Below are positions 1-64,000 of a stretch of DNA of 64,000 nt, one piece after another. The DNA comes from Actinotignum schaalii (GTDB lineage: Bacteria > Actinomycetota > Actinomycetes > Actinomycetales > Actinomycetaceae), in the NCBI RefSeq assembly GCF_028864145.1, contig NZ_JARBHJ010000003.1:20421-84420 (forward strand), given 5' to 3'. The stretch's first letter is position 1. Each line of letters begins with the position of its first letter. The notes under the pieces are model-generated. The model searched no databases. It was not told the DNA's origin and was given only the letters and a program-made list of their open reading frames with translations. The position numbers were made by a program, and so were the translations under genes.

Positions 1-257
1 GTAGCGGTGAGGATCTCGCTGCCTTCCACGTACAAGCCGGTGGAATGGTGTGCCGGCGATGCGCCCCGCGCGGGGCGGCCTATCCGGGGGAGGATACCCG
101 GCGTCTCCTCGCCGCGCTGGCCCGCGGGGATTGGGACGTTATTGACGCGCTCGCCGGCAGCACCGGGGAAACCGCGCACGGCTATATTTCCGCGTACGTG
201 CAATGGTATTTGGAACGCAAGGTACGTTCCTTGCAGATCGTGAGGTCGGCATCATGA
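1..257 (+). CDS. recO: DNA repair protein RecO, C-terminal part (5' end outside window)
   Basis: Only the last 84 codons are present, with the codon frame starting at base 3. RecO loads RecA onto SSB-coated single-stranded DNA together with RecR in the RecFOR repair pathway. The visible tail has the family's late zinc-finger remnant (VCRRCAPRGA), then the alpha-helical end with GDWDVIDAL and AYVQWYLERKVRSLQ, which matches the usual RecO C-terminus in actinobacteria. Its TGA overlaps the ATG of uppS in an ATGA arrangement, so the two are translationally coupled; recO-uppS is a common actinobacterial gene pair. Identification rests on these short motifs and on the neighbour. Confidence 0.85.
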   Translation, partial: SGEDLAAFHVQAGGMVCRRCAPRGAAYPGEDTRRLLAALARGDWDVIDALAGSTGETAHGYISAYVQWYLERKVRSLQIVRSAS

Positions 258-1156
258 CAGAAGCGCACCCGAAGCGAGCCCAGCTGGACCATCTCCCTCA
301 CCTGGAGCGGCCTACTCCGGCCCACCGGCCCGGCATCACGCCCCCGCCCCTGGGGCGGGTTCCCGAACACGTTGCTATCGTCATGGACGGCAACGGGCGC
401 TGGGCAAATGCCCGCGGGCTGGCGCGCACCGAAGGGCATAAAGCCGGTGAGCGGTCCCTCATGGATGTGGTGGCCGGCGCCCTGGAAGTCGGGATCGCGG
501 AGCTATCCGTCTACGCTTTTTCTACCGAAAACTGGCGGCGTTCACCTGCCGAAGTTCGCTTCCTCATGGGATTTTCTCGCGATATTATCCGCGCCAACCG
601 CGATCAACTCCACGACTGGGGAGTGCGGGTGCAATGGGTGGGCCGCGAGGGCCGGCTGTGGCGTTCGGTGCTGCGTGAGATTCGCGCCGCGGAAGAACTG
701 ACCGCGGGAAATACCCGCATGGTTCTCAACCTGTGCATTAACTACGGCGGACGCGCGGAAATCGTGGATGCGGTGCGCGCGGTAGCAGAGCGGGTAGCCA
801 ACGGGGAACTCAAGGCGGAGCGTATTAGCGAAGCAACCCTGACCGCCCAGCTTTACTCCCCGCGGATGCGCGACGTCGACCTCCTTATCCGCACCGGCGG
901 GGAATACCGCACCTCTAATTTCCTCATGTGGGAAAGTGCCTACGCAGAACTGTACTTTTCTCCGCTACCGTGGCCGGAATTCGAGCGGCGCGCCCTGTGG
1001 GATGCCTGTGCCGCCTTCGGGCAGCGCGAGAGGCGCTTCGGTGGCGCCGTCGATAAAATTGCGCCTCAAGATACCGGCACCGGTGAGGCAGGCGCGCCGC
1101 GGGGCGCGGGCGCCGTCGCCGAAAATATACCCGAGGGTACGGGCACGGAACGCTAG
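254..1156 (+). CDS. uppS: Isoprenyl transferase (undecaprenyl diphosphate synthase family)
   Basis: This cytosolic cis-prenyltransferase (300 aa) condenses isopentenyl diphosphate onto an allylic diphosphate to make the polyprenyl carrier lipid for peptidoglycan and glycan export. Family signatures are plain: VIMDGNGRWA near residue 43 with the catalytic Asp, RTEGHKAG, the FSTENWRR motif, and the C-terminal signature with RTGGE, SNFLMWES and AYAELYF. An extra 35-40 residues lie before the catalytic core, as in other actinobacterial Z-prenyl synthases. The start at 254 was chosen because it overlaps the recO stop; the frame is open further upstream, to 203. The C-terminal 40 residues are low-complexity. 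Chain length (C50 or C55) cannot be told from sequence. Confidence 0.93.
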   Translation: MTEAHPKRAQLDHLPHLERPTPAHRPGITPPPLGRVPEHVAIVMDGNGRWANARGLARTEGHKAGERSLMDVVAGALEVGIAELSVYAFSTENWRRSPAEVRFLMGFSRDIIRANRDQLHDWGVRVQWVGREGRLWRSVLREIRAAEELTAGNTRMVLNLCINYGGRAEIVDAVRAVAERVANGELKAERISEATLTAQLYSPRMRDVDLLIRTGGEYRTSNFLMWESAYAELYFSPLPWPEFERRALWDACAAFGQRERRFGGAVDKIAPQDTGTGEAGAPRGAGAVAENIPEGTGTER

Positions 1157-1230
1157 ACTGGGACCTAAGCGTGCCCGCCGCGCGGACGCGGCGCCCCACG
1201 CACGCATAAGCACACGCATAAGGAGCGGAA

Positions 1231-1752
1231 ATGACCACCCACGATCCCTACGCCGGAGTGCCGGCCGGAAGCGTCGATCTTCACCTCACCTCCGATGATT
1301 TTGCGGAAGGCGAGGCCCTTCCTGAAAGTGCCACCGGGGCGGGTAGCACCCCGGGCGGCGCGGACCGCAATCCGCAACTGGGCTGGGATACCCCACCGGA
1401 GGGCACGGTCAGCCTGCTTGTCTCCTGCTATGACCCGGATGCTCCCACGCCGTCGGGCTACTGGCACTGGACGGTAGCGAATCTGCCCGCGGATACCGCC
1501 GAGATTGCAGCCGGTGGCTCCGGTGAGCTTCCGGCACCTGCCCTCACTTTGAAGAACGACGGCGGAACTCCGAGTTTCCAGGGTGCCGCACCGCCGGCCG
1601 GCCACGGCCCGCACCGCTATATTTTCGCGGTGCTCGCCCTCGACACCGTTTTGGATATCGATGCGGAAACCCGGCCCGCGGTGGCGTACTTCCTGGCCCG
1701 CGAACACGTGCTCGGCCGCGGCCTACTCACCGGCACCTGGGAAAATAACTAA
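1231..1752 (+). CDS. YbhB/YbcL (PEBP, Raf-kinase-inhibitor-like) family protein
   Basis: A 173-residue cytosolic protein of the phosphatidylethanolamine-binding fold. Visible hallmarks are the anion-pocket segment CYDPDAPTPSGYWHWTVANL (about residues 68-87), a later GPHRYIFAVLAL segment, and the terminal FLAREHVLGRGLLTGTW, all typical of the bacterial YbhB/YbcL subfamily. Length is normal for the family. The start has a good ribosome site (AAGGAGCGGAA before ATG). The molecular function of bacterial members is unsettled, so no substrate is proposed. It lies 31 bp before an unknown gene and may be co-transcribed with it and priA. Confidence 0.85.
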   Translation: MTTHDPYAGVPAGSVDLHLTSDDFAEGEALPESATGAGSTPGGADRNPQLGWDTPPEGTVSLLVSCYDPDAPTPSGYWHWTVANLPADTAEIAAGGSGELPAPALTLKNDGGTPSFQGAAPPAGHGPHRYIFAVLALDTVLDIDAETRPAVAYFLAREHVLGRGLLTGTWENN

Positions 1753-1783
1753 GGAAAACGAAGCGCAAGGGGAGGATAACTCA

Positions 1784-2386
1784 ATGACTGACGTGCGCAC
1801 ATACGCGGTACTTACGCCTTTTGATAGCGCGGATGCCCTCGCGGCGCTCTGCGCGCTGCACGGTCTGGAGGTGCAGGTGGTAGCCACGGATTCCGGGGCG
1901 CTGGTGTACCGCCAGCTGGCAACGCCCGTCTACGATGAGTGGGATATCCGCAATATCACCGGCCCGGATCCCGATGAGGAACCCGCCTCCCTTTCCGATG
2001 ATGCCCCGGCGGTGGCCGGAATGCTCTCCCGCCTCAGCCCCTACGGCTCCATCCTTATTGATGTGAATCTGGATAAGGAATCCACCGGTTTTGAGCCGGG
2101 CGTATCCGGGATGGTGCGCGCGCGGCGTTTCTTCGCCGGCAAAGCCGATGAGGAAATTGCCTCCGGCCTGCTGCTCAACTCCCTGGATCCCATCGTTGAG
2201 GAGCTCATGCTGGGGGAGCGCTCCATTACCGACTGCGCGGCTTTGGATTCCGCGAAGCTCACGCAACAAGATATTGAGAAAATCCTAAACAAGATGGCTC
2301 GCGGGGAAGGCGCGGGAGATACGGACGGCGAGGCCGGCGAGGCTGGAGAGTCCGGCGAAGAACCCGGCCGCGGGGGATCGCGATGA
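1784..2386 (+). CDS. Protein of unknown function, 200 aa
   Basis: I do not recognise this protein. The start at 1784 follows a strong ribosome site (GGGGAGGA at 1770-1777); the frame is open upstream but overlaps the previous gene. The N-terminal 60 residues are mixed alpha/beta (TYAVLTPFDSADALAALCAL), the middle is acidic, and the last 35 residues are a Gly/Glu-rich tail with GEAGEAGESGEEPG. No signal peptide or membrane segment is visible. The stop overlaps the priA start (ATGA), so it is translationally coupled to a phosphoribosyl isomerase gene. In other actinobacteria small unrelated genes occupy this spot, so the coupling does not prove a metabolic role. Confidence 0.6.
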   Translation: MTDVRTYAVLTPFDSADALAALCALHGLEVQVVATDSGALVYRQLATPVYDEWDIRNITGPDPDEEPASLSDDAPAVAGMLSRLSPYGSILIDVNLDKESTGFEPGVSGMVRARRFFAGKADEEIASGLLLNSLDPIVEELMLGERSITDCAALDSAKLTQQDIEKILNKMARGEGAGDTDGEAGEAGESGEEPGRGGSR

Positions 2387-3120
2387 GCTGTGAGCTGCTC
2401 GTTGCGGTAGATATTCGGGCAGGGCGTTCCGCGCGGCTGGGTACCGGCCCGGAAGCGTGGAGTGACCCGGCCGCGGCTATCGCGGATTTCCGGGCGGCAG
2501 GGGCGCAGTGGATTCACCTGGTGGATCTCGATCTGGTATACGGCACCGGGGATAATTTCGCCCTGCTCGAGCGCCTTATGGAGAGCCACCCGATGCACTG
2601 GGAGCTTTCCGGCGGCATCGACACCCCGGAGGTGCTGGAGCGTGCCCTCGCTACCCGCGCGGAGCGCATTAATCTTGCCACCACTGCCCTGCGAGATCGT
2701 GCGTGGGTAGCGCGGGTACTGGCGCAGCACGCGGATCGGGTGGCGGTTTGTCTTGATGTCGACGGCGCCCGGGTGGTTGCGCGCGGTGCCGGTACTGATG
2801 TCGGAGGGTTACGGGAAGTTATAGATTTTCTCGACGACGCCGGTGCGCGCCGCTACATCGTCACGGACCGGACCCGAGACGGTGCCCTCGCCGGGGCTAA
2901 CCTTGAGCTACTCGAGCGGGTCACGGAACTGAGCCAGGTGCGTATCACTGCCTCAGGCGGGATGGCGACGCTGGCCGATTTGCGCGCCGTTCGGGAGCTG
3001 AGCGAGCATAGCATGAGCGCGGATGGTAATTCGCCCGGCCCCGTCGACTCGGTCATCATCGGCAAAGCTTTCTACGAGGGAAACTTCACCGTTGCCCAGG
3101 CTCTCGCGGAGCTTTCCTGA
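2383..3120 (+). CDS. priA: PriA/HisA-family phosphoribosyl isomerase, diverged
   Basis: A (beta/alpha)8 isomerase of the HisA/PriA family, 245 aa. HisA isomerises ProFAR in histidine synthesis; actinobacterial PriA also does the TrpF step of tryptophan synthesis. The catalytic aspartates appear at D10 (VAVDIRAG) and D162 (VTDRTRDGALAG), D125 sits in CLDVDG, and the phosphate-binding loops SGG (191-193) and IIGKAFYEG are intact. Loop 5, which in the tuberculosis enzyme contains the switching Arg143 and Trp145 (RGWTRDGG), reads RGAGTDVGG here: the Arg is kept (R134) but Trp is replaced by Ala136. No his or trp genes adjoin it. Such retained PriA enzymes with shifted specificity are known in Actinomycetaceae that lost his or trp genes; which activity remains cannot be read from sequence. 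Confidence 0.85.
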   Translation: MSCELLVAVDIRAGRSARLGTGPEAWSDPAAAIADFRAAGAQWIHLVDLDLVYGTGDNFALLERLMESHPMHWELSGGIDTPEVLERALATRAERINLATTALRDRAWVARVLAQHADRVAVCLDVDGARVVARGAGTDVGGLREVIDFLDDAGARRYIVTDRTRDGALAGANLELLERVTELSQVRITASGGMATLADLRAVRELSEHSMSADGNSPGPVDSVIIGKAFYEGNFTVAQALAELS

Positions 3121-3426
3121 GTGCTGAGTCCTGTATCTGCGGGGTACAGATGCGCCGTCGCATGTGGGGAGAATAACCCGCGGTGTTATCTGTAGCTCAT
3201 GTGTCTGTGCTACACTAATACGGTCAATCCGGCATTCTGCCGGAACGCAAGTGGAGAAATCCCACCTAGCCGCCCGCCCGGGCGCTACTTCGAAAAGGAA
3301 TTTTCGGAAAAGATAAGTACCGGGTCATATCAAAGGGTAGCGGGTTCGTAACATGGCCGTTTGGCGTGCCGTGTCACCTCGGGAGTACTCCGTGCGTTGT
3401 CCACGTTGAGGAACAGAGGAACTGCA
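3121..3426 (+). promoter_or_regulatory. infC operon promoter and structured 5' leader
   Basis: This 306-bp gap has no gene. A likely -10 box TACACT lies at 3211-3216, preceded by TG (extended -10); a weak -35 (TTATCT, 3186-3191) is possible. The roughly 210-nt leader holds several self-complementary segments: CCGGCA/TGCCGG at 3229-3243 with a 3-nt loop, GTGG/CCAC just after, a GCCC/GGGC hairpin in the GC-rich run, and CGAAAA/TTTTCG near 3292-3307. A long folded leader is usual for ribosomal-protein operons under translational feedback, but I cannot assign it to a named RNA family. Confidence 0.5.
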
Positions 3427-4074
3427 ATTAACAACGAACCGCGTGTAAATGATCGCATCCACGTCCCTAAGGTGCGCCTTGTTGGCCCCAGCGGTGAACA
3501 GGTCGGTGTGGTGCGCACGGAAGATGCGCTCCGCCTGGCTGTAGAGGCGAACCTCGACCTGGTGGAAGTTGCTCCGAATTCCAATCCGCCGGTCGCGCGC
3601 CTCATGGACTACGGGAAATACAAGTACGAATCCGCCCAGAAAGCTCGGGAAGCACGTCGTAACCAGGCCAATACTCAGATCAAATCCATCCGGATTGGGC
3701 TGAAGATTGACGGTAATGACTACAACACCAAGAAGTCGCAGGCGGAACGTTTCCTGAACGCCGGGGATAAGGTCAAATTCGATCTTCGTTTCCGCGGCCG
3801 TGAACAATCCCGCCCGGAAATGGGTGTGCGCCTGCTCTCCGGCCTGGCTGAAGAGCTCGCGGAAATTTCTACTGTGGAAGCAGCACCTCGCGCTGACGGG
3901 CGCAATATGTCCATGGTCCTTGCGCCCACGCGGCGGAAGTCGGAAGCCAAGTCCGATCAGCGGCGGCGTCGTGAAGCGGAACGCGAGAACCGGCGCGCGA
4001 AAGCCGCCAAACGCGCGGCCGAACGCAACGCAAAAACCTCTGAAACGGAAAACAACGCAGCAGCAACCGAATAA
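3427..4074 (+). CDS. infC: Translation initiation factor IF-3, AUU start
   Basis: IF-3 (215 aa) binds the 30S subunit, blocks premature subunit joining and proofreads the start codon. The N-domain begins with [19 protein letters not shown], the linker is lysine-rich, and the C-domain has the [15 protein letters not shown] signature. The tail (EREN...AKAAKRAAE) is a charged, Ala/Glu-rich extension common in actinobacteria. No ATG, GTG or TTG fits the family N-terminus; an ATT at 3427 does, 6 nt after AGAGGA (3415-3420). Rare AUU starts on infC are the known basis of autoregulation, because IF-3 rejects its own start codon. The TTG codons at 3361 and 3397 in the same frame lack a ribosome site and would add residues not seen in the family. 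Confidence 0.93.
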
Positions 4075-4164
4075 GTTGACTTGTGAAAAGCGGGCCCGCC
4101 GGCGGGGCGATCTGGGAGATCAAAATTTGCCCCCGGGCCCCAGGGAGGATGAACAAACCCCAAC

Positions 4165-4350
4165 ATGAAGACGCACTCCGGTGCGAAGAAGCGTTTCCGC
4201 GTGACGGGAAGCGGCAAGCTCATGCGCGAACAGCGCAATAAGCGCCACCTGCTGGAGCACAAGAGCTCCACCCGGAAGCGTCGGCTCTCGCGCGACCAGG
4301 TTGTGGACAAGTCCAACCTTCGCGAAGTTAACCGTCTGCTCGGCCGCTAG
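4165..4350 (+). CDS. rpmI: 50S ribosomal protein L35
   Basis: A 61-residue basic ribosomal protein. It begins [19 protein letters not shown], the canonical L35 N-terminus minus the usual Pro-Lys pair, and ends with [11 protein letters not shown]. The ribosome site GGGAGGA (4143-4149) lies 15 nt before the ATG, which is longer than normal; no better start exists because an in-frame stop sits at 4150. It is the middle gene of infC-rpmI-rplT, conserved throughout bacteria, and should be co-regulated with its neighbours. Confidence 0.96.
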
Positions 4351-4387
4351 ATTCGTCCGACGAAAAGTTTTGTAAAAGGAGAAAAAC

Positions 4388-4771
4388 ATGGCACGCGTCA
4401 AGCGCTCCGTCAACGCCAAGAAGAAGCGTCGCACTACCCTCGAACGGGCGTCCGGCTACCGCGGGCAGCGGTCCCGCCTCTACCGTAAGGCCAAAGAACA
4501 GGTCACCCATTCCTTCGTCTACAACTACCGCGACCGCAAGAAGCGGAAGAACGACTTCCGCAAGCTGTGGATCACCCGCATCAACGCGGCCGTGCGCGCC
4601 GAAGGCATGACCTACAACCGCTTCATCCAGGGCCTGGGCCTGGCCGGAATTGAAGTTGATCGCCGTCAGCTCGCTGAAATGGCCGTCAATGATCCCACCG
4701 GTTTCACCGCGGTGGTCAACGCCGCCAAGGCTGCGCTTCCGGAAGACGTGAACGCACCCAAGGTTGCCTAA
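4388..4771 (+). CDS. rplT: 50S ribosomal protein L20
   Basis: Ribosomal protein L20 (127 aa) binds 23S rRNA early in 50S assembly. The basic N-terminal arm ([20 protein letters not shown]) and the globular domain with [14 protein letters not shown] and [16 protein letters not shown] are diagnostic. AAAAGGAGAAAA precedes the ATG as a strong ribosome site, 37 bp after rpmI. In other bacteria L20 represses its own operon by binding the leader; a similar circuit is possible with the folded leader before infC. A terminator follows at 4795-4830. Confidence 0.97.
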
Positions 4772-4794
4772 GCTTTTTCAAGAGTGACCTATCA

Positions 4795-4830
4795 GCGGCC
4801 CGAGTGACGAAATCTCGTTACTCGGGCCGC
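4795..4830 (+). terminator. Terminator hairpin after rplT
   Basis: Perfect 11-bp stem GCGGCCCGAGT / ACTCGGGCCGC with a 14-nt loop. The following T-run is poor (TGCGTTT). It ends the infC-rpmI-rplT operon just before the leaderless promoter of the next gene. Confidence 0.75.
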
Positions 4831-4836
4831 TGCGTT

Positions 4837-4842
4837 TAGACT
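4837..4842 (+). promoter_or_regulatory. -10 box of a probable leaderless promoter
   Basis: TAGACT is followed by exactly six bases and then the ATG at 4849. No ribosome site precedes the start, so the mRNA probably begins at or next to the ATG. Confidence 0.55.
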
Positions 4843-4848
4843 ACAATC

Positions 4849-5562
4849 ATGAAACTTTTCGCCCATCGGGGCCTGTGCGCCGACGCACCCGAAAACACCA
4901 TGGCCGCATTTCGGGCTGCTTACCAGGCCGGATTCACCTGGATTGAAACGGATGTGGATATCACCGCAGACGGCTCTCTCCCGCTCTGCCACGATGCGAC
5001 CCTCGAACGCACCACCACCGGCCACGGGCGTGTCGATGCGCTGCGTGCCGCTGACCTGGACACCCTGGACGCCGGATCTTGGTTCAGCCCGGGCTTCGCG
5101 GGGGAGAAGATTCCCACCCTCGCCCAACTCGTTGATTTTGCCCTCGAGGCCGGGATAAGCATCAATATCGAAATGAAACCCTGCGTGCAGGGTGGCCAGC
5201 AAGCCCGTGCCCTCGTGCGCGCGGTAGCGGAACAGGCCCGCAGGCTCGGCACCGAGCGAGCCCTGGTTTCCTCCTTCTCACACCTGCAACTGGCCGAATT
5301 CGCGCGCTACGCCCCTGAGATTCCGCGCGGTGCACTCGTTGATCGCGCGAGTTTCGGGCCGGATTGGCGCACCGTTCTTGACCTCACCGATTCTCGCTAT
5401 CTGCATGTGAGTGACGACGCCGTGACCGCGGCCGTGGTCACCGAGGCCCGGGCCGTGGGCCGAGATGTGCACGTCTACACAGTCAACAGCCCCGAACGCG
5501 CCCGGCAATTGGAACGCTGGGGCGTGGCCGGTGTTTTTACCGATGGCTTCGTGCGGCCCTAG
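4849..5562 (+). CDS. Glycerophosphodiester phosphodiesterase
   Basis: A 237-residue GDPD-family TIM-barrel enzyme that hydrolyses glycerophosphodiesters to an alcohol and glycerol-3-phosphate. Hallmark residues are visible: FAHRG at residues 4-8 (catalytic His), PENTMAAF, the metal ligands in ETDVDITADG, and LCHDATLERTT with the second catalytic His. Later strands NIEMKP and VHVYTVN and the final GVFTDGF also match. There is no signal peptide, so it is cytosolic and UgpQ-like, recycling glycerol phosphate from deacylated lipids. It appears leaderless (TAGACT at 4837-4842, no Shine-Dalgarno). It sits between rplT and a SpoU methyltransferase, an insertion relative to the common rplT-methyltransferase order. 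Confidence 0.9.
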   Translation: MKLFAHRGLCADAPENTMAAFRAAYQAGFTWIETDVDITADGSLPLCHDATLERTTTGHGRVDALRAADLDTLDAGSWFSPGFAGEKIPTLAQLVDFALEAGISINIEMKPCVQGGQQARALVRAVAEQARRLGTERALVSSFSHLQLAEFARYAPEIPRGALVDRASFGPDWRTVLDLTDSRYLHVSDDAVTAAVVTEARAVGRDVHVYTVNSPERARQLERWGVAGVFTDGFVRP

Positions 5563-5611
5563 CTGCTGCCGACCACCTGCAACCTACTCCCTACAGAAAA
5601 AGAAACGACCC

Positions 5612-6454
5612 GTGAAAAGCACACCCGCATCGCATACCCAACTCACCCGCGCCGCCCGCCTACACCGGCCCCAACAGCGCGAACGCTTCCGGCAAACCCT
5701 GGTGGAAGGCCCCGGAGCGGTTCAGGAACTCCTCGCACACCGCGCGAATCTTGTTCGCGACGTCTACTATACGAAAGCCAGCCTTATCTCCAACCCGGAC
5801 TTGGGTGGGCTCATCAAAGAAGCCGGCGTCTACCACCACCCGCTTAACGCCGATGAGATGCAGGCTCTATCCGAAGATGCGCGCGGTGTGGTGGCCGTTA
5901 TCGACATTCCGGAAACTCCGGCGCTCACCCCCACGGTTAAGAACGCCAGGCTAGTGCTGGCCACCGCGAATATTCAAGATCCCGGAAATGTGGGCGCCAT
6001 TATTCGGGCCGCGGACGTGGCCGGATGCGATGCGGTGCTCCTTGGCCGGGGTAGCGTAGAGCTATGGTCCCCGAAAGTTATTCGCTCCTCAGCCGGTTCC
6101 ATCTTCCATCTCCCGGTTCTCGATTCCATTAACGTGGGCAAGCTCGACGGTGTGCTTGAGCGCGCAGGCATCAGTTTCCTGGCAGCCACCGGCGAGGGGG
6201 AGTGGGATCTGGCCACCCTGGTGGCCTCGGCTAATGACGCCGCTTATCTTGGGCAACCGCCCCTTGGCCCGGACCTTACCCGGCCGGTGTGCTGGTTACT
6301 GGGCAATGAAGCGCACGGCTTCGCGGATGTGGATGCCAATGTGGATGCGACCGTCGCCATCCCGATCTACGGGAAAGCCGAATCCTGCAATGTTGCTATG
6401 GCCGCCGCGATCCTTTCCAGTACGACGGCGATGATCCAGCACCGCCCTGAATAA
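5612..6454 (+). CDS. TrmH/SpoU-family RNA 2'-O-methyltransferase
   Basis: A SPOUT-fold methyltransferase (280 aa) that methylates ribose 2'-OH in rRNA or tRNA with S-adenosylmethionine. The N-terminal part (VEGPGAVQELL) is the RNA-binding L30e-like domain. The catalytic domain shows motif 1 (NIQDPGNVGAIIRAADVAG with the conserved Asn and Arg), motif 2 (WLLGNEAHGF) and motif 3 (IPIYGKAESCNVAMAAAIL), which form the trefoil knot. The GTG at 5612 gives the family N-terminus, although its ribosome site is weak; the open frame upstream overlaps the previous gene. rplT-linked homologues are called TsnR or RlmB-like; the exact target base cannot be assigned. Confidence 0.88.
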   Translation: MKSTPASHTQLTRAARLHRPQQRERFRQTLVEGPGAVQELLAHRANLVRDVYYTKASLISNPDLGGLIKEAGVYHHPLNADEMQALSEDARGVVAVIDIPETPALTPTVKNARLVLATANIQDPGNVGAIIRAADVAGCDAVLLGRGSVELWSPKVIRSSAGSIFHLPVLDSINVGKLDGVLERAGISFLAATGEGEWDLATLVASANDAAYLGQPPLGPDLTRPVCWLLGNEAHGFADVDANVDATVAIPIYGKAESCNVAMAAAILSSTTAMIQHRPE

Positions 6455-6473
6455 ACGTACGAGGATATAAGTA

Positions 6474-6507
6474 AGCGGGCGGCGAAGAGCTTTCTTCGCC
6501 GCCCGCT
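6474..6507. terminator. Bidirectional terminator hairpin
   Basis: Inverted repeat AGCGGGCGGCGAAGA / TCTTCGCCGCCCGCT, 15 bp with a 4-nt loop, between the convergent methyltransferase and LEA-like genes. Confidence 0.75.
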
Positions 6508-6571
6508 ACGGCTCACCCCGAGGAGGGCGCGCCATCACTATTTTGGTGGATTTTACTGATGAATGGTGGAT

Positions 6572-6880
6572 TTACTTGTTATCGGAGAGGTTCTCTTTGA
6601 TGTCCTCGAACTTTTCCTTGGCAGCATCACCGGCATCGGAGGCGGCATCCTTGACCTTTTCGCCAGCATCTTTCGCCTTGTCACCGGCCTCAGAAGCCTT
6701 CTCCTCGGCCTTATCGCCGTGATCCTTGTCCGTCAGTTCGTCCTTGATGTCCTCGAACTTTTCCTTCGCGGCATCACCCAGTTGGCCCGCCTTATCAGCG
6801 GCCTTCTGGCCGAATTCCTTAGCCCGATCAAAAGCTTCGGTTGCGCCTTCTTTAATCTTGTCCACAAATTCGTTCGCCAT
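6572..6880 (-). CDS. LEA-like, highly charged repeat protein
   Basis: A 102-residue, Lys/Asp/Glu/Ala-rich protein with no Cys or Trp and no membrane segment. It reads as amphipathic 11-residue-type helix repeats, like late-embryogenesis-abundant or YtxH/CsbD-like stress proteins. Two near-identical blocks, GDAAKEKFEDIKDELTDK (35-52) and GDAAKEKFEDIKENLSDN (84-101), suggest an internal duplication. A strong ribosome site (AAAGGAG) precedes the ATG, and TATGAT on the minus strand at 6916-6921 is a likely -10. Abundant expression under stress is a guess from the type; no family member has a defined reaction. Confidence 0.7.
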   Translation of the reverse strand: MANEFVDKIKEGATEAFDRAKEFGQKAADKAGQLGDAAKEKFEDIKDELTDKDHGDKAEEKASEAGDKAKDAGEKVKDAASDAGDAAKEKFEDIKENLSDNK

Positions 6881-6915
6881 AGCGACTCCTTTCCATTGAT
6901 TAATGAAACAAGTCG

Positions 6916-6921
6916 ATCATA
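6916..6921 (-). promoter_or_regulatory. -10 box of the LEA-like gene
   Basis: TATGAT on the minus strand, about 35 nt before the ATG, which has its own good Shine-Dalgarno. Confidence 0.45.
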
Positions 6922-6964
6922 GCAAAGTGGTGGCCGTCACTTCATGTTAAGGTGGTTAATGCAC

Positions 6965-6997
6965 TCGGCCGTGCGCGAACGTATCGCGCACGGCCGA
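6965..6997 (-). terminator. Terminator hairpin after uxaC
   Basis: Perfect 14-bp inverted repeat TCGGCCGTGCGCGA / TCGCGCACGGCCGA with loop ACGTA, 22 bp downstream of the uxaC stop on the minus strand. Confidence 0.7.
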
Positions 6998-7019
6998 ATT
7001 CTCGGTTCCAGATAGCTAC

Positions 7020-8471
7020 TTACTTCGCGGTGGTCCCGCCCAGCTTGGAGGTGTCCACCCGGAAAGCCCGAGCCGGAATCGTGGTGACGAGTGCTTCGGA
7101 TACCTCGAGAGCCTCATCAAGCTCCAGGCGATGTTCGGCAACCATACGGGCCAGGTACACGGCGTCCATCCGGCGTGCGACGTCGTGCCGCGCGGGAATG
7201 GAAGCGAAGGCGCGGGTATCGTCAATCATCCCGGAGGTCTTGTAGAAAGTACCGTAGGGGGTGACCTGCTCGCGGTAACGCAAAATCGCATCCGGCTCAT
7301 CGATGAACCACCACGGTGCGCCCACGTAGACGCTCGGGTAGTAGCCGGCCAGCGGAGCCAGTTCGCGCTGGTAGACATCTTGATCGATGGTGAAGAAAAC
7401 AACCTGGAAGTTCGGATTGTCCCCGTACTCGGAAAGCATGGGACGCACGTTATTCGTGAACTCCACAGCCATGGGCACATCGCCCCCGACATCCGCGCCC
7501 AGGCGCTCAAAGGCCGCCTGGTGGTGGTTGCGGTACACGGCCGGGTGGAAGGTCATCACCAGGCCGTCCTCGCAGGCCAGGCGAGCCTGGTCGTTGAGCA
7601 TATGCCGGCGCAGCGCAGCGCCGTCTTCCGGCGAAATCTTGCCGTCCAGGGCGAGCTTGTAAAGTTCGGCCGCCCGCGCCTCGGGTAGGCGTGCCGTGCC
7701 CGGATCGCGATGCGAATGATCGGAGGAGACCGCACCCATTTCCTTGAAGAAGAGGCGGCGCTTGCGCATGGCCTCCACGTAGCCCGCATAGGTGGACACA
7801 TCCTGATCGGCCGCCTGACCGAGCGCCTCCACATTTGCCTTGAAGTCCGGGGTGGCCGGCTCGAGGTACTTATCGGGGCGGAAGGTGGGCGGAATATAGC
7901 CTTCCCAGGTGGGATCCTCGAGGAGCTGCTTGTGGTAGCGCAGATCGGAAACCGGATCATCGGTGGTGGCCATCATCGCCAGGTTGAAACGCTTGTACAG
8001 CGAGCGGGGGAGGAACTCCTCCGTCTTGAGCAATGCGTTGATGTGATCGTAGATCTGGTCGGCAGTTTCTTCGGAGGGGCGCACATGCACATCGAAGACA
8101 TCCACAAATTCGGATTCAAACCAGCCCTGCACCGCGGTACCGCGCAAGGTCCACCAGTTCTTGCAGAACAGGCGCCAGGCCGCGCGGGACTTTTCGGGGG
8201 AAAGCGGGCTTCCTACCGGTACGCCCAGATCGGCCAGATCCACCCGGCCCACCGCGTGCAAGAGGCGGTTGGTGTAGTGATCCGGGGTCAGGAGCATGCT
8301 CGTGGGATCGGTGAAGGGGGTATTGAGAGCGAGCCATTCGGGGGGAACGTGGCCGTGCGGGGAAATGATGGGATGCTTCTTGGTGACCTCGAAAATTTCG
8401 CGCGCCAGTTTCCGCTGCGTCGGATCGGCCGGGAAAAGCCGATCCGGATTGAGAGTGAGGGGCGTCGACAT
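7020..8471 (-). CDS. uxaC: Glucuronate (uronate) isomerase
   Basis: UxaC isomerises D-glucuronate to D-fructuronate (and D-galacturonate to D-tagaturonate), the first step of hexuronate catabolism. The 483-residue length is normal for this amidohydrolase-superfamily enzyme. Visible features are ISPHGHVPPEW near residue 35 with the metal-binding HxH, then WWTLRGTAVQGWFESEF, the TTDDPVSDLRYH motif (Asp acid) near residue 168, and PWWFIDEPDAILRYREQVTPYGTFYKTSGMIDDTRAF toward the C-terminus. An excellent ribosome site (AGGAGG) precedes the ATG. It is divergent from a GPH symporter gene, suggesting a small uronate uptake and use module. The later pathway genes (uxuA, uxuB, kdgK) are not in the window. 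Confidence 0.95.
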   Translation of the reverse strand: MSTPLTLNPDRLFPADPTQRKLAREIFEVTKKHPIISPHGHVPPEWLALNTPFTDPTSMLLTPDHYTNRLLHAVGRVDLADLGVPVGSPLSPEKSRAAWRLFCKNWWTLRGTAVQGWFESEFVDVFDVHVRPSEETADQIYDHINALLKTEEFLPRSLYKRFNLAMMATTDDPVSDLRYHKQLLEDPTWEGYIPPTFRPDKYLEPATPDFKANVEALGQAADQDVSTYAGYVEAMRKRRLFFKEMGAVSSDHSHRDPGTARLPEARAAELYKLALDGKISPEDGAALRRHMLNDQARLACEDGLVMTFHPAVYRNHHQAAFERLGADVGGDVPMAVEFTNNVRPMLSEYGDNPNFQVVFFTIDQDVYQRELAPLAGYYPSVYVGAPWWFIDEPDAILRYREQVTPYGTFYKTSGMIDDTRAFASIPARHDVARRMDAVYLARMVAEHRLELDEALEVSEALVTTIPARAFRVDTSKLGGTTAK

Positions 8472-8991
8472 TGAATCCTCCTATTTTTGAGCCGGGCGCG
8501 GGGCTTTCCCTCGCCTCGGCTTTCTTCTTTTAAGGTACTCCACCGCGCCAGGTGGCACGCGGGCACAGAGACCGGGGGCGTGACCATCGGCGACGACGCC
8601 GCGGCCCGTACCCTCACTTTACGCGAAAACACGCGGTTTTCGGGAGAGTATTTGAAAGCACGAAACGGGAATTTCTAAATGTGAAAAATATCATGGTGGG
8701 GGCGGAGGGGTGCGCGCAAGCGCCGTCGTCGTGCAAAAAACCGCGATAATCCGCGGTTTTCAGAGAATCTCCCCGGTGGCACGTCACTCGTCCACGATAT
8801 GAACCGGGAGCTAGATAACTGCTGGAAAGCCTTGGAAACTTATAAGCTTTTGATGCGAAAGAGCGGTAGTGATAGCTTCGCGGCAGTGTAGCGCGGTAAC
8901 AGCTCGCGCGGGCACAGAAGCCGAGCGTGAGCGCGGTAAGAGTCGATGGCGAACCACAACCGTTCCTCCTTTCACAGAAAGACAAAAGAAA
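8472..8991. promoter_or_regulatory. Divergent uxaC / symporter control region with two inverted repeats
   Basis: A 520-bp gap with no credible gene. It must contain both promoters. Two inverted repeats stand out: CGAAAAC/GTTTTCG (8624-8642, 5-nt spacer) and AAAACCGCG/CGCGGTTTT (8737-8760, 6-nt spacer). Both share A-run/CGCG/T-run character and could be operators of a uronate-responsive regulator. The second could also act as a terminator or attenuator hairpin because it ends in TTTT. No regulator gene adjoins the pair. Confidence 0.45.
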
Positions 8992-10659
8992 ATGGGAACA
9001 CACAATAGCGGCGCATTAGACGCCGATAAGCGTGGTGAGCTGGAGAAACTCTCCAAGCTGCGCGTGTACACCGCCAAGCCGATCACCATTGGTCGCGGTA
9101 TTTGTTTCGGGCTGGTGGACCTCATGGGTGGTGGGTGGAATACCATCATCTCCGGTCTGCTGCTCTACTTCTTCACGAACTACGGCGGGGTAACGGCTAC
9201 CCAGGGTGGTCTTATCCTCGGTGTAGCTCGTATCGTTGATGCTCTTATTTCGGTATTCATCGGCCCGCTCACGGACGGTTTCTACCGCACGAAGCTGGGG
9301 CGGCGTTTCGGGCGGCGCCACTTCTTCCTCATGATCGGCGGCCCACTGCTGCTTCTCATCTTCCCGCTGCTGTGGATCCCCTTCGGCGGGTTCTGGTACT
9401 ACCTCGTTATCTACCTGCTGATCGAAGTTATTATCGCGATCATCCTCATTCCGTGGGAGACGCTGCCCACCGAAATGACGCGTAAGTACGAAGAACGCAC
9501 CACGCTTTCGTCCATGCGTATGTTCTGCTCGGCTACGGGTACTTTCGTGGTGTTCTTCATCCCGGCGCTGGTGCGCGGTAACGTCTCCAACCCCTGGGCC
9601 TACCTCGGAATCGGTGGCGCCTTCGCGGTGCTCTTCGCTATCGGTGTGTTCACCACTTACGCCACCACGTGGGAGCGCCCGCTCACTCCGGAATTCGTGG
9701 CCGAACTTGACGCCATGCCGAAGATGAACGGTTTCCAGATGCTCAAGCACACCGCGGTGGAATTCACCTCGGTGTTCCGCAACTCTTCCTACAACAAGCA
9801 CCTGACGGTGTACCTCTTCTCCTTCACCGGCAAGGATGTGTACGCTTCGGCGCTCACCTTCTTCGCCGTCTACGCGGTGGGAATGAGCGAATCCCAGGGC
9901 TTCTGGCTGCAGGCCGTGTCCATCGTGGGTATCCCCATGACGATTTGGGCGATGTTCCTCATGCTCTCGCACGGGCCGCGTTTCCTGTGGGCCTTCTCCT
10001 TCACGCTGATCCTCGCCTCGCTGGCGGGTGTGGGTGCGATCTACCTCATCGGGCCGGAAAGCAACGCCTTCATCTACCTGCTGGCCACCGCGGTCATCTA
10101 CCAGTGCGGGCGCGCGCTGCTCGAATACACCCCGTGGAATGTGTACCCCTTCATTCCGGACGTTGACTACATCATGACCCGCGAAGACCGCGCCGGTATC
10201 TACGCGGCCGTTATGACCTTCGGGCGTAAGTCCACCGGTGCGCTGGGAACCTTCCTCGTTGGCTGGTTCATGGATCTGGGCGGTTTCGTCAATCCGCTGG
10301 AAAAGGGCACGAACCTGGCGGCCTCCGGCTACACCCCGCTGCACGAAGGTGCCTGCAAGGTAGATGCCTCCGGCGTGCTGGAAAGCTCCTGCCAGGTGGC
10401 TCAGTCCACCGGCGCTTCCCATATGATCGCCTTCGTGACGGTCATTCTTCCCGCGATCCTCATCGGGGTGGCCTTGCTTGTTTCCCGCTTCGTCAAGCTG
10501 GATAAGCACACCCACGCCATCCTCATGGATGAGATCCATCGTTTGGAAGCGGGCGGGGCGAAGGAAGACGCCACTCCCGAAGCCCGCAAGGTTGCTGAAG
10601 ACCTCACCGGGCATTCGTGGGACAAGCTCTGGCCTGAGGTTCCCCTGAGCCAGCGCTAA
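8992..10659 (+). CDS. GPH-family glycoside/uronide:cation symporter
   Basis: A 555-residue membrane protein of the glycoside-pentoside-hexuronide:cation symporter family (MelB/UidB type), with about 12 hydrophobic segments. Family marks are GLVDLMGGGWNTIISGLLLYF in the first helix, the ARIVDALISVFIGPLTDGF motif, and the charged loop RTKLGRRFGRRHFF between helices. The start at 8992 was chosen because it precedes the first conserved segment; the frame is open back to 8869 but with atypical sequence. The 50-residue hydrophilic tail is longer than in MelB. Divergent uxaC implies that the substrate is a hexuronate or a uronide, which is an inference from context only. Confidence 0.85.
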   Translation: MGTHNSGALDADKRGELEKLSKLRVYTAKPITIGRGICFGLVDLMGGGWNTIISGLLLYFFTNYGGVTATQGGLILGVARIVDALISVFIGPLTDGFYRTKLGRRFGRRHFFLMIGGPLLLLIFPLLWIPFGGFWYYLVIYLLIEVIIAIILIPWETLPTEMTRKYEERTTLSSMRMFCSATGTFVVFFIPALVRGNVSNPWAYLGIGGAFAVLFAIGVFTTYATTWERPLTPEFVAELDAMPKMNGFQMLKHTAVEFTSVFRNSSYNKHLTVYLFSFTGKDVYASALTFFAVYAVGMSESQGFWLQAVSIVGIPMTIWAMFLMLSHGPRFLWAFSFTLILASLAGVGAIYLIGPESNAFIYLLATAVIYQCGRALLEYTPWNVYPFIPDVDYIMTREDRAGIYAAVMTFGRKSTGALGTFLVGWFMDLGGFVNPLEKGTNLAASGYTPLHEGACKVDASGVLESSCQVAQSTGASHMIAFVTVILPAILIGVALLVSRFVKLDKHTHAILMDEIHRLEAGGAKEDATPEARKVAEDLTGHSWDKLWPEVPLSQR

Positions 10660-10718
10660 ATTTAGGAACGACGCCGGCGCCGCGTACCGCGGCGCGAGCG
10701 GCCTTCCAGTTACCTCAC

Positions 10719-10747
10719 AGCGGGGCCGAGTCCATCTCGGCCCCGCT
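10719..10747 (+). terminator. Terminator hairpin after the GPH symporter
   Basis: Perfect 12-bp stem AGCGGGGCCGAG / CTCGGCCCCGCT with loop TCCAT. Confidence 0.75.
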
Positions 10748-10771
10748 GTTACGCACTTTCGGCGAGTTTGA

Positions 10772-11886
<1,115 letters not shown>

Positions 11887-11887
<1 letters not shown>

Positions 11888-14430
11888 TGCCACTTATTCC
11901 GCAGGAATGGTTAGGCTCGCACGTGGAGCTGCCCGAGGATCTTACCCCGGCGCAGCTGGCTGCCGCGCTGGTAAAAGTCGGCTTGGAAGAAGAAACAATC
12001 CATCCAGCTACTGTTACCGGCCCGCTGGTTTTCGGCCGGGTTCTCACCCGCGAACCGAAGAAACAAAGCAACGGCAAAATCATTAACTACTGCCGCGTGG
12101 ACGTAGGCCAGTACAATGACGAGCCCGGTACCGGCCGGGAGCCCTCTGAGCTGCCCTCGCGCGGCATCATTTGCGGGGCCCATAATTTCGAGGCGGGCGA
12201 TACCGTGGTTGTCTCCCTCCCCGGCGCGGTGCTACCGGGTGGTTTTGAGATCGCGGCCCGCAAAACTTACGGCCATATTTCCGACGGCATGATGTGTTCG
12301 GAACGTGAACTGGGGCTCTCGGATGAAAGCGCAGGAATTATTGTGCTCGACGCCGCGGCCGCCAGCCGGGTGGAACTGGGAAGTGACGCCCGGCAATTCC
12401 TGGGCTTGCCCGGGGAAACCCTGGAAATTAACGTAACCCCGGATCGCGGTTACTGCTTCTCCATACGCGGAGTAGCCCGCGAATACCACCACTCCACCGG
12501 AGCATGCTTCACCGATCCGGGCCTGCCTACGCAGCCACTCCCGGAGGCGACTCCCACCGGTTTTCCGGTGCGGGTGGAAGATAATGCGCCCATTCATGGC
12601 CAGCCCGGCTGCGACCTTTTCGTGACTCGGGTGGTGCGCGGGGTGGATCCCGAAGCGCCCTCCCCGGCCTGGATGGCACGCCGTCTCCAGCAAGCCGGCC
12701 AGCGCTCCATTTCGCTGGCGGTCGATGCCACGAATTACGTCATGCTGGACCTGGGCCAACCGCTCCACGCCTACGATCTGGATAAGATCCGCGGCGGCGG
12801 GCTGGTGGTACGCCGCGCCACGGCCGGTGAAAAACTCACCACCTTGGACGACGTGGAACGCGTCCTCGATCCGGAAGATCTTCTTATTACGGATAGCGAT
12901 GGAGCACGGGTTCTTGGCCTGGCCGGCGTGATGGGTGGTGCGGACACTGAGATCACCGCCGAAACGCGCAATGTCCTGGTAGAGGCAGCGCATTTTGACG
13001 CGGTATCGGTGGCGCGTAGCGCCCGGCGGCATAAGCTCCCCACCGAAGCATCCAAGCGGTTCGAACGCGGGGTGGATCCCGCGGTGGCGGCGGTGGCCGC
13101 GCAGCGCGTCGTCGACCTTTTGGTGGAATACGGCGGGGGAGAAGCTACCGATGAAGTATTCCACTACGGCCAGGTGCAGCCGCTGCCCGCGCTGGCTTTC
13201 CCGATTGCGGATGTGGAACGCCTGACTTCATTGCGACTGAGCGCGGATCGTATCGCGGATATCCTCACGGATATCGGTTGCACGGTGGAACGTAGCGGCG
13301 AGGTGTGGAGCGTGCAGCCTCCGACCTGGCGCCCGGACCTGGTCGGTTCGGCTCATCTGGTGGAGGAAATTGCGCGCCTGGAGGGCTACGACGCAATTCC
13401 AACCGCCGTTCCCACCGCTCCGGCGGGGCGCGGCCTGAGCCCCGCGCAGCGGCAGCGCCGCGATATTGCCCGTACCCTAGCTGAAACCGGGTGGGTGCAA
13501 GTACTTACCTATCCCTTTATCCCGGCCGCGCGTTTCGATGAGCTCGGGTACGCCGCGGATGATGAGCGACGCACCGCTATCGCCTTGGCTAACCCCCTGC
13601 AAGACGATGCCAATCTGCTACGCACGTCCCTGCTCGACACCCTCATTCCGGTGGCCTCGCTCAATGTGAAGCGGGGTAATCCGGCGGTGGCAGTGTTCGA
13701 GATGGGCACGGTGAGCCGTCCGGCTGGCATTAGCCCGGCTCCGATTCCGGCAGCGGGCCAGCGCCCCTCGGAAGCAGAAATTGCTGCACTCCACGCGGCT
13801 ATTCCTGCTCAACCCCATCACGTCGCCGGGGTCGCCTGCGGTCCGCGCACGCCCGCGCGGGCCGGTTACCCGGTAGAAACATGGGATTGGCGTGACGCGG
13901 TGGAAGCCGGGCGGCGGGCTGCCGGTATGCTTGCCGACGTTTCGGTACGCGCCGCGAGCCAGGCCCCTTGGCACCCGGGGCGCTGCGCGGCCATTCTCAG
14001 TGGCGATCAGGTAGTTGGCTATGGTGGGGAACTTGCTCCGGCCGTCTGCAAGGCCTTGGATATTCCGGCGCGCTCTATCGCCTTTGAGGTGAATACGGAT
14101 GCGGCGCTTCCCGATACCGTGGAACCCGCCGCGGTGAAGCCGGTATGGACCAGCCCGGTTGCCAAGGAAGATCTCGCCTTTATTGTTGATGCCGACGTGA
14201 TTGCCGGTGATGTACGGGCGACCATCGAGGCAGCCGCGGGGGAGATCCTCGAGGGCATTGAACTCTTCGATGTGTTCACGGGCGATCCCGTACCGGAAGG
14301 CAAGAAGTCACTGGCGTTCTCGCTGCGTTTCCGCACCGATCACACCCTGACCGCTGAGGAAACTGCCCAGGTACGCCACCGGGTCGCACGCCGGATGCGC
14401 AAGGACTTCGGCGCGGAGTTGAGGGCGTAA
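11887..14430 (+). CDS. pheT: Phenylalanine--tRNA ligase beta subunit
   Basis: The 847-residue tRNA-binding and editing subunit of PheRS. Domains in order: an N-terminal EMAP-like tRNA-binding domain (about 40-160, with CGAHNFEAGDTVVVSLPGAVLPGG), the B3/B4 editing module (MMLDLGQPLHAYDLDKI and nearby), B5 (about 400-480), the catalytic-like fold (ARLEGYDAIP), and a C-terminal FDX-ACB anticodon-binding domain (VWTSPVAKEDLAFIVDADV through SLAFSLRFRTDHTLT). It overlaps pheS by one base and is followed with a one-base overlap by an SDR gene, where many actinobacteria have argC. Confidence 0.97.
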
Positions 14431-15284
14431 TGGCGCAGCAGGAACTGGAGCGCGAAGAATCGGGCGAGGCCGCGGCGGCTAGCGTGGAGCGGGCCGGTTT
14501 AGAACCCGCCCGCCGGATTCTTATCACCGGAGCCTCCCGGGGCGTGGGCAAGGAGCTTGCTATTGGCTTAGCGGCGCCCGGGCGCACTCTCATTTTGCTG
14601 GCGACCAAGCTCTCCAATTTGGATGGTACCGCCACCGAATGTGAGATCCGGGGTGCCCAGATTATTACCCTCGGGTGTGATCTAGCCAAGGAATCCTCCA
14701 TTCGAGAGATGTTGCGCATCCTCCTGGAGGAAGGCGCACCCGATATGGTGCTCAATTCTGCCGGGGTGTACGGGGAAGAGGAACTTCCCTGGGATACCAG
14801 TCTGGAAGATTTCCAGCGCACCATCGCCATTAACGTGGAGGCGCCGTTCCAGCTCGCGAAAACGTTGGTGCCCATTATGCTGGAGCGTGGCGGGGGGAGA
14901 ATTCTTGATCTTTCCGCCACCGCGGCCTCGCACGATTCTGCGGATGCGGTATCGTATTACGCCTCGAAAACGGCGCTTTTGCGGCTGGCTGCTTCTTTGC
15001 ATCTAGCCGGGTACCAGCGTGGCTTGCGGGTACTTTCCCTCAATCCGGGAGCGGTGAAAACCGATATGACGGCCTCCATGAAACGCTATCGCGACCGCAC
15101 CGAATGGGTACCGCTCGGGGAATCGGTAGCTATTGCCCAGGCATTTGCGGCCGGCGAGCTCGACGGACTTTCCGGCACCCAGGTGCGGGCTGGAACGGAC
15201 TCCCTGGAAAAGCTTCGCGAGCTCTCCGCGCGTGGGGTATCCGGGCGGGCGCGCCGCCTGCGCCTAACCGGATGGGATGCCTAA
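14430..15284 (+). CDS. Short-chain dehydrogenase/reductase
   Basis: A classical SDR (284 aa), NAD(P)-dependent. The cofactor motif TGASRGVGKELA (TGxxxGxG) starts near residue 34 after an acidic 30-residue extension; NSAG (residues 109-112) and the catalytic YYASK (YxxxK, residues 175-179) are intact, and LNPGAVKTDM follows. The start overlaps the pheT stop (TAATG), so it is co-translated with PheRS, although no functional link is known. The basic C-terminus (SGRARRLRLTGWDA) is unusual. The substrate cannot be assigned. Confidence 0.82.
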   Translation: MAQQELEREESGEAAAASVERAGLEPARRILITGASRGVGKELAIGLAAPGRTLILLATKLSNLDGTATECEIRGAQIITLGCDLAKESSIREMLRILLEEGAPDMVLNSAGVYGEEELPWDTSLEDFQRTIAINVEAPFQLAKTLVPIMLERGGGRILDLSATAASHDSADAVSYYASKTALLRLAASLHLAGYQRGLRVLSLNPGAVKTDMTASMKRYRDRTEWVPLGESVAIAQAFAAGELDGLSGTQVRAGTDSLEKLRELSARGVSGRARRLRLTGWDA

Positions 15285-15329
15285 ATCTCTCCGGGTCCAG
15301 CAATGAGGGCTAGGGGCAGGCAATGACTA

Positions 15330-15365
15330 AGGGCGGGAGTCTCCTGCAATGGAGGCTCCCGCCCT
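15330..15365. terminator. Terminator hairpin between SDR and lipoprotein genes
   Basis: Stem AGGGCGGGAG / CTCCCGCCCT, with further pairing CTCC/GGAG inside, between convergent genes; CGCTTTG follows on the plus strand. Confidence 0.7.
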
Positions 15366-15391
15366 CGCTTTGTACCCAGAATAACTAGTGG

Positions 15392-15877
15392 TTAGTTAGC
15401 CCCGAATTTTTCCCCGCAGACCTTGGCTGCTTCGCCCATAATGGCCTGGTCTTCCTGGGAGAGCAAAAGGACCTGCGCGGCGATATTACGCTGGCCCTGC
15501 TCGGAAAGGCCGCGGTTGAGCGCTTCATCAACAGTGCACTCCACCAGCTGGGGGAGCATCGCCTTTTGGGCTTCCGGAATATCCTGCGTGTTCTTGAGTA
15601 ACTCCGAAGTAGCGGCGAGCATACCGGCGCTCACCTCATCGCGGCTAGGTGCCGGACCATCCGTTGCGATAGCTGCCGGGCCCTTATCGGTGATCGGCGC
15701 GGCAGGCTCAGCGGAGCTTTCAACCGGTGCCGACGGCGCGGCCGGTGCCGACGCGGCTACCGATGTTTCCGGAGCCGGCGTAGCCGATTCCGATGTATCG
15801 CTCTTACCCGAACAAGCGGCCAGATTCACCACGAGGCATACCGCGGCAACGCCGCCCAAAAATTTACGCATCTTCAC
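15392..15877 (-). CDS. Putative lipoprotein, paralogue of the next gene
   Basis: A 161-residue secreted protein of unknown function. A signal peptide (FLGGVAAVCLVVNLAAC) ends in the lipobox LAAC, so it should be lipid-anchored at the outer face of the membrane. A 50-residue Ala/Pro/Ser linker follows, then a small helical domain beginning PSRDEVSAGM with two conserved cysteines (LVECTVDEAL and KVCGEKF) that could form a disulfide. The same domain order and cysteines occur in the gene at 16000-16371. The start is a GTG at 15877; an ATG two codons later is equally possible. Confidence 0.7.
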   Translation of the reverse strand: MKMRKFLGGVAAVCLVVNLAACSGKSDTSESATPAPETSVAASAPAAPSAPVESSAEPAAPITDKGPAAIATDGPAPSRDEVSAGMLAATSELLKNTQDIPEAQKAMLPQLVECTVDEALNRGLSEQGQRNIAAQVLLLSQEDQAIMGEAAKVCGEKFGAN

Positions 15878-15999
15878 TCATTTCCACGCGGAATAAAACA
15901 AGTAGATACTATCAGCTACGCGGCATTCACCCGCGGGCTGCCCGCGTGAGGTATACCGCCTAACGCGCGGGTAGCACAAATGGGTAATAAGGCGTGGGC

Positions 16000-16371
16000 T
16001 TAGCCCTGGGGCTGGCCAACGAGCTTCGTCACGCAACCTTCGGTGATTTTTTGGAGAAGCTCATCGTCCTGTTTCGGAACGTCATTAAATTTATCAGCGT
16101 CACCCGTGGCAATGATCTTGAGGCCCTCCGCGGAGACGCCCTGTTCGATAGCACCATCGGCTATGCATTCAACAAAGTTAGAAAGCATGGCTTCCTGAAG
16201 GCCGGCCGGGGCCGACGTGCCCGTCTCCTTGATAGCGGAACTGAATCCTTGGTTCAGCCCGGCTACGATCTCATCACGAGAGGGCGCGGCATCCTTTCCG
16301 GAACCGTTGGAGCAGGCTGTTAGAGTGATCGCGGTGCAGAGCGCCGCCAAACCGGCAAAGATTTTACGCAT
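16000..16371 (-). CDS. Putative lipoprotein, paralogue of the previous gene
   Basis: A 123-residue predicted lipoprotein with a signal peptide ending LTAC. After a short linker the mature part starts PSRDEIVAGLNQGF and includes FVECIADGAIEQGVSAEG and a C-terminal ITEGCVTKLV, aligning with PSRDEVSAGM, LVECTVDEALNRGLSEQG and AAKVCGEKF of its neighbour. The long low-complexity linker of the neighbour is missing. A strong ribosome site (GAGGAG) precedes the ATG. The pair lies in tandem on the minus strand, this gene first, 122 bp apart. I know no function for this domain. Confidence 0.72.
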   Translation of the reverse strand: MRKIFAGLAALCTAITLTACSNGSGKDAAPSRDEIVAGLNQGFSSAIKETGTSAPAGLQEAMLSNFVECIADGAIEQGVSAEGLKIIATGDADKFNDVPKQDDELLQKITEGCVTKLVGQPQG

Positions 16372-16472
16372 GGAATTCTCCTCAGAAGCGTGGTAGTGGG
16401 TGAAAGTTTATCCAGCCCACCACCACTTTACCGGGAGAAGGTTACCAGCGCGTGAACACTAAGCGGCGACAC

Positions 16473-18482
16473 CTATGAGCGACGCCACCCGCGTCCGCCG
16501 CGGCGTTCCCCGCGATCATGCCGGTCATGGCGCCGGTCTGAGCGCCGCTCAGCCCGGTAATCCGAACCGTACTCACCTTCGTCACCGCGGTTGAAGCTGC
16601 CGCGCCCGCGCCCGCGCCGATCCCCGCGCGCGGTGCGATCCGAACGGCCGTGGCCCCCACGGCGCGCGGTGGGAGCACCGCTGTCCTCGGAGATACGCAG
16701 GGCTCGCCCGGAAACCTGGGCTTCGGAAATGCGCCGGCGGGCTTCCGGAGAAAGCGGCACCCCGATTTCCACCAGCGAGAACGTGGGATAAATATCGATA
16801 TGACCCAGGTCCGAACCGCGCAGGCCACCTTCGTGGGTGAGTGCGCCAACGATAGCTCCCGGCCGCACCCGATCCTTATGCCCGACCTCGATGCGGTAAC
16901 GCTTCCCGCCCTTGAATTCACGAGCTTCGCGACGCTTCTTCTTGAAGGAATCGCGGCTATCCTCCCCGGTGAAGCTTTCCTCTTCATCCGCGGAAGGCCC
17001 GGGATCGCGCACGCCCAAGGCCAGCAGGGCAACGATAATATCCTCGAGGCTCATCGGCTCGGGAGCGTCACTCGCTGCTTCGGTAACGTCCTCATCCGTG
17101 GGGAGGGAGGCGTCACTCGCGGCTTCGGTAACGTCCTCGCCCGCGGGGAGGGGAGCGGAGGAGGCTGCGGCGTCGTCGTTCTTAAGCTGCTGCGCCTCTT
17201 GTTGCGCGGCCAAGAATTGCTCGAGTACCTCGCGGTAGACCCCCAGGCGCCCGGCATCGAAACGGGTGCGAGCCTGCTCCATGAGTTTGGCGGCGCGCAG
17301 TTTCGAAACCTCGGCCGGGGTGGGAAGATCGATTTCTTCCATCTTCGATTTGGTGGTCTTCGCGATGCGGCGCAGGCGCGGGAGTTCCTTCGGGGTCACG
17401 AACGTGAGTGAGCGACCCTCGCGGCCAGCGCGGCCGGTGCGGCCGATGCGATGCACATAGGTATCGGCTTCGCGCGGCACATCAAAATTGACAACCAGCC
17501 CGATGCGTTCCACGTCCAGGCCGCGCGCGGCCACGTCCGTGGCGATAAGAACATCCAGGGTGCCGTCGCGCAGGCGCGAGACCAAGCGTTCGCGATCCTT
17601 TTGGGCGACGTCGCCGGACAGCGCCGCGGTGGCCACCCCGCGGGTACCCAGCTCAATCGCCAAGTCCTCGGCGGTGGCGCGGGTGCGCACGAAGACGAGG
17701 GCGGCGTCGGCCTCAGAAACCGCGAGTACTCGGGCGAGGGCACCCACCTTGCGGCGGGCCGGAACCACGGCGAACTCCTGGGTAATATTCGCAACCGTCG
17801 AAGCCGGGGGAGTAACAGTAATTTCCTCCGGGTCGTGCAGATGAGAATCCGCCACGCGGCGAATCGCGGGAGGCATCGTAGCGGAGAAAAGCGCCGAGAC
17901 GCGCTCCGCGGGCAGATCCGAGGCGATCTTTTCCACGTCCTCCGCGAAGCCCATGCGCAGCATTTCGTCGGCTTCGTCCAAAACGAAGTAGGAAACGTGA
18001 TCGAGCACAAGCGCGCCGCGATCAATGAGATCCATAATGCGCCCGGGCGTGCCCACCACCACGTGCACGCCGTTTTCAAGGGCGCGCAGCTGCGGCGGGT
18101 AGGGCGAACCACCGTACACAGCCAGCACCTTGGTATCCGTGCCGCGGGCAAAAGATTCAATGGCGTCCGCGCCCTGGAGCGCGAGTTCGCGCGTGGGGGC
18201 GAGCACAAGTGCTTGTACGACGGCGCTGCTAGTATCCACCCGTTCCAGGAGCGGCAAACCGAACGCCGCAGTTTTCCCCGTTCCTGTTTGGGCGACGCCG
18301 ATAACGTCCCGCCCGCTCAGCAGGAGCGGAATGGCCTGTTCCTGGATCGGGGAGGGGTGTTCAAAGCCGAGAGCATGAATAGCGGTGAGCGTTTCCTCGG
18401 AAAGCCCGAGGTCAGCGAAAGTCGCCGGAGTGGCGGTGGAGGAAGAATCAGACGGCGTGTGTTCACCGAGATGTTCAGACAT
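16473..18482 (-). CDS. deaD: DEAD-box RNA helicase (DeaD/CsdA type)
   Basis: An ATP-dependent RNA helicase, 669 aa, probably for ribosome assembly and mRNA structure removal, especially in the cold. Motifs in order: Q motif (FADLGLSEETL, SPIQEQAIP), Walker A AQTGTGKT at 64-71, PTRELALQ, TPGRI, DEAD in VLDEADEMLRMGF, SAT in LFSATMPP, then ARGLD and HRIGRTGRAGREG of the second RecA domain. A long acidic linker with a doubled EDVTEAASDA block precedes a DbpA-like RNA-binding domain (KRYRIEVGHKDRVRPGAIVGAL), and the tail is RGG-rich. The linker and tail make it longer than E. coli DeaD's core but typical of actinobacteria. Confidence 0.93.
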   Translation of the reverse strand: MSEHLGEHTPSDSSSTATPATFADLGLSEETLTAIHALGFEHPSPIQEQAIPLLLSGRDVIGVAQTGTGKTAAFGLPLLERVDTSSAVVQALVLAPTRELALQGADAIESFARGTDTKVLAVYGGSPYPPQLRALENGVHVVVGTPGRIMDLIDRGALVLDHVSYFVLDEADEMLRMGFAEDVEKIASDLPAERVSALFSATMPPAIRRVADSHLHDPEEITVTPPASTVANITQEFAVVPARRKVGALARVLAVSEADAALVFVRTRATAEDLAIELGTRGVATAALSGDVAQKDRERLVSRLRDGTLDVLIATDVAARGLDVERIGLVVNFDVPREADTYVHRIGRTGRAGREGRSLTFVTPKELPRLRRIAKTTKSKMEEIDLPTPAEVSKLRAAKLMEQARTRFDAGRLGVYREVLEQFLAAQQEAQQLKNDDAAASSAPLPAGEDVTEAASDASLPTDEDVTEAASDAPEPMSLEDIIVALLALGVRDPGPSADEEESFTGEDSRDSFKKKRREAREFKGGKRYRIEVGHKDRVRPGAIVGALTHEGGLRGSDLGHIDIYPTFSLVEIGVPLSPEARRRISEAQVSGRALRISEDSGAPTARRGGHGRSDRTARGDRRGRGRGSFNRGDEGEYGSDYRAERRSDRRHDRHDRGERRGGRGWRRS

Positions 18483-18582
18483 GAATTCCTAACATAGGCA
18501 CAGGGGGCGCAAACGCGCCGCTACTAGTTTACTCCGGGGTGCAAGTCCGACGGCGGATATGCGCGGTGAGCTTGCCCTCTGT

Positions 18583-20037
18583 TCACGCGGCGCTGGGATC
18601 CTCGCTGAGCATATCCGAGCCGCTCAGTTGTTCTCCACCCGGGCCGACGCCGCTCAGGCGTTGCGATTCGGCAAGATTGGCCGCGGCCTCGCTGCCCGCG
18701 GGCGGCACAATGCGGCTGGCCACCACCGCACCTGCGATAGTCAGTGCAATGGATACCGCGATTCCAGCCATAAGCGCAATATCCTGCGGCGGGGTAAGAA
18801 CCGAATAGATAATGCCAATAATCGCGGCGACGAGCGATGTTCCCATGGAGTCTGCGACCTGGAGCGCAGAGGAGGTGCGCCCTTGACCCGCCTGAGAGGT
18901 GCAGGCGAGTGCATGCACGCTCAGCGCTGGGAAAGCGAAACCGCAACCGATACCGGCAATGGCCCAGCCAATAATGACGAGACTTCCGGGAAGTGCGTGG
19001 TGCGAGCCGGCAAGCACCAAGGCAAGCCCGATGGCATCGGCAATCGAGCCCCATAGCGGCAGGCGTAGACGCAGCGCCGCGTTAGTAATACGCCCGGAGA
19101 AATACGAGCCCACCGCCCAGGTAATTGAACCAACCGATAAAATAAGACCGGCTTCCACCGGGCTCCACCCGTGCACATCCTGGAGCAGCAGCGGCAAAAA
19201 CATCTCGATTGCCACGAATGTTCCCAGCAATACACGGGTGGTAATAGTGGCGGGAAGCCCGCGTTGCGCACGGAAAGTCCCGCGCGGGAAGAGCGGGCGA
19301 GCGCAGAAGAGCAAGCCAACTCCACACACCCCGATAATGGCGAAAGTGTGCGCATTATGCGAGGTTGCCCCGCTCATAATTTGCAGGCAGGCTACCAGGG
19401 CGCCGGTACCGAAAGCTGGAATGACCATGGTGCGAATATTCATCGGCTTCTTGACGCGATCAATATCCGGGATTTTGTTCATACCGATAAAGAAGAATGG
19501 CCCAATGAACAGGATAGTGGCCGGTACGAAACCGAAAATCCACCGCCAGGACATTGCCTCAACGATGATGCCGGCGAGCAGGGGGCCGAAAAGCGAGGGG
19601 AGGACCCAGGCAGCGGCGAAAGCGGTGAAGAATCCAGGGCGACGACGCGGCTGCACGCTATTGCCCACGATGGTGTAGAAGGGCACGATAATGAGGCCCC
19701 CGCCCAGGCCCTGGATGGCGCGCCCGGCCACGAAAATCTCCATGCTGGGGGAGACGGTACAGATCGTGAGCCCCAAGGTGAGAAGTACAACGCCGGTGTA
19801 CAGGCAGGAATGTGGGCCTTTGGAATCGGACCATTCCCCGGCGAGTGCCGTTGTCATCAACTGGGCTGCAAGTACCACACCGAGCGCGAGAGCGTAAAGG
19901 TTCTGACCGTCGAAAGCACGCGCGACGGTAGGCATGGCCGTGGTGACCGCCATGCTCTCAAAAGCAACGAGCGAAATAAAGCCAACGGAAAAAATACGGA
20001 AAAGGCGTTCGCGCTCCGGAGATAGATACCTGCTCAT
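18583..20037 (-). CDS. MFS transporter, DHA2-like
   Basis: A 484-residue major facilitator with about 12-14 hydrophobic segments, probably a proton-driven exporter. Family marks are FESMAVTTAMPTVARAF in helix 1, LAGEWSDSKG (motif A-like loop), and GRAIQGLGGGLIIVPFYTIVG (motif C region). I chose the ATG at 20037, which gives MSRYLSPERERLFRIF right before helix 1 and lies 7 nt after a TGTAAT box without a ribosome site (leaderless type); the frame is open to a TTG at 20088 encoding a Ser/Pro-rich leader. The substrate is unknown. An inverted repeat at 20112-20130 lies between it and aspS. Confidence 0.82.
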   Translation of the reverse strand: MSRYLSPERERLFRIFSVGFISLVAFESMAVTTAMPTVARAFDGQNLYALALGVVLAAQLMTTALAGEWSDSKGPHSCLYTGVVLLTLGLTICTVSPSMEIFVAGRAIQGLGGGLIIVPFYTIVGNSVQPRRRPGFFTAFAAAWVLPSLFGPLLAGIIVEAMSWRWIFGFVPATILFIGPFFFIGMNKIPDIDRVKKPMNIRTMVIPAFGTGALVACLQIMSGATSHNAHTFAIIGVCGVGLLFCARPLFPRGTFRAQRGLPATITTRVLLGTFVAIEMFLPLLLQDVHGWSPVEAGLILSVGSITWAVGSYFSGRITNAALRLRLPLWGSIADAIGLALVLAGSHHALPGSLVIIGWAIAGIGCGFAFPALSVHALACTSQAGQGRTSSALQVADSMGTSLVAAIIGIIYSVLTPPQDIALMAGIAVSIALTIAGAVVASRIVPPAGSEAAANLAESQRLSGVGPGGEQLSGSDMLSEDPSAA

Positions 20038-20044
20038 TAGATCA

Positions 20045-20050
20045 ATTACA
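20045..20050 (-). promoter_or_regulatory. -10 box of the MFS gene
   Basis: TGTAAT on the minus strand, seven bases before the ATG at 20037, with no Shine-Dalgarno between. Confidence 0.45.
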
Positions 20051-20111
20051 CCAGCGGGAGGGGGAAGAAAGGAAGAGGAGGAGCTCAAGAAAGGCGGTGG
20101 TGTGTGCCACC

Positions 20112-20130
20112 GTTAGGGTCTAAGCCTAAC
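20112..20130. promoter_or_regulatory. Inverted repeat in the MFS/aspS divergent region
   Basis: GTTAGG, 7-nt spacer GTCTAAG, CCTAAC. It is placed where a repressor of the MFS gene could bind. It resembles one half-site each of an iron-box but the spacing is wrong. Confidence 0.35.
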
Positions 20131-20244
20131 TTTTGCCCCGAGTGCGCCGCGGGTTCTACCATGGATCTGGTGCTTGCTCGTCTCGCAAGCATCTCAGAAC
20201 GGCCCGTCTAGCCGTTTCCCACGATAAGAAAGAGTGACAAAAGC

Positions 20245-22089
20245 GTGTTACGTACTCGTTATGCAGGCTCGCTGCGAGCAAGTGATATTGACAGCGAAGT
20301 GACGCTGACCGGGTGGGTGGATCGCCGCCGTGACCACGGGGGTATCGCCTTCATTGATTTGCGCGATGCCTCGGGTATCGCACAGGTGACCGTCCGCGAA
20401 GAAATTGCGCACGAGTTGCGTAACGAATTTTGCATTAAGGTGACCGGGATTGTGCGTGAACGCCCGGAAGGCAATGCGAACGCGGCCCTGGCCACCGGTG
20501 AGATCGAGGTGGAGGCCACGGACGTTGAGGTCCTCAGCCCCGCCGAAGCCCTGCCCTTCCAGGTCTCTGATCACGCCGAAGGCTCCGGCAAGGTTTCCGA
20601 AGATATTCGCCTCAAGTACCGCTACCTGGATTTGCGTCGCTCCTACGAACAGAAGGCACTGCGGCTGCGCGCGAAGGTCAATCAAGCGGCCCGCCGGGTG
20701 CTGGACGGCCATGATTTCGTGGAGATTGAAACGCCGACCCTCACCCGTTCCACCCCGGAAGGCGCCCGCGATTTTATTGTTCCGGCGCGCCTCAACCCGG
20801 GAACCTGGTACGCCCTGCCGCAGTCCCCGCAGCTCTTTAAGCAGCTGCTCATGGTGGGCGGGATGGAACGCTACTACCAGATTGCCCGCTGCTACCGCGA
20901 TGAGGATTTCCGCGCGGATCGGCAACCGGAGTTCACCCAGCTGGACGTGGAGATGAGCTTCGTTGATCAAGATGACGTTATCGCGGTCGCCGAAGAAGTG
21001 CTGCGTGAGATCTGGAAGCTCATTGGCTATGACCTGGCCACCCCGATTCCGCGGATGACTTTCAAGGACGCTATGGAAAAGTACGGTTCGGATAAGCCGG
21101 ACCTACGCTTCGGGCTAGAACTTATTGACCTGACCGAGTACTTCAAGGACACTACTTTCCGGGTCTTCCAGAACCCCTATGTGGGCGCGGTGGTTATGCC
21201 CGGCGGGGCCTCCCAGCCGCGGCGCACCTTCGATAAGTGGCAGGAATGGGCCAAGGCTCGCGGTGCACACGGTCTGGCCTACGTCACCATCGCGGAGGAT
21301 GGCACCCTGGGCGGTCCGGTGGCCAAGAATATTACCGATGCGGAACGTGCCGGCCTGGCCGAGGCGACCGGCGCCAAGCCCGGGGATTGCATTTTCTTCG
21401 CCGCGGGTGAGCCGACCTTCTCCCGTGAACTGCTGGGCGCGGCCCGCTTGGAAATTGGCCAGCGGGTGGGCCTTATCGATGAAGATGCCTGGGCTTTTGT
21501 GTGGGTGGTGGATGCCCCCATGTTCAAGCCGGCCTCGCAGGCCGCGGCGGAAGGCGATGTGGCCCTCGGTTCGCGCTGGACCGCGGTCCATCACGCTTTC
21601 ACCGCTCCTAAGCCCGAGCACCTCGATACTTTCGATACCGATCCGGCCGGCGCGCTCACGAATGCTTACGATATCGTCTGCAATGGTAACGAGATCGGCG
21701 GCGGTTCCATCCGTATCCACCGTCGCGATATCCAGGAGCGTGTCTTCAAAGTCATGGGTATCGATAAGGAGGCCGCGGAGGAGAAATTCGGTTTCCTCCT
21801 CGAGGCTTTCAAATTCGGTGCGCCCCCGCACGGTGGGATTGCTTTCGGTTGGGATCGCATTGTGTCCCTGCTGGTCAAGGCCCCTTCGATCCGCGATGTT
21901 ATCGCTTTCCCGAAGATCGGCAACGGTTGGGATCCCCTCACGGATGCTCCCGCGGAAATTACCGCGCAGCAGCGTAAGGAAGCCGGTGTGGATGCCACCC
22001 CGAAGGCTCGCTCTGGCGCGGTGGATGCCGCCACCGGGGCGCCCCTCGCGGAGGAGGCAGTAGCGGCCGGTGAGCCCAGTGCAAAGTAG
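20245..22089 (+). CDS. aspS: Aspartate--tRNA ligase
   Basis: A class II synthetase (614 aa) charging tRNA-Asp, perhaps also tRNA-Asn as in other bacteria lacking AsnRS. The N-terminal OB fold ([23 protein letters not shown]) binds the anticodon; the core shows [29 protein letters not shown] (motif 2), the bacterial GAD insertion (about 290-420), and motif 3 ([13 protein letters not shown]). A 40-residue low-complexity tail follows. The start is GTG at 20245, giving [10 protein letters not shown], the usual N-terminus. No T-box is visible upstream. Confidence 0.97.
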
Positions 22090-22154
22090 CGGCCCGGCTG
22101 CCGCATAGCGGCGGTCGCGAGCCTAGCGGTATAGCGGGAAGACGCCGAGCGTGC

Positions 22155-22703
22155 TCAGATGCGCTCGGCGTCTTTCACACCCGCGAGCAGGCGTGGATCA
22201 AGCGTGGCAGCCGGCCCGGTGAGCACCGATAGCTGCCCATTGGGTTCAAGGATGACAGCTGCGACGTCGTCCACACACGCAACGCCGCGCAAGCGCAAAG
22301 CCATCATGATTTCTTCCGTGGTGGTCGAGTGCCGCCGCGCGGCGGGTGTGAGTTCCCCGCGCGCCCAGATAACGACGGGCCGCGCGTGCACCCAGGCTTC
22401 CCCGCGGTGCGAGAGCGCGATAAAACGCAGTAGCGCTTGCATGAAGAACAGGGTGAGAAGGGCGACGACGCCGCCGGCCAGGGTGGGAGTATGTCCGAGT
22501 GTCACGCGCCCCGCGATCGCCCCAATAACGACGACGGCCGCCATATCCGAGGTGGAAAGCCGGCTCACCACGTTTTGCCCCAGGGCCCGCAAAATCACCA
22601 CGAGGAAAAGGTAGATAAGGCAGGTGGCTACTGCGATAGCGCCAGCCTGTAACCAGGTGATGCCCAGGAGTTCAGCTAGATTCAGGTGATTGATTTCAGA
22701 CAT
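22155..22703 (-). CDS. DUF421 (YetF-like) membrane protein
   Basis: A 182-residue protein with three N-terminal transmembrane segments (about 17-100) and a C-terminal soluble domain of the DUF421/YetF type. Recognisable pieces are FLVVILRALGQNVVSRLSTSD (family motif with RxxGxxxxxxLSxxD), VVIGAIAGRVTLG and RPVVIWARGEL. Bacillus relatives contribute to spore and cell-envelope properties; the biochemical role is not known. It starts 7 bp after the MMPL stop with SD GGAGGC, so the two membrane proteins are probably one transcript. Confidence 0.82.
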   Translation of the reverse strand: MSEINHLNLAELLGITWLQAGAIAVATCLIYLFLVVILRALGQNVVSRLSTSDMAAVVVIGAIAGRVTLGHTPTLAGGVVALLTLFFMQALLRFIALSHRGEAWVHARPVVIWARGELTPAARRHSTTTEEIMMALRLRGVACVDDVAAVILEPNGQLSVLTGPAATLDPRLLAGVKDAERI

Positions 22704-22710
22704 GCCTCCA

Positions 22711-25338
22711 TTATGACGCGGCGTGCCGGCCGCGTGGCATCGGCGTTACGGTGCTCGCGTGTGCGGGGGTATTGGGGGTATCGGTGCTTAGCGACGTGGA
22801 ACCCGTGAGAAGGGCCTTCGGCTCATCATCCGTGGCGGTTGCCGGCTCGTGGTGTTCGAGGGTGCGATGCCCGCCTTCGGACACCCCAAAACGCTGGTAA
22901 ATACGCGATAGCCAGCGTGGCGCCCACCAATTCCACTTGCCCAGCACCGTCATGGTGGCCGGGACCAGGAGGATACGGCTGAGGCTAGTATCCGCGATGA
23001 CGGTGATGGCCAGCAGTACACCCACTTCCTTAATGGCGAGCATCTGCCCGAAGCAGAAGCCCACGAAGACCGCCACGATAATCGCGGCCGCGGAGGTAAT
23101 AATCCGCCCGGAGCGCTGCAAGCCCAGCGAAACCGCCCGATCATTCGATTCCCCGGAATCCCAGTATTCCTTCATGCGGGCCACCAAGAACACTTCGTAA
23201 TCCATGGAAAGTCCGAATCCGAAGGCCAGGCCGCAAGCCACTACCACCGCCGTAAGTCCATTCGTTTCCGGTAGACCCAGCAGGCCGTTATCGAAGAGGA
23301 AAGCGGTGAGCCCGAGGGAGGCCACCAGGGAGAGCGAATTAATAATGATGGCCTTGAGGGGGATGAGTACCGAACCTGTCATGAGGAAGAGCAAAATCAG
23401 TACGGCGAGCAGCACCACCGCGAAGGCAATGGGTGCACCTTCGCGCAGCACCTCATTGAAATCAATCTGGATGGCGGCGCTGCCACCCACCAGAATCTCT
23501 GTATTTGCGGCGCTTGCCGCATGCGTGCGGATATCACGAACGGTGTTGCTGGCCTGGGCGGAGGTAGGATCCCCACCGCTCACAAATACCCCGAGGTTAT
23601 GCCAGCCGTTATCCATTTTCGTGGATTCCCCGACCTTGGATACCGCAGGCAGCCCGGCGATCCACTCGGATTGCTCGCGCAGCGCGGCATCATCACCCTT
23701 GACAAGGACAGTAATGGCCGGCTGGCTCAAATCCGGGTAGTCACGTTTCAGTATCTCCTGAGTGGTACCCGGTGAGGAGCTCACCGGAATATATTCACTG
23801 GTATCCGTGCGTAATGTGGTGTCCTTAATAGGAATAATCATGACCACGAGGATGGCCGTGACCACAGTCATAATGACCCACGGGCGACGCTGCACCCAGC
23901 CGGCGATACGGGAGAATACCCCGTGATCGGTATGGGTATCACCCACCGCGCGCATAAGGTGCCCCAATCCGGGAATCTTCGCGAGCGCGGAGGGCTGGGC
24001 CAGCCGTGGCCCGGCAATGCGTAATAGCGCCGGTACCAAACTCACCGCGGAAATAACCGCGAGCAGCACGACGACGAAACCGCCCATGGCTATCACCCGA
24101 ATAATGCGGGAATTGAAGGCCAGCAGCCCGGCAATGGCGAAAGCAATGGTGACGGCGGAGAAGATGACGGTGCGCCCGGCGGTGCGAACCGTGGTGGCCA
24201 GCGCTCCTTCCATAATGGTGGCCAGTTCCTTTTTCTCCGGGCGGGCACCCGGTCCGTAGCGCTTTTCGATACCGCGGGTGATTTCTTCGCGGTAGCGGGA
24301 GACTACCAGCAGGCCGTAATCAATGGAGAGTGCCAAACCGATAATGGATACCACGTTGAGCACGAAGGAATCCACATCCGCCATGAAAGTGAGGAGCCAA
24401 ATACCACCCAGGGTAATAATGATGGCCACAATAGCCCCGGCCAGCGGCATGAGGGCGGTGAGGACACCGCCGAAGACCAGCACCATGAGGATGAGGGCAA
24501 CCGGGAGACCAATGGCTTCCCCGCGCACCAGATCGTGACGGGCCACATCGTTAATGGCGGTCATTGCCGCGTTCGCGGAGGTGGCATCCACCTGGACAGA
24601 GTTCGTGGCCGCGAAAGCATGGAGAGCCTTCTCAACATCGGCTTCGGTGGCCTCGGTATTCGCCTTCGAGGTGAAGGTGATGACGAGGGCGAAGCCGTCC
24701 GCGGCACGCAAACCGGCTGTTTCCTCGCGTGCCTGGGTGCGTGCGGTGCTCATGCCTTCTTCACGGGCGGAGGTGACGATTTCTTCCTCGCTGGGTTGGC
24801 CCGCCTGGGCCGCTGCGGCCGCGGCGCTCGCCTCCTGGGTGGCACGGGCCTGAGCTGCTTCGCGGGGCATTCCGGCGCGCATAAGCTGCGCGGTGGCGGC
24901 CTCAATCTGGGCGGTGAGTTGCTGCTGGGCCGCCGCGGCGGCCTTCTGGTATTCAGCGCGCGCCTGCTCCTCAGCCTTGGCTGCGCCTTCCGCTTCGGCT
25001 TCTCGCACGAGGGAGGGGGAACTCAGAGCGCTGGAAACGCCGGGTATTTTCGCGATCTCCTCACTGAGATCAGCGACAGCAGAGGTCAGCTCCTGCGGAT
25101 TCACAGCTCCGTGGATGACGGCCACCATGCGGTAATCACCCTGGGAATCGGTGAGTTCCAGGACGCGGGCGGATTCGGTGCCGGTGGTGAGGCCCTGGGT
25201 GGAGGACATACGGGAGAACAGGCCTCCCTGGCCGAAACCTGACAGTGCGGCGAAACCGGCAACAACGGCGCACAATATCCAGGTGATGATGACTCTCCAC
25301 GGGTGGCGAATAGAGGCACGCGCTAACAACTCTGTCAT
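22711..25338 (-). CDS. MMPL/RND-family membrane transporter
   Basis: An 875-residue MMPL-type transporter with two halves, each a transmembrane helix, a large extracellular loop and a bundle of five helices. The first loop has an Ala/Glu/Gln-rich predicted coiled coil (about residues 110-220). Hallmarks are VVSIIGLALSIDYGLLVVSRYREE in half one and ACGLAFGFGLSMDYEVFLVARMKEYWD in half two; the Asp-Tyr pairs are proton-relay positions. Actinobacterial relatives export envelope lipids or drugs; the substrate here is unknown. The ATG at 25338 sits six bases after GATAAT and has no ribosome site, so I prefer it over the ATG six codons upstream (25356), whose codons contain the -10. Confidence 0.85.
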   Translation of the reverse strand: MTELLARASIRHPWRVIITWILCAVVAGFAALSGFGQGGLFSRMSSTQGLTTGTESARVLELTDSQGDYRMVAVIHGAVNPQELTSAVADLSEEIAKIPGVSSALSSPSLVREAEAEGAAKAEEQARAEYQKAAAAAQQQLTAQIEAATAQLMRAGMPREAAQARATQEASAAAAAAQAGQPSEEEIVTSAREEGMSTARTQAREETAGLRAADGFALVITFTSKANTEATEADVEKALHAFAATNSVQVDATSANAAMTAINDVARHDLVRGEAIGLPVALILMVLVFGGVLTALMPLAGAIVAIIITLGGIWLLTFMADVDSFVLNVVSIIGLALSIDYGLLVVSRYREEITRGIEKRYGPGARPEKKELATIMEGALATTVRTAGRTVIFSAVTIAFAIAGLLAFNSRIIRVIAMGGFVVVLLAVISAVSLVPALLRIAGPRLAQPSALAKIPGLGHLMRAVGDTHTDHGVFSRIAGWVQRRPWVIMTVVTAILVVMIIPIKDTTLRTDTSEYIPVSSSPGTTQEILKRDYPDLSQPAITVLVKGDDAALREQSEWIAGLPAVSKVGESTKMDNGWHNLGVFVSGGDPTSAQASNTVRDIRTHAASAANTEILVGGSAAIQIDFNEVLREGAPIAFAVVLLAVLILLFLMTGSVLIPLKAIIINSLSLVASLGLTAFLFDNGLLGLPETNGLTAVVVACGLAFGFGLSMDYEVFLVARMKEYWDSGESNDRAVSLGLQRSGRIITSAAAIIVAVFVGFCFGQMLAIKEVGVLLAITVIADTSLSRILLVPATMTVLGKWNWWAPRWLSRIYQRFGVSEGGHRTLEHHEPATATDDEPKALLTGSTSLSTDTPNTPAHASTVTPMPRGRHAAS

Positions 25339-25344
25339 GTCTCT

Positions 25345-25350
25345 ATTATC
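25345..25350 (-). promoter_or_regulatory. -10 box of the MMPL gene (leaderless type)
   Basis: GATAAT on the minus strand, exactly six bases before the ATG at 25338. Confidence 0.5.
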
Positions 25351-25457
25351 GCTCATTTTCCCGAAAAATAGCGGTTTTTAAGCCATTTTTGAACGCTTGA
25401 CCTGGATCTTTTGCGGTGACTTCAGTAGTCGGAGCATGAGCCTAGGTGCAGAGCTCG

Positions 25458-25463
25458 TAGACT
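25458..25463 (+). promoter_or_regulatory. -10 box of rarA (leaderless type)
   Basis: TAGACT, exactly six bases before the GTG start at 25470. The intervening GGGAGG is also Shine-Dalgarno-like but too close to act as one. Confidence 0.55.
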
Positions 25464-25469
25464 GGGAGG

Positions 25470-26813
25470 GTGGATCTCTTTGAAAGTAGCCAGGTTGATG
25501 CTCGCGGGGTGCCCGATTCTGATACCGGCCCGCTGGCGGTGCGGATGCGCCCGCGCACGGCCGCCGAGGTGGTCGGTCAGGATGAGGTGCTCGCCCGCGG
25601 CGCACCCTTGCGCCGCCTCATTGACGCGGAGGCCGGGTCTGCGCCGTCGTCCGTATTTTTATGGGGCCCGCCCGGGGTGGGGAAAACAACCCTCGCGTAC
25701 CTTATTGCCCGGTCAGGCCACCGTGATTTTATTGAGCTATCGGCGGTGAGCGCCGGGGTGAAAGACGTGCGTGCCGCGGTGGATAGCGCCCGGCGCAAAC
25801 TGGTGAGCAGCGGTACCGAGACCGTGCTTTTTATTGATGAGGTGCATCGCTTCTCGAAAACACAGCAGGATGCGCTGCTGCCGGCGGTGGAAAATGGGTG
25901 GGTGATCCTGGTGGCCGCGACCACCGAAAATCCCGCTTTTTCCGTAGTGGCACCGCTGCTCTCGCGCTCGCTTCTCGTCACGCTACGAGGTTTGAACGAC
26001 GACGATATCCGCGCCATCATCAACCGGGCCCTCACCAGTGAGCGCGGGCTGGGCGGGGCATATACCCTGGACGAAGATGCGGAATATAACCTGGTGCGCC
26101 TGGCCGGGGCGGACGGGCGGCGTAGTCTCACCCTCCTGGAAGCCGCGGTGGACGGGGCGCGCGCCCGCGGGGAACACCGGGTGAGTGTGGAAGATGTTGC
26201 CCGGGCGGCCGACGGCGCTACCGTACGTTACGACCGTGACGGTGATGAGCACTACCAGGTGATTTCCGCCTTTATTAAATCGATCCGCGGCTCGGATGTG
26301 GATGCGGCGATGCATTACCTGGCGCGCATGTTGGAAGCGGGGGAGGATCCGCGGTTCATCGCGCGCCGCCTCATGATTTCCGCGGCTGAAGATGTGGGGA
26401 TGGCCGATCCGTCCGCGCTGCAAACCGCCACCGCGGCGGCCCAGGCCGTGGCTCTGGTGGGCATGCCTGAAGCGCGGATTATCCTCGCGGAAGCCGTGGT
26501 CCACCTGGCCACCGCCCCAAAATCAAACCGGGCCTACCGCGCCATTAATGCCGCTATTGCCGATGTGCGGGCTGGGAAAAGCGCCCCGGTACCCCTCGCG
26601 CTGCGCAATGCCTCTTTCAAAGGCGCAGCTGAACAGGGCTACGGGGAGGGATACCGTTACGCCCACGACTATGAGGAAGGTATCGCTCCCATGCAATTTA
26701 TGCCGGAGGGCTTGGAAGGTACTCGCTATTACGAACCCACCACCCGCGGCTACGAGGCCAATATCACTCCGAGGCTGGCACATAACCGCGAGGTGCTCGG
26801 CCGGGAGAACTGA
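25470..26813 (+). CDS. rarA: Replication-associated recombination protein RarA (AAA ATPase)
   Basis: A 447-residue AAA+ ATPase of the RarA/MgsA/WRNIP1 family, related to clamp-loader subunits, acting at stalled replication forks. Visible are the entry motif [14 protein letters not shown], Walker [15 protein letters not shown] near residues 65-78, Walker [19 protein letters not shown], sensor 1 AATTENP, and the C-terminal tetramerisation part ([43 protein letters not shown]). The start is GTG with a leaderless promoter. It precedes rpsD, as in related actinobacteria. Confidence 0.95.
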
Positions 26814-26924
26814 TACACTAGTTCGGTTGCTTTGCGAGAAGTAACACCTGGGGTCTTAGCCGATTGTGTTGGCCCCGAACCGGCGCCGCCCGGCGCTGGA
26901 ACGTACATCTACAGGAGATTATCA
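26814..26924 (+). promoter_or_regulatory. rpsD promoter and short leader
   Basis: A TACACT -10 (26814-26819) matches that of infC. The roughly 100-nt leader contains GGGGTC...GGCCCC pairing (about 26850-26876) and a GGCGCC/GGCGC repeat, then AGGAGA before the ATG. Leader-mediated autoregulation by S4 is possible but unproven. Confidence 0.45.
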
Positions 26925-27545
26925 ATGGCAGGAAATCGTTCTCGTAAGGCCGTGCGTCAGTCGCGTGCCCTGGGCATCGCCCTCACCCCGAAGGCGGAGC
27001 GCTATATGCAGCGCCGCCCCTACCGTCCCGGTGAGCACGGCCGTGGCCGCACCAAGGATTCCGACTACTCGGTTCGTCTCAAGGAAAAGCAGCGGCTGCG
27101 CGCCCAGTACGGCATCCGCGAAGCGCAGATGCGCCGCGTATGGGAAGAAGCGCGCCGCCAGGATGGTCTGGCCGGTGAAAACCTCGTGGAGCTGCTGGAA
27201 ATGCGCCTGGATGCCCTGGTGCTGCGCGCCGGCTTCGCGCGTACCATCGCGCAGGCTCGTCAGGTTGTGGGCCACTCCCACGTTATGGTGGACGGCAAGA
27301 TCGTCAACCTCCCGTCCTATCGCGTGACTCCGGGTCAGGTGGTGCAGGTCAAGCCGAAGTCGCAGGCTTCCCCGCAGTTCCTCGTGGCTGCGCAGGGTGC
27401 GCACCGCGATGTGCTCCCCGCGGTTCCCGAATATCTCGATGTTGATCTGGAGAAGCTGAAGTTCACTCTGGTGCGCCGCCCGCGCCGCGTGGAAGTTCCG
27501 GTCCAGGCTGACGTCCAGATGATCGTCGAATACTACTCCCGCTAA
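26925..27545 (+). CDS. rpsD: 30S ribosomal protein S4
   Basis: A primary 16S rRNA-binding protein of the small subunit, 206 aa. It begins with AGNRSRKAVRQSRALGIALT and has the S4 domain with RLDALVLRAGFARTIAQARQ and GHSHVMVDGKIVNLPSYRV. The zinc-binding cysteines of some S4 proteins are absent (C-minus form). AGGAGA precedes the ATG. It stands apart from the rpsM-rpsK-rpoA cluster, next to rarA and alaS, as in mycobacteria. Confidence 0.96.
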   Translation: MAGNRSRKAVRQSRALGIALTPKAERYMQRRPYRPGEHGRGRTKDSDYSVRLKEKQRLRAQYGIREAQMRRVWEEARRQDGLAGENLVELLEMRLDALVLRAGFARTIAQARQVVGHSHVMVDGKIVNLPSYRVTPGQVVQVKPKSQASPQFLVAAQGAHRDVLPAVPEYLDVDLEKLKFTLVRRPRRVEVPVQADVQMIVEYYSR

Positions 27546-27559
27546 AGATGTGGGACTTG

Positions 27560-27593
27560 AGGAAGGGTGCACCCGGAAAGGTGTGCCCTTCCT
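27560..27593 (+). terminator. Terminator after rpsD
   Basis: Stem AGGAAGGGTGCACC / GGTGTGCCCTTCCT (one mismatch), loop CGGAAA, followed by TTATTTC. Confidence 0.85.
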
Positions 27594-27687
27594 TTATTTC
27601 ATAGCTTTTAGCTATGTGAAAGCGATGCTCGCCGCTGCTTGTCGCGCCCACGCAGGTAGCTGCGGCGTCGTCGTAAAAAATAAGCCA

Positions 27688-27721
27688 CTCCCGCCCGCGC
27701 CTCGAAAATACCGGGCGGGAG
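27688..27721 (-). terminator. Hairpin upstream of alaS, terminator-like on the minus strand
   Basis: Perfect 10-bp arms CTCCCGCCCG / CGGGCGGGAG. Read on the minus strand it is followed by a T-run (TTATTTTTTACG), the layout of an intrinsic terminator for antisense transcription; on the plus strand no T-run follows. The rest of the 236-bp gap (27546-27781) holds the rpsD terminator, a short palindrome ATAGCT-TTT-AGCTAT (27601-27615) and a possible alaS -10 (TACCAT, about 27728). I see no gene. Confidence 0.5.
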
Positions 27722-27781
27722 AGCCTGTACCATAGGTGCGTGGTCGGAACGGCCACATAAGCCATAAGGAGACAAATACGT

Positions 27782-30463
27782 ATGCGCACCGCTGAGATTC
27801 GCCGGCGCTGGCTGGATTACTTCGCGAAGCACGACCATCATATTGAGCCGTCCGTGCCCCTCGTGTCGCCCGATCCCTCCATTTTGTTCACGATTGCCGG
27901 CATGGTTCCCTTCATTCCTTATATCGTGGGAACGCAGCGAGCTCCGTGGCCGAGGGTAGCCTCGGTACAGAAGTGCATCCGTACCAATGACATCGATAAC
28001 GTTGGTAAAACCACGCGGCACGGTACGTTCTTCCAGATGTGCGGCAATTTCTCCTTCGGGGACTACTTCAAAGAAGGCGCTATCGACCTGGCCTTCGGGC
28101 TGCTGTGCGCGCCGCTGGAAGAAGGCGGCTACGGCCTGGACATCGAGCGCATGTGGGTGACCATCTGGGAAGAAGATGAGGTCTCTTTCGCTAAGCTCGT
28201 TGAGGTGGGCGTCAATCCGGCCCATATCGTCAAGCTGACCCGGGAAGAAATTTTCTGGTCCACGGGCCAGCCTGGACCGGCCGGTCCCTGCGCGGAAATT
28301 CATTACGACCGCGGCCCCGAATACGGCCCGGACGCCGTGGGCGGGACCGTGGACCCGGGCGGGGACCGCTACCTGGAAGTGTGGAACCTCGTTTTCGACC
28401 AGTACCGGCGCGGGGAAGGCTCCGGAAGCGACTACCCGCTGCTCGGGGAACTGGACCAAACCGCTATCGATACCGGCGCGGGCCTGGAGCGTATCGCCTT
28501 CCTGCTCCAGGGTAAAAATAATATGTACGAAACCGATGAGGTTTGGCCGGTTATTGCCCGCACCCAGGAACTCACCGGGCGTACCTACGGCGCGAATGAA
28601 GAAGATGACGTTCGCATGCGCGTGATCGCCGACCACGTGCGCTCGGCCATGATGCTTATTAACGACGGCGTGCGCCCGGGTAATGACGGACGCGGCTACG
28701 TGCTGCGCCGGCTCATGCGGCGCGCCATCCGTTCGGTCCGTTTGCTCGGGGTGGATGCCGCGGTCCTCGGTGACCTGGTGGAAACCTCGAAGAACGCCAT
28801 GAAGGAGTCCTACCCCGATCTGGAGGAAAACTTCGGGCAGATTCACCAGGTGGCGGTGGAAGAAGAAGCTGCCTTCCGGCGTACCCTGGCCACCGGCGAA
28901 CAGATTTTCGCGGCGGCCGTGGATTCGGCAAAGAGCACGCCGCATACCGGCAAGGTGATTATTCCCGGCTCAGCAGCTTTCACGCTGCACGACACCTACG
29001 GATTCCCCATCGACCTCACCTTGGAAATGGCGGCCGAAAAGGGCGTGGCTGTGGACGAAAAGGGCTTCCGGGCCCTCATGACCGAGCAGCGTGAACGCGC
29101 GCGGGCAGATGCGCAGGCGAAGAAGACCGGGCATGTGGACGCGCATGTCTACCACGAGATTCTCGATGCGCAGGGCGGGCCCACCTCCTTCCTCGGCTAC
29201 TTCGAAAAGGCTGCGGAAGCACGCGTGGTGGGCATCCTTGAAAACGGGGTGCCGGTACCCGCGGTCACGGCGCCTTCCGATGCCGATGTTATTTTGGACA
29301 AGACACCCTTCTACGCCGAAATGGGCGGGCAGCTGGCCGATCACGGTACCATTAGCGTCGCCGGGGGCGGTATGTTCGACGTCGTTGACGTCCAGGCGCC
29401 CGTCAAGGGATTGCATGTGCATCGCGGTTCGCTTACCGAAGGGACCATCGCGGTGGGTGACATCGTCCACGCGCAAATCGATACCTTACGTCGCCACCGG
29501 ATCGCTCAGGCGCATACCGCAACCCATATGATCCACAAGGTGCTCCACGAATTTATCGGGGAGCAGGCTACCCAGGCCGGTTCCGAGGATGCTCCCTCGC
29601 GGCTGCGTTTTGATTTCCGGCACGGTTCGCAAATTCCGGTGGACGTGATGACGCAGATCGAGGCGCGTGCCAATGAACGCCTCCAGGACAACCTGGAAGT
29701 CACGTGGGCGGAATACCCGATTGAAGAAGCCAAGAAACTCGGGGCGCAAATGCTCTTCGGAGAGAAATACGGCGATATCGTGCGGGTGGTGTCCATTGAT
29801 GATGCCTGGTCGCGGGAATTCTGCGCCGGCACCCACGTGGCCAATACCGGTGAAATCGGGATGATTACCGTGTTGGGTGAATCCTCCATCGGTTCCGGGG
29901 TGCGCCGAATTGACGCGCTGGTGGGTGAAAGCGCCTACGCGCAGGGGGCACGTGAACGCGCCCTGGTTTCCCAGCTCACAGCGATGATGGGGGTGCGCCC
30001 GGAGGAACTTCCCGAGCGTATTGACACCATGCTCGGCAAGCTGAAAGCGGCTGAAAAGCAAATCGCGGCGCTGCGTCAAAAAGATATTGTGGGGCAGGTG
30101 GACACGGTTATTTCCCAGGGTGTGCACCTGGGTAGCCGCACCCTCTATCGCGCCCATCTTGGCGTGGTAGACAGCGCGGATGACTTGCGGGTACTCGCGA
30201 CGGAGATCCGCGGGCGGTTGGCCCCCTCCGAGGATTTCATCGTCATTATTACCGGGATTAGCAATGAGCGGCCCCTCATCGTGGTGGCGGCTTCCGAAGC
30301 GGCGCGCAGTGCCGGGATAAAGGCCGGAGCGTTGGTTTCCCGCGCGGCCAAGATCCTGGGCGGGGGCGGCGGCGGTAAGCCGGATCTCGCGCAGGGCGGT
30401 GGTTCGGATGTGACCAAGCTGGATGATGCCCTCGCGGTTCTGGAAGCGGAGCTGCGCGGCTAA
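27782..30463 (+). CDS. alaS: Alanine--tRNA ligase
   Basis: A class II AlaRS (893 aa) with cis-editing. The N-terminal catalytic core begins MRTAEIRRRWLDYFAKHDH, with MVPFIPYIVG and KCIRTNDIDNVGKT; the tRNA-recognition region has GRGYVLRRLMRRAIR. The editing domain shows the zinc ligands HTATHMIHK (HxxxH) and CAGTHVANTGEIG (CxxxH). The C-terminal C-Ala domain includes the glycine loop GGGGGGKPDLAQGGG. AAGGAG precedes the ATG. Its stop overlaps the ruvX start by one base; alaS-ruvX-mltG is a standard actinobacterial operon. Confidence 0.97.
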   Translation: MRTAEIRRRWLDYFAKHDHHIEPSVPLVSPDPSILFTIAGMVPFIPYIVGTQRAPWPRVASVQKCIRTNDIDNVGKTTRHGTFFQMCGNFSFGDYFKEGAIDLAFGLLCAPLEEGGYGLDIERMWVTIWEEDEVSFAKLVEVGVNPAHIVKLTREEIFWSTGQPGPAGPCAEIHYDRGPEYGPDAVGGTVDPGGDRYLEVWNLVFDQYRRGEGSGSDYPLLGELDQTAIDTGAGLERIAFLLQGKNNMYETDEVWPVIARTQELTGRTYGANEEDDVRMRVIADHVRSAMMLINDGVRPGNDGRGYVLRRLMRRAIRSVRLLGVDAAVLGDLVETSKNAMKESYPDLEENFGQIHQVAVEEEAAFRRTLATGEQIFAAAVDSAKSTPHTGKVIIPGSAAFTLHDTYGFPIDLTLEMAAEKGVAVDEKGFRALMTEQRERARADAQAKKTGHVDAHVYHEILDAQGGPTSFLGYFEKAAEARVVGILENGVPVPAVTAPSDADVILDKTPFYAEMGGQLADHGTISVAGGGMFDVVDVQAPVKGLHVHRGSLTEGTIAVGDIVHAQIDTLRRHRIAQAHTATHMIHKVLHEFIGEQATQAGSEDAPSRLRFDFRHGSQIPVDVMTQIEARANERLQDNLEVTWAEYPIEEAKKLGAQMLFGEKYGDIVRVVSIDDAWSREFCAGTHVANTGEIGMITVLGESSIGSGVRRIDALVGESAYAQGARERALVSQLTAMMGVRPEELPERIDTMLGKLKAAEKQIAALRQKDIVGQVDTVISQGVHLGSRTLYRAHLGVVDSADDLRVLATEIRGRLAPSEDFIVIITGISNERPLIVVAASEAARSAGIKAGALVSRAAKILGGGGGGKPDLAQGGGSDVTKLDDALAVLEAELRG

Positions 30464-30954
30464 TGCGGCGAGGCGTGCGGATCGGAGTGGACGTAGGACG
30501 GGCGCGTACCGGCGTGGCCAGTTGCGATAGTGACGGCATCCTCGCCACTCCGGTCGCCACGCTCCCGGCGAACGGCACGGATGTAAGTGAAGTTGCTCGC
30601 GAGGTGCGCGAGCGCGGCGCCATGGAAGTCATCGTGGGGCTGCCGCGCAATATGGACGGGAGCGAAGGGGCCTCCGCACGGTATTCGCGCAGGTGGGCGC
30701 GGCGTTTAGCCCGGCGTATCGCTCCGGTTCCGGTGCGCTTATTCGACGAGCGGCTCTCCACGGTGGCCGCCCATGCTCAATTGCATCAGGCCGGGCGCAG
30801 CTCGCGGAGCCACCGTGCCGTTGTTGACCAGGTTGCGGCGACCGTTATTCTTAATAATGCGTTGGAAGCAGAGAGGCTCACCGGCGCACCGGCCGGCGAA
30901 CTTGTGGCGGCACAGACCGAAGCGCAAAGCGAAGCGAAAGGCGATAATGAGTGA
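30463..30954 (+). CDS. ruvX: Pre-16S rRNA nuclease / Holliday-junction resolvase-like YqgF
   Basis: A 163-residue RNase H-fold nuclease of the YqgF/RuvX family, which trims pre-16S rRNA 5' ends. The first acidic strand reads RIGVDVGRARTGVASCD with the catalytic Asp; VIVGLPRNMDGSEG and RLFDERLSTVAAHAQL carry the next catalytic residues. It overlaps alaS by one base and mltG by eight, so translation is coupled throughout. Confidence 0.93.
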   Translation: MRRGVRIGVDVGRARTGVASCDSDGILATPVATLPANGTDVSEVAREVRERGAMEVIVGLPRNMDGSEGASARYSRRWARRLARRIAPVPVRLFDERLSTVAAHAQLHQAGRSSRSHRAVVDQVAATVILNNALEAERLTGAPAGELVAAQTEAQSEAKGDNE

Positions 30955-32293
30955 CGTTTTTGACCGCTTGAGTGCGGATGACGCCGACATCCCGCGCCGT
31001 CGCCAATCGGGTGCGCGGCGCAGCTCTCACGGAGGTGGCTCCCAGCGCGGCACTGCGCCGCGAGGCGGGGCACGCGGAAATCATCCCTACGGACGCGGCT
31101 CGCAGGGGCGCGGAAGTTCCGGGCGGGTACCGGCGGGGCGTGGTCCATCGGGGCGAAATTCAGAAGGCCGCAATGCTGCGGAGGCGAGGCGTCGGGCTGC
31201 TGCGCGGCGTACTGAGCGTGCCCGCTTGCGCCGACGTAAGCGCATCACCACCGGAATTATTACTGTTTTGCTTGTCACCGCGCTCACCGCTGCGGCTGTT
31301 ATTTTCTTCCCGCGCCTGCTGCACAGCTCTGATACCGTGCGTGACTACAGCGGAGAAGGAACCGGCCAGGTGGTGGTGCGGATTCCAGAAGGGGCTACCG
31401 GGCGCCAGATCGCCGCGGTACTCGCCGAGAAAAATATCGTGGCCACCGAAGGCGCATTTATTGACGTATTTTCCCGGGATCCGCGCTCGACGGGCATCCA
31501 GGCTGGGGCTTATACCCTGCGTGAACAGATGTCGGCATCGGCCGCGCTTTCCGCGCTACTGGACCCGGCCAATGCCGCCACGATTAAAGTGACGATTCCC
31601 GAAGGATTTACCAAATGGCAGGTGCGTGACCGGCTCGGTAACCTCATGGATATTGATGTCGGAGTGGTCGAAGATGCGATGAACGACGCCGCTGCCATCG
31701 GCCTACCCGCGGAAGCCGGCGGGAACGTGGAAGGTTGGCTGGCGCCAGCCACCTATGATTTTGATCCGAATACCACGGTGACCGAGGCACTCCAGCAGAT
31801 GGTAGAAGTTCAGGTGGGGCGCCTGGAAGCCAGCGGTGCGGAACGGAGTCGGTGGCAGGCAGTGCTCACTACTGCGTCCATCGTGGAACGCGAAGGGCAT
31901 CCGGCAGATTACCCGAAAATTGCCCGTGTCATTGAGAACCGACTCGGGGATAATGCCCCGGAAGTAGCGGGGCGCCTTCAGATGGATTCCACCGTGCTCT
32001 ACGGGGTTGGCAAATCCGGCGGGGTACCCACCCGGGCTGAATTGGATGCGGAGAATCCCTATAACACCTACCGGGTGAAGGGCCTACCGCCCACCGCTAT
32101 CGGGGCACCCGGTGTGGAAGCCATTGAGGCGGCGGTTAATCCGGCCGAAGGTAATTGGCTCTATTTCACCACGGTCAATCTGGAAACCGGAGAAACGAAA
32201 TTCACGGCCGATTACGAGGAACAGATGCGTTTCCAGGCCGAGTTCCGCGAATGGTACGCCGCACACCCGGACGGAGAGAAAAAGGACCACTAG
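30947..32293 (+). CDS. mltG: Endolytic murein transglycosylase MltG
   Basis: A membrane-anchored lytic transglycosylase (448 aa) that cuts nascent glycan strands at the growth site. A 95-residue Arg/Gly/Ser-rich cytoplasmic tail precedes one transmembrane helix (ITTGIITVLLVTALTAAAVI) and the extracellular YceG domain. Catalytic landmarks are TTASIVEREG (the active Glu), LQMDSTVLYG and NTYRVKGLPPTAIGAPG. The cytoplasmic tail, rich in GRGS repeats, is longer than in E. coli (which has almost none) but similar tails occur in actinobacteria. In mycobacteria aroE follows; here it does not. Confidence 0.94.
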   Translation: MSDVFDRLSADDADIPRRRQSGARRSSHGGGSQRGTAPRGGARGNHPYGRGSQGRGSSGRVPAGRGPSGRNSEGRNAAEARRRAAARRTERARLRRRKRITTGIITVLLVTALTAAAVIFFPRLLHSSDTVRDYSGEGTGQVVVRIPEGATGRQIAAVLAEKNIVATEGAFIDVFSRDPRSTGIQAGAYTLREQMSASAALSALLDPANAATIKVTIPEGFTKWQVRDRLGNLMDIDVGVVEDAMNDAAAIGLPAEAGGNVEGWLAPATYDFDPNTTVTEALQQMVEVQVGRLEASGAERSRWQAVLTTASIVEREGHPADYPKIARVIENRLGDNAPEVAGRLQMDSTVLYGVGKSGGVPTRAELDAENPYNTYRVKGLPPTAIGAPGVEAIEAAVNPAEGNWLYFTTVNLETGETKFTADYEEQMRFQAEFREWYAAHPDGEKKDH

Positions 32294-32436
32294 CGTAGCC
32301 GCATATAGGTACGACGGCGCAGTGACACTCTGGCACATATCGATGTGTCGGTGCCAGATTTTATCCCCAGGCTGCCCAAAGTGCTGTGCTATCCACAGGG
32401 CGCAGGCTGGGGCTGGTTGAGGTGCCGGGGAATCCG

Positions 32437-32442
32437 TAACCT
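32437..32442 (+). promoter_or_regulatory. -10 box of the prepilin peptidase gene (leaderless type)
   Basis: TAACCT, exactly six bases before ATG at 32449; no ribosome site. Confidence 0.5.
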
Positions 32443-32448
32443 GGGCGC

Positions 32449-33078
32449 ATGCCCTTCTTTTCCCGCGAGCGCATTCTGCGCGGCACCCTCAGCCCACCGG
32501 TAGCGGTGTTGCTCATGCTGGGTCTGAGCCTGTCCTGGACGGGCTTGGGATGGTCGCGTTCGGTAGGTGCGCTTGGCGGTGGGAAACAGGTTATTGAAGC
32601 GGGTGCGGCTAGCTCTGCCGGCGCGTACCTGGGCGCCGGAGCGTTCCTGAGTACCGGTGTGCTTGCGCTTCTTTGCGAGGCCGTGTGCGGGGCGTGCCTG
32701 GCACTTGCCGCGGTGGTGGACGCGCGGGTGCAGCTCCTTCCCGATCCGTTGCTGGCCGCGGCCGGGGGAGTGGCACTCACGGGAATAGCGCTGCGCGGGC
32801 AGTGGGAGAATATCGGTATCGGAGCCGTGGCCGGCCTGGGCGGCTATGTGACGCATCGCCTCGCGCAGCTCGGGTGGGGTGATGTCAAAATGCTTATCGT
32901 GCTGGGATGGTGGACGGGCTCACAGCTCGGTCTGGTCTTGCTTCTCAGTGTTGCGGGCGCGGGTATTTTCGCCGCGGTACGGGTGTTGAGCGCCCGGCTC
33001 ACCCTGGCCGATGCGGTACCGCTCGGGCCCTGGCTCATGGGCGGTGGCGCCCTCGCGTGGCTGGCCGGGCTAGGATAG
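32449..33078 (+). CDS. A24-family prepilin peptidase
   Basis: A 209-residue polytopic membrane aspartyl protease of the type IV prepilin peptidase group. The two catalytic aspartates fit the family pattern: one in VVDARVQLLPD (residues about 81-91, within ALAAVVDARVQLLPDPLL) and one in LGWGDVKMLIVLGWW (the GxGD motif). About six hydrophobic segments are visible. The N-terminal methyltransferase domain with CxxC pairs of PilD is lacking, so it is of the short TadV/CpaA-like type. No pilin or Tad genes adjoin; the target would be encoded elsewhere. mltG-(aroE)-peptidase-aroC is the known gene order. Confidence 0.85.
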   Translation: MPFFSRERILRGTLSPPVAVLLMLGLSLSWTGLGWSRSVGALGGGKQVIEAGAASSAGAYLGAGAFLSTGVLALLCEAVCGACLALAAVVDARVQLLPDPLLAAAGGVALTGIALRGQWENIGIGAVAGLGGYVTHRLAQLGWGDVKMLIVLGWWTGSQLGLVLLLSVAGAGIFAAVRVLSARLTLADAVPLGPWLMGGGALAWLAGLG

Positions 33079-33210
33079 GGAGGCGCCCGTCTCCTCGGCA
33101 CCTCCGGGTCATAGCGGGCGAACTGGAACCCGTCACCGCTGTAGTATCAGCACGGGTGGCCGAGATCGGTAACGGGAACTATGTACATAAGGGAACGGGG
33201 AAGGACGCGG

Positions 33211-34422
33211 ATGATTCGGTGGTCAACAGCGGGGGAATCCCACGGAGCAGCCCTCGTGGCGCTTATTGAGGGAATCCCAGCGGGCTTGAGCCTGAGTTCA
33301 GATACCATTCGGGATCACTTGGCCCGCCGCCGGCTCGGCTATGGGCGCGGTGCTCGCCAGAAATTCGAACAGGACAAACTCCACGTTCTCACCGGATTGC
33401 GGCACGGAGCCACACTTGGGTCGCCGATCGCGCTCGTCATTGAGAATTCGGAATGGCCCAAATGGGAAGCGGTTATGTCCGTTGATCCGGTTCCACCTGA
33501 AGCCCTGCTGCGCAATGCCGGGCGGGGAGATAGCCAAGAACTTGCCCGGAATAAACGCCTCACCGCGCCCCGGCCCGGACATGCTGATCTCACCGGCATG
33601 AACAAATATGACCACAACGATGCTCGAAACGTCCTTGAACGCGCTTCGGCTCGGGAAACTGCGGCCCGGGTGGCCCTGGGTGCTATTGCCCGCGAGTACG
33701 CGAACCAAAGCGCCGGAATCACTATCCTTTCCCGCGTGGTGGCGCTCGGTAGCGTGAGTGATACCTCAGGGATTGTTCCTGGGCCAGCCGATGCTGCAGC
33801 TCTTGATATCTCGCCGGTGCGCTGTCTGGATGAGGATACTGCGCGGGCCATGATGGAGGAAGGTGATCGGGCGAAGAAAGCGGGGGACACCCTGGGCGGC
33901 GTCGTCGAAGTTCTCGCCTATGGCGTGCCGCAGGGACTGGGTAGTTACGCAACACCTTACGGGCGACTCGACGCGGAACTGGCCCGGGCCATGATGTCGA
34001 TTCAAGCGGTTAAAGGCGTGGAAATCGGAGATGGATTCGCTACCGCAGGCCGGCTCGGCAGCCAGGCCCATGATGAGATCGTGCGCACAGCAGAAGGCGT
34101 GCGGCGCCTGACCAATCGTGCGGGTGGAATCGAAGGCGGCATGTCCAATGGTGAAACGATTCGGGTACGGGTCGCTTTCAAACCTATTTCCACCGTCCCG
34201 CGGGCCCTGCGCACCATCGATACTGAAACCGGGGAAGCCACTACCGCGCTGCACCAGCGCAGCGATGCAAGTGCTGTGGTTCCCGGGGCGGTCATCTGCG
34301 AAGCGATGATGGCGCTGGTTCTCGCGGAAGCAATCCAGGATAAATTCGGAGGCGACACCCTAGGCGATACCCAGGCGGCGGTGCGCGCCTACCTGGATCG
34401 CATCCCGGAGGAACGCCGATGA
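33211..34422 (+). CDS. aroC: Chorismate synthase
   Basis: The FMN-dependent last step of the shikimate pathway, EPSP to chorismate (403 aa). The family N-terminus RWSTAGESHGAALVALIEGIP is intact, as are GRGDSQELARNKRL, RPGHADLTGMNKY, and the FMN/substrate segments NRAGGIEGGMSNGE and KPISTVP. The ATG at 33211 follows GGGGAAGGA; the frame is open to 33181. The stop overlaps the aroK start (ATGA). With aroK it forms a two-gene remnant of the usual aro cluster. Confidence 0.96.
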   Translation: MIRWSTAGESHGAALVALIEGIPAGLSLSSDTIRDHLARRRLGYGRGARQKFEQDKLHVLTGLRHGATLGSPIALVIENSEWPKWEAVMSVDPVPPEALLRNAGRGDSQELARNKRLTAPRPGHADLTGMNKYDHNDARNVLERASARETAARVALGAIAREYANQSAGITILSRVVALGSVSDTSGIVPGPADAAALDISPVRCLDEDTARAMMEEGDRAKKAGDTLGGVVEVLAYGVPQGLGSYATPYGRLDAELARAMMSIQAVKGVEIGDGFATAGRLGSQAHDEIVRTAEGVRRLTNRAGGIEGGMSNGETIRVRVAFKPISTVPRALRTIDTETGEATTALHQRSDASAVVPGAVICEAMMALVLAEAIQDKFGGDTLGDTQAAVRAYLDRIPEERR

Positions 34423-34949
34423 GCGTGCGGGCAGTCTTGGTCGGGATGCCTGGAGTGGGCAAATCGACCGTGGGAAAGCTGCTGGCCAAAGATCTTCAAC
34501 TTCCCTTTGCAGATTCGGATGCGCTTATCGTCAGCGAAACGGGGCAGAGCATCCCGGAGATTTTCCAGACGGTGGGAGAAGAAGGATTCCGCAGGCTAGA
34601 AGCCGATATTATCGCGCGTACCCTCGCGAATTTTGACGGTGTGCTCTCCCTGGGAGGAGGCGCTATTTTGAGCGGTGCCACCCGGCAAGCACTCCGGGGC
34701 TATCCCGTGGTCCTGATCGAAGCACGTATGGATATTCTGGTGCGGCGTATCACCGGCTCGCGCACTCGCCGCCCGCTCCTCGAGGATAATCCTGCGGCGC
34801 GGCTACGCGAACTCGACCGGGAACGCACTCCGCTCTACCGCGACGTGGCAAGCGTGACGGTAACTTCCGACGGGGGTTCGCCGCACCGGGTAGTGCGCCG
34901 GATTCGCGCGGCCTTGGATGTGTGCAGTGAGGCCGCGAAGGAAAAGTAG
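34419..34949 (+). CDS. aroK: Shikimate kinase
   Basis: Phosphorylates shikimate at O3 with ATP (176 aa). The P-loop GMPGVGKSTVGKLLA starts at residue 9, FADSDALI holds the shikimate-binding Asp, EEGFRRLEADII the conserved FR..E, and LSLGGGAILS the GGG loop; RRPLLEDNPAARLRELDRERTPLY is the lid. Translation is coupled to aroC. aroB and aroQ, which often follow, are missing; efp comes next. Confidence 0.94.
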   Translation: MSVRAVLVGMPGVGKSTVGKLLAKDLQLPFADSDALIVSETGQSIPEIFQTVGEEGFRRLEADIIARTLANFDGVLSLGGGAILSGATRQALRGYPVVLIEARMDILVRRITGSRTRRPLLEDNPAARLRELDRERTPLYRDVASVTVTSDGGSPHRVVRRIRAALDVCSEAAKEK

Positions 34950-35077
34950 CGCGAGGCACTCGAGATAAGAGCGACATCAACCGGTGGAAGTGCAGCAACG
35001 GCCGAAAATATGGCCGCGTCGCAAAGATGAAACTCCCCGTGTAAACTTGGGGAGGACTATTTGTGAAAGGATACCTT

Positions 35078-35641
35078 GTGGCAACAACCAATGATTTGAA
35101 GAATGGCATGGTCCTGGTATTCGACAACCAGCTGTGGCAGGTTGTTGAGTTCCAGCACGTCAAGCCGGGCAAGGGCCCCGCTTTCGTGCGGACCAAGCTG
35201 AAGAATGTCCTCTCCGGTAAGACCGTAGATCGCACCCTCAACGCGGGCATTAAGGTCGAAACCGCCACCGTGGACCGCCGCGATATGCAGTACCTCTATC
35301 ATGACGGCACCGATTTCATCTTCATGGATGAGGATACCTACGAACAGGTTCCGGTTACTGCTGAGGTCATGGGTAATCTGGCGAACTTCCTGCTGGAGAA
35401 CCAGAAGGCCATCGTTGCTTTCCACGAAGGTAATGTACTGTTCGTGGAACTCCCCGCATCGGTGATTCTCGAAGTGACGGAAACCGAACCGGGTCTGCAG
35501 GGTGACCGTTCTAATGCCGGCACCAAGCCGGCTACGGTGCAGACCGGGTACGAACTCCAGGTGCCGCTCTTCCTCAATATTGGGGACAAGATTAAGGTTG
35601 ATACGCGCACCGGTGAATACATTTCCCGGGCGAATGACTAA
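35078..35641 (+). CDS. efp: Elongation factor P
   Basis: EF-P (187 aa) rescues ribosomes stalled at polyproline, which matters here given the proline-rich linkers of nearby secreted proteins. The three OB-like domains are complete. The modified-residue site is Lys32 in KPGKGPAFV, so a lysine-type EF-P; the modifying enzyme is not in the window. The GTG at 35078 gives the usual [13 protein letters not shown]; a GTG at 35063 with a good GGAGGA site would add MKGYL and cannot be excluded. The stop overlaps nusB (TAATG). Confidence 0.95.
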
Positions 35642-36246
35642 TGGCTAAACAGAAGAAACGCCGGTCCACAGGCCGTTCCACTCAGCGTCATCGCGCCTTG
35701 GATGTGCTTTTCGAAGCTGATGAAAAAAACATCACCTCGGAAACGGGTATCCTCGAGCTGCTTGCCGAGCGTCAGCGTATCTCTACCGCTCAGGTTCCCA
35801 TCGGGGAATTTGGTTCGCAGATCGTGACAGCGTACGCGCAGCAAATGTCGCAGGTGGATACCCTCATTGAGGCTTCCTCGGAGGACTGGTCACTCGAACG
35901 CATGAACGCGGTGGATCGCAGCGCTTTGCGCGGCGCGGTTGCCGAACTCATGTACCTGGGGACCTTCCGCGGCGCCGTTATTGTGGAATGGACGAACCTC
36001 GTGCGTGAATTCTCCACGGATCGCTCGGTCGGTTTTGTGATGGGCGTGCTCAACAAGGCTGCCGATATTCGCGAACGCGAGGAAAGCGGGAACGCACCTA
36101 TTCTTCAGAACGACGCCGCCGCTAGCGCGGTAGAAGCTGGCGAAAAAAGCGACTCTTCGGAATCCGATGAGGCCGGCCTGATCGCCGCTATCCGCACCGG
36201 TCAGCTGGATGACCCCGAAGCCGCGCGGGTCAGCACCGAAGAATAA
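35641..36246 (+). CDS. nusB: Transcription antitermination factor NusB
   Basis: NusB (201 aa) with NusE binds boxA of rRNA leaders to prevent premature termination. The helical core is clear: STQRHRALDVLFEADEK at the N-terminus and WSLERMNAVDRSALRGAVAELMY, with GVLNKAADI near residue 140. The remaining 55 residues form an acidic, probably disordered tail (ASAVEAGEKSDSSESDEAG), which is longer than in E. coli NusB (139 aa). It follows efp with a one-base overlap. Confidence 0.94.
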   Translation: MAKQKKRRSTGRSTQRHRALDVLFEADEKNITSETGILELLAERQRISTAQVPIGEFGSQIVTAYAQQMSQVDTLIEASSEDWSLERMNAVDRSALRGAVAELMYLGTFRGAVIVEWTNLVREFSTDRSVGFVMGVLNKAADIREREESGNAPILQNDAAASAVEAGEKSDSSESDEAGLIAAIRTGQLDDPEAARVSTEE

Positions 36247-36271
36247 GAGTTTCCCGGTCCACCAGTAACTC

Positions 36272-36316
36272 ATGGCGAGTTTCCGTGAATTGACATCACG
36301 GAAACTCGCCATTTTT
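36272..36316 (+). terminator. Strong terminator after nusB
   Basis: Perfect 16-bp stem ATGGCGAGTTTCCGTG / CACGGAAACTCGCCAT with a 9-nt loop, then TTTTG. Confidence 0.92.
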
Positions 36317-36377
36317 GTGCTTGATATACGGCTTGTGCTGTTAAACGATGGCGGTGAACCCCTGAACTCCCGGAAGC

Positions 36378-36755
36378 TTACCGGCGGCCATAATTGGAAT
36401 TGCGGCCGAACAATCGGTCGAGTTCGCGCCGTTCTTTCTTGGTGGGCCGGCCGCTGCCAGGATCGCGCCGCATAACAGGTAGATAAATTTTTTCTCGCAC
36501 CGGGGTAAGATCCTCGTAATTCTCCCGAGCTAGCGGAGCGCTCGTCCGCTTGGTAATAATCCCGGTAACTTTAAGAATCCGATCAAAACCTTCCACCCGG
36601 TAGCGCACCACATCACCAACATGGACCTTCGCGGCGGGCTTGGCCGGTTCATCGTTGATGCGCACGTGGCCCGCCTTGCATTCAGACGTGGCCAGCGAAC
36701 GGGTTTTGCACTGGCGCACACTCCAGAGCCATACGTCAATCCGGGCTGTTTCCAT
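36378..36755 (-). CDS. S4-domain RNA-binding protein, Hsp15/HslR-like
   Basis: A 125-residue protein whose N-terminal half is an S4 RNA-binding domain (RIDVWLWSVRQCKTRSLATSECKAGHVRIND) and whose C-terminal half is basic (RRDPGSGRPTKKERRELDRLF). This matches the HslR/Hsp15 family, which binds free 50S subunits that carry stalled nascent chains. It is monocistronic, with TAGGCT exactly six bases before the ATG and no ribosome site, so probably leaderless. Confidence 0.85.
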   Translation of the reverse strand: METARIDVWLWSVRQCKTRSLATSECKAGHVRINDEPAKPAAKVHVGDVVRYRVEGFDRILKVTGIITKRTSAPLARENYEDLTPVREKIYLPVMRRDPGSGRPTKKERRELDRLFGRNSNYGRR

Positions 36756-36761
36756 GGCTGT

Positions 36762-36767
36762 AGCCTA
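36762..36767 (-). promoter_or_regulatory. -10 box of the S4-domain gene (leaderless type)
   Basis: TAGGCT on the minus strand, six bases before the ATG at 36755. Confidence 0.55.
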
Positions 36768-36884
36768 CCCGGAAGCCGCTGCCCGCCGCGAACTTCGTCA
36801 CAAGCCGCGGCGCTGACCTGCCGCGATGGTTTTATAAAAAAACAAGGGCGTGGCTCCTTATATTATTTAGGACTATTTCGCTCT

Positions 36885-36918
36885 ACGCTACTAACAAGAC
36901 GAGGAAGTTTCGTAGCGT
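36885..36918. promoter_or_regulatory. Spaced inverted repeat upstream of mihF
   Basis: ACGCTAC and GTAGCGT separated by 20 nt, within the 239-bp gap 36756-36994. The gap also holds an A/T-rich stretch (TTTTATAAAAAAAC and TTATATTATTT) and TTGACG at about 36939, which could be a -35. Function unknown; an operator or DNA-bending site for the nucleoid protein itself is possible. Confidence 0.35.
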
Positions 36919-36994
36919 CAGCGTCGCCGTGACTGATGTTGACGGAATTGTTATGAGCACCAGGGTATATCTGATGCGCTAGAAAGGGGACACT

Positions 36995-37303
36995 GTGGAG
37001 GTACCACCACTTACTCCGGAGCAGCGTCTCGCCGCTTTGGATAAGGCCGCCGAAACACGGCGGCGCCGCGCGGAACTATTGCAGCAACTGAAATCAGGGC
37101 AGCTGCACCTTTCGGAGGTTTTGGCTCAGCGCGATGATCCGGTCATTGCACGCACCCGTGCCAGCGTGTTGCTGCGGGCACTTCCCGGTATCGGTGAAGC
37201 CAAGGCCGCGCGGGCCATGGCCGATATTGGGATTGCTCCTTCCCGGCGCGTGCGCGGATTGGGCGTACATCAAACCGCGGCCCTCATCGCGCTTTTCGGT
37301 TAA
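36995..37303 (+). CDS. mihF: Actinobacterial integration host factor (mIHF)
   Basis: A 102-residue nucleoid-associated protein of the mIHF family, which binds and bends DNA without resembling the two-subunit E. coli IHF. Signatures are LTPEQRLAALDKAAETRRRRAEL (N-terminal helix) and the H2TH motif LLRALPGIGEAKAARAMADIGI, ending in RVRGLGVHQTAALI. The start is GTG with AAAGGGGACACT upstream. mihF-gmk-rpoZ-coaBC-metK order is conserved in actinobacteria. Confidence 0.93.
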   Translation: MEVPPLTPEQRLAALDKAAETRRRRAELLQQLKSGQLHLSEVLAQRDDPVIARTRASVLLRALPGIGEAKAARAMADIGIAPSRRVRGLGVHQTAALIALFG

Positions 37304-37398
37304 AGCCTTGGTCGGGTCTGGAGTCACCTACTCCTGCCGGCCGCTGAGGGTTTTCGTGACCGAAATTTGCGTCGTATTGCTATGGCACAATAAATGTC

Positions 37399-37968
37399 AT
37401 GACATCTGAGGATCATCGCCGTATTTGCGTGCTTGCCGGCCCTTCCGGGGTAGGAAAGGGAACCGTAGTTGCGCAGCTGCTCGCGCAGGAACCGCGTATT
37501 TGGCTCTCTATTTCTGCCACCACGCGCGCGCCTCGCCCGGGGGAACGTGAAGGGGAATCCTACTTCTTTGTGGATGATGAGCACTTCGATCACCTCGTGG
37601 AAAGTGGGGAGATGCTCGAATGGGCTATCGTTCACGGGAAGCACCGTTACGGGACCCCGCGGCAACCCGTGCTGGATGCATACGCAGCCGGAAAAATTCC
37701 ACTTCTTGAAATTGATCTGGCAGGGGCGCGCCAAGTTCGCCAGTCGCTGCCCGAAGCCTTCCAGATTTTCCTAGCACCGCCGTCGTTCCAGGAACTTGAG
37801 GCGCGGTTGCGCGGCCGCGGTACCGAAACCGAGGAGGCCATTGAACGCCGCCTGGAAACCGCTCGTGGCGAATTAGCTGCGCAGGGGGAGTTTGATGCCG
37901 TCGTCGTTAATGACACCGTGGCACGTGCCACCGGTGAAATTCTCGACCTTATTGCCCCGAAGCGTTAG
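37399..37968 (+). CDS. gmk: Guanylate kinase
   Basis: Phosphorylates GMP to GDP (189 aa). P-loop LAGPSGVGKGTVV at residues 11-23, GMP-binding STTRAPRPGEREGESYFFV, then WAIVHGKHRYGTP and the lid region with ERRLETARGEL are all present. The ATG at 37399 lies 95 bp after mihF with no clear ribosome site. It is essential in purine metabolism and limits (p)ppGpp substrate pools. Confidence 0.95.
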   Translation: MTSEDHRRICVLAGPSGVGKGTVVAQLLAQEPRIWLSISATTRAPRPGEREGESYFFVDDEHFDHLVESGEMLEWAIVHGKHRYGTPRQPVLDAYAAGKIPLLEIDLAGARQVRQSLPEAFQIFLAPPSFQELEARLRGRGTETEEAIERRLETARGELAAQGEFDAVVVNDTVARATGEILDLIAPKR

Positions 37969-38034
37969 AATAAAAGGCCGAAGCTTCACGGTGGTGCCCA
38001 TGTGCGGTACCGCGTTTATCCAGAAGGGAACTAC

Positions 38035-38304
38035 ATGTTCGGAACTGTTCCGGAACCCGAAGGCATTACCAATCCGCCTATTGACGATCTTCTCGCGAAG
38101 ATTGACTCGAAGTACGCACTGTGCGTGCTTGCAGCGGATCGTGCGCGTCAGATCAACTCCTACAAGCAGGAAATGGCGCGCGGGGACGGCAATATCGAGC
38201 ATTACGGTGCGCTTGTCTCGGCGGAACCGGAAGAAAAGCCCCTGTCCATCGCGCTGCGCGAAATCGCCGAGGACAAGCTCGAATGGCAGCTGGACGAAAA
38301 GTAG
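38035..38304 (+). CDS. rpoZ: RNA polymerase omega subunit
   Basis: The 89-residue omega subunit assists assembly of beta' into RNA polymerase. Recognisable segments are [30 protein letters not shown] and [14 protein letters not shown]. The ATG at 38035 sits behind AGAAGGGAA; a GTG at 38002 in frame lacks family support. Its last 22 bases overlap the coaBC start, so translation of the two is coupled. Confidence 0.93.
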
Positions 38305-39566
38305 AGCACGCACCGCGCGTCGTTATCGGCGTAACCGGAGGTATCGCCGCCTATAAGGCGGCCCACCTCGTCCGGCTCTTCGTGAAAGCCGGTGCGGATG
38401 TGCACGTTATTCCCACCCCGGCCGCCATGGAGATGGTTGGGGCCACCACGTGGGAAGCTCTGACACACCATCCTGTTCTTGTTCGGACCAGTGAACATGC
38501 TGATGAAGTCGCGCATGTTCGGCTCGGAAAAGAAGCCGACCTGGTTGTGGTCGCTCCGGCAACTGCGAATACGATTGCGAAGGCCCGGGCGGGAATAGCT
38601 GATAACCTTCTTCTCAATACTCTGCTGGTGGCCCAATGCCCGGTGGTGATGGCACCCGCGATGCATACCCAAATGTGGGAGCATCCGGCTACTCAAGAAA
38701 ATATTGCGGTGCTGCAGGATCGCGGGGTACATATTATTCCGCCTGCTAGCGGGCAACTCACCGGAGCGGATTCCGGTCCGGGCCGACTGCCGGAACCGGA
38801 AGAGATTTTTGTACAATCCTGGGAGATGCTCACCGGCGCGCACCCGAAAGTAGGTGCGGCGCCGGGCAGTGCGGAACAGGCCTCGCTGTGCGGGCGGCAT
38901 ATCCTCGTTACCGCGGGCGGTACCCACGAAGCCCTTGACCCGGTGCGTTTTATCGGCAACCGTTCTTCGGGGCGTTTTGGTCTGGAAATCGCTCGGGCTT
39001 TGCTCGAGCGCGGGGCACGGGTGACGGTACTGGCGGCCCATGTAGCCCGTGATATTACCGCACTTGCTCGGGGTGCTGAGATTGTTCCGGTTAGTTCGGC
39101 TCGTGATCTTCACGAAGCCGTTCTCGCGCGGGTGAAGAATGTGGACGGCGTGGTCATGAGCGCAGCGGTTGCTGATTTTCGCCCGGCCGAACCCGCTGCA
39201 AGTAAACAGAAAAAAGACGGCAGCGGCAAACGCGTCGTCGAACTGGTAGAAAATCCGGATATTTTGGCTGATATTTCCCACCGGCGCCGCCGCCCGGGGC
39301 AGCTCATCGTGGGTTTCGCGGCGGAAACCGGGGACGCAGGCGGAAGCGTCTTAGATTACGGACGGGAAAAAGCGCGGCGTAAAGGCGCTGATTTACTTGT
39401 GATCAATCGAGTTGGGGAGAAAACAGGATTTGGTGAGGTGCCCACTGAGATCACTGTGGTCACCCCGGCCGGTGAGATCGTTGCGAGCGGCGCGGGCAGC
39501 AAAGCTCAGATGGCTGTTCTCATCGCGGGTCTTATAGCCGATCATTTCACCACCGAGCACGTATAG
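38283..39566 (+). CDS. coaBC: Bifunctional phosphopantothenoylcysteine decarboxylase/synthase
   Basis: A 427-residue fusion catalysing two steps of coenzyme A synthesis. The N-terminal flavoprotein (CoaC, about 1-190) has [37 protein letters not shown] and [14 protein letters not shown]; the C-terminal synthetase (CoaB) has [20 protein letters not shown], then SGRFGLEIA and GFAAETGD. The ATG at 38283, behind GAGGA, lies inside rpoZ; the next codons give [11 protein letters not shown]. The frame is open well upstream but only as an overlap with rpoZ. Confidence 0.94.
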
Positions 39567-39643
39567 AATAAGGCTTGCCTTACCTGGCAGGCGTTGGTGA
39601 CTAATAGTGACTAAGTAGTTTCAATTTATAGCGAGGGGATACG

Positions 39644-40843
39644 ATGCATTACCGGCAACCGTTCACGTCCGAATCGGTCACGGAAGGACACCCCGACAAG
39701 GTGTGTGACCTCATCTCTGACTCCATCCTTGACGCGCTGCTTGCGTCGGATGAGAATTCGCGCGTTGCCGTGGAGACGATGGTGACGACGGGGTTGGTGC
39801 ACGTGGCCGGTGAAGTGACCACGGATGCTTACGCGGATATCGCTCATATTATCCGCAATGTTGTGACCGGGATCGGGTACAACTCCTCGCAGGTAGGCTT
39901 TGACGGAAACTCCTGCGGCGTAACGATCTCCATCGATGAACAAAGTCCGGATATTGCCGCCGGTGTTAATACCTCGCTGGAACGGCGGGAAAGCAGCGAG
40001 GCCGAATACGATCATTTCGACCTGCAGGGAGCCGGAGATCAGGGTCTCATGTTCGGTTATGCCTGCAATGAGACTAAAACGCTCATGCCCGCGCCCATTC
40101 TGCTTGCCCACCGCTTCGCCGAACGTCTCGCGCTGGTGCGCCGTGAAGGTGTCGTTCCTGGATTGCGCCCCGATGGTAAAACTCAGGTCACTATCGACTA
40201 CGAAGGTGCGCGGCCCGTGGCCCTCAATACCGTGGTGATCTCCAGCCAGCACGACGAAAATGTGCAACGCGACTGGCTGACGGAAACGCTGCGTGACCAC
40301 GTGGTGACGCCCGTTCTCGAAGAAGAAAATATCGATATCGATACCGATAAATTCGCGCTTCTCGTTAATCCCTCCGGGCGTTTCGTGGTGGGCGGACCGA
40401 TGGGTGACGCCGGTGTAACCGGGCGGAAGATCATCGTGGATACCTACGGTGGAATGGCCCGCCACGGCGGTGGGGCTTTCTCCGGAAAAGATGCCTCCAA
40501 GGTGGATCGCAGCGCGGCCTACGCGGCGCGTTGGGCAGCCAAGAATGTGGTTGCGGCCGGGCTGGCTACCAGGTGCGAACTCCAGCTGGCTTACGCTATT
40601 GGTCGGGCGCATCCGGTTTCTGTGCGTCTGGATACTTTCGGGACGGAAACAGAAGAACTCGGACGTATTGAAAACGCGGTTCAGAAGGTCTTCGATTTCC
40701 GCCCCGCGGCGATCATTGATTCCCTGCAACTCAAACGCCCCATTTTCGCGAAAACGGCTTCCTACGGTCACTTCGGCCGAGAACTTCCCGAATTCACCTG
40801 GGAAAAAACGGACCGAGTCGAAGAACTCCTCCGCGCTATCTAG
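39644..40843 (+). CDS. metK: S-adenosylmethionine synthase
   Basis: Makes SAM from methionine and ATP (399 aa). Signatures are [20 protein letters not shown] at the N-terminus, the [12 protein letters not shown] hexapeptide motif, and the P-loop-like [28 protein letters not shown] precedes the ATG. The 77-bp gap before it has an imperfect hairpin near 39571-39592 but I do not recognise a SAM riboswitch. Confidence 0.96.
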
Positions 40844-40942
40844 GGATAACTGAGCTAGGACTAAGTGAGGTATCTAAGATATCTAGCGCCCGAAGTTTCG
40901 CGGCGAATTTTTCTGTCGTAGGGCCGGGATATCCTAGGTTGC

Positions 40943-43162
40943 ATGGAGAGCACACTCTTTGATTTCGATGCCCTCCCTCTCATGGGGGAGCAAGGCGCAC
41001 TGCTTGAGGCGCGCCCGGCACGCACCCGCGTGCGCTCCAAGGTAGCAAATCCCGTGGCGCATGTTCATGTGCTCCATTCCCAACCCCATATGGACCGGGT
41101 ATTTGACTACCTTATCCCTGAAAAATTCGCGGATAGTGCCCGGGTGGGAACCCGGGTGATGGTAGATCTCGGTGCGCAGCGGGTGGGCGGATTTATCGTT
41201 GCCCGGGATGCTATCACGGAAGGCAGCGGGCGGCTGCGCCCCCTGTACCGGGTAGTCTCGGAATATCCCGTTTTGACCTCATCGGTGTACTCGGTTGCCC
41301 GTACCCTTGCCGATAAATACGCCGGAACAGTCGCTGATATTTTGCGGGCTGCCATCCCAGAACGGCACGCGCGCGCCGCAAAAGAATTCTTGGCCGATGC
41401 CCAAGAGGCTATTCCTTTGGCCAGCCCGCGCCCTGCTCCTGAACCGGGACCCTGGGAAGCCTATCGGGGCGGGCCGGAATTCCTTGCGGCACTCGGGGCC
41501 GGGAAAGCCGTGCGGGCCTGCATGGCTGCGCTACCCGGGCCCGCCGGCGGAGTGGAGGTCCTGGTTCGGGCCGTGCAAGCAGTGCGGCACGCCGGGCGCA
41601 GTGTCCTGCTGGTTGTTCCCACCACCCGTGCCGCCCGAGCGCTGCAGGCTACCCTCGCCACCCGGGTGGGGGAAACGCCCACGCTCATGGTCTCTGAAGA
41701 ATCCCATGAAAAACGCTACCGTGCTTTTTTGAGCGTGATCTCAGGGCAATCACGTATCGTAGTGGGCACCCGCGGGGCCGCTTGGGCACCGCTCATTGAC
41801 CTGGGACTGGCCATCATCATGGATGATGCCGCCTCCACCTTGCGGGATATCCGCGCGCCCTATCTGGCCGCGCGTGATGTGCTACTGGAACGGGCTCGGC
41901 GGGAAAATGCTGCGTTCCTCGCTTTCTCACCCTATGTGAGTGAAGAATGCGCGCAATTACTATCCGAACACCGCATCAGTTTGCTGGATGGTACCGCGGC
42001 CGCGCGCCGGGCCGCGCTTCCGAATATTTCTGGTCCTCACCAGTGGCCCGCGGGAGAAGCGGATCATTTACGCCTGCCCCAGCCCGCGTTCCCGATTCTG
42101 CGGCGGGCTCTGGAGGATGGCCCGGTTCTCATTCTGGTGCCGCGTAGCGGGTACATCCCGGCGCTGTGCTGTGCTTATTGCGGGGAGCGCGCCCTATGCA
42201 CTATCTGCGGAGGGAACTTGGTCCAGAGTACTCCGCATGATCCTCTGCAATGTCAACGTTGCGGGGTGCGGGTGCACCCGTGGCGCTGCCGGCACTGCCA
42301 GAACGGGAAACTGCGGGCTATCCGGATTGGTTCAGCGCGCACCGCGGAAGAAATCGGGCGGGCTTTCCCCTGGGTGGGCATTATTCTCTCCGGAGCACAC
42401 TCCCCGGAGGGAATTATTGGGCGAGTATCCCAGCGCCCACGGATCGTGGTGGCAACACCGGGGGCAGAACCGGAGGCTGAAGGAGGATTCGCTGCCGCAT
42501 TGGTGCTGGATGCACGCTACCTCCTCGGGGAAGGCTTAGGGGCTGAAACACGTTTTATTCGGGTGCTGGCTCGGGTTGCGGCGCGGGTGCGCTGCGCGGC
42601 AGAAGGCGGCCATATGTTGGTAGCCGGGGGAGCACCCCCCGAACTCCTCAACCGGATCGCCCGGTGGGAATTGGGTGAATATGCCGCTGAGCTGCTCGAA
42701 CAACGGGCCGAACTGGATTTGCCTCCCACCGCCACCTGGGTGGGAATCACCGGGGCTAGTGGGGATGTGCGTACCTACCTTGCCATGCTGCGCGCCGCGC
42801 TCAACCGCGGGGAAGCCGCGATGCGGGCACAAGGAGTGCGAGGTGCACAGGGTACGCACGGCGAACAAGATGCGCATCTCTTCACCCAGTTTTCGCCCGA
42901 TTTAGGGTCCAAGGGATGGCAACAGGAGAGCGGGAAAGAAACAGAAGCTGATTTGCTTACCGGGGGAGCCTTCGAACTGGCTTCCGGAATCGTGCTACTT
43001 GGCCCGGTGCCGGGCGCGCGGCCGGGCGAAATAACCGTTTATGGCCGGGCAGAGCTCTCCCGAGGAATCACCCTCACTAGGCAGGCACGAAAAACTTACG
43101 GCGCCTACTCCGCCCAGCGCCTGGGTGGTTCACTGCGCTTACAGGTCAACCCGCCCCTGTAA
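40943..43162 (+). CDS. priA: Primosomal protein N' (PriA), helicase motifs degenerate
   Basis: The replication-restart factor PriA (739 aa). The N-terminal DNA-binding domain (FDYLIPEKF, VGTRVMVDLGAQRVGGFIV) is normal and the zinc-binding cysteines remain (CCAYCGERALCTICGG, CQRCGVRVHPWRCRHC). The ATPase signatures are lost: the Walker A position reads PGPAGGVEVL instead of GxxGSGKT, and the DEAH box reads MDDAA. Actinobacterial PriA proteins are known to have lost helicase motifs, so this is probably a structural loader. TATCCT lies seven bases before the ATG with no ribosome site. The symbol priA is also used for the unrelated isomerase at 2383-3120. Confidence 0.92.
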   Translation: MESTLFDFDALPLMGEQGALLEARPARTRVRSKVANPVAHVHVLHSQPHMDRVFDYLIPEKFADSARVGTRVMVDLGAQRVGGFIVARDAITEGSGRLRPLYRVVSEYPVLTSSVYSVARTLADKYAGTVADILRAAIPERHARAAKEFLADAQEAIPLASPRPAPEPGPWEAYRGGPEFLAALGAGKAVRACMAALPGPAGGVEVLVRAVQAVRHAGRSVLLVVPTTRAARALQATLATRVGETPTLMVSEESHEKRYRAFLSVISGQSRIVVGTRGAAWAPLIDLGLAIIMDDAASTLRDIRAPYLAARDVLLERARRENAAFLAFSPYVSEECAQLLSEHRISLLDGTAAARRAALPNISGPHQWPAGEADHLRLPQPAFPILRRALEDGPVLILVPRSGYIPALCCAYCGERALCTICGGNLVQSTPHDPLQCQRCGVRVHPWRCRHCQNGKLRAIRIGSARTAEEIGRAFPWVGIILSGAHSPEGIIGRVSQRPRIVVATPGAEPEAEGGFAAALVLDARYLLGEGLGAETRFIRVLARVAARVRCAAEGGHMLVAGGAPPELLNRIARWELGEYAAELLEQRAELDLPPTATWVGITGASGDVRTYLAMLRAALNRGEAAMRAQGVRGAQGTHGEQDAHLFTQFSPDLGSKGWQQESGKETEADLLTGGAFELASGIVLLGPVPGARPGEITVYGRAELSRGITLTRQARKTYGAYSAQRLGGSLRLQVNPPL

Positions 43163-43198
43163 CCAGGCGATATCGGATAGGCACAGAAAAGAACTAGG

Positions 43199-43204
43199 TA
43201 GGAT
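43199..43204 (+). promoter_or_regulatory. -10 box of fmt (leaderless type)
   Basis: TAGGAT, exactly six bases before the GTG at 43211; no ribosome site. Confidence 0.55.
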
Positions 43205-43210
43205 TGACAC

Positions 43211-44167
43211 GTGAGAATATTATTCGCAGGAACACCGGAGACCGCAGTCCCGGCCTTGCAGCTACTACATCATGAAGGCTTCGATATCGCTGGGGTTCTC
43301 ACCCGCGCCCCAGCACCCCAGGGACGCAAACGCATACTCACCCCCTCGCCGGTACACCGCGTGGCAACAGAACTAGATATTCCCGTGCTCACGCCCCGTA
43401 CCTTGAAAGACGGTGCGATCCAGGAACAGATTGCTGCGCTTTCTCCGGAAGCTGTTGCGGTGGTTGCCTACGGGCTTATTATTCCACCCGCGCTTCTCAG
43501 CGTGCCGCGGCACGGCTGGATCAACCTACACTTCTCCCTCCTGCCGCGTTGGCGCGGGGCAGCACCGGTTAACTACGCGATTGCCGCGGGGGATACCACC
43601 ACCGGAACCAGCGTCTTCCAGATTGAACAAGGCCTGGATACCGGCCCCGTTTTCGCGAGCGAGGCCACCCAGATCGGAGTGGAAGAAACCGCTGGAGAGC
43701 TACTAGCACGCCTGGCACAATCCGGGGCGCGTCAATTGAGCGATACCCTCCACGCTATTGCTGCCGGTACCGCCCACCCGCAGCCCCAAAGTGGGGAGGT
43801 GACCCTCGCACCGCAATTCGATTCTTCCTGGGCGCGGGTGAACTGGGAGTGGCCCGCCCAGCGCGTCGCGGATCGCGTCCGCGCCGCCAACCCCGCACCC
43901 GGGGCCTGGACCACTCTCAACGGGCAGCGTTTTAAAATCGAATCGGTGGGCGTAAGTGCGCTCGAAACACCCGAAGGCACCGCAAAACACGTCAGTCTGG
44001 CGCCGGGCGAAATCAGCCCGGGCGGAATGGTTGGCTGCGGGGAAGGAACAATCCAATTGCGGCGGGTTGCCCCGCCCGGCAAGGCACATATGGATGCCTC
44101 CGCCTGGCTGAACGGTGCCCGGCTTGCCGCGCACACCCGTTTCGACTCCGAGGTGAAGGAGGGCTAG
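43211..44167 (+). CDS. fmt: Methionyl-tRNA formyltransferase
   Basis: Formylates initiator Met-tRNA using 10-formyl-THF (318 aa). The N-terminal Rossmann-like domain has RILFAGTPETAVPAL, the catalytic INLHFSLLPRWRGAAPVNYAI with the conserved His, and GLDTGPVFA; the C-terminal OB-fold tRNA-binding domain follows from about residue 205 (DRVRAANPAPGAWTTLNGQ). It starts with GTG from a probable leaderless promoter. It is one base away from rsmB, an operon conserved in most bacteria. Confidence 0.96.
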   Translation: MRILFAGTPETAVPALQLLHHEGFDIAGVLTRAPAPQGRKRILTPSPVHRVATELDIPVLTPRTLKDGAIQEQIAALSPEAVAVVAYGLIIPPALLSVPRHGWINLHFSLLPRWRGAAPVNYAIAAGDTTTGTSVFQIEQGLDTGPVFASEATQIGVEETAGELLARLAQSGARQLSDTLHAIAAGTAHPQPQSGEVTLAPQFDSSWARVNWEWPAQRVADRVRAANPAPGAWTTLNGQRFKIESVGVSALETPEGTAKHVSLAPGEISPGGMVGCGEGTIQLRRVAPPGKAHMDASAWLNGARLAAHTRFDSEVKEG

Positions 44168-44168
44168 C

Positions 44169-45611
44169 ATGACTGAGCGCCCCGAAGGCTGGGTACCGCG
44201 CCGCCAATCATCGAACCACGCCCGTCTCGTTGCCTATGATGCACTGCGGGCAGTCAATACCGAAGATGCCTACGCTAATCTCATCCTCCCGGGCATGGTG
44301 AGCCGGGCACGCCTCAATCGAAGCGATGCCGCCTTCGCCACCAACCTCGCCTACGGGACCTTGCGGCTTCAAGGCCGCTGGGATGCCATGATTGCCCGCT
44401 GTTCTCAAGGCCGTACCCTCGCAGAAATAGACCCGCGTGCCCTCGATCTGCTTCGCCTGGGCTGCTACCAGCTCATCGAGCTGAAAACACCACCCCACGC
44501 GGCCATTAACGAAACAGTTGCGCTGGCTCGCAATGAACTCGGCCAAGGAATCGCCGGTTTCGTCAATGCTGTATTGCGTAGGGTCTCCGAGCGTCGGGAT
44601 GCCTGGCGCGGAATCATTGAAAATAGCACCGCTTCTAGAGAAGAGTTCCTGGCAGTCTGGCATTCCCACCCGCGCTGGATCGTGCGCCAGTTGGAAGCTG
44701 CCCTCGCGGTGGCCGGGCGCTCAACCGAAGTGGAAGCCGTTCTCGAAGCGAATAACACTCCCGCAAAAGTAGCACTAGCCTGCCGCAATATTTCACCCGA
44801 ACACCTCAAAGCCAGGATTGAACGCGCCAAAATGACGTGGGAAAATCCCTACCTGGTGCCCAGTGCAGTGCTCTTAGCCTCAGGTGACCCGCACCGGCTC
44901 TGGCCCGTGCGCGACGGGGTCGCGGGTGTCCAGGATGAGGGCTCACAGCTGATCTCTGCCGTTGTCACAGAGGCATCCATCTCCGGGAAGGATGAATCCT
45001 GGCTGGATATGTGTGCCGGCCCGGGCGGGAAAACTGCAACTATCGCCGCTACTGCGGCCCGGCGCGGGGCCCGTGTATTCGCGAATGAACCCCAGGCCCA
45101 CCGCCTCGATCTCGTTGAAGAAAACGTTGCCCCTTGGGCGGATACCGTTGCGTTGCGGGAAGGCGATGGTCGGGATATTGGCGCTCAGGAACCGGATAGC
45201 TATGACAGGATCCTCGTGGATGCCCCATGTTCTGGCTTGGGAGCGCTGCGTCGTCGCCCTGAAGCCCGGTGGCGCAAAAAAGAAAGCGACCTGGCCGCAC
45301 TCACGCAACTCCAAGGTGAACTCCTCGACTCCGCCTACCGGGCCCTGCGCCCGGGCGGACTGCTGCTCTACACCACCTGCTCCCCGGTACTTGCCGAAAC
45401 TCGCGACGTCATCTCCGCTTTCCTGGAGCGCACCGCCGGCGCAGAACTCGGAGACGTGACCGTCACCGCGAACCGGCGGGCCCTGCGCCCGGTTGCCTCC
45501 CGCGGAATGACCGTGCAACTCTGGTCTGATATCCATCACACGGATGCCATGTATATGGCACGCATCCTCAAACCCGCAACCGCCCCCCCGCCCGCAGAAC
45601 GGCGCTCCTGA
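44169..45611 (+). CDS. rsmB: 16S rRNA m5C967 methyltransferase (RsmB/Fmu/Sun)
   Basis: Methylates cytosine 967 of 16S rRNA (480 aa). The N-terminal NusB-like RNA-binding domain (about 15-150) includes [16 protein letters not shown] and [11 protein letters not shown]. The Rossmann methyltransferase domain shows the SAM motif [18 protein letters not shown] and the two catalytic cysteines in [20 protein letters not shown] and [14 protein letters not shown]. Its sits between fmt and rpe as in mycobacteria. Confidence 0.94.
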
Positions 45612-45621
45612 AAGGACCATC

Positions 45622-46296
45622 ATGGACGTGAAGATTTCCCCCTCGATCCTCAACTGCGATTTCGGGCATCTCGCTGATGAACTGGAGAAAATCTCCAACG
45701 CCGATTTCGTGCACGTGGATATTATGGACAACCATTTTGTCCCCAACCTCGCCCTCGGCCTGCCCATTTTTGAGGCGGCGGCGCAGGCAACCACCGTTCC
45801 GCTGGACGCGCACCTTATGATTGAGAACCCGGATCGGTGGGCCCCCGCCTACGCCGAAGCAGGAGCCGCTTCCGTGACCTTCCACGCCGAAGCCTGCCAA
45901 GCCCCGCTGCGCCTGGCGCGCGAACTGCGCGCGCAGGGCGCCCGCGCCGGACTTGCCCTCAAACCTGCCAGCCCCATCGAGCCGTATCTCGATATCCTCA
46001 ACGAATTCGACATGATCCTCATCATGACGGTGGAACCGGGTTTCGGCGGGCAGAGCTTCATCGAAACGATGATGCCGAAAGTCACCCGCACCCGGTGCGC
46101 GATTGAAGCAGCCGGCTTGGACGTGTGGATCCAGGTAGACGGCGGCATTTCCCGCTCCACCATCGAACAAGCCGCGGCTGCCGGAGCCAATAACTTCGTG
46201 GCGGGCTCGGCGGTATTCCGTGCGGAGGATGCCTATGCCGAAGTGGAGAAGCTCCGTGAACTCGCCGCAGGCGCGTGCCAACACGCCTCAATCTAG
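45622..46296 (+). CDS. rpe: Ribulose-phosphate 3-epimerase
   Basis: A TIM-barrel enzyme (224 aa) of the pentose phosphate pathway interconverting ribulose-5-P and xylulose-5-P. Signatures are [28 protein letters not shown] with the catalytic Asp and metal His, [25 protein letters not shown] and VDGGIS. GAAAGGACC precedes the ATG. The last codons and 85 bp of downstream DNA form a degenerate repeat array. In many actinobacteria rpe is followed by riboflavin genes. Confidence 0.96.
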
Positions 46297-46380
46297 CAAT
46301 GCACGTGCCAGCACGATGCAAACTAACCACACGCGCATCCCAGCACGCTGCAAACTAACAACGGGTGCACGCCAGCACCC
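46278..46380 (+). repeat. Degenerate ~32-bp tandem repeats spanning the rpe 3' end
   Basis: Four related units begin at 46278, 46308, 46340 and 46372. Units two and three share CCAGCACGmTGCAAACTAAC (20 bases, one mismatch, period 32). The first unit lies in the rpe stop region (CCAACACGCC...CTAGC), and the fourth is only partly matched (CCAGCACCC...CTAAT). It looks like local duplication of the rpe end, now decaying. Confidence 0.65.
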
Positions 46381-46387
46381 GAAGGGC

Positions 46388-46393
46388 TAATAT
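46388..46393 (+). promoter_or_regulatory. Likely -10 box for the riboswitch transcript
   Basis: TAATAT, 8 bp before the riboswitch P1 stem; overlapping TATAGA (46391-46396) is an alternative. Confidence 0.45.
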
Positions 46394-46400
46394 AGAACAC

Positions 46401-46515
46401 GATGCACCGGGGTCAGTGAAAGTCTGAACCGGCGGTAACAGTCCGCGAACCACGCAAGTGGCCGATGGGGTGGAATTCCCCAACCGACGGTAACAGTCCG
46501 GATGGGAGGCGCATC
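46401..46515 (+). ncRNA. FMN riboswitch (RFN element)
   Basis: A complete RFN aptamer. The conserved strings are all present: AGTGAAAGTCTGAACCGGCG, GGTAACAGTCCGCGAACC, GGTGGAATTCCCCAACCG, and ACGGTAACAGTCCGGATGGG. P1 closes with GATGC (46401-46405) and GCATC (46511-46515). The expression platform (46516-46621) contains GGGGCTCCACGCCCC and a TTCCCG-GCCAT-CGGGAA hairpin right before the ribosome site, suggesting translational control, with binding of FMN lowering expression of the transporter genes that follow. Confidence 0.97.
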
Positions 46516-46621
46516 GAGGGGCTCCACGCCCCTGCTTCGGCTACGCTATTTCAGCGTGCCGCGGCGTCAGCGTCTCCCGGTTTCATCATTCCCGGCCATC
46601 GGGAAGGTCAGGAACCAGGAC

Positions 46622-47425
46622 GTGAACACTGTGCGCCGCAACTCTCACCCACGCCCGCGCTCGCCGCGCACCGCGTGGGTACCCGCCACCCTTGCTCTTC
46701 TCGCGGTTTTTCTCCTCTGGGTGGTGGTCACGCGAGCCCACCTGGTGCCCGAACATCTCCTTCCCGCACCCGGCGCGGTCGACCAACGCCTCGCCACCGC
46801 ACTCCTGGGAATAGGCGGGCACCCGCCCTACCTCCTCAGCGCACTGGGGAACACCCTCACCGCGGCCCTCACCGGCTGCGCCTGGGCGGCCCTCCTCGGA
46901 ATTCCCCTCGGCATTGCCCTGGCACGTTGGCGTCTCCTCAATAGCGCGCTCCAACCTTTCCTCGCCGCCTCGCAAGCCGTCCCCGCCGTGGCCCTCGCAC
47001 CCCTCCTCGTGGTGTGGATTGGCTACGGGATGCCTTCCATCGTGGTGCTCTGCACCATCATGGTGATTTTCCCGATTATCGTCTCGACCTCGGTGGGCGT
47101 GCACGCTATCGACCGCGATGTCATCGCCGCAGCTCGGCTCGACGGCGCATCCCGGCTCACCCTCCTTTTCCCCATCATCGTGCCTCTGGCAGCACCTTCC
47201 ATCCTGGCCGGCCTGCGCACCGGATTCACCCTCTCCATCACCGGCGCAGTCGTGGGCGAAATGATCATCGGGGGAGCGGGCCTGGGCACCGAACTTTCGC
47301 GTGCCCAACCCACCGGAGATATCACCGGAATGTTCGCGGTCATCGTCGTCATGGCCGCCGCAGCCATCAGCATCTACCTGCTCATCTTTACCATCGAAAA
47401 ACACGTCACAGCGGCGGTGCGTTAA
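46622..47425 (+). CDS. ribX: ABC transporter permease, riboflavin type (RibX-like)
   Basis: A 267-residue binding-protein-dependent permease with about six hydrophobic segments. The EAA loop reads AARLDGASRLTLLFPIIVPL (about residues 175-195), which contacts an ATPase. The family also contains NMT/SsuC/TauC permeases, so substrate assignment comes from the FMN riboswitch directly upstream: riboswitch-controlled pairs of this type are the RibXY riboflavin uptake systems. The GTG at 46622 follows AGGA by 8 nt and lies after the riboswitch platform; the frame is open upstream through the riboswitch. No ATP-binding subunit gene adjoins. Confidence 0.82.
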   Translation: MNTVRRNSHPRPRSPRTAWVPATLALLAVFLLWVVVTRAHLVPEHLLPAPGAVDQRLATALLGIGGHPPYLLSALGNTLTAALTGCAWAALLGIPLGIALARWRLLNSALQPFLAASQAVPAVALAPLLVVWIGYGMPSIVVLCTIMVIFPIIVSTSVGVHAIDRDVIAAARLDGASRLTLLFPIIVPLAAPSILAGLRTGFTLSITGAVVGEMIIGGAGLGTELSRAQPTGDITGMFAVIVVMAAAAISIYLLIFTIEKHVTAAVR

Positions 47426-47502
47426 CTATGGCCTCTCAAAGCCACGGCGCGCACCCCAGCAAGACCCCAGCGCATAGAAGCGCAACACAAGAAAGGACAC
47501 CC

Positions 47503-48549
47503 ATGAAACGACTCATTGCCACACTTGCGGCAGCTACCCTCGGCCTGGCCGGATGCGCGGGAGGCGCCGCGGGAGGAGGCGCGGATAAAAACGGCGAAAG
47601 CACCTCGCCCTCCGCCGCGCAGCCAAGTACCGCGAGCGCCACCGCTTCCCTCACCGTTGGCCTCACCTATGTTCCCGATATCCAATTCGCGCCCTTCTAC
47701 GTGGCCGAAGACCAGGGCTATTTCCGCGAAGCCGGGCTCGATATCACGCTGCGTCACCACGGCGCCCAAGAATCGCTCCTCGGCGCGCTTTCCAGCGGCA
47801 GCGAGGATGTGGTCTTCGCCGGAGGCGATGAAATGATGGAAGGCCGCTCCAATGGCATCGACGTGGTCAATTGGGCCACGATGTACCAGGATTACCCCGT
47901 CACTCTCATCGTCCCGGCTGATTCGCCGATCAAGAGCGCCGCCGACCTGGCCGGACGCCGCGTCGGCCTGCCCGGCCCGTACGGCGAAAACTACTATGCC
48001 CTCCAGGCGCTCATGGCCGCCCATAACTGGACCGAATCGGATATCAGCGTGAATTACATCGGCTACACCCAGGCCGCGGCCCTGGCCAGCGGGGAAGTGG
48101 ACGCGATTATCGGCTTCCGTAACTCCGATGTTCCCAGCGTGGAACGCCAGGGGGTGCCGGTGCGCACCATTGAGATGCTGCCGGGCGGACTGCCGCTGGT
48201 GGGCGTGGGACTCGGTTCGCTGCGTCCCACCGTGGATGCCCATCGCGATGATTTCACCCGCATGCTCACAGCTCTTGACCGGGCAGTGAACTTCGCGCGC
48301 AGTAACCCGAAGGAGACCGTGGAGATCACCGCGAAGTATGTGCCGGCCCTGCGTGAAGCGGATAACGCCGCCGCGGCTGAAAAAGTCCTCGCGAATACCA
48401 TCGAGCTTTACGCCGGGCGCACTCCGCTCGGAGTGCAGGATGCGCAGCGTTGGGACGCGATGGCCGCGTTCATGTCCGAGAAGCTTCTGCGCGAACCGGT
48501 TGCTGCGGCCGATGCTTTCGTTGATCTGACCGGCAGCGCCGCGCATTAA
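47503..48549 (+). CDS. ribY: Substrate-binding lipoprotein, NMT1/THI5-like (RibY-like)
   Basis: A 348-residue lipoprotein: signal peptide KRLIATLAAATLGLAGC with lipobox LAGC, a Gly/Ser linker, then a type II periplasmic-binding fold of the NMT1/THI5 group (LTVGLTYVPDIQFAPFYVAE, GYFREAGLDITLRHHGAQES, GRRVGLPGPYGENYYAL). Relatives bind thiamine precursors, riboflavin or similar rings; the FMN riboswitch points to riboflavin or a flavin. AGAAAGGAC precedes the ATG. It follows ribX by 77 bp in the same transcript. No terminator is obvious after it. Confidence 0.85.
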   Translation: MKRLIATLAAATLGLAGCAGGAAGGGADKNGESTSPSAAQPSTASATASLTVGLTYVPDIQFAPFYVAEDQGYFREAGLDITLRHHGAQESLLGALSSGSEDVVFAGGDEMMEGRSNGIDVVNWATMYQDYPVTLIVPADSPIKSAADLAGRRVGLPGPYGENYYALQALMAAHNWTESDISVNYIGYTQAAALASGEVDAIIGFRNSDVPSVERQGVPVRTIEMLPGGLPLVGVGLGSLRPTVDAHRDDFTRMLTALDRAVNFARSNPKETVEITAKYVPALREADNAAAAEKVLANTIELYAGRTPLGVQDAQRWDAMAAFMSEKLLREPVAAADAFVDLTGSAAH

Positions 48550-48594
48550 GAACGACGACGCAGCTGTGCTCCACCGGCCCATCAGGCGCGCAGC

Positions 48595-49713
48595 TCACCT
48601 CGGCTGCGCCCGCGCCACCAGCTCCCCGGCCGCGTAGCCGGCCGCGCCGGCCGCTAAAAAATTGAGGGGATCTTCGCTGAGTGAGCGTCCCATCGTGGAC
48701 AGCCGTACCGGGAAGTCCGCGAGGGCGCTCGCCACCGCATCCGCCTCCACGTTCACCCGCTCCAGGTGCGGCGCCTGGAAAAGCTCCTCCAGTTGCCCGG
48801 CCAGCCGCGCGCCCACATCCGCGGGAACCGCGCGGGAGAGCGCATCTTTACCCAGCACCGGCACCGGGCAGCGTACCGGGCAGCGCGCCACCCGCGTGAG
48901 TGCGGTAACACTGTGGTGGGAGAGCCCCAGGTGGCGCTCCCGCTTATCCGCGCTCGACATGCGCAAAGCCGCAATAGGGATTCCGCCCAGAGTGTCAGCG
49001 GCATTGAGATGCTCACCGACGCGCGTGCCAGAAAAACCCCACCGGGTATCCGTCCCCAGATTCCCCGGCCCTTGCGCCACCACGGCCACATCCGCCTGCC
49101 ACACCAGGCGCGCCGCCAACAAGGCAGTGTAAATCGTGACAGCTTCGAGCTTCCCCCCGAAGGCCTGCCCGCACGAAATTGTGCCCAGGATAAGGCCAAG
49201 ATCCTCCAGTAGCGCAGCGGTGCGGGAGAACCACGCTGGCAGAGCTCCGCCGTCGTCCATCACATATGCAATACGCGCCCCCGGCACGCGCGCACGCACC
49301 CCGGCAACAATGGCGGGAAGCGCCGAATGCAAATCCGCAGCCACCACCGGCATCCCGGCAATGGAATCCGCCTCGCGCAGCAGCTCGTGGTACGGGGAAT
49401 TCTGTTCATCCACACCCAGAGTGAGGTACTGGAGTGGGGTGTAGCGGGCCTTGACGATATGGCCGGGCGTGGGGGAGTCGGCGGGGAGCCGCTCCGGAAT
49501 CGCGCACACGAAGAAATACCCGCCGGTGCCCAGCCCGCGCGCGGCGGCACTCGCCTGGAGCAGCACAGTATCACCGGCGGCAGGTTCGCCCACGAGCTCG
49601 GGATAAGCGAGCGCCCGAGCGCGACTGCCGTCCTCAAGTTCCACCTCGGCTTCGCGCGCCCCGCGCCATGTTTTCCCCAGGGAAAGAATTTTCCCTCTGC
49701 GCCACATCATCAC
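48595..49713 (-). CDS. DUF3866 family protein
   Basis: An actinobacterial protein of unknown function (372 aa), recognised as the DUF3866 type by its opening MMWRRGKILSLGKTW..., the GGYFFVCAIPE and YTPLQYLTLGVDEQNSPYHE segments, and the glycine-rich core (VAVVAQGPGNLGTDTRWGFSG). I chose the GTG at 49713 (an ATG follows at 49710), because TAGAGT on the minus strand lies seven bases before it; the frame stays open for 60 more codons across the pafB promoter and start, which is unlikely to be coding. It is divergent from pafB with only 33 bp between starts. Confidence 0.75.
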   Translation of the reverse strand: MMMWRRGKILSLGKTWRGAREAEVELEDGSRARALAYPELVGEPAAGDTVLLQASAAARGLGTGGYFFVCAIPERLPADSPTPGHIVKARYTPLQYLTLGVDEQNSPYHELLREADSIAGMPVVAADLHSALPAIVAGVRARVPGARIAYVMDDGGALPAWFSRTAALLEDLGLILGTISCGQAFGGKLEAVTIYTALLAARLVWQADVAVVAQGPGNLGTDTRWGFSGTRVGEHLNAADTLGGIPIAALRMSSADKRERHLGLSHHSVTALTRVARCPVRCPVPVLGKDALSRAVPADVGARLAGQLEELFQAPHLERVNVEADAVASALADFPVRLSTMGRSLSEDPLNFLAAGAAGYAAGELVARAQPR

Positions 49714-49746
49714 GGCTTTAACTCTACCGTCGGCTAGGCTGGGTAC
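49714..49746. promoter_or_regulatory. 33-bp divergent promoter region, both sides leaderless
   Basis: On the plus strand TAGGCT (49735-49740) is six bases before the pafB GTG; on the minus strand TAGAGT (49726-49721) is seven bases before the DUF3866 GTG. Neither start has a ribosome site. The -35 region of each promoter must lie inside or next to the other gene's first codons. Confidence 0.6.
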
Positions 49747-50763
49747 GTGAAGCAGAAAGAGACACGCCGGCATCGCGAACGGCAGCTTGCGCTCCTCCAC
49801 ACGATTCGTCGCGGCAGTTTCCTCACCGCGGCGGAACTCATGGAGCGCATTCCGGCCTACGCCGAAGCGGGAATTGATCTGCGCACTTTCCAACGTGATA
49901 TTGACGCGCTGCGCGAAGCCGGATATCCCATTATTTTTGACGACCAGTGGCGTTATTCATACGATTCCGCTGCGCCGGTGCTCGCGCGGGTCACCGGGAT
50001 TGGGGCCGGGGTGCTCCACAGCTTGCGCTCCAGTATCGAGGCCGGCGATCCCCAAGGCGAATCGGCGCGTTTGGGGGTGGCGAAACTTCTTGCGGGCGCG
50101 CCTCCGGAAAGCGGCGACGCCGCAGCCCCCACCCACCTGCGGGTCCGGATTCCGGGCGGTGCAGCAGCGCGGGTGGTTGCGCGCGCCTTGCAGTACCGGC
50201 GCCGGGTCAGTTTCGATTACCGTCGGGGTGCTGACCTTGTCAAACATTATGAGGTGGAGCCGTGGAACTTCGCCGAACACTACGGAATGTTCTATGTGTC
50301 CGGCTTGGCACGCTCGCGGGAGAGCGGCCGCAAGGATTTCGGCCCCTGGGATGAGCGAACTTTCCGCCTCAGTCGCGTGATCTCGGGAACTCTCAGCGTG
50401 GGTGAACGGTGCGAGTTCCCCCGCGGGGAGGTAAGCGGGGAGCATTTTGACGTGGACATTATTCTGCATATTCGCGACGGCGCCGCGGCTGCCCTTGCCT
50501 CCCGCGGGGAGAAACTGAGGCGTGCGGATGCGCCGGCTGTAGCGGATGATTCGGCCCCCGCGCACGTACCGGCCCCCGCGGGCTGGACGGCCTACCGATT
50601 CTCCACCGTAGGCCTTAATCGTATTTTCGAATATCTGGCTTTTTACGGGGTGGATGTGCGCCTGGCCGCACCCGGCGAGCTGCGCGAAGAATGGGACCGC
50701 CGCGTAAACAATCTCATTAACCTGGGCGAAGCTGCCGGGCCGGGGGAGGGCGAAACTCGATGA
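49747..50763 (+). CDS. pafB: WYL-domain transcription regulator PafB
   Basis: A 338-residue regulator with an N-terminal winged helix-turn-helix (LRTFQRDIDALREAGYPI) and a WYL domain (ALQYRRRVSFDYR, EVEPWNFAEHYGMFYVSG, FRLSRV). PafB works with PafC as a heterodimer that activates DNA-repair genes after damage, sensing single-stranded DNA in mycobacteria. It overlaps pafC by 4 bases. In proteasome-bearing actinobacteria pafA precedes it; here a DUF3866 gene does. The start is a GTG from a leaderless promoter. Confidence 0.88.
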   Translation: MKQKETRRHRERQLALLHTIRRGSFLTAAELMERIPAYAEAGIDLRTFQRDIDALREAGYPIIFDDQWRYSYDSAAPVLARVTGIGAGVLHSLRSSIEAGDPQGESARLGVAKLLAGAPPESGDAAAPTHLRVRIPGGAAARVVARALQYRRRVSFDYRRGADLVKHYEVEPWNFAEHYGMFYVSGLARSRESGRKDFGPWDERTFRLSRVISGTLSVGERCEFPRGEVSGEHFDVDIILHIRDGAAAALASRGEKLRRADAPAVADDSAPAHVPAPAGWTAYRFSTVGLNRIFEYLAFYGVDVRLAAPGELREEWDRRVNNLINLGEAAGPGEGETR

Positions 50764-51974
50764 GTGCCGATATCGTCACCACCCTCGGCATGCTGCTCTA
50801 CCTGCACGAACGCCCCCAGGGCGCCACCTTGGCCGAGCTCACCGCACATTTCCAATTCCCCTCCTGGAAGCGCACCCTCGACTACCTTTGGGATGCCAAC
50901 CTGGCCGAAACCGCCGATTTCGATGTCCCCTTCGAATTGGAGTTGCCCGAGCGTGGTGCTTGCGCGGGGAGTGCGGCACAGGCGGATACGGCGGGCCGCT
51001 CGGGTAGCGCGGAGCTGCCGGAAAACATGGCGCAGGCGAATACCGCGGCAGGGCCGGAGAGCCGCGTCTACCTGCGCTCCATGACGGATGATCCGGTTAT
51101 TCCCTTCACTCTGGACGATGCGATGGTGGTAGCTGCGCTGCTCGATGCTGCCCGGGATGTCAGCGCACCCGGGCCAGCTGCTACAACCCTCACCGCCACT
51201 CGCGCCGCGCTGGGGGAGGCGGTGCGGGAAGCCGGATATGAAGGTGCGCTCTGGCCGCCCTCCCGTCCGGCCGCAGACGCAGCCACGATGAAGGCCGTGC
51301 AGGCCGCACTCCAAGGCGGCTTCTACCTCGACTTTAGCTACGAACGTGCGCTCAGCGACCCGCTTCCGCACGCGCGCGCCGGGCGCGAACACGTTATTCC
51401 CCTCGTTATCCTGGCCGGCGATGCCCCGCTGCTGCGCGCCCTCACCGAGCACGGCCTGCGCCATTTCCGCCTGGATCGCATAACCGCGGCCCGCCCCGGT
51501 GCGAAGCTCAGCAGATCGGAACGCGCGGCCGCTCGCCGGGTCCTCGCCGAGGTGGAGAAAAAAGAGAAAACGCAGCGCACCCGCGGGGAAGATACCTGGG
51601 AGCCGAACGGCACGGACGTGCGTATTATCGTCACTGGAGCCTCACGTTGGGTGGCGGAAACCCTGCCCGGAGCGCGGGTGCGCGATGCGAATGAAGAGCC
51701 CTGCATCGCGAATGCGTGTGGTGAGGTGAACATGCTCGGCGCCCCAAACGCGCGGGGCGAGGAGCTGCTCACCATTGAGGTCCGGGCCCGCTCCCTTCCC
51801 TGGCTCGTCTCACTGCTCGTGCAAATTGACGATGTGGTCGCCCTAGAACCATCGGAAGTTGCGCGCGCGGTGGCAGATTATTGCGCGCGCTTGCGCGCGA
51901 ATGAGGGCGACGACGCCGCTACGCCGGCCATCCGTGAATATACGCTGGAAAGCACACCGGAGGGGGAGCGATGA
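50760..51974 (+). CDS. pafC: WYL-domain transcription regulator PafC
   Basis: The 404-residue partner of PafB. Its N-terminal winged helix is more diverged (MSADIVTTLGMLLYLHERPQGATLAELTAHF), and the WYL domain carries LQGGFYLDFSYERA, VIPLVILAGDAPLLRALTEHGLRHFRLDRI. Two low-complexity insertions are present (after residue 60 and around 255-275). Position and coupling (ATGA with both pafB and helY) support the call. It is longer than the mycobacterial protein (about 315 aa). Confidence 0.82.
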   Translation: MSADIVTTLGMLLYLHERPQGATLAELTAHFQFPSWKRTLDYLWDANLAETADFDVPFELELPERGACAGSAAQADTAGRSGSAELPENMAQANTAAGPESRVYLRSMTDDPVIPFTLDDAMVVAALLDAARDVSAPGPAATTLTATRAALGEAVREAGYEGALWPPSRPAADAATMKAVQAALQGGFYLDFSYERALSDPLPHARAGREHVIPLVILAGDAPLLRALTEHGLRHFRLDRITAARPGAKLSRSERAAARRVLAEVEKKEKTQRTRGEDTWEPNGTDVRIIVTGASRWVAETLPGARVRDANEEPCIANACGEVNMLGAPNARGEELLTIEVRARSLPWLVSLLVQIDDVVALEPSEVARAVADYCARLRANEGDDAATPAIREYTLESTPEGER

Positions 51975-54568
51975 CGGATCTGCTACTTGAGGACTATCGG
52001 GAAAGCTACGCTAGCCGCGGGATCCACCTCGATGATTTCCAGCTGGAGGCCTGCGCGGCTCTGGGGCGCGGCCATGATGTGCTGGTATGCGCGCCCACCG
52101 GTTCGGGGAAAACGGTGGTGGCCCACTACGCGGTGTATCTGGCGTTAGCGTCGTCGAAAAAATGTATCTATACCGCACCAATAAAAGCGCTCTCCAACCA
52201 AAAATACGCCGAACTGGCGCGAGAGATTGGCGAGGAGCAGGTGGGGCTGCTCACCGGGGACCAGAGTATTAATCGCGAGGCGCAGATTCTGGTGGTGACC
52301 ACCGAAGTGCTGCGCAATATGCTGCTGCACGAATCCCCGGATATCCTTGACGTGGGCTACGCGGTTCTGGACGAAGTGCATTTTTTGGCTGATCCCGACC
52401 GCGGGCCGGTATGGGAAGAAACGATTTTGTCGCTTCCTGAGCATGTGCGTTTGGCGGCGCTTTCCGCCACGGTGGCCAATACTGAGGAACTCGCAGCGTG
52501 GATGCGCTCCGTGCGCGGGCCAACGGACGTCGTGGTATCAAAGAAACGACCCGTCCCCCTCGCGCAATACGTCAACGTGGGCCGCAAACTCTTCCCGCTT
52601 TACCGCGCAGATACTCTGGAGCCGGACCCGGCCCTCGTCAATGCGCTGGGCCGGCGCAGCGGGGAACGCAAAAAACGGGTCTCGGATCGCGAACGCCGTG
52701 CCATTATCGACAAGCTAGGCGAACGGGGCATGCTCCCGGCTATCGAATTCATTTTTTCCCGCAAAGGCTGCGATAAAGCGGTTGAAGCTTTGCTGCGCCA
52801 TAACGAAGTTCTTACCACCCGCGCCCAGCGTGCGGAGATTAAACAAGAAATCGCGGCCCTGCGTGAAACACTCACGGAATCGGATCGGCGGGCCGTGCAT
52901 TTTGAGCGGGCAGCTGCGGCACTGGAACGCGGCTACGGTGCCCATCACGCCGGGGTTTTCCCCGCTATCAAAGAGCTAACTGAACGCTTGATGGAACGCG
53001 GGCTTCTCAGTATCGTCTACGCGACCGGTACCCTGGCTCTCGGTATTGATATGCCGGTGCGCACGGTGGTCCTCGAGGAGCTCCAGCGCTGGGACGGGCA
53101 TGGTTTTGTGGATCTGAGCGCCACCGAATACACCCAGCTCATCGGGCGGGCCGGGCGGCGCGGGCGCGATACCGTGGGCTACGGGGTGGTCCTCGCTGAT
53201 GCGGAAACCGATCCGGAGTATCTGGCGGATCTGGCTTCGGGGCGGGTGGAGCCCTTGATATCCGCTTTCCAGCCCTCCTATAACACCGTGACGAATCTAC
53301 TGGCTCGCATGAGCTACGCGGCAGCGCGCGATCTGATGGGCCGCTCCTTCGCGCAATTCCAACGCAATGCCGAGCTGGGCGGCCTGGCGGCGCGGCGCGC
53401 CCGGATTCAACGCCGGGTGGACACCGAAGAAACCCGCTTGAGTTGCTCGCGCGGTGATCTGCTTGACTACCTGCGCCTGCGCGGGAATGCCGGGCGGGCC
53501 GCAAAAGCCGAACGTAAAGCCGCGAAACGGCGCTATCGGGAGCGCATCGCAAAGAGTTTCGCGGCTGTGCGCCAGGGCTACGTGTACGCTTACGCGATGG
53601 GCACCGATCTCGTTTACGCCTTGGTGCTCTCTGCCGCCCCGGACCGCGTGCGGGTGATCGATTGGTTCGGGGACCTGGCTTGGCTGTATGAAGATTCCCT
53701 CGCCTCGGAGATGCGCGAAATTGGCCCGGTCACGGTGCCTTTCGGAATGTCCACTAAAAAGGCGGTGGTGCGCGAGCAGATCGCCGAAGATATCCTCGAC
53801 CTGGTGTGCGGCCGGGCTGATCTGGGAATCGACCGGGATCTGCTAGCATCCTGGGCGCGTTTCGCCACCCCGCGCGATCCCAAAGTCGCCGCGCACCCGG
53901 TTGCTTCCTGCCCGCATCTGTACGCACACCTTGATGAGGCCCAAACCTGGGTCTCGCTGCACCACCGCATCGAGGAACTCGATCAGCGTATCGCGGCCTT
54001 CACCGATTCGGCCGGGCGGGAATTTGATGCCACGGCTGCCGTCTTGCGCGAGGTCGGGGTGCTCCAGGGTGATAATGACGCCATCCGCATGGGCCCGGGC
54101 GCCGCGCAATTACGCGAACTGCACACCGAAGCCGATCTACTCATGTACCAGTGTTTGGCGCAGCTCCCCGAAGGTAGCTTGGGCGCGCCGGCCCTAGCCG
54201 GATGGGTATCCATGTTTTTGGCTGATGAGCGCTTGGGGACTGCCTTACCGCGTGATACCCGACTCTGTGATGCGGCGCGGGTCGCTCGTGCCGAGGTACA
54301 GTACCTGCAATCCCTGGAATATCAGCATGGGATTACCCGCACCCCGGATCTCAGCCCGGGCTGCGCGGACGTGTTCGCGGCCTGGGCCGGGGGAGTGGGT
54401 CTGGAAGCCTGCTTGGAATCCGCCCGGATGACCGCCGGGGACTTCATTTCCGCAGCTCGCCGCATTATTGATGTGCTCGGGCAGGTCACGGTAGCAACTG
54501 AGGGCACCTGGCTGAGCGATATCGCGCGCCAAGCCCGTGACCTCATGCGGCGATCGGAGCTCATGTGA
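51971..54568 (+). CDS. helY: Ski2-like DEAD/DEAH helicase HelY
   Basis: An 865-residue superfamily 2 RNA/DNA helicase of the Ski2/HelY type. Motifs: Q-like FQLEACAAL, Walker A CAPTGSGKTVVAHYA (about 37-51), TAPIKALSNQKYAEL, DEVH box VLDEVHFLAD, SAT in LAALSATVANTEE, then YATGTLALGIDMPVRTVV and QLIGRAGRRGRDT in the second RecA domain. The C-terminal DSHCT-like region is present. It overlaps pafC (ATGA) and lnt (GTGA). tatA and tatC, usual between pafC and helY, are absent. Confidence 0.92.
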   Translation: MTDLLLEDYRESYASRGIHLDDFQLEACAALGRGHDVLVCAPTGSGKTVVAHYAVYLALASSKKCIYTAPIKALSNQKYAELAREIGEEQVGLLTGDQSINREAQILVVTTEVLRNMLLHESPDILDVGYAVLDEVHFLADPDRGPVWEETILSLPEHVRLAALSATVANTEELAAWMRSVRGPTDVVVSKKRPVPLAQYVNVGRKLFPLYRADTLEPDPALVNALGRRSGERKKRVSDRERRAIIDKLGERGMLPAIEFIFSRKGCDKAVEALLRHNEVLTTRAQRAEIKQEIAALRETLTESDRRAVHFERAAAALERGYGAHHAGVFPAIKELTERLMERGLLSIVYATGTLALGIDMPVRTVVLEELQRWDGHGFVDLSATEYTQLIGRAGRRGRDTVGYGVVLADAETDPEYLADLASGRVEPLISAFQPSYNTVTNLLARMSYAAARDLMGRSFAQFQRNAELGGLAARRARIQRRVDTEETRLSCSRGDLLDYLRLRGNAGRAAKAERKAAKRRYRERIAKSFAAVRQGYVYAYAMGTDLVYALVLSAAPDRVRVIDWFGDLAWLYEDSLASEMREIGPVTVPFGMSTKKAVVREQIAEDILDLVCGRADLGIDRDLLASWARFATPRDPKVAAHPVASCPHLYAHLDEAQTWVSLHHRIEELDQRIAAFTDSAGREFDATAAVLREVGVLQGDNDAIRMGPGAAQLRELHTEADLLMYQCLAQLPEGSLGAPALAGWVSMFLADERLGTALPRDTRLCDAARVARAEVQYLQSLEYQHGITRTPDLSPGCADVFAAWAGGVGLEACLESARMTAGDFISAARRIIDVLGQVTVATEGTWLSDIARQARDLMRRSELM

Positions 54569-56172
54569 GCGGTGTTCTCTTACGGCTGTGCGGCGCGGTC
54601 CTAGGAGGCCTCGGGCTTTTCGCAGCCTTCCCGCCCCTGAGCTACGGCATACTCGCGCCGGTAAGCATCGCCCTCCTTCTCCTCGTCGCTGCATCCTGCC
54701 GCACAAGCGCCGGCTTCGGATACGGACTCCTTGCCGGATGCATATTTTTCTCCTTGCATTTTTCCTGGGCCGGAGAAGCATCCGGGGATCTCATCCCCCA
54801 ACTCGCCCTCGCCTTGTCGCAAGCACTGTTTACCGGGGTGGTGGTAGCCACGTGGAGCGCGATGTGCCGAGCACGCTGGACCCGCTGCCCGCTTCTCTTC
54901 ATCCCCGCGGTAGCCCTGGTGTGGGCCGGTGCGGAACTCGCCCGATCCCTGTGGCCCTTCGGCGGTATCGCCTGGGGAACCCTTGCCTTTTCCCAGGTAG
55001 ATAGCCCGCTGGTGCGGCTGGCTCCCTGGGGTTCCACCATGCTGGTCTCCGCAGCGGTGGTCATCTGCGGGGCGGCCCTCAGCCTGGCCCTGATGCGGGT
55101 GCGCAGCGGGCGGCTCTTCGTCGGGGCCGGTCTGGCGCTCAGTGGCGCGCTGATCTTCGCCCTACCTTGGGCACTTCCTCTTCCCACCGCAGCACCCGCC
55201 GGCACGCTGCGCCTGGGTTACGTACAGGGGATTGTCCCGCGGGCGGGCAGCCTTCCCGAGGGCCGCGATCAAGCCTTGACGGTCACCGAAAACCTCAGCA
55301 CCGCCACCCGCGCGATTAACCCGGAAGAGGTGGACCTGGTGGTGTGGCCGGAATCCGCCTCCGATCACGATATTCGCGAATATCCGCGCGCCCGCGCCCT
55401 GGTCAGCGAAACCTCCACCTACCTGGGCGTCCCGCTGCTCCTGGGCACCCAATCCTATGAGCGCGACACCACCGGGAAGGCGATCAGCCGCACCAATGAC
55501 CTTGTTGTCTATCTCCCCACCGAGACCGGGGGCGAGGTAAGCGCTGTATATAGCAAACAGCACCCGGTTCCTTTCGGGGAATATATGCCCTACCGGGATT
55601 TCTTCCGGAAGTTTAGTTCCGCGGTTGATCTGGTATCTGTTGATATGCGGGCCGGTACGAAACCTGCGGTTCTTGACATCCCGGTGGGGGAGCGCGCGCT
55701 GAGGGAGAGCAGCCCCGGCGGCAAAAACGGCACCACGGGCGCGAAGAGTACCACCGTGCGCCTGGCCACCCCTATTTGTTTCGAAGTGGCGCTGGGCGAT
55801 GTGGGATCTGAGGCGATCCGCCAGGGCGCCCAACTCTACGTGGTGGCCACTAATAATGCGTCATTCGGCGATAGCGCCGAATCAGCCCAGCAATTCGATA
55901 TGGTTCGTTTCCGGGCGGTGGAATACCAGCGCATTGCGCTCCAGGTTTCCACCGTGGGAATTTCCGGCGTCGTCGAAACAAATGGTGCGGTACGTGAACG
56001 CACCGAACCGTGGACGCAAGCTGCACATACCACGACCGTGGCCCTTCACGATGGTCTGACTCCTGCGGCGAGTTTCTACCCGTACTACCGGGACGGACTT
56101 CTGGCTGCGGCTGGCGCGGTTGGAGGTATAGCATGGGTAGGGTACGCAAGGCTGCGCTGGAAGAAAGGTTAG
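54565..56172 (+). CDS. lnt: Apolipoprotein N-acyltransferase
   Basis: A membrane enzyme (535 aa) that N-acylates lipoproteins. About six N-terminal hydrophobic segments are followed by a nitrilase-like domain with the catalytic triad in VVWPESASD (Glu), YSKQHPVPFGEYMP (Lys) and ATPICFEVALGD (Cys). A last hydrophobic segment lies near the C-terminus. It starts with GTG overlapping helY. Its product would act on RibY and the two lipoproteins at 15392-16371. In mycobacteria Lnt is fused to Ppm1; here they are separate adjacent genes. Confidence 0.93.
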   Translation: MSGVLLRLCGAVLGGLGLFAAFPPLSYGILAPVSIALLLLVAASCRTSAGFGYGLLAGCIFFSLHFSWAGEASGDLIPQLALALSQALFTGVVVATWSAMCRARWTRCPLLFIPAVALVWAGAELARSLWPFGGIAWGTLAFSQVDSPLVRLAPWGSTMLVSAAVVICGAALSLALMRVRSGRLFVGAGLALSGALIFALPWALPLPTAAPAGTLRLGYVQGIVPRAGSLPEGRDQALTVTENLSTATRAINPEEVDLVVWPESASDHDIREYPRARALVSETSTYLGVPLLLGTQSYERDTTGKAISRTNDLVVYLPTETGGEVSAVYSKQHPVPFGEYMPYRDFFRKFSSAVDLVSVDMRAGTKPAVLDIPVGERALRESSPGGKNGTTGAKSTTVRLATPICFEVALGDVGSEAIRQGAQLYVVATNNASFGDSAESAQQFDMVRFRAVEYQRIALQVSTVGISGVVETNGAVRERTEPWTQAAHTTTVALHDGLTPAASFYPYYRDGLLAAAGAVGGIAWVGYARLRWKKG

Positions 56173-56174
56173 TC

Positions 56175-56945
56175 GTGCACGTTCTCATCACGATTCCCAC
56201 GTACAACGAGGCGGAGAATCTTCCGCGGATTATCGAGCGGGCCCGGCGGGCCGTACCCGAGGCGGATATCCTCGTGGTTGATGATAATTCACCGGACGGT
56301 ACCGGGAAGATCGCAGATGAGCTGGCCGGGCGCGATGAGCACATCCACGTGCTGCACCGCACCGAAAAAGACGGGCTCGGGCGCGCCTATATTGCGGCTT
56401 TCGGCTGGGCCATGGAGCGCGGCTACAGCCACGTGGTGGAAATGGATGCCGATGGTTCGCATCATCCCGAACAGCTGCCCTTGCTGCTCGAACGCGCCGC
56501 GATGTCAGATGCGCCGGATCTGGTGATCGGTTCGCGCTACGTGCGGGGTGGGAAAATTGACGGCTGGTCCAAGCCCCGCGAGGCGCTTTCGCGCCTGGGG
56601 AACCTCTATATTCAAGGGATGCTTGGGCTGCCGGTGCGCGACGCCACCGCGGGCTACCGCGTCTACCGCACGGATATCCTCGAGCGCCTCAACCTGGATA
56701 CCGTGGAAGCGCGCGGCTATTTCTTCCAGACCGATATGACGGATCACGTGGCACGTTGCGGGGGCCATATCGTTGAAATGCCCATCACTTTTTCAGAGCG
56801 TGAGGCGGGGGAGTCGAAGCTCTCCGGCTCGGTCTTCACCGAATCCCTCAAGCGCACCACAGTGATGGGCGTCACACGGCGGGGGAGGCGGCTGGGCAAT
56901 CTCGCGAAACGCGTGGTCACTCAGCTGCGCCGGCCGCGAAACTGA
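56175..56945 (+). CDS. ppm1: Polyprenol-phosphate mannose synthase (Ppm1-like glycosyltransferase)
   Basis: A GT2-family glycosyltransferase (256 aa) that moves mannose from GDP-mannose to polyprenyl phosphate at the cytoplasmic face. Visible are LITIPTYNEAENLP, VVDDNSPDGTG, the DXD-containing VEMDADGSHHPEQLP, GSRYVRGGKIDGW and DATAGYRVYR, ending with a basic tail. No C-terminal membrane helix is present. The GTG at 56175, just after the lnt stop, gives the family N-terminus; an ATG at 56133 with a better ribosome site (GGAGGT) lies inside lnt and would add 14 residues. Fits with lnt. Confidence 0.88.
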   Translation: MHVLITIPTYNEAENLPRIIERARRAVPEADILVVDDNSPDGTGKIADELAGRDEHIHVLHRTEKDGLGRAYIAAFGWAMERGYSHVVEMDADGSHHPEQLPLLLERAAMSDAPDLVIGSRYVRGGKIDGWSKPREALSRLGNLYIQGMLGLPVRDATAGYRVYRTDILERLNLDTVEARGYFFQTDMTDHVARCGGHIVEMPITFSEREAGESKLSGSVFTESLKRTTVMGVTRRGRRLGNLAKRVVTQLRRPRN

Positions 56946-56951
56946 GCGCGA

Positions 56952-57305
56952 TTAGCGATTGCGCCGCAGTCGCAGCTTGCCTTCGCGTAGCAGCTCGAGG
57001 CGTTCCTCCAGCAGCACCTTGAGCTCATCTTCGTTACGGCGTTCCAGGAGCATATCCCAGTGGGTGCGCACCGGCTTGGGCGGCTTGCGGTCGTCCACGC
57101 CTTCGCCCTCGATGAGTTCAGCTTCCACGCCGCAGCGGCAGGTCCACGCGGTGGGAACTTCAGCGTCCACCGCCATCGCGACGCCAAATTCGTGGCCGTT
57201 CTTGCAGCGGTATTTCACCTGCTGGCGATCCACAAAAACCACATTGTCATCAGTTTCGAGCGAATTCGCTCCGATGCGCATACCGCGCAACGAACGTTCA
57301 GCCAT
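56952..57305 (-). CDS. rbpA: RNA polymerase-binding protein RbpA
   Basis: An actinobacterial general transcription factor that binds the sigma factor and core polymerase and stabilises open complexes. The 117-residue form begins MAERSLRGMRIGANSLETDD, has the zinc-binding cysteines in YRCKNGHEF and WTCRCGVEAE, and ends with the basic sigma-interaction helix (WDMLLERRNEDELKVLLEERLELLREGKL). The ATG at 57305 follows AAGGACAG; a start 8 codons earlier is less likely. It is convergent with ppm1, 6 bp apart. A CGCGAGCA/TGCTCGCG hairpin lies in its leader. Confidence 0.95.
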   Translation of the reverse strand: MAERSLRGMRIGANSLETDDNVVFVDRQQVKYRCKNGHEFGVAMAVDAEVPTAWTCRCGVEAELIEGEGVDDRKPPKPVRTHWDMLLERRNEDELKVLLEERLELLREGKLRLRRNR

Positions 57306-57685
57306 CGTGCTGTCCTTCCTCGCGAGCATGCCTGCTCGCGTTACGTTTCTCTGTTTCCATATTAACGACGACGCCGCGGGCCCCGGTGGTTACGTCCCGG
57401 AAATGGGCGCCTTGACGCCTTAAAGAGGGGCTGGACGGAACTTTGGTAGCCTAACGCTACTTGCCGATAATGTACATTATGTCAAAATAGGCTCAGGCGG
57501 CGCCGCGCGAAGCGTATGTTGAGCCGCACCCGTCCCCTGCTCTCATTCCCTGCCCTGCCGGTCGTTCACACTCTGGACTATCAATTTTGATTATTTAAGA
57601 TATTCGGCAAAATTGCTGGCATGCCGTTGACCTGGGTACATATCTCTACGCTCGGGCCTGCGGTCAGTTATCAGGAAGGAAATGT
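57306..57685. promoter_or_regulatory. rbpA / protease divergent region
   Basis: 380 bp without a gene. On the rbpA side: leader hairpin CGCGAGCA-TGCC-TGCTCGCG (57321-57340) and a TAATAT -10 on the minus strand (about 57358-57363). On the protease side: a perfect 14-bp palindrome ATAATGTACATTAT at 57467-57480, an A/T-rich stretch (57580-57615), a possible -35 TTGACC (57627-57632), and AGGAAGGAAA before the ATG. The palindrome is a candidate repressor site. Confidence 0.45.
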
Positions 57686-60600
57686 ATGGCTGAGCAACCA
57701 CGCTGGCGCCGATTGGGCGTCACCTGTGCGTGTGCCGCACTCATGGGCGGTGCTCTCGCTCCCGCAACCGCCGTGGCCACGGAGTCGGATGGGCACGCGC
57801 CCCTCGACATCCGTGCTACGGTCGCCGCGGCGGAAAGTGATCCGAATTTCACCGGGAAATGGTTTATTGAGCTAAAGAGCGAACCTCTTATTCGCGGTGG
57901 TTCCTCCGCCCGCATCGCGGGTGAACAGCGGGAATTCACTCAGACGGTCGAAGATGACGGTGGCGAGGTAGACACCTCCTACCAGCACGTGTGGAATGGC
58001 GTGACCGTCGAAGCTGATTCGGTGGAACTCGCGCGCTACGTTAACGACGCTAATGTCATCGGTGTTTACCCGGTCCTCACGGTGGAACGGCCCGCCGAGG
58101 TGGACTCGAATGCGGAAATAAACCGCCCCGGCGAAACTCCCGATATGTATTCTGCGCGGGAGATGACTGGCGCGAGCGTGGCCAATGAAGAATTTGGAGT
58201 CACCGGCAAAGGCGTGCGCGTGGGAATTATCGATTCCGGCGTGGCCATTGATCACCCGGCCTTTGGTGGGAATGGTGTCAAGGGCGAGCGCGCTTTCCCC
58301 AATGACAAGATCGTGACCGGCTACGATTTCGTGGGCGATTCCTTTAATACCGATCGCAGTGACCCGAATTTCCAGCCGGTCCCCCACCCGGATGCTCTTC
58401 CCGATGATTGTGGAGCCGGCGGCGGGCACGGTTCGCATGTTGCCGGTATCGCCGCAGGTAATGACCCGGAAAGCAAGTTCAAGGGCGTGGCTCCCGATGC
58501 TGTGATCGGTGCTTACCGAGTGTTCGGGTGCACGGGTTCCACCAGCTCCGAAGTCATTCTTTCCGCTCTCGAACGCGCTCAGCGCGACAAGATGGACGTT
58601 GTCAATATGTCTATCGGCGCGGCTTTCGCCACCTGGCCCAACTACCCCACCGCGGTGGCATCGGAAAATCTCGTTGCCGCCGGCGTGGTCGTGACGGCTT
58701 CGCAGGGTAATTCCGGTGCGAAGGGCATTTTCTCCGGTAGTGCTCCGGCGGTGGGCCCCTCGGTTATCGCGGTGGGTTCGGTGGACAATACCCACGTACT
58801 ACGCCCGGTTGTTATGTTCAACGGCGCGGCCGAGGGATTCGATAATGTAACGGAATCACCGGCGGTACCCACTGCGGGTAGGCTCGACGTCGTCGCCTAT
58901 CCCGAAGGGCAAAAAACCGGCGCCGTTGATCTGCCTGGAACACCGTTTACCGGGAAAGCAGTGCTGGTCTCGCGCGGAACCTCGACCTTCTACCAGAAGG
59001 CGCGCGCCGCGCAGGACGACGGCGCCGCCGCGGTCATTATCTACAACAACCAACCCGGGAGCCTCAACGCAACCATCGCCGGAAGCCCGGCCGTGACCAT
59101 TCCGGTCATCGCGGTCACCCAAGAACAGGGCGAGCGCTTCGAAGAGGCCGTAGCTGCCGGAAACGCCAGCCTCGAATGGACGGACGCGAAGCGAGTGGCC
59201 GCCTCCCCCACCGGCGGGAAGATTTCCGATTTTTCCTCCTGGGGCCTGGCCGCGGATCTCCAGCTCAAGCCCGATGTGGTCGCCCCGGGTGGCAATATCT
59301 ATTCTGCGTGGCCGGTCGATGACGAGGTGACGCCCTCGTGGAAGACGATTTCAGGTACCTCGATGGCGGCCCCGCACGTGGCCGGGAGCGTGGCTCTGCT
59401 CCTCCAAGCTAACCCGAAGCTCACGCCGGCGCAGGTGCGCGCGGCTTTGCAGAACACCGCTGATCTGGTGACGGTGGACGGCAGCGCGGATTCCCCGAAG
59501 CTCGCCACGCACCGCCAGGGTGCTGGCCTCGTCAACCTTCCCGCGGCCCTGACCGCGGTCACGGAACCGGGTACGAATGGTGGTGGGAGCCCCACCGCTT
59601 TCACGCCCGCCAAGATTTCCCTGGGCGATTCTGACGTGCAGGAAACGACGACGCTCACCGTGCACAACGCCGCGGCAGCGCCCGTCACCTACACCTTCAC
59701 GGCGGATACCCACGTGCGCGCCACCAGCGGGCCGCATGATCGTTTCACCAGCTACAACGGGACCGATGCGCAGGTGGCGATTAGCCCCGCGCAGGTAACG
59801 GTGCAGCCCGGGGCAGACGCCCAGGTACAGGTGTCCGTCACCGATCCGACGAACGTGCCCGAGGGTACGATCTACGGCGGGTATGTGGTGGCCCACGGCG
59901 ATGATAATTCCACCTACCAGGTGCCCTTCGCGGGTCTCAAGGGCGATTACGAAAACGCCTTGCAATTCCTCCACACCACGTGGAAGGTCAAGGATATTCG
60001 GCCGGATATCGCTCAGAGGCGCCCGGATCTGGCGAATCTGCTCGCCTACGATCCGCCCTCGCTGACGAAGCTCATTGCTTGCCCCAACCCGGCCACCATC
60101 TACAAGGGTGAGTGCCTGGATAAGGGTGCGCAGTACTCCAATGCTCCCAATTCCGAACTGTTCGCCTACGCCATGGACTACGCCAACGGCGCGGTTCCGG
60201 TGGTGGAATACCATATCGATTCCCCGGTGCAGAAGCTGGAGATCCGGGTCTTCCACGCGAACGAGGATGGCTCGAAGGGCGCCCCGGTTTCGGAAAATAA
60301 CATGGTGCATAGTGAGGACGGTGTGGGGCGTACCGATCTGGGGCGCTTCGCCTGGGACGGTACCTACCTCGAATCTGCTTCGGCGACGACGCGCACCGCG
60401 GCCGCCCCGGGGCGCTATGTCTTCGAGTTGCGGGTCGTCAAAGGTACCGGCGGCGGAACAACTGAGCCGACCGGTGACACCCTTCCCGGCTTCACCCGCA
60501 GTGCCAGCGAAGAAACCTTCGTGACGGCGCCCTTCTGCGTCAAGGAATGCACGACGCCGCAGCCGACTCCCACGCCGGACCCGACTCCGAGCGAGAAGCC

Positions 60601-61576
60601 GGAACCTACCGCGCCCGCGCCGAGCCCGAGCGTTGAGCCGACAACTCCGGCTCCTGCACCGACTCCGAGCGTGGAACCTACGGTCGATCCGACCACGCCA
60701 GGCCCGGTGCCGACACCCTCGGTCGCGCCGACTACGCCGGCCCCCGAACCCACGCCGAGCACGGAGCCGACGGAAGAACCGCCGGCGCCTGAGCCCAGCG
60801 AAAATCCGCAGCCGACTCCTACGCCGGACCCGACTCCGAGCGAGGAACCGGAACCCAGCGAGGAACCGAGTAAGCCGGCCACTCCCCCGGCCTCGCACGG
60901 TAATACCTTCTTCGTCTCCAATAACTGGACGGCGACAGTTGCCTCCGCGGTCTTCTCCTACGGGCGCGCCGGCGACGAGGTCTACGTGGGTGATTTCGAT
61001 GGGGATGGGAAGGATACTTTCGCGGTGCGCCGTGGGAATACCTTCTATGTCCAGAACTCGCTGGTCGGTGGGAATGCTGAGCAGGTCTTCTCCTACGGAC
61101 GCGCCGGCGACGAAGTCCTCGTGGGTGATTTCGATGGGGATGGGAAGGATACTTTCGCGGTGCGCCGCGGGAATACCTTCTATGTCCAGAACTCGCTGGT
61201 CGGTGGGAATGCTGAGCAGGTCTTCTCCTACGGACGCGCCGGCGACGAAGTCCTCGTGGGTGATTTCGATGGGGATGGGAAGGATACTTTCGCGGTGCGC
61301 CGCGGGAACACCTTCTATGTCCAGAACTCGCTGGTCGGTGGGAATGCTGAGCAGGTCTTCTCCTACGGACGCGCCGATGACCAGGTCTTCGCCGGGGACT
61401 TCGACGGGGATGGGAAGGATACTTTCGCGGTGCGCCGCGGAAATACCTTCCACATTAGCAACCAGCTCACCGGAGGAGATGCTGAAGCAACTCTTGCCTA
61501 TGGGCGCCACGCTGATGCGGTCTTCCTCGGGGACTGGGATGGTAACGGAACGGATACCCCGGCTGTGCGCCGATAG
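57686..61576 (+). CDS. Secreted subtilisin-like (S8) protease with C-terminal repeat domain
   Basis: A 1296-residue exported serine protease. After a signal peptide (about 1-32) and a propeptide-like segment, the S8 catalytic domain has Asp183 ([14 protein letters not shown]), His248 ([12 protein letters not shown]) and Ser559 ([12 protein letters not shown]). A PA-like insertion (about 400-480, [14 protein letters not shown]) is typical of C5a-peptidase and vacuolar-type subtilases. A beta-rich region (about 630-950) follows, then a Pro/Thr/Glu linker (about 950-1070) and five 45-residue repeats ending at the stop. No LPxTG or membrane anchor is seen, so the repeats may retain it at the wall. 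Target proteins are unknown; host-protein degradation is an inference. Confidence 0.9.
60899..61573 (+). repeat. Five 135-bp in-frame repeats encoding [14 protein letters not shown] units
   Basis: Units start at 60899, 61034, 61169, 61304 and 61439, each 45 codons. Units two and three are identical at the base level by my reading, unit four differs at very few bases, and the first and last are diverged. Each unit includes the string [12 protein letters not shown] or [12 protein letters not shown], a calcium-loop-like, aromatic-rich repeat seen in secreted Actinomycetaceae and Bifidobacteriaceae proteins. Confidence 0.9.
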
Positions 61577-61618
61577 AAAGGGTGAGATCCCCTGTATTTT
61601 CACCTTTAAAGATTAAAT

Positions 61619-61670
61619 GGACCCCGATGCGTCGCTACTTACGGTGACGACACATCGGGGTCCTTTGTTG
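61619..61670 (+). terminator. Terminator after the S8 protease
   Basis: Stem GGACCCCGATG / CATCGGGGTCC (61619-61629 and 61653-61663) with a paired inner loop, followed by TTTGTT. Confidence 0.85.
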
Positions 61671-61951
61671 CATCGCTTAAAGATAAAGCTGAGAAACATT
61701 TTCTTGGTTAGTAGCTCGAAGATCACTAAAATGAAACAACCTCGCATTTGCCAAGGTCAGAGGGCTGTTTATTCCGCAAGGGCAGCGTTGAGTGCTCTCG
61801 TATTCCTCGAAATCAAATGACTCTAAACAAATACAGTAAGAACTTCGGTATTGTCATCTTGTCACTATAGCTGGTGCAAAATATCAAGTCACAGTGTCAA
61901 GAATGTGCGCGTCGAAGTGTGCCCTCGGTGGCGCTGTTGAAAGGATTGCAG
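61671..61951 (+). promoter_or_regulatory. Promoter region of the surface protein gene
   Basis: A relatively A/T-rich 281-bp gap without a gene. TTGTCA (61859-61864) and TATCAA (61882-61887) are 17 bp apart and form a plausible promoter; GAAAGGATTGCAG gives the ribosome site before ATG at 61952. Confidence 0.5.
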
Positions 61952-64000
61952 ATGAAACTACGGGAAGAAAAAATTGGACAGGGGGTGAATCGGCTTCGCA
62001 CCATCGCCGCGGGCTTGGTTTCCGGAATTATGGTTACCGGCGCTACGCTCGGCACGGCTTGGGCTGCGCCGGATAACACCGCTCCGACCCTGGAAATACA
62101 AAACGTCACAATCGCGAGCACATATCCCTTCGATCTGAAACGCATGATCGTGAAAGCCGGGGACGCAGAAGATTCTCAGCTCGGAAGTGATGACGTTGTC
62201 GTTACGAATAAGAGTGGGTTCACGGAAGGTAAAGATAAACCTAAGTATTCCGTGTATAACGAGGTTCGGGATTACACCGTCGAATTCTCCCTCACTGATA
62301 GTGGAGGGAAGACCACCAAAGCTACAGGAACGGTAACAGTCGTTCCGAAGCGCCACCTGGAGCGCTCCCATTCGTCAGCGAATGTCCTCGGTCGGGATAC
62401 TAAGTACGGGAATACCCCGACCGAATCAAATGTGGCATTCCCCGCTGATCAGCGTACGCCGTATGAATTCAAGCTGAAATACGTCGATGATGAGACGAAA
62501 GAACCCGTTTCCGGGTTGAATCTCTGGTTCGAACGCAATAGCGAGATTATCGACGGAAATAAAGGGAAATTCTTCACCACTGATGCTAATGGTGAAATCG
62601 GTTTCTCAATGACTCGTGAGGAACTTGCAGCCTATTCCGTAGCGGACCAGCCCAACAAGCATTATCTGACCGGTTATGATGCCGCGACGCATATGAGGTA
62701 CCTCCAGATTTTCGAGAAGTTCAATTATTCTCCGCATCTGGTGGCCATTTATGATTCGACACCAGGCCTTCCCATCGAGAAAGCGCACTATATCTATCCG
62801 GATGGCTCCACGCAGAATTTCAATATTGGTCTGTGGGGAGAAAAGCAAAATCTGGTCAAGTTCAATGCTATCGATACCGTATACGAGATTGAGGAGGGTA
62901 GTGACTTCTATACGGGACCTCAACGGAAACAGGAAGAGGTCGATAAAGCCCAGACTAACCTAAAGAAACTCGTTGATTCGTATAGCTATTTGAAGAATTC
63001 GGGTACTAAAGAGAACCCTGATTATCAGTGGACCACCATTCTTAGCGGAAACGATGCGCCTATGTATCGCGTAGCTTCCGGTAGTGTGGATACGTCCACC
63101 CCGGGCGAGTACCAGCTCACGTTACAAGCAGGTCCTTTTGCTGATTGGATTTGGCAGGACAATGAGATGGGCCTTCGTTCCTATGCGGAAGATACCGTAA
63201 AGGTTCGGGTTGTTCCGAAGCCTGTTGTGAATTTCAAGCAGCTCCTTCCCGATGGTTCTACCAAGGCCGAATCTTCAGTTAAGGTAAGTCGTAATACTGT
63301 GGTTTCCCAGCCGGGTTTCCCGACCGTTAACACGGAAGAAAAGGATCACGTTTTCAAGGGATGGTTCAAAGATGAAAGCTTCACACAGCCTTTCGATTTC
63401 ACCACCCCGATTACGGCTGACACAACTGTGTATGGACAGTGGGCTGCCGTCGCTAAGTACACGGTTGCTTTCGATACTCGTGGCGGAAACGTCATTCCTT
63501 CCCAGCAGGTTAAAGCTGGATCTCCCGCACAAGAACCTGAGAATCCGATTAAGGAAGGTCATGCCTTCATCGCGTGGTATCTCAATGGTCATCAATATGA
63601 TTTCGCTACCCCGGTTAAATCTGATATTACTTTGACTGCGGAGTGGGATCAGATTCTATACAACGTTACTTACCGTTATGACGATGGGGTAACACCGGAT
63701 GGTAACCGGCAGGTACTTCATGGCAAACAGGCCGAAAATATCGCACCTCCTGTTCGGGATGGATACAAGTTCATTGGCTGGTTTAAGGACGGTCAGCCTT
63801 ATGATTTCTCCACTTCAGTTACGGGTGACATTACTCTCACTGGCCAATGGGAGAAAATAACAACGAAGCCTGGTGGTGATCCGGGGACCAAGCCTGGTGG
63901 TGATCCGGGGACCAAGCCTGGTGGTGATCCGGGGACCAAGCCTGGTGGTGATCCGGGGACCAAGCCTGGTGGTGATCCGGGGACCAAGCCTGGTGGTGAT
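61952..64000 (+). CDS. Large surface protein with InlB-type repeats (3' end outside window)
   Basis: An open frame of 683 codons continues past the window end. A signal peptide (RTIAAGLVSGIMVTGATLGTAWA) ends near residue 45. Residues about 50-420 are beta-rich, Ig-like or prealbumin-like segments (LEIQNVTIASTYPFDLKRMI; VDDETKEPVSGLNLWFERNS). From about residue 425 there are three Listeria-Bacteroides (InlB B) repeats with the FKGWFKDES...FDF...VYGQW pattern. The frame ends in KPGGDPGT repeats. The DNA is clearly less GC-rich (roughly 45-50% where I counted) than the rest. It is probably a wall-anchored adhesin; an anchor signal would lie beyond the window. Confidence 0.85.
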   Translation, partial: MKLREEKIGQGVNRLRTIAAGLVSGIMVTGATLGTAWAAPDNTAPTLEIQNVTIASTYPFDLKRMIVKAGDAEDSQLGSDDVVVTNKSGFTEGKDKPKYSVYNEVRDYTVEFSLTDSGGKTTKATGTVTVVPKRHLERSHSSANVLGRDTKYGNTPTESNVAFPADQRTPYEFKLKYVDDETKEPVSGLNLWFERNSEIIDGNKGKFFTTDANGEIGFSMTREELAAYSVADQPNKHYLTGYDAATHMRYLQIFEKFNYSPHLVAIYDSTPGLPIEKAHYIYPDGSTQNFNIGLWGEKQNLVKFNAIDTVYEIEEGSDFYTGPQRKQEEVDKAQTNLKKLVDSYSYLKNSGTKENPDYQWTTILSGNDAPMYRVASGSVDTSTPGEYQLTLQAGPFADWIWQDNEMGLRSYAEDTVKVRVVPKPVVNFKQLLPDGSTKAESSVKVSRNTVVSQPGFPTVNTEEKDHVFKGWFKDESFTQPFDFTTPITADTTVYGQWAAVAKYTVAFDTRGGNVIPSQQVKAGSPAQEPENPIKEGHAFIAWYLNGHQYDFATPVKSDITLTAEWDQILYNVTYRYDDGVTPDGNRQVLHGKQAENIAPPVRDGYKFIGWFKDGQPYDFSTSVTGDITLTGQWEKITTKPGGDPGTKPGGDPGTKPGGDPGTKPGGDPGTKPGGDPGTKPGGD
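63866..64000 (+). repeat. 24-bp tandem repeat at the right edge
   Basis: AAGCCTGGTGGTGATCCGGG plus GACC, repeated 5.6 times up to the last base, in frame as KPGGDPGT. By my reading the copies are identical. It continues beyond the window. Confidence 0.95.

Follow-up and report, generated by a model that had tools for sequence, protein, structure and literature searches.

An FMN riboswitch precedes a predicted RibXY-type riboflavin importer at the rpe site of Actinotignum schaalii

We analysed a 64,000-nucleotide stretch (the window) of a draft genome of Actinotignum schaalii (2.2 Mb, 77 contigs, 98.66% complete). The locus is framed on the left by three plus-strand genes: fmt, for methionyl-tRNA formyltransferase (43211..44167; Pfam Formyl_trans_N/C; TIGR00460, 226.7 bits against a cut-off of 201.5), rsmB, for a 16S rRNA methyltransferase (44169..45611; Pfam Methyltr_RsmB-F and NusB, with NCBIfam rsmB models matching at scores below their cut-offs), and rpe, for ribulose-phosphate 3-epimerase (45622..46296; TIGR01163, 251.9 bits, cut-off 212.6). 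The rpe open reading frame spans 45544-46296; since the TIGR01163 match runs from residue 30 onward, the gene probably starts at 45622 and not at 45544. Then follow, also on the plus strand, an FMN riboswitch aptamer (46399..46517), a candidate expression platform (46518..46640), a ribX-like ABC permease gene (46622..47425) and a ribY-like gene for a substrate-binding lipoprotein (47503..48549). On the right stand a DUF3866 gene (48595..49893, minus strand; PF12982, 386.8 bits), a WYL-domain gene (49747..50763, plus strand; PF13280) and a gene without a Pfam match (50760..51974, plus strand); the latter two we take to be pafB-like and pafC-like. The position of the DUF3866 gene and the order of the other two are the same in relatives. 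Between rpe and the riboswitch lies a 32-base direct repeat (46301-46364), its two copies 78% alike.

The riboswitch matched RF00050 of Rfam over the full model (46399-46517, plus strand; E 1e-19; positions 1-138 of 138) and scored 91.7 bits, where the gathering threshold is 66.2 bits. Together with the Pfam and NCBIfam matches upstream, this bears out the initial annotation in its statement that fmt, rsmB, rpe and an FMN riboswitch are kept here. It was the sole FMN riboswitch match in the draft assembly, and no other Rfam family, the thiamin riboswitch included, reached threshold in the window. The leader after the aptamer had a predicted folding energy of -60.1 kcal/mol (z -4.5, with 0 of 200 shuffles as low), and this fold paired the purine-rich stretch 5' of the ribX start codon. 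Between 46200 and 48700, no terminator-like site was found on the plus strand (all five were on the minus strand), nor any sigma-70-type promoter (the single one was on the minus strand). The strong leader fold, the paired start region and the lack of a plus-strand terminator make it likely that ribXY is controlled at the level of translation, with a predicted response to FMN. In relatives the hairpin stood out less (z -2.1 for A. urinale and -1.6 for Actinobaculum suis). We did not retain it as a conserved element: closely related Actinotignum species are too alike for covariation, and the longer leaders of relatives gave less distinct folds.

Behind the riboswitch, the permease ending at 47425 matched BPD_transp_1 (PF00528, 104 bits). 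Its longer open reading frame, from 46502, overlaps the aptamer; the start is probably the GTG at 46622, since matches from four close relatives also start there, 223-224 bases past the riboswitch start. The protein has six hydrophobic peaks and a AARLDGASRLTLLFPIIVP loop, which we take to resemble an ATPase-coupling motif. The binding protein (47503-48549) matched NMT1 (PF09084, 130.9 bits), carries a lipobox, LAGC, at residues 15-18, and is the only NMT1-type protein in the genome; its closest named relative, from Actinotignum schaalii FB123-CNA-2, was 99% identical. A permease and a binding lipoprotein had been read at this place before, and the domain matches and lipobox agree with that reading. 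Both proteins scored below the curated NCBIfam cut-offs, and NCBIfam gave neither a name as a riboflavin component. In a structure model of RibY (mean pLDDT 88.2), the fold neighbours were binders of thiamin precursors, sulfonates and PQQ, several ligands that leave the cargo unfixed by fold, and none of the 10 PDB sequence matches of the binding protein was named RibY.

Importers of the RibXY type are already known, having been described in 2013-2015 (PMC3766115 and PMC4418817, in their accessible parts). The first of these names RibXY as a transporter without an ATPase component. According to the accessible text of the second, the ribXY operon of Chloroflexus aurantiacus alone supported riboflavin-dependent growth of an Escherichia coli ribB mutant, a protein counted as RibY if at least 38% identical to that of C. 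aurantiacus over 80%, and RibXY is listed both for Actinobacteria that have the riboflavin pathway and for others that lack it; the portion available of PMC6593275 likewise places RibXY in both prototrophs and auxotrophs. The window pair resembles C. aurantiacus RibXY, as that system is described there, in its FMN riboswitch leader, in the order of permease then binding-protein gene and in having no adjoining ATPase gene; unlike it, the pair stands at an rpe site, between fmt-rsmB-rpe and the DUF3866 gene. It also shares its binding-protein fold and permease class with the ThiXYZ-type transporters of thiamin and HMP precursors (3ix1, 4nmy), but differs from them in lacking a thiamin riboswitch match and an adjoining ATPase gene. 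The pair might accordingly carry another cargo, such as thiamin, HMP or a different flavin-like molecule, with the FMN riboswitch tying its expression to flavin status. We hold this to be highly unlikely: an FMN riboswitch precedes ribXY in all 62 RibH-negative genomes examined in the family (below), RF00050 alone reached the Rfam threshold in the window, and C. aurantiacus RibXY supports riboflavin uptake, its RibY being reported as flavin-binding in the accessible text of PMC4418817. The transporter behind the window riboswitch is most likely of the RibXY type, a predicted riboflavin importer.

RibX keeps its loop resembling an ATPase-coupling motif, so an ATPase should be needed. No ATPase gene stood beside ribXY among the neighbouring open reading frames of the window, and a motif scan of 82 family contexts found none directly adjoining ribXY. 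Three of the family genomes examined (G013, G052 and G094) do have an ATPase gene next to a RibX-like permease, on the strand opposite to ribXY and some 2-4 kb upstream of it. We used the SsuB/TauB-like ATPase near ribXY of G052 as a query in five genomes. Close matches were found in G022 (80% identity) and G008 (55% identity); the window's genome gave at least 25 matches with E-values of 1e-20 or lower, none above 43% identity among the matches listed. Inspection of four loci among these homologues revealed no dedicated RibXY ATPase in the window's genome. The first was MetN-like (best NCBIfam match MetN, below cut-off). The second holds what is presumably a peptide-transporter-like pair, and the third adjoins what we take to be a metal-transporter-like permease. 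The fourth is a stand-alone ATPase of the UgpC/MalK type, above the UgpC subfamily cut-off, and is a candidate shared partner in that it stands alone. Such borrowing is plausible given that C. aurantiacus ribXY alone sufficed for growth of the E. coli mutant (PMC4418817, accessible text). The locus thereby raises a biochemical question: which ATPase powers RibXY where no matching one is found.

To turn to synthesis, RibH (PF00885), RibA (PF00925), the riboflavin synthase (RibE) domain (PF00677) and RibD_C (PF01872) were each absent from all six Actinotignum genomes searched (that of the window and five congeners). The search covered the RibH, RibA, RibE and RibD families, with RibB outside it; in six control genomes of the family, picked for having RibH, each of RibA, RibE and RibD was found in 6/6. 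Riboflavin auxotrophy is predicted for Actinotignum from the absence of these four enzyme families, as the initial annotation had also predicted, and a complete pathway elsewhere in the genome, which would have contradicted that prediction, was not found (RibB aside). A flavokinase domain was present in 6/6 Actinotignum genomes, which predicts that the cell can convert riboflavin to FMN.

A pathway might nonetheless be present and have been missed, through a draft gap or unrelated enzyme families, leaving ribXY as a mere supplement. The window's assembly is a 98.66% complete draft of 77 contigs and RibB lay outside the search. In addition, according to the accessible text of PMC12915295, A. 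schaalii UMB13319 grew to a limited extent in SimUrine.v1, a medium for which no vitamin is among the additions listed (the base recipe aside). The same source reports that rich-medium carry-over let E. coli and Klebsiella grow in part, and the SimUrine.v1 growth weighs against strict auxotrophy until carry-over is removed. Against a missed pathway, the same four families were absent from the five other Actinotignum genomes, one of which (G017) is a single contig, and we judge this alternative extremely unlikely.

A second deficiency is indicated at the right edge of the site. In the window the DUF3866 and paf-like genes come directly after ribXY. Many relatives have hisE-hisG between ribXY and DUF3866, but the window's interval (48550-48594) lacks them. 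HisG was found in 0/6 Actinotignum genomes and in 4/4 family genomes added for comparison. With HisG absent from these six genomes and hisE-hisG present in relatives, the two genes were likely lost from the window's site, and histidine auxotrophy of Actinotignum is predicted as probable. A single locus thus yields a testable nutritional prediction for Actinotignum, that riboflavin and probably histidine come from outside.

Across the family Actinomycetaceae, 31 of the 121 genomes sampled had a RibH match and 90 had none, while an FMN riboswitch was matched in 120 (119 over the cut-off). In the one genome without a riboswitch match (G006), RibH lies on a contig of 6.6 kb (L002), which may be a foreign contig or may reflect a gap. 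Riboswitch neighbourhoods were examined in 86 of the 121 genomes: in 73 as long stretches with 89 places, in 12 as short loci, and in the window's genome as the window. Gene labels were assigned by tblastn with fixed distances and do not come from curated annotation. Of the 90 RibH-negative genomes, 62 were examined, and all 62 carried ribXY behind a riboswitch, with rpe directly before it in 50, further off in 7 and nowhere in the stretch in 5. Among the 24 RibH-positive genomes examined (of 31), 15 had both a riboswitch-ribXY locus and a riboswitch-rib operon, ribXY standing at rpe in 7 and without rpe upstream in 8; 9 had the riboswitch-rib operon only. No rpe was found upstream of any of the 23 riboswitch-rib places in the family stretches. 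hisE/hisG stood beside 38 of the 66 ribXY places. One genome (G072) has a second FMN riboswitch before a lone, intact riboflavin synthase gene (L099:6621-7448) that scores above NCBIfam cut-offs. The genome has no RibH match, and the gene is possibly what remains of a lost rib operon.

In the wider order, the riboswitch was matched in 217 of 248 genomes. Outside the family, we hand-picked 73 places from the best 150 listed; they belong to 64 genomes, none of them from families f4, f9 and f17. Rib genes followed the riboswitch in 55 of the 73 places: rpe was directly upstream in 20 (families f5, f8, f12, f13 and f14), further off in 1 and not in the stretch in 34, so that in this sample a rib operon lies away from rpe more often than at it. 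ribXY occupied 6 places, all in f11 (4 adjacent to rpe, 2 further off), and ribM, for a PF04973 transporter, occupied 7, of which 4 adjoin rpe (f6 and f10) and 3, in f8, have no rpe. Another 4 places (f3) hold a RibU-like gene, and 1 of the 73 stretches was too short to tell. hisE or hisG lay in the same stretch at 18/20 rpe-adjacent rib places, at all 6 f11 ribXY places and at all 4 rpe-adjacent ribM places.

At the level of the class, where 121 of 148 genomes had the riboswitch, we examined 20 places picked by family, one of them (G123) from the window's own order. All 20 had rpe upstream and rib genes downstream; further downstream lay hisE and hisG in 8, a weak hisG-like match alone in 4 and neither in 6, the stretch being too short in 2. 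A ribM-like gene stood inside the rib operon at 4 of these rpe sites (two in f29, one in f4, one in f38), and a site with ribM only could arise from such an operon by loss of the rest. In an unselected set, the best 30 class loci with 1.5 kb on each side, rpe was present in 5, and all 5 had rib genes. The initial annotation had taken Mycobacterium and relatives as its model for an FMN riboswitch, often present, before rib genes; this premise needs correction, as the accessible text of PMC3766115 describes the Mycobacteriaceae as lacking FMN riboswitches. The locus of other Actinobacteria, with fmt-rsmB-rpe, riboswitch, rib operon and hisE-hisG, shares its left frame and riboswitch with the window but carries synthesis genes, whereas the window carries a transporter and lacks hisE-hisG. 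Depending on the family, then, one framed site holds rib genes, ribXY or ribM. The arrangement with rib genes behind rpe and the riboswitch is likely the old one, with ribXY and ribM as likely later cargo.

The trees were built by a quick method with SH-aLRT support only. In a tree of RibE, RibBA and RibH from 77 rib operons, the 22 operons of the family required at least four changes, and their grouping as one clade was rejected (AU p 8.6e-8); 12 fell in one group near f8 and f10, and 10 fell elsewhere. This suggests that rib operons were regained several times by transfer within the family. In a RibX and RibY tree of 67 hand-chosen loci, the window pair belonged to a 13-row clade (support 100), all members of which keep rpe and/or hisEG in the stretch. 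Off-site ribXY of some family members, Streptomyces, Pseudoclavibacter, Gulosibacter and Propionibacteriaceae fell among the site-bound rows, so a single origin of ribXY at the rpe/his site as a strict clade was rejected (AU p 4.2e-5). RibY relatives whose loci lack the exact riboswitch end motif occur in Streptomyces and Pseudoclavibacter (loci L278-L280, L282, L287, L290, L293, L296-L300, L302-L305 and L307, by a crude test in which the motif is present in 53 of 80 named loci and missing from some rpe-linked ones). One of these loci (L279) has a ribBA-like match just upstream of the RibY relative.

These data bear on how the window's site came to its present form. In the initial annotation, making was changed to importing at this one site. 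One local event of this kind, in which ribXY replaced rib genes behind this riboswitch and turned a maker into an importer at one stroke, would fit two observations: in other families and orders this framed site carries rib genes, and the window's genome lacks them. That much of the claim stands. What the data do not support is a single change covering both the exchange and the loss, for 7 of the 24 RibH-positive genomes examined have ribXY at rpe together with a separate riboswitch-controlled rib operon. Nor does such an event sit well with the 0 of 23 family riboswitch-rib places that have rpe upstream, or with the 13-row clade of the window's ribXY, in which rpe and/or hisEG are kept throughout; we consider it very unlikely. 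It is likely that cargo was exchanged at the site in one event and synthesis lost in another, as the seven genomes with both loci indicate. We give about even chances to a broader scheme in which rpe, the FMN riboswitch and hisE-hisG form a fixed actinobacterial dock with exchanged cargo, and in which an importer there made synthesis dispensable, followed by many losses and several regains by transfer in Actinomycetaceae. Our search of the literature on riboflavin transporters, FMN riboswitches and Actinobacteria, together with the accessible text of PMC4418817, PMC3766115, PMC6593275 and PMC5301498, gave no account of cargo exchange at the rpe-hisE site. It also gave no paper on riboflavin auxotrophs among the Actinomycetaceae.

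For the window itself, we are confident in an FMN riboswitch placed before a RibXY-type importer in an organism that likely makes no riboflavin, with uptake under feedback and the rib operon lost later. At low FMN, the riboswitch would permit translation of ribXY, whose start codon is preceded by a stretch able to pair. RibY would then capture riboflavin outside the cell, and RibX would carry it in with energy from an ATPase shared with another transporter. Riboflavin would become FMN and FAD through RibF, and FMN would in turn shut ribXY off. As for its history, the ancestral site between rpe, the riboswitch and hisEG would have carried rib genes, and a transporter would have taken the rpe-riboswitch site in the line leading to Actinomycetaceae; the rib operon may have survived elsewhere under a second riboswitch until it was lost in the window's lineage and in many relatives. 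The comparison over family, order and class shows that a riboswitch site can stay in place with genes either for making or for importing behind it. On such a site one can ask whether the importer arrives before synthesis is lost or after.

A comparable state is described in the accessible text of PMC5301498 for the acI strain A4, in which a lone FMN riboswitch precedes a pnuC-like gene and there is no rib operon. Like the window's locus, it keeps the riboswitch with an importer behind it and a predicted auxotrophy; unlike the window's RibXY, its transporter belongs to the PnuX/RibM family. Three class loci from genomes of 1.2-1.5 Mb in f35 (L323, L331 and L333), at which no other rib gene match was found within 1.5 kb, have an FMN riboswitch directly before a ribM-like gene and resemble the strain A4 locus as described there.
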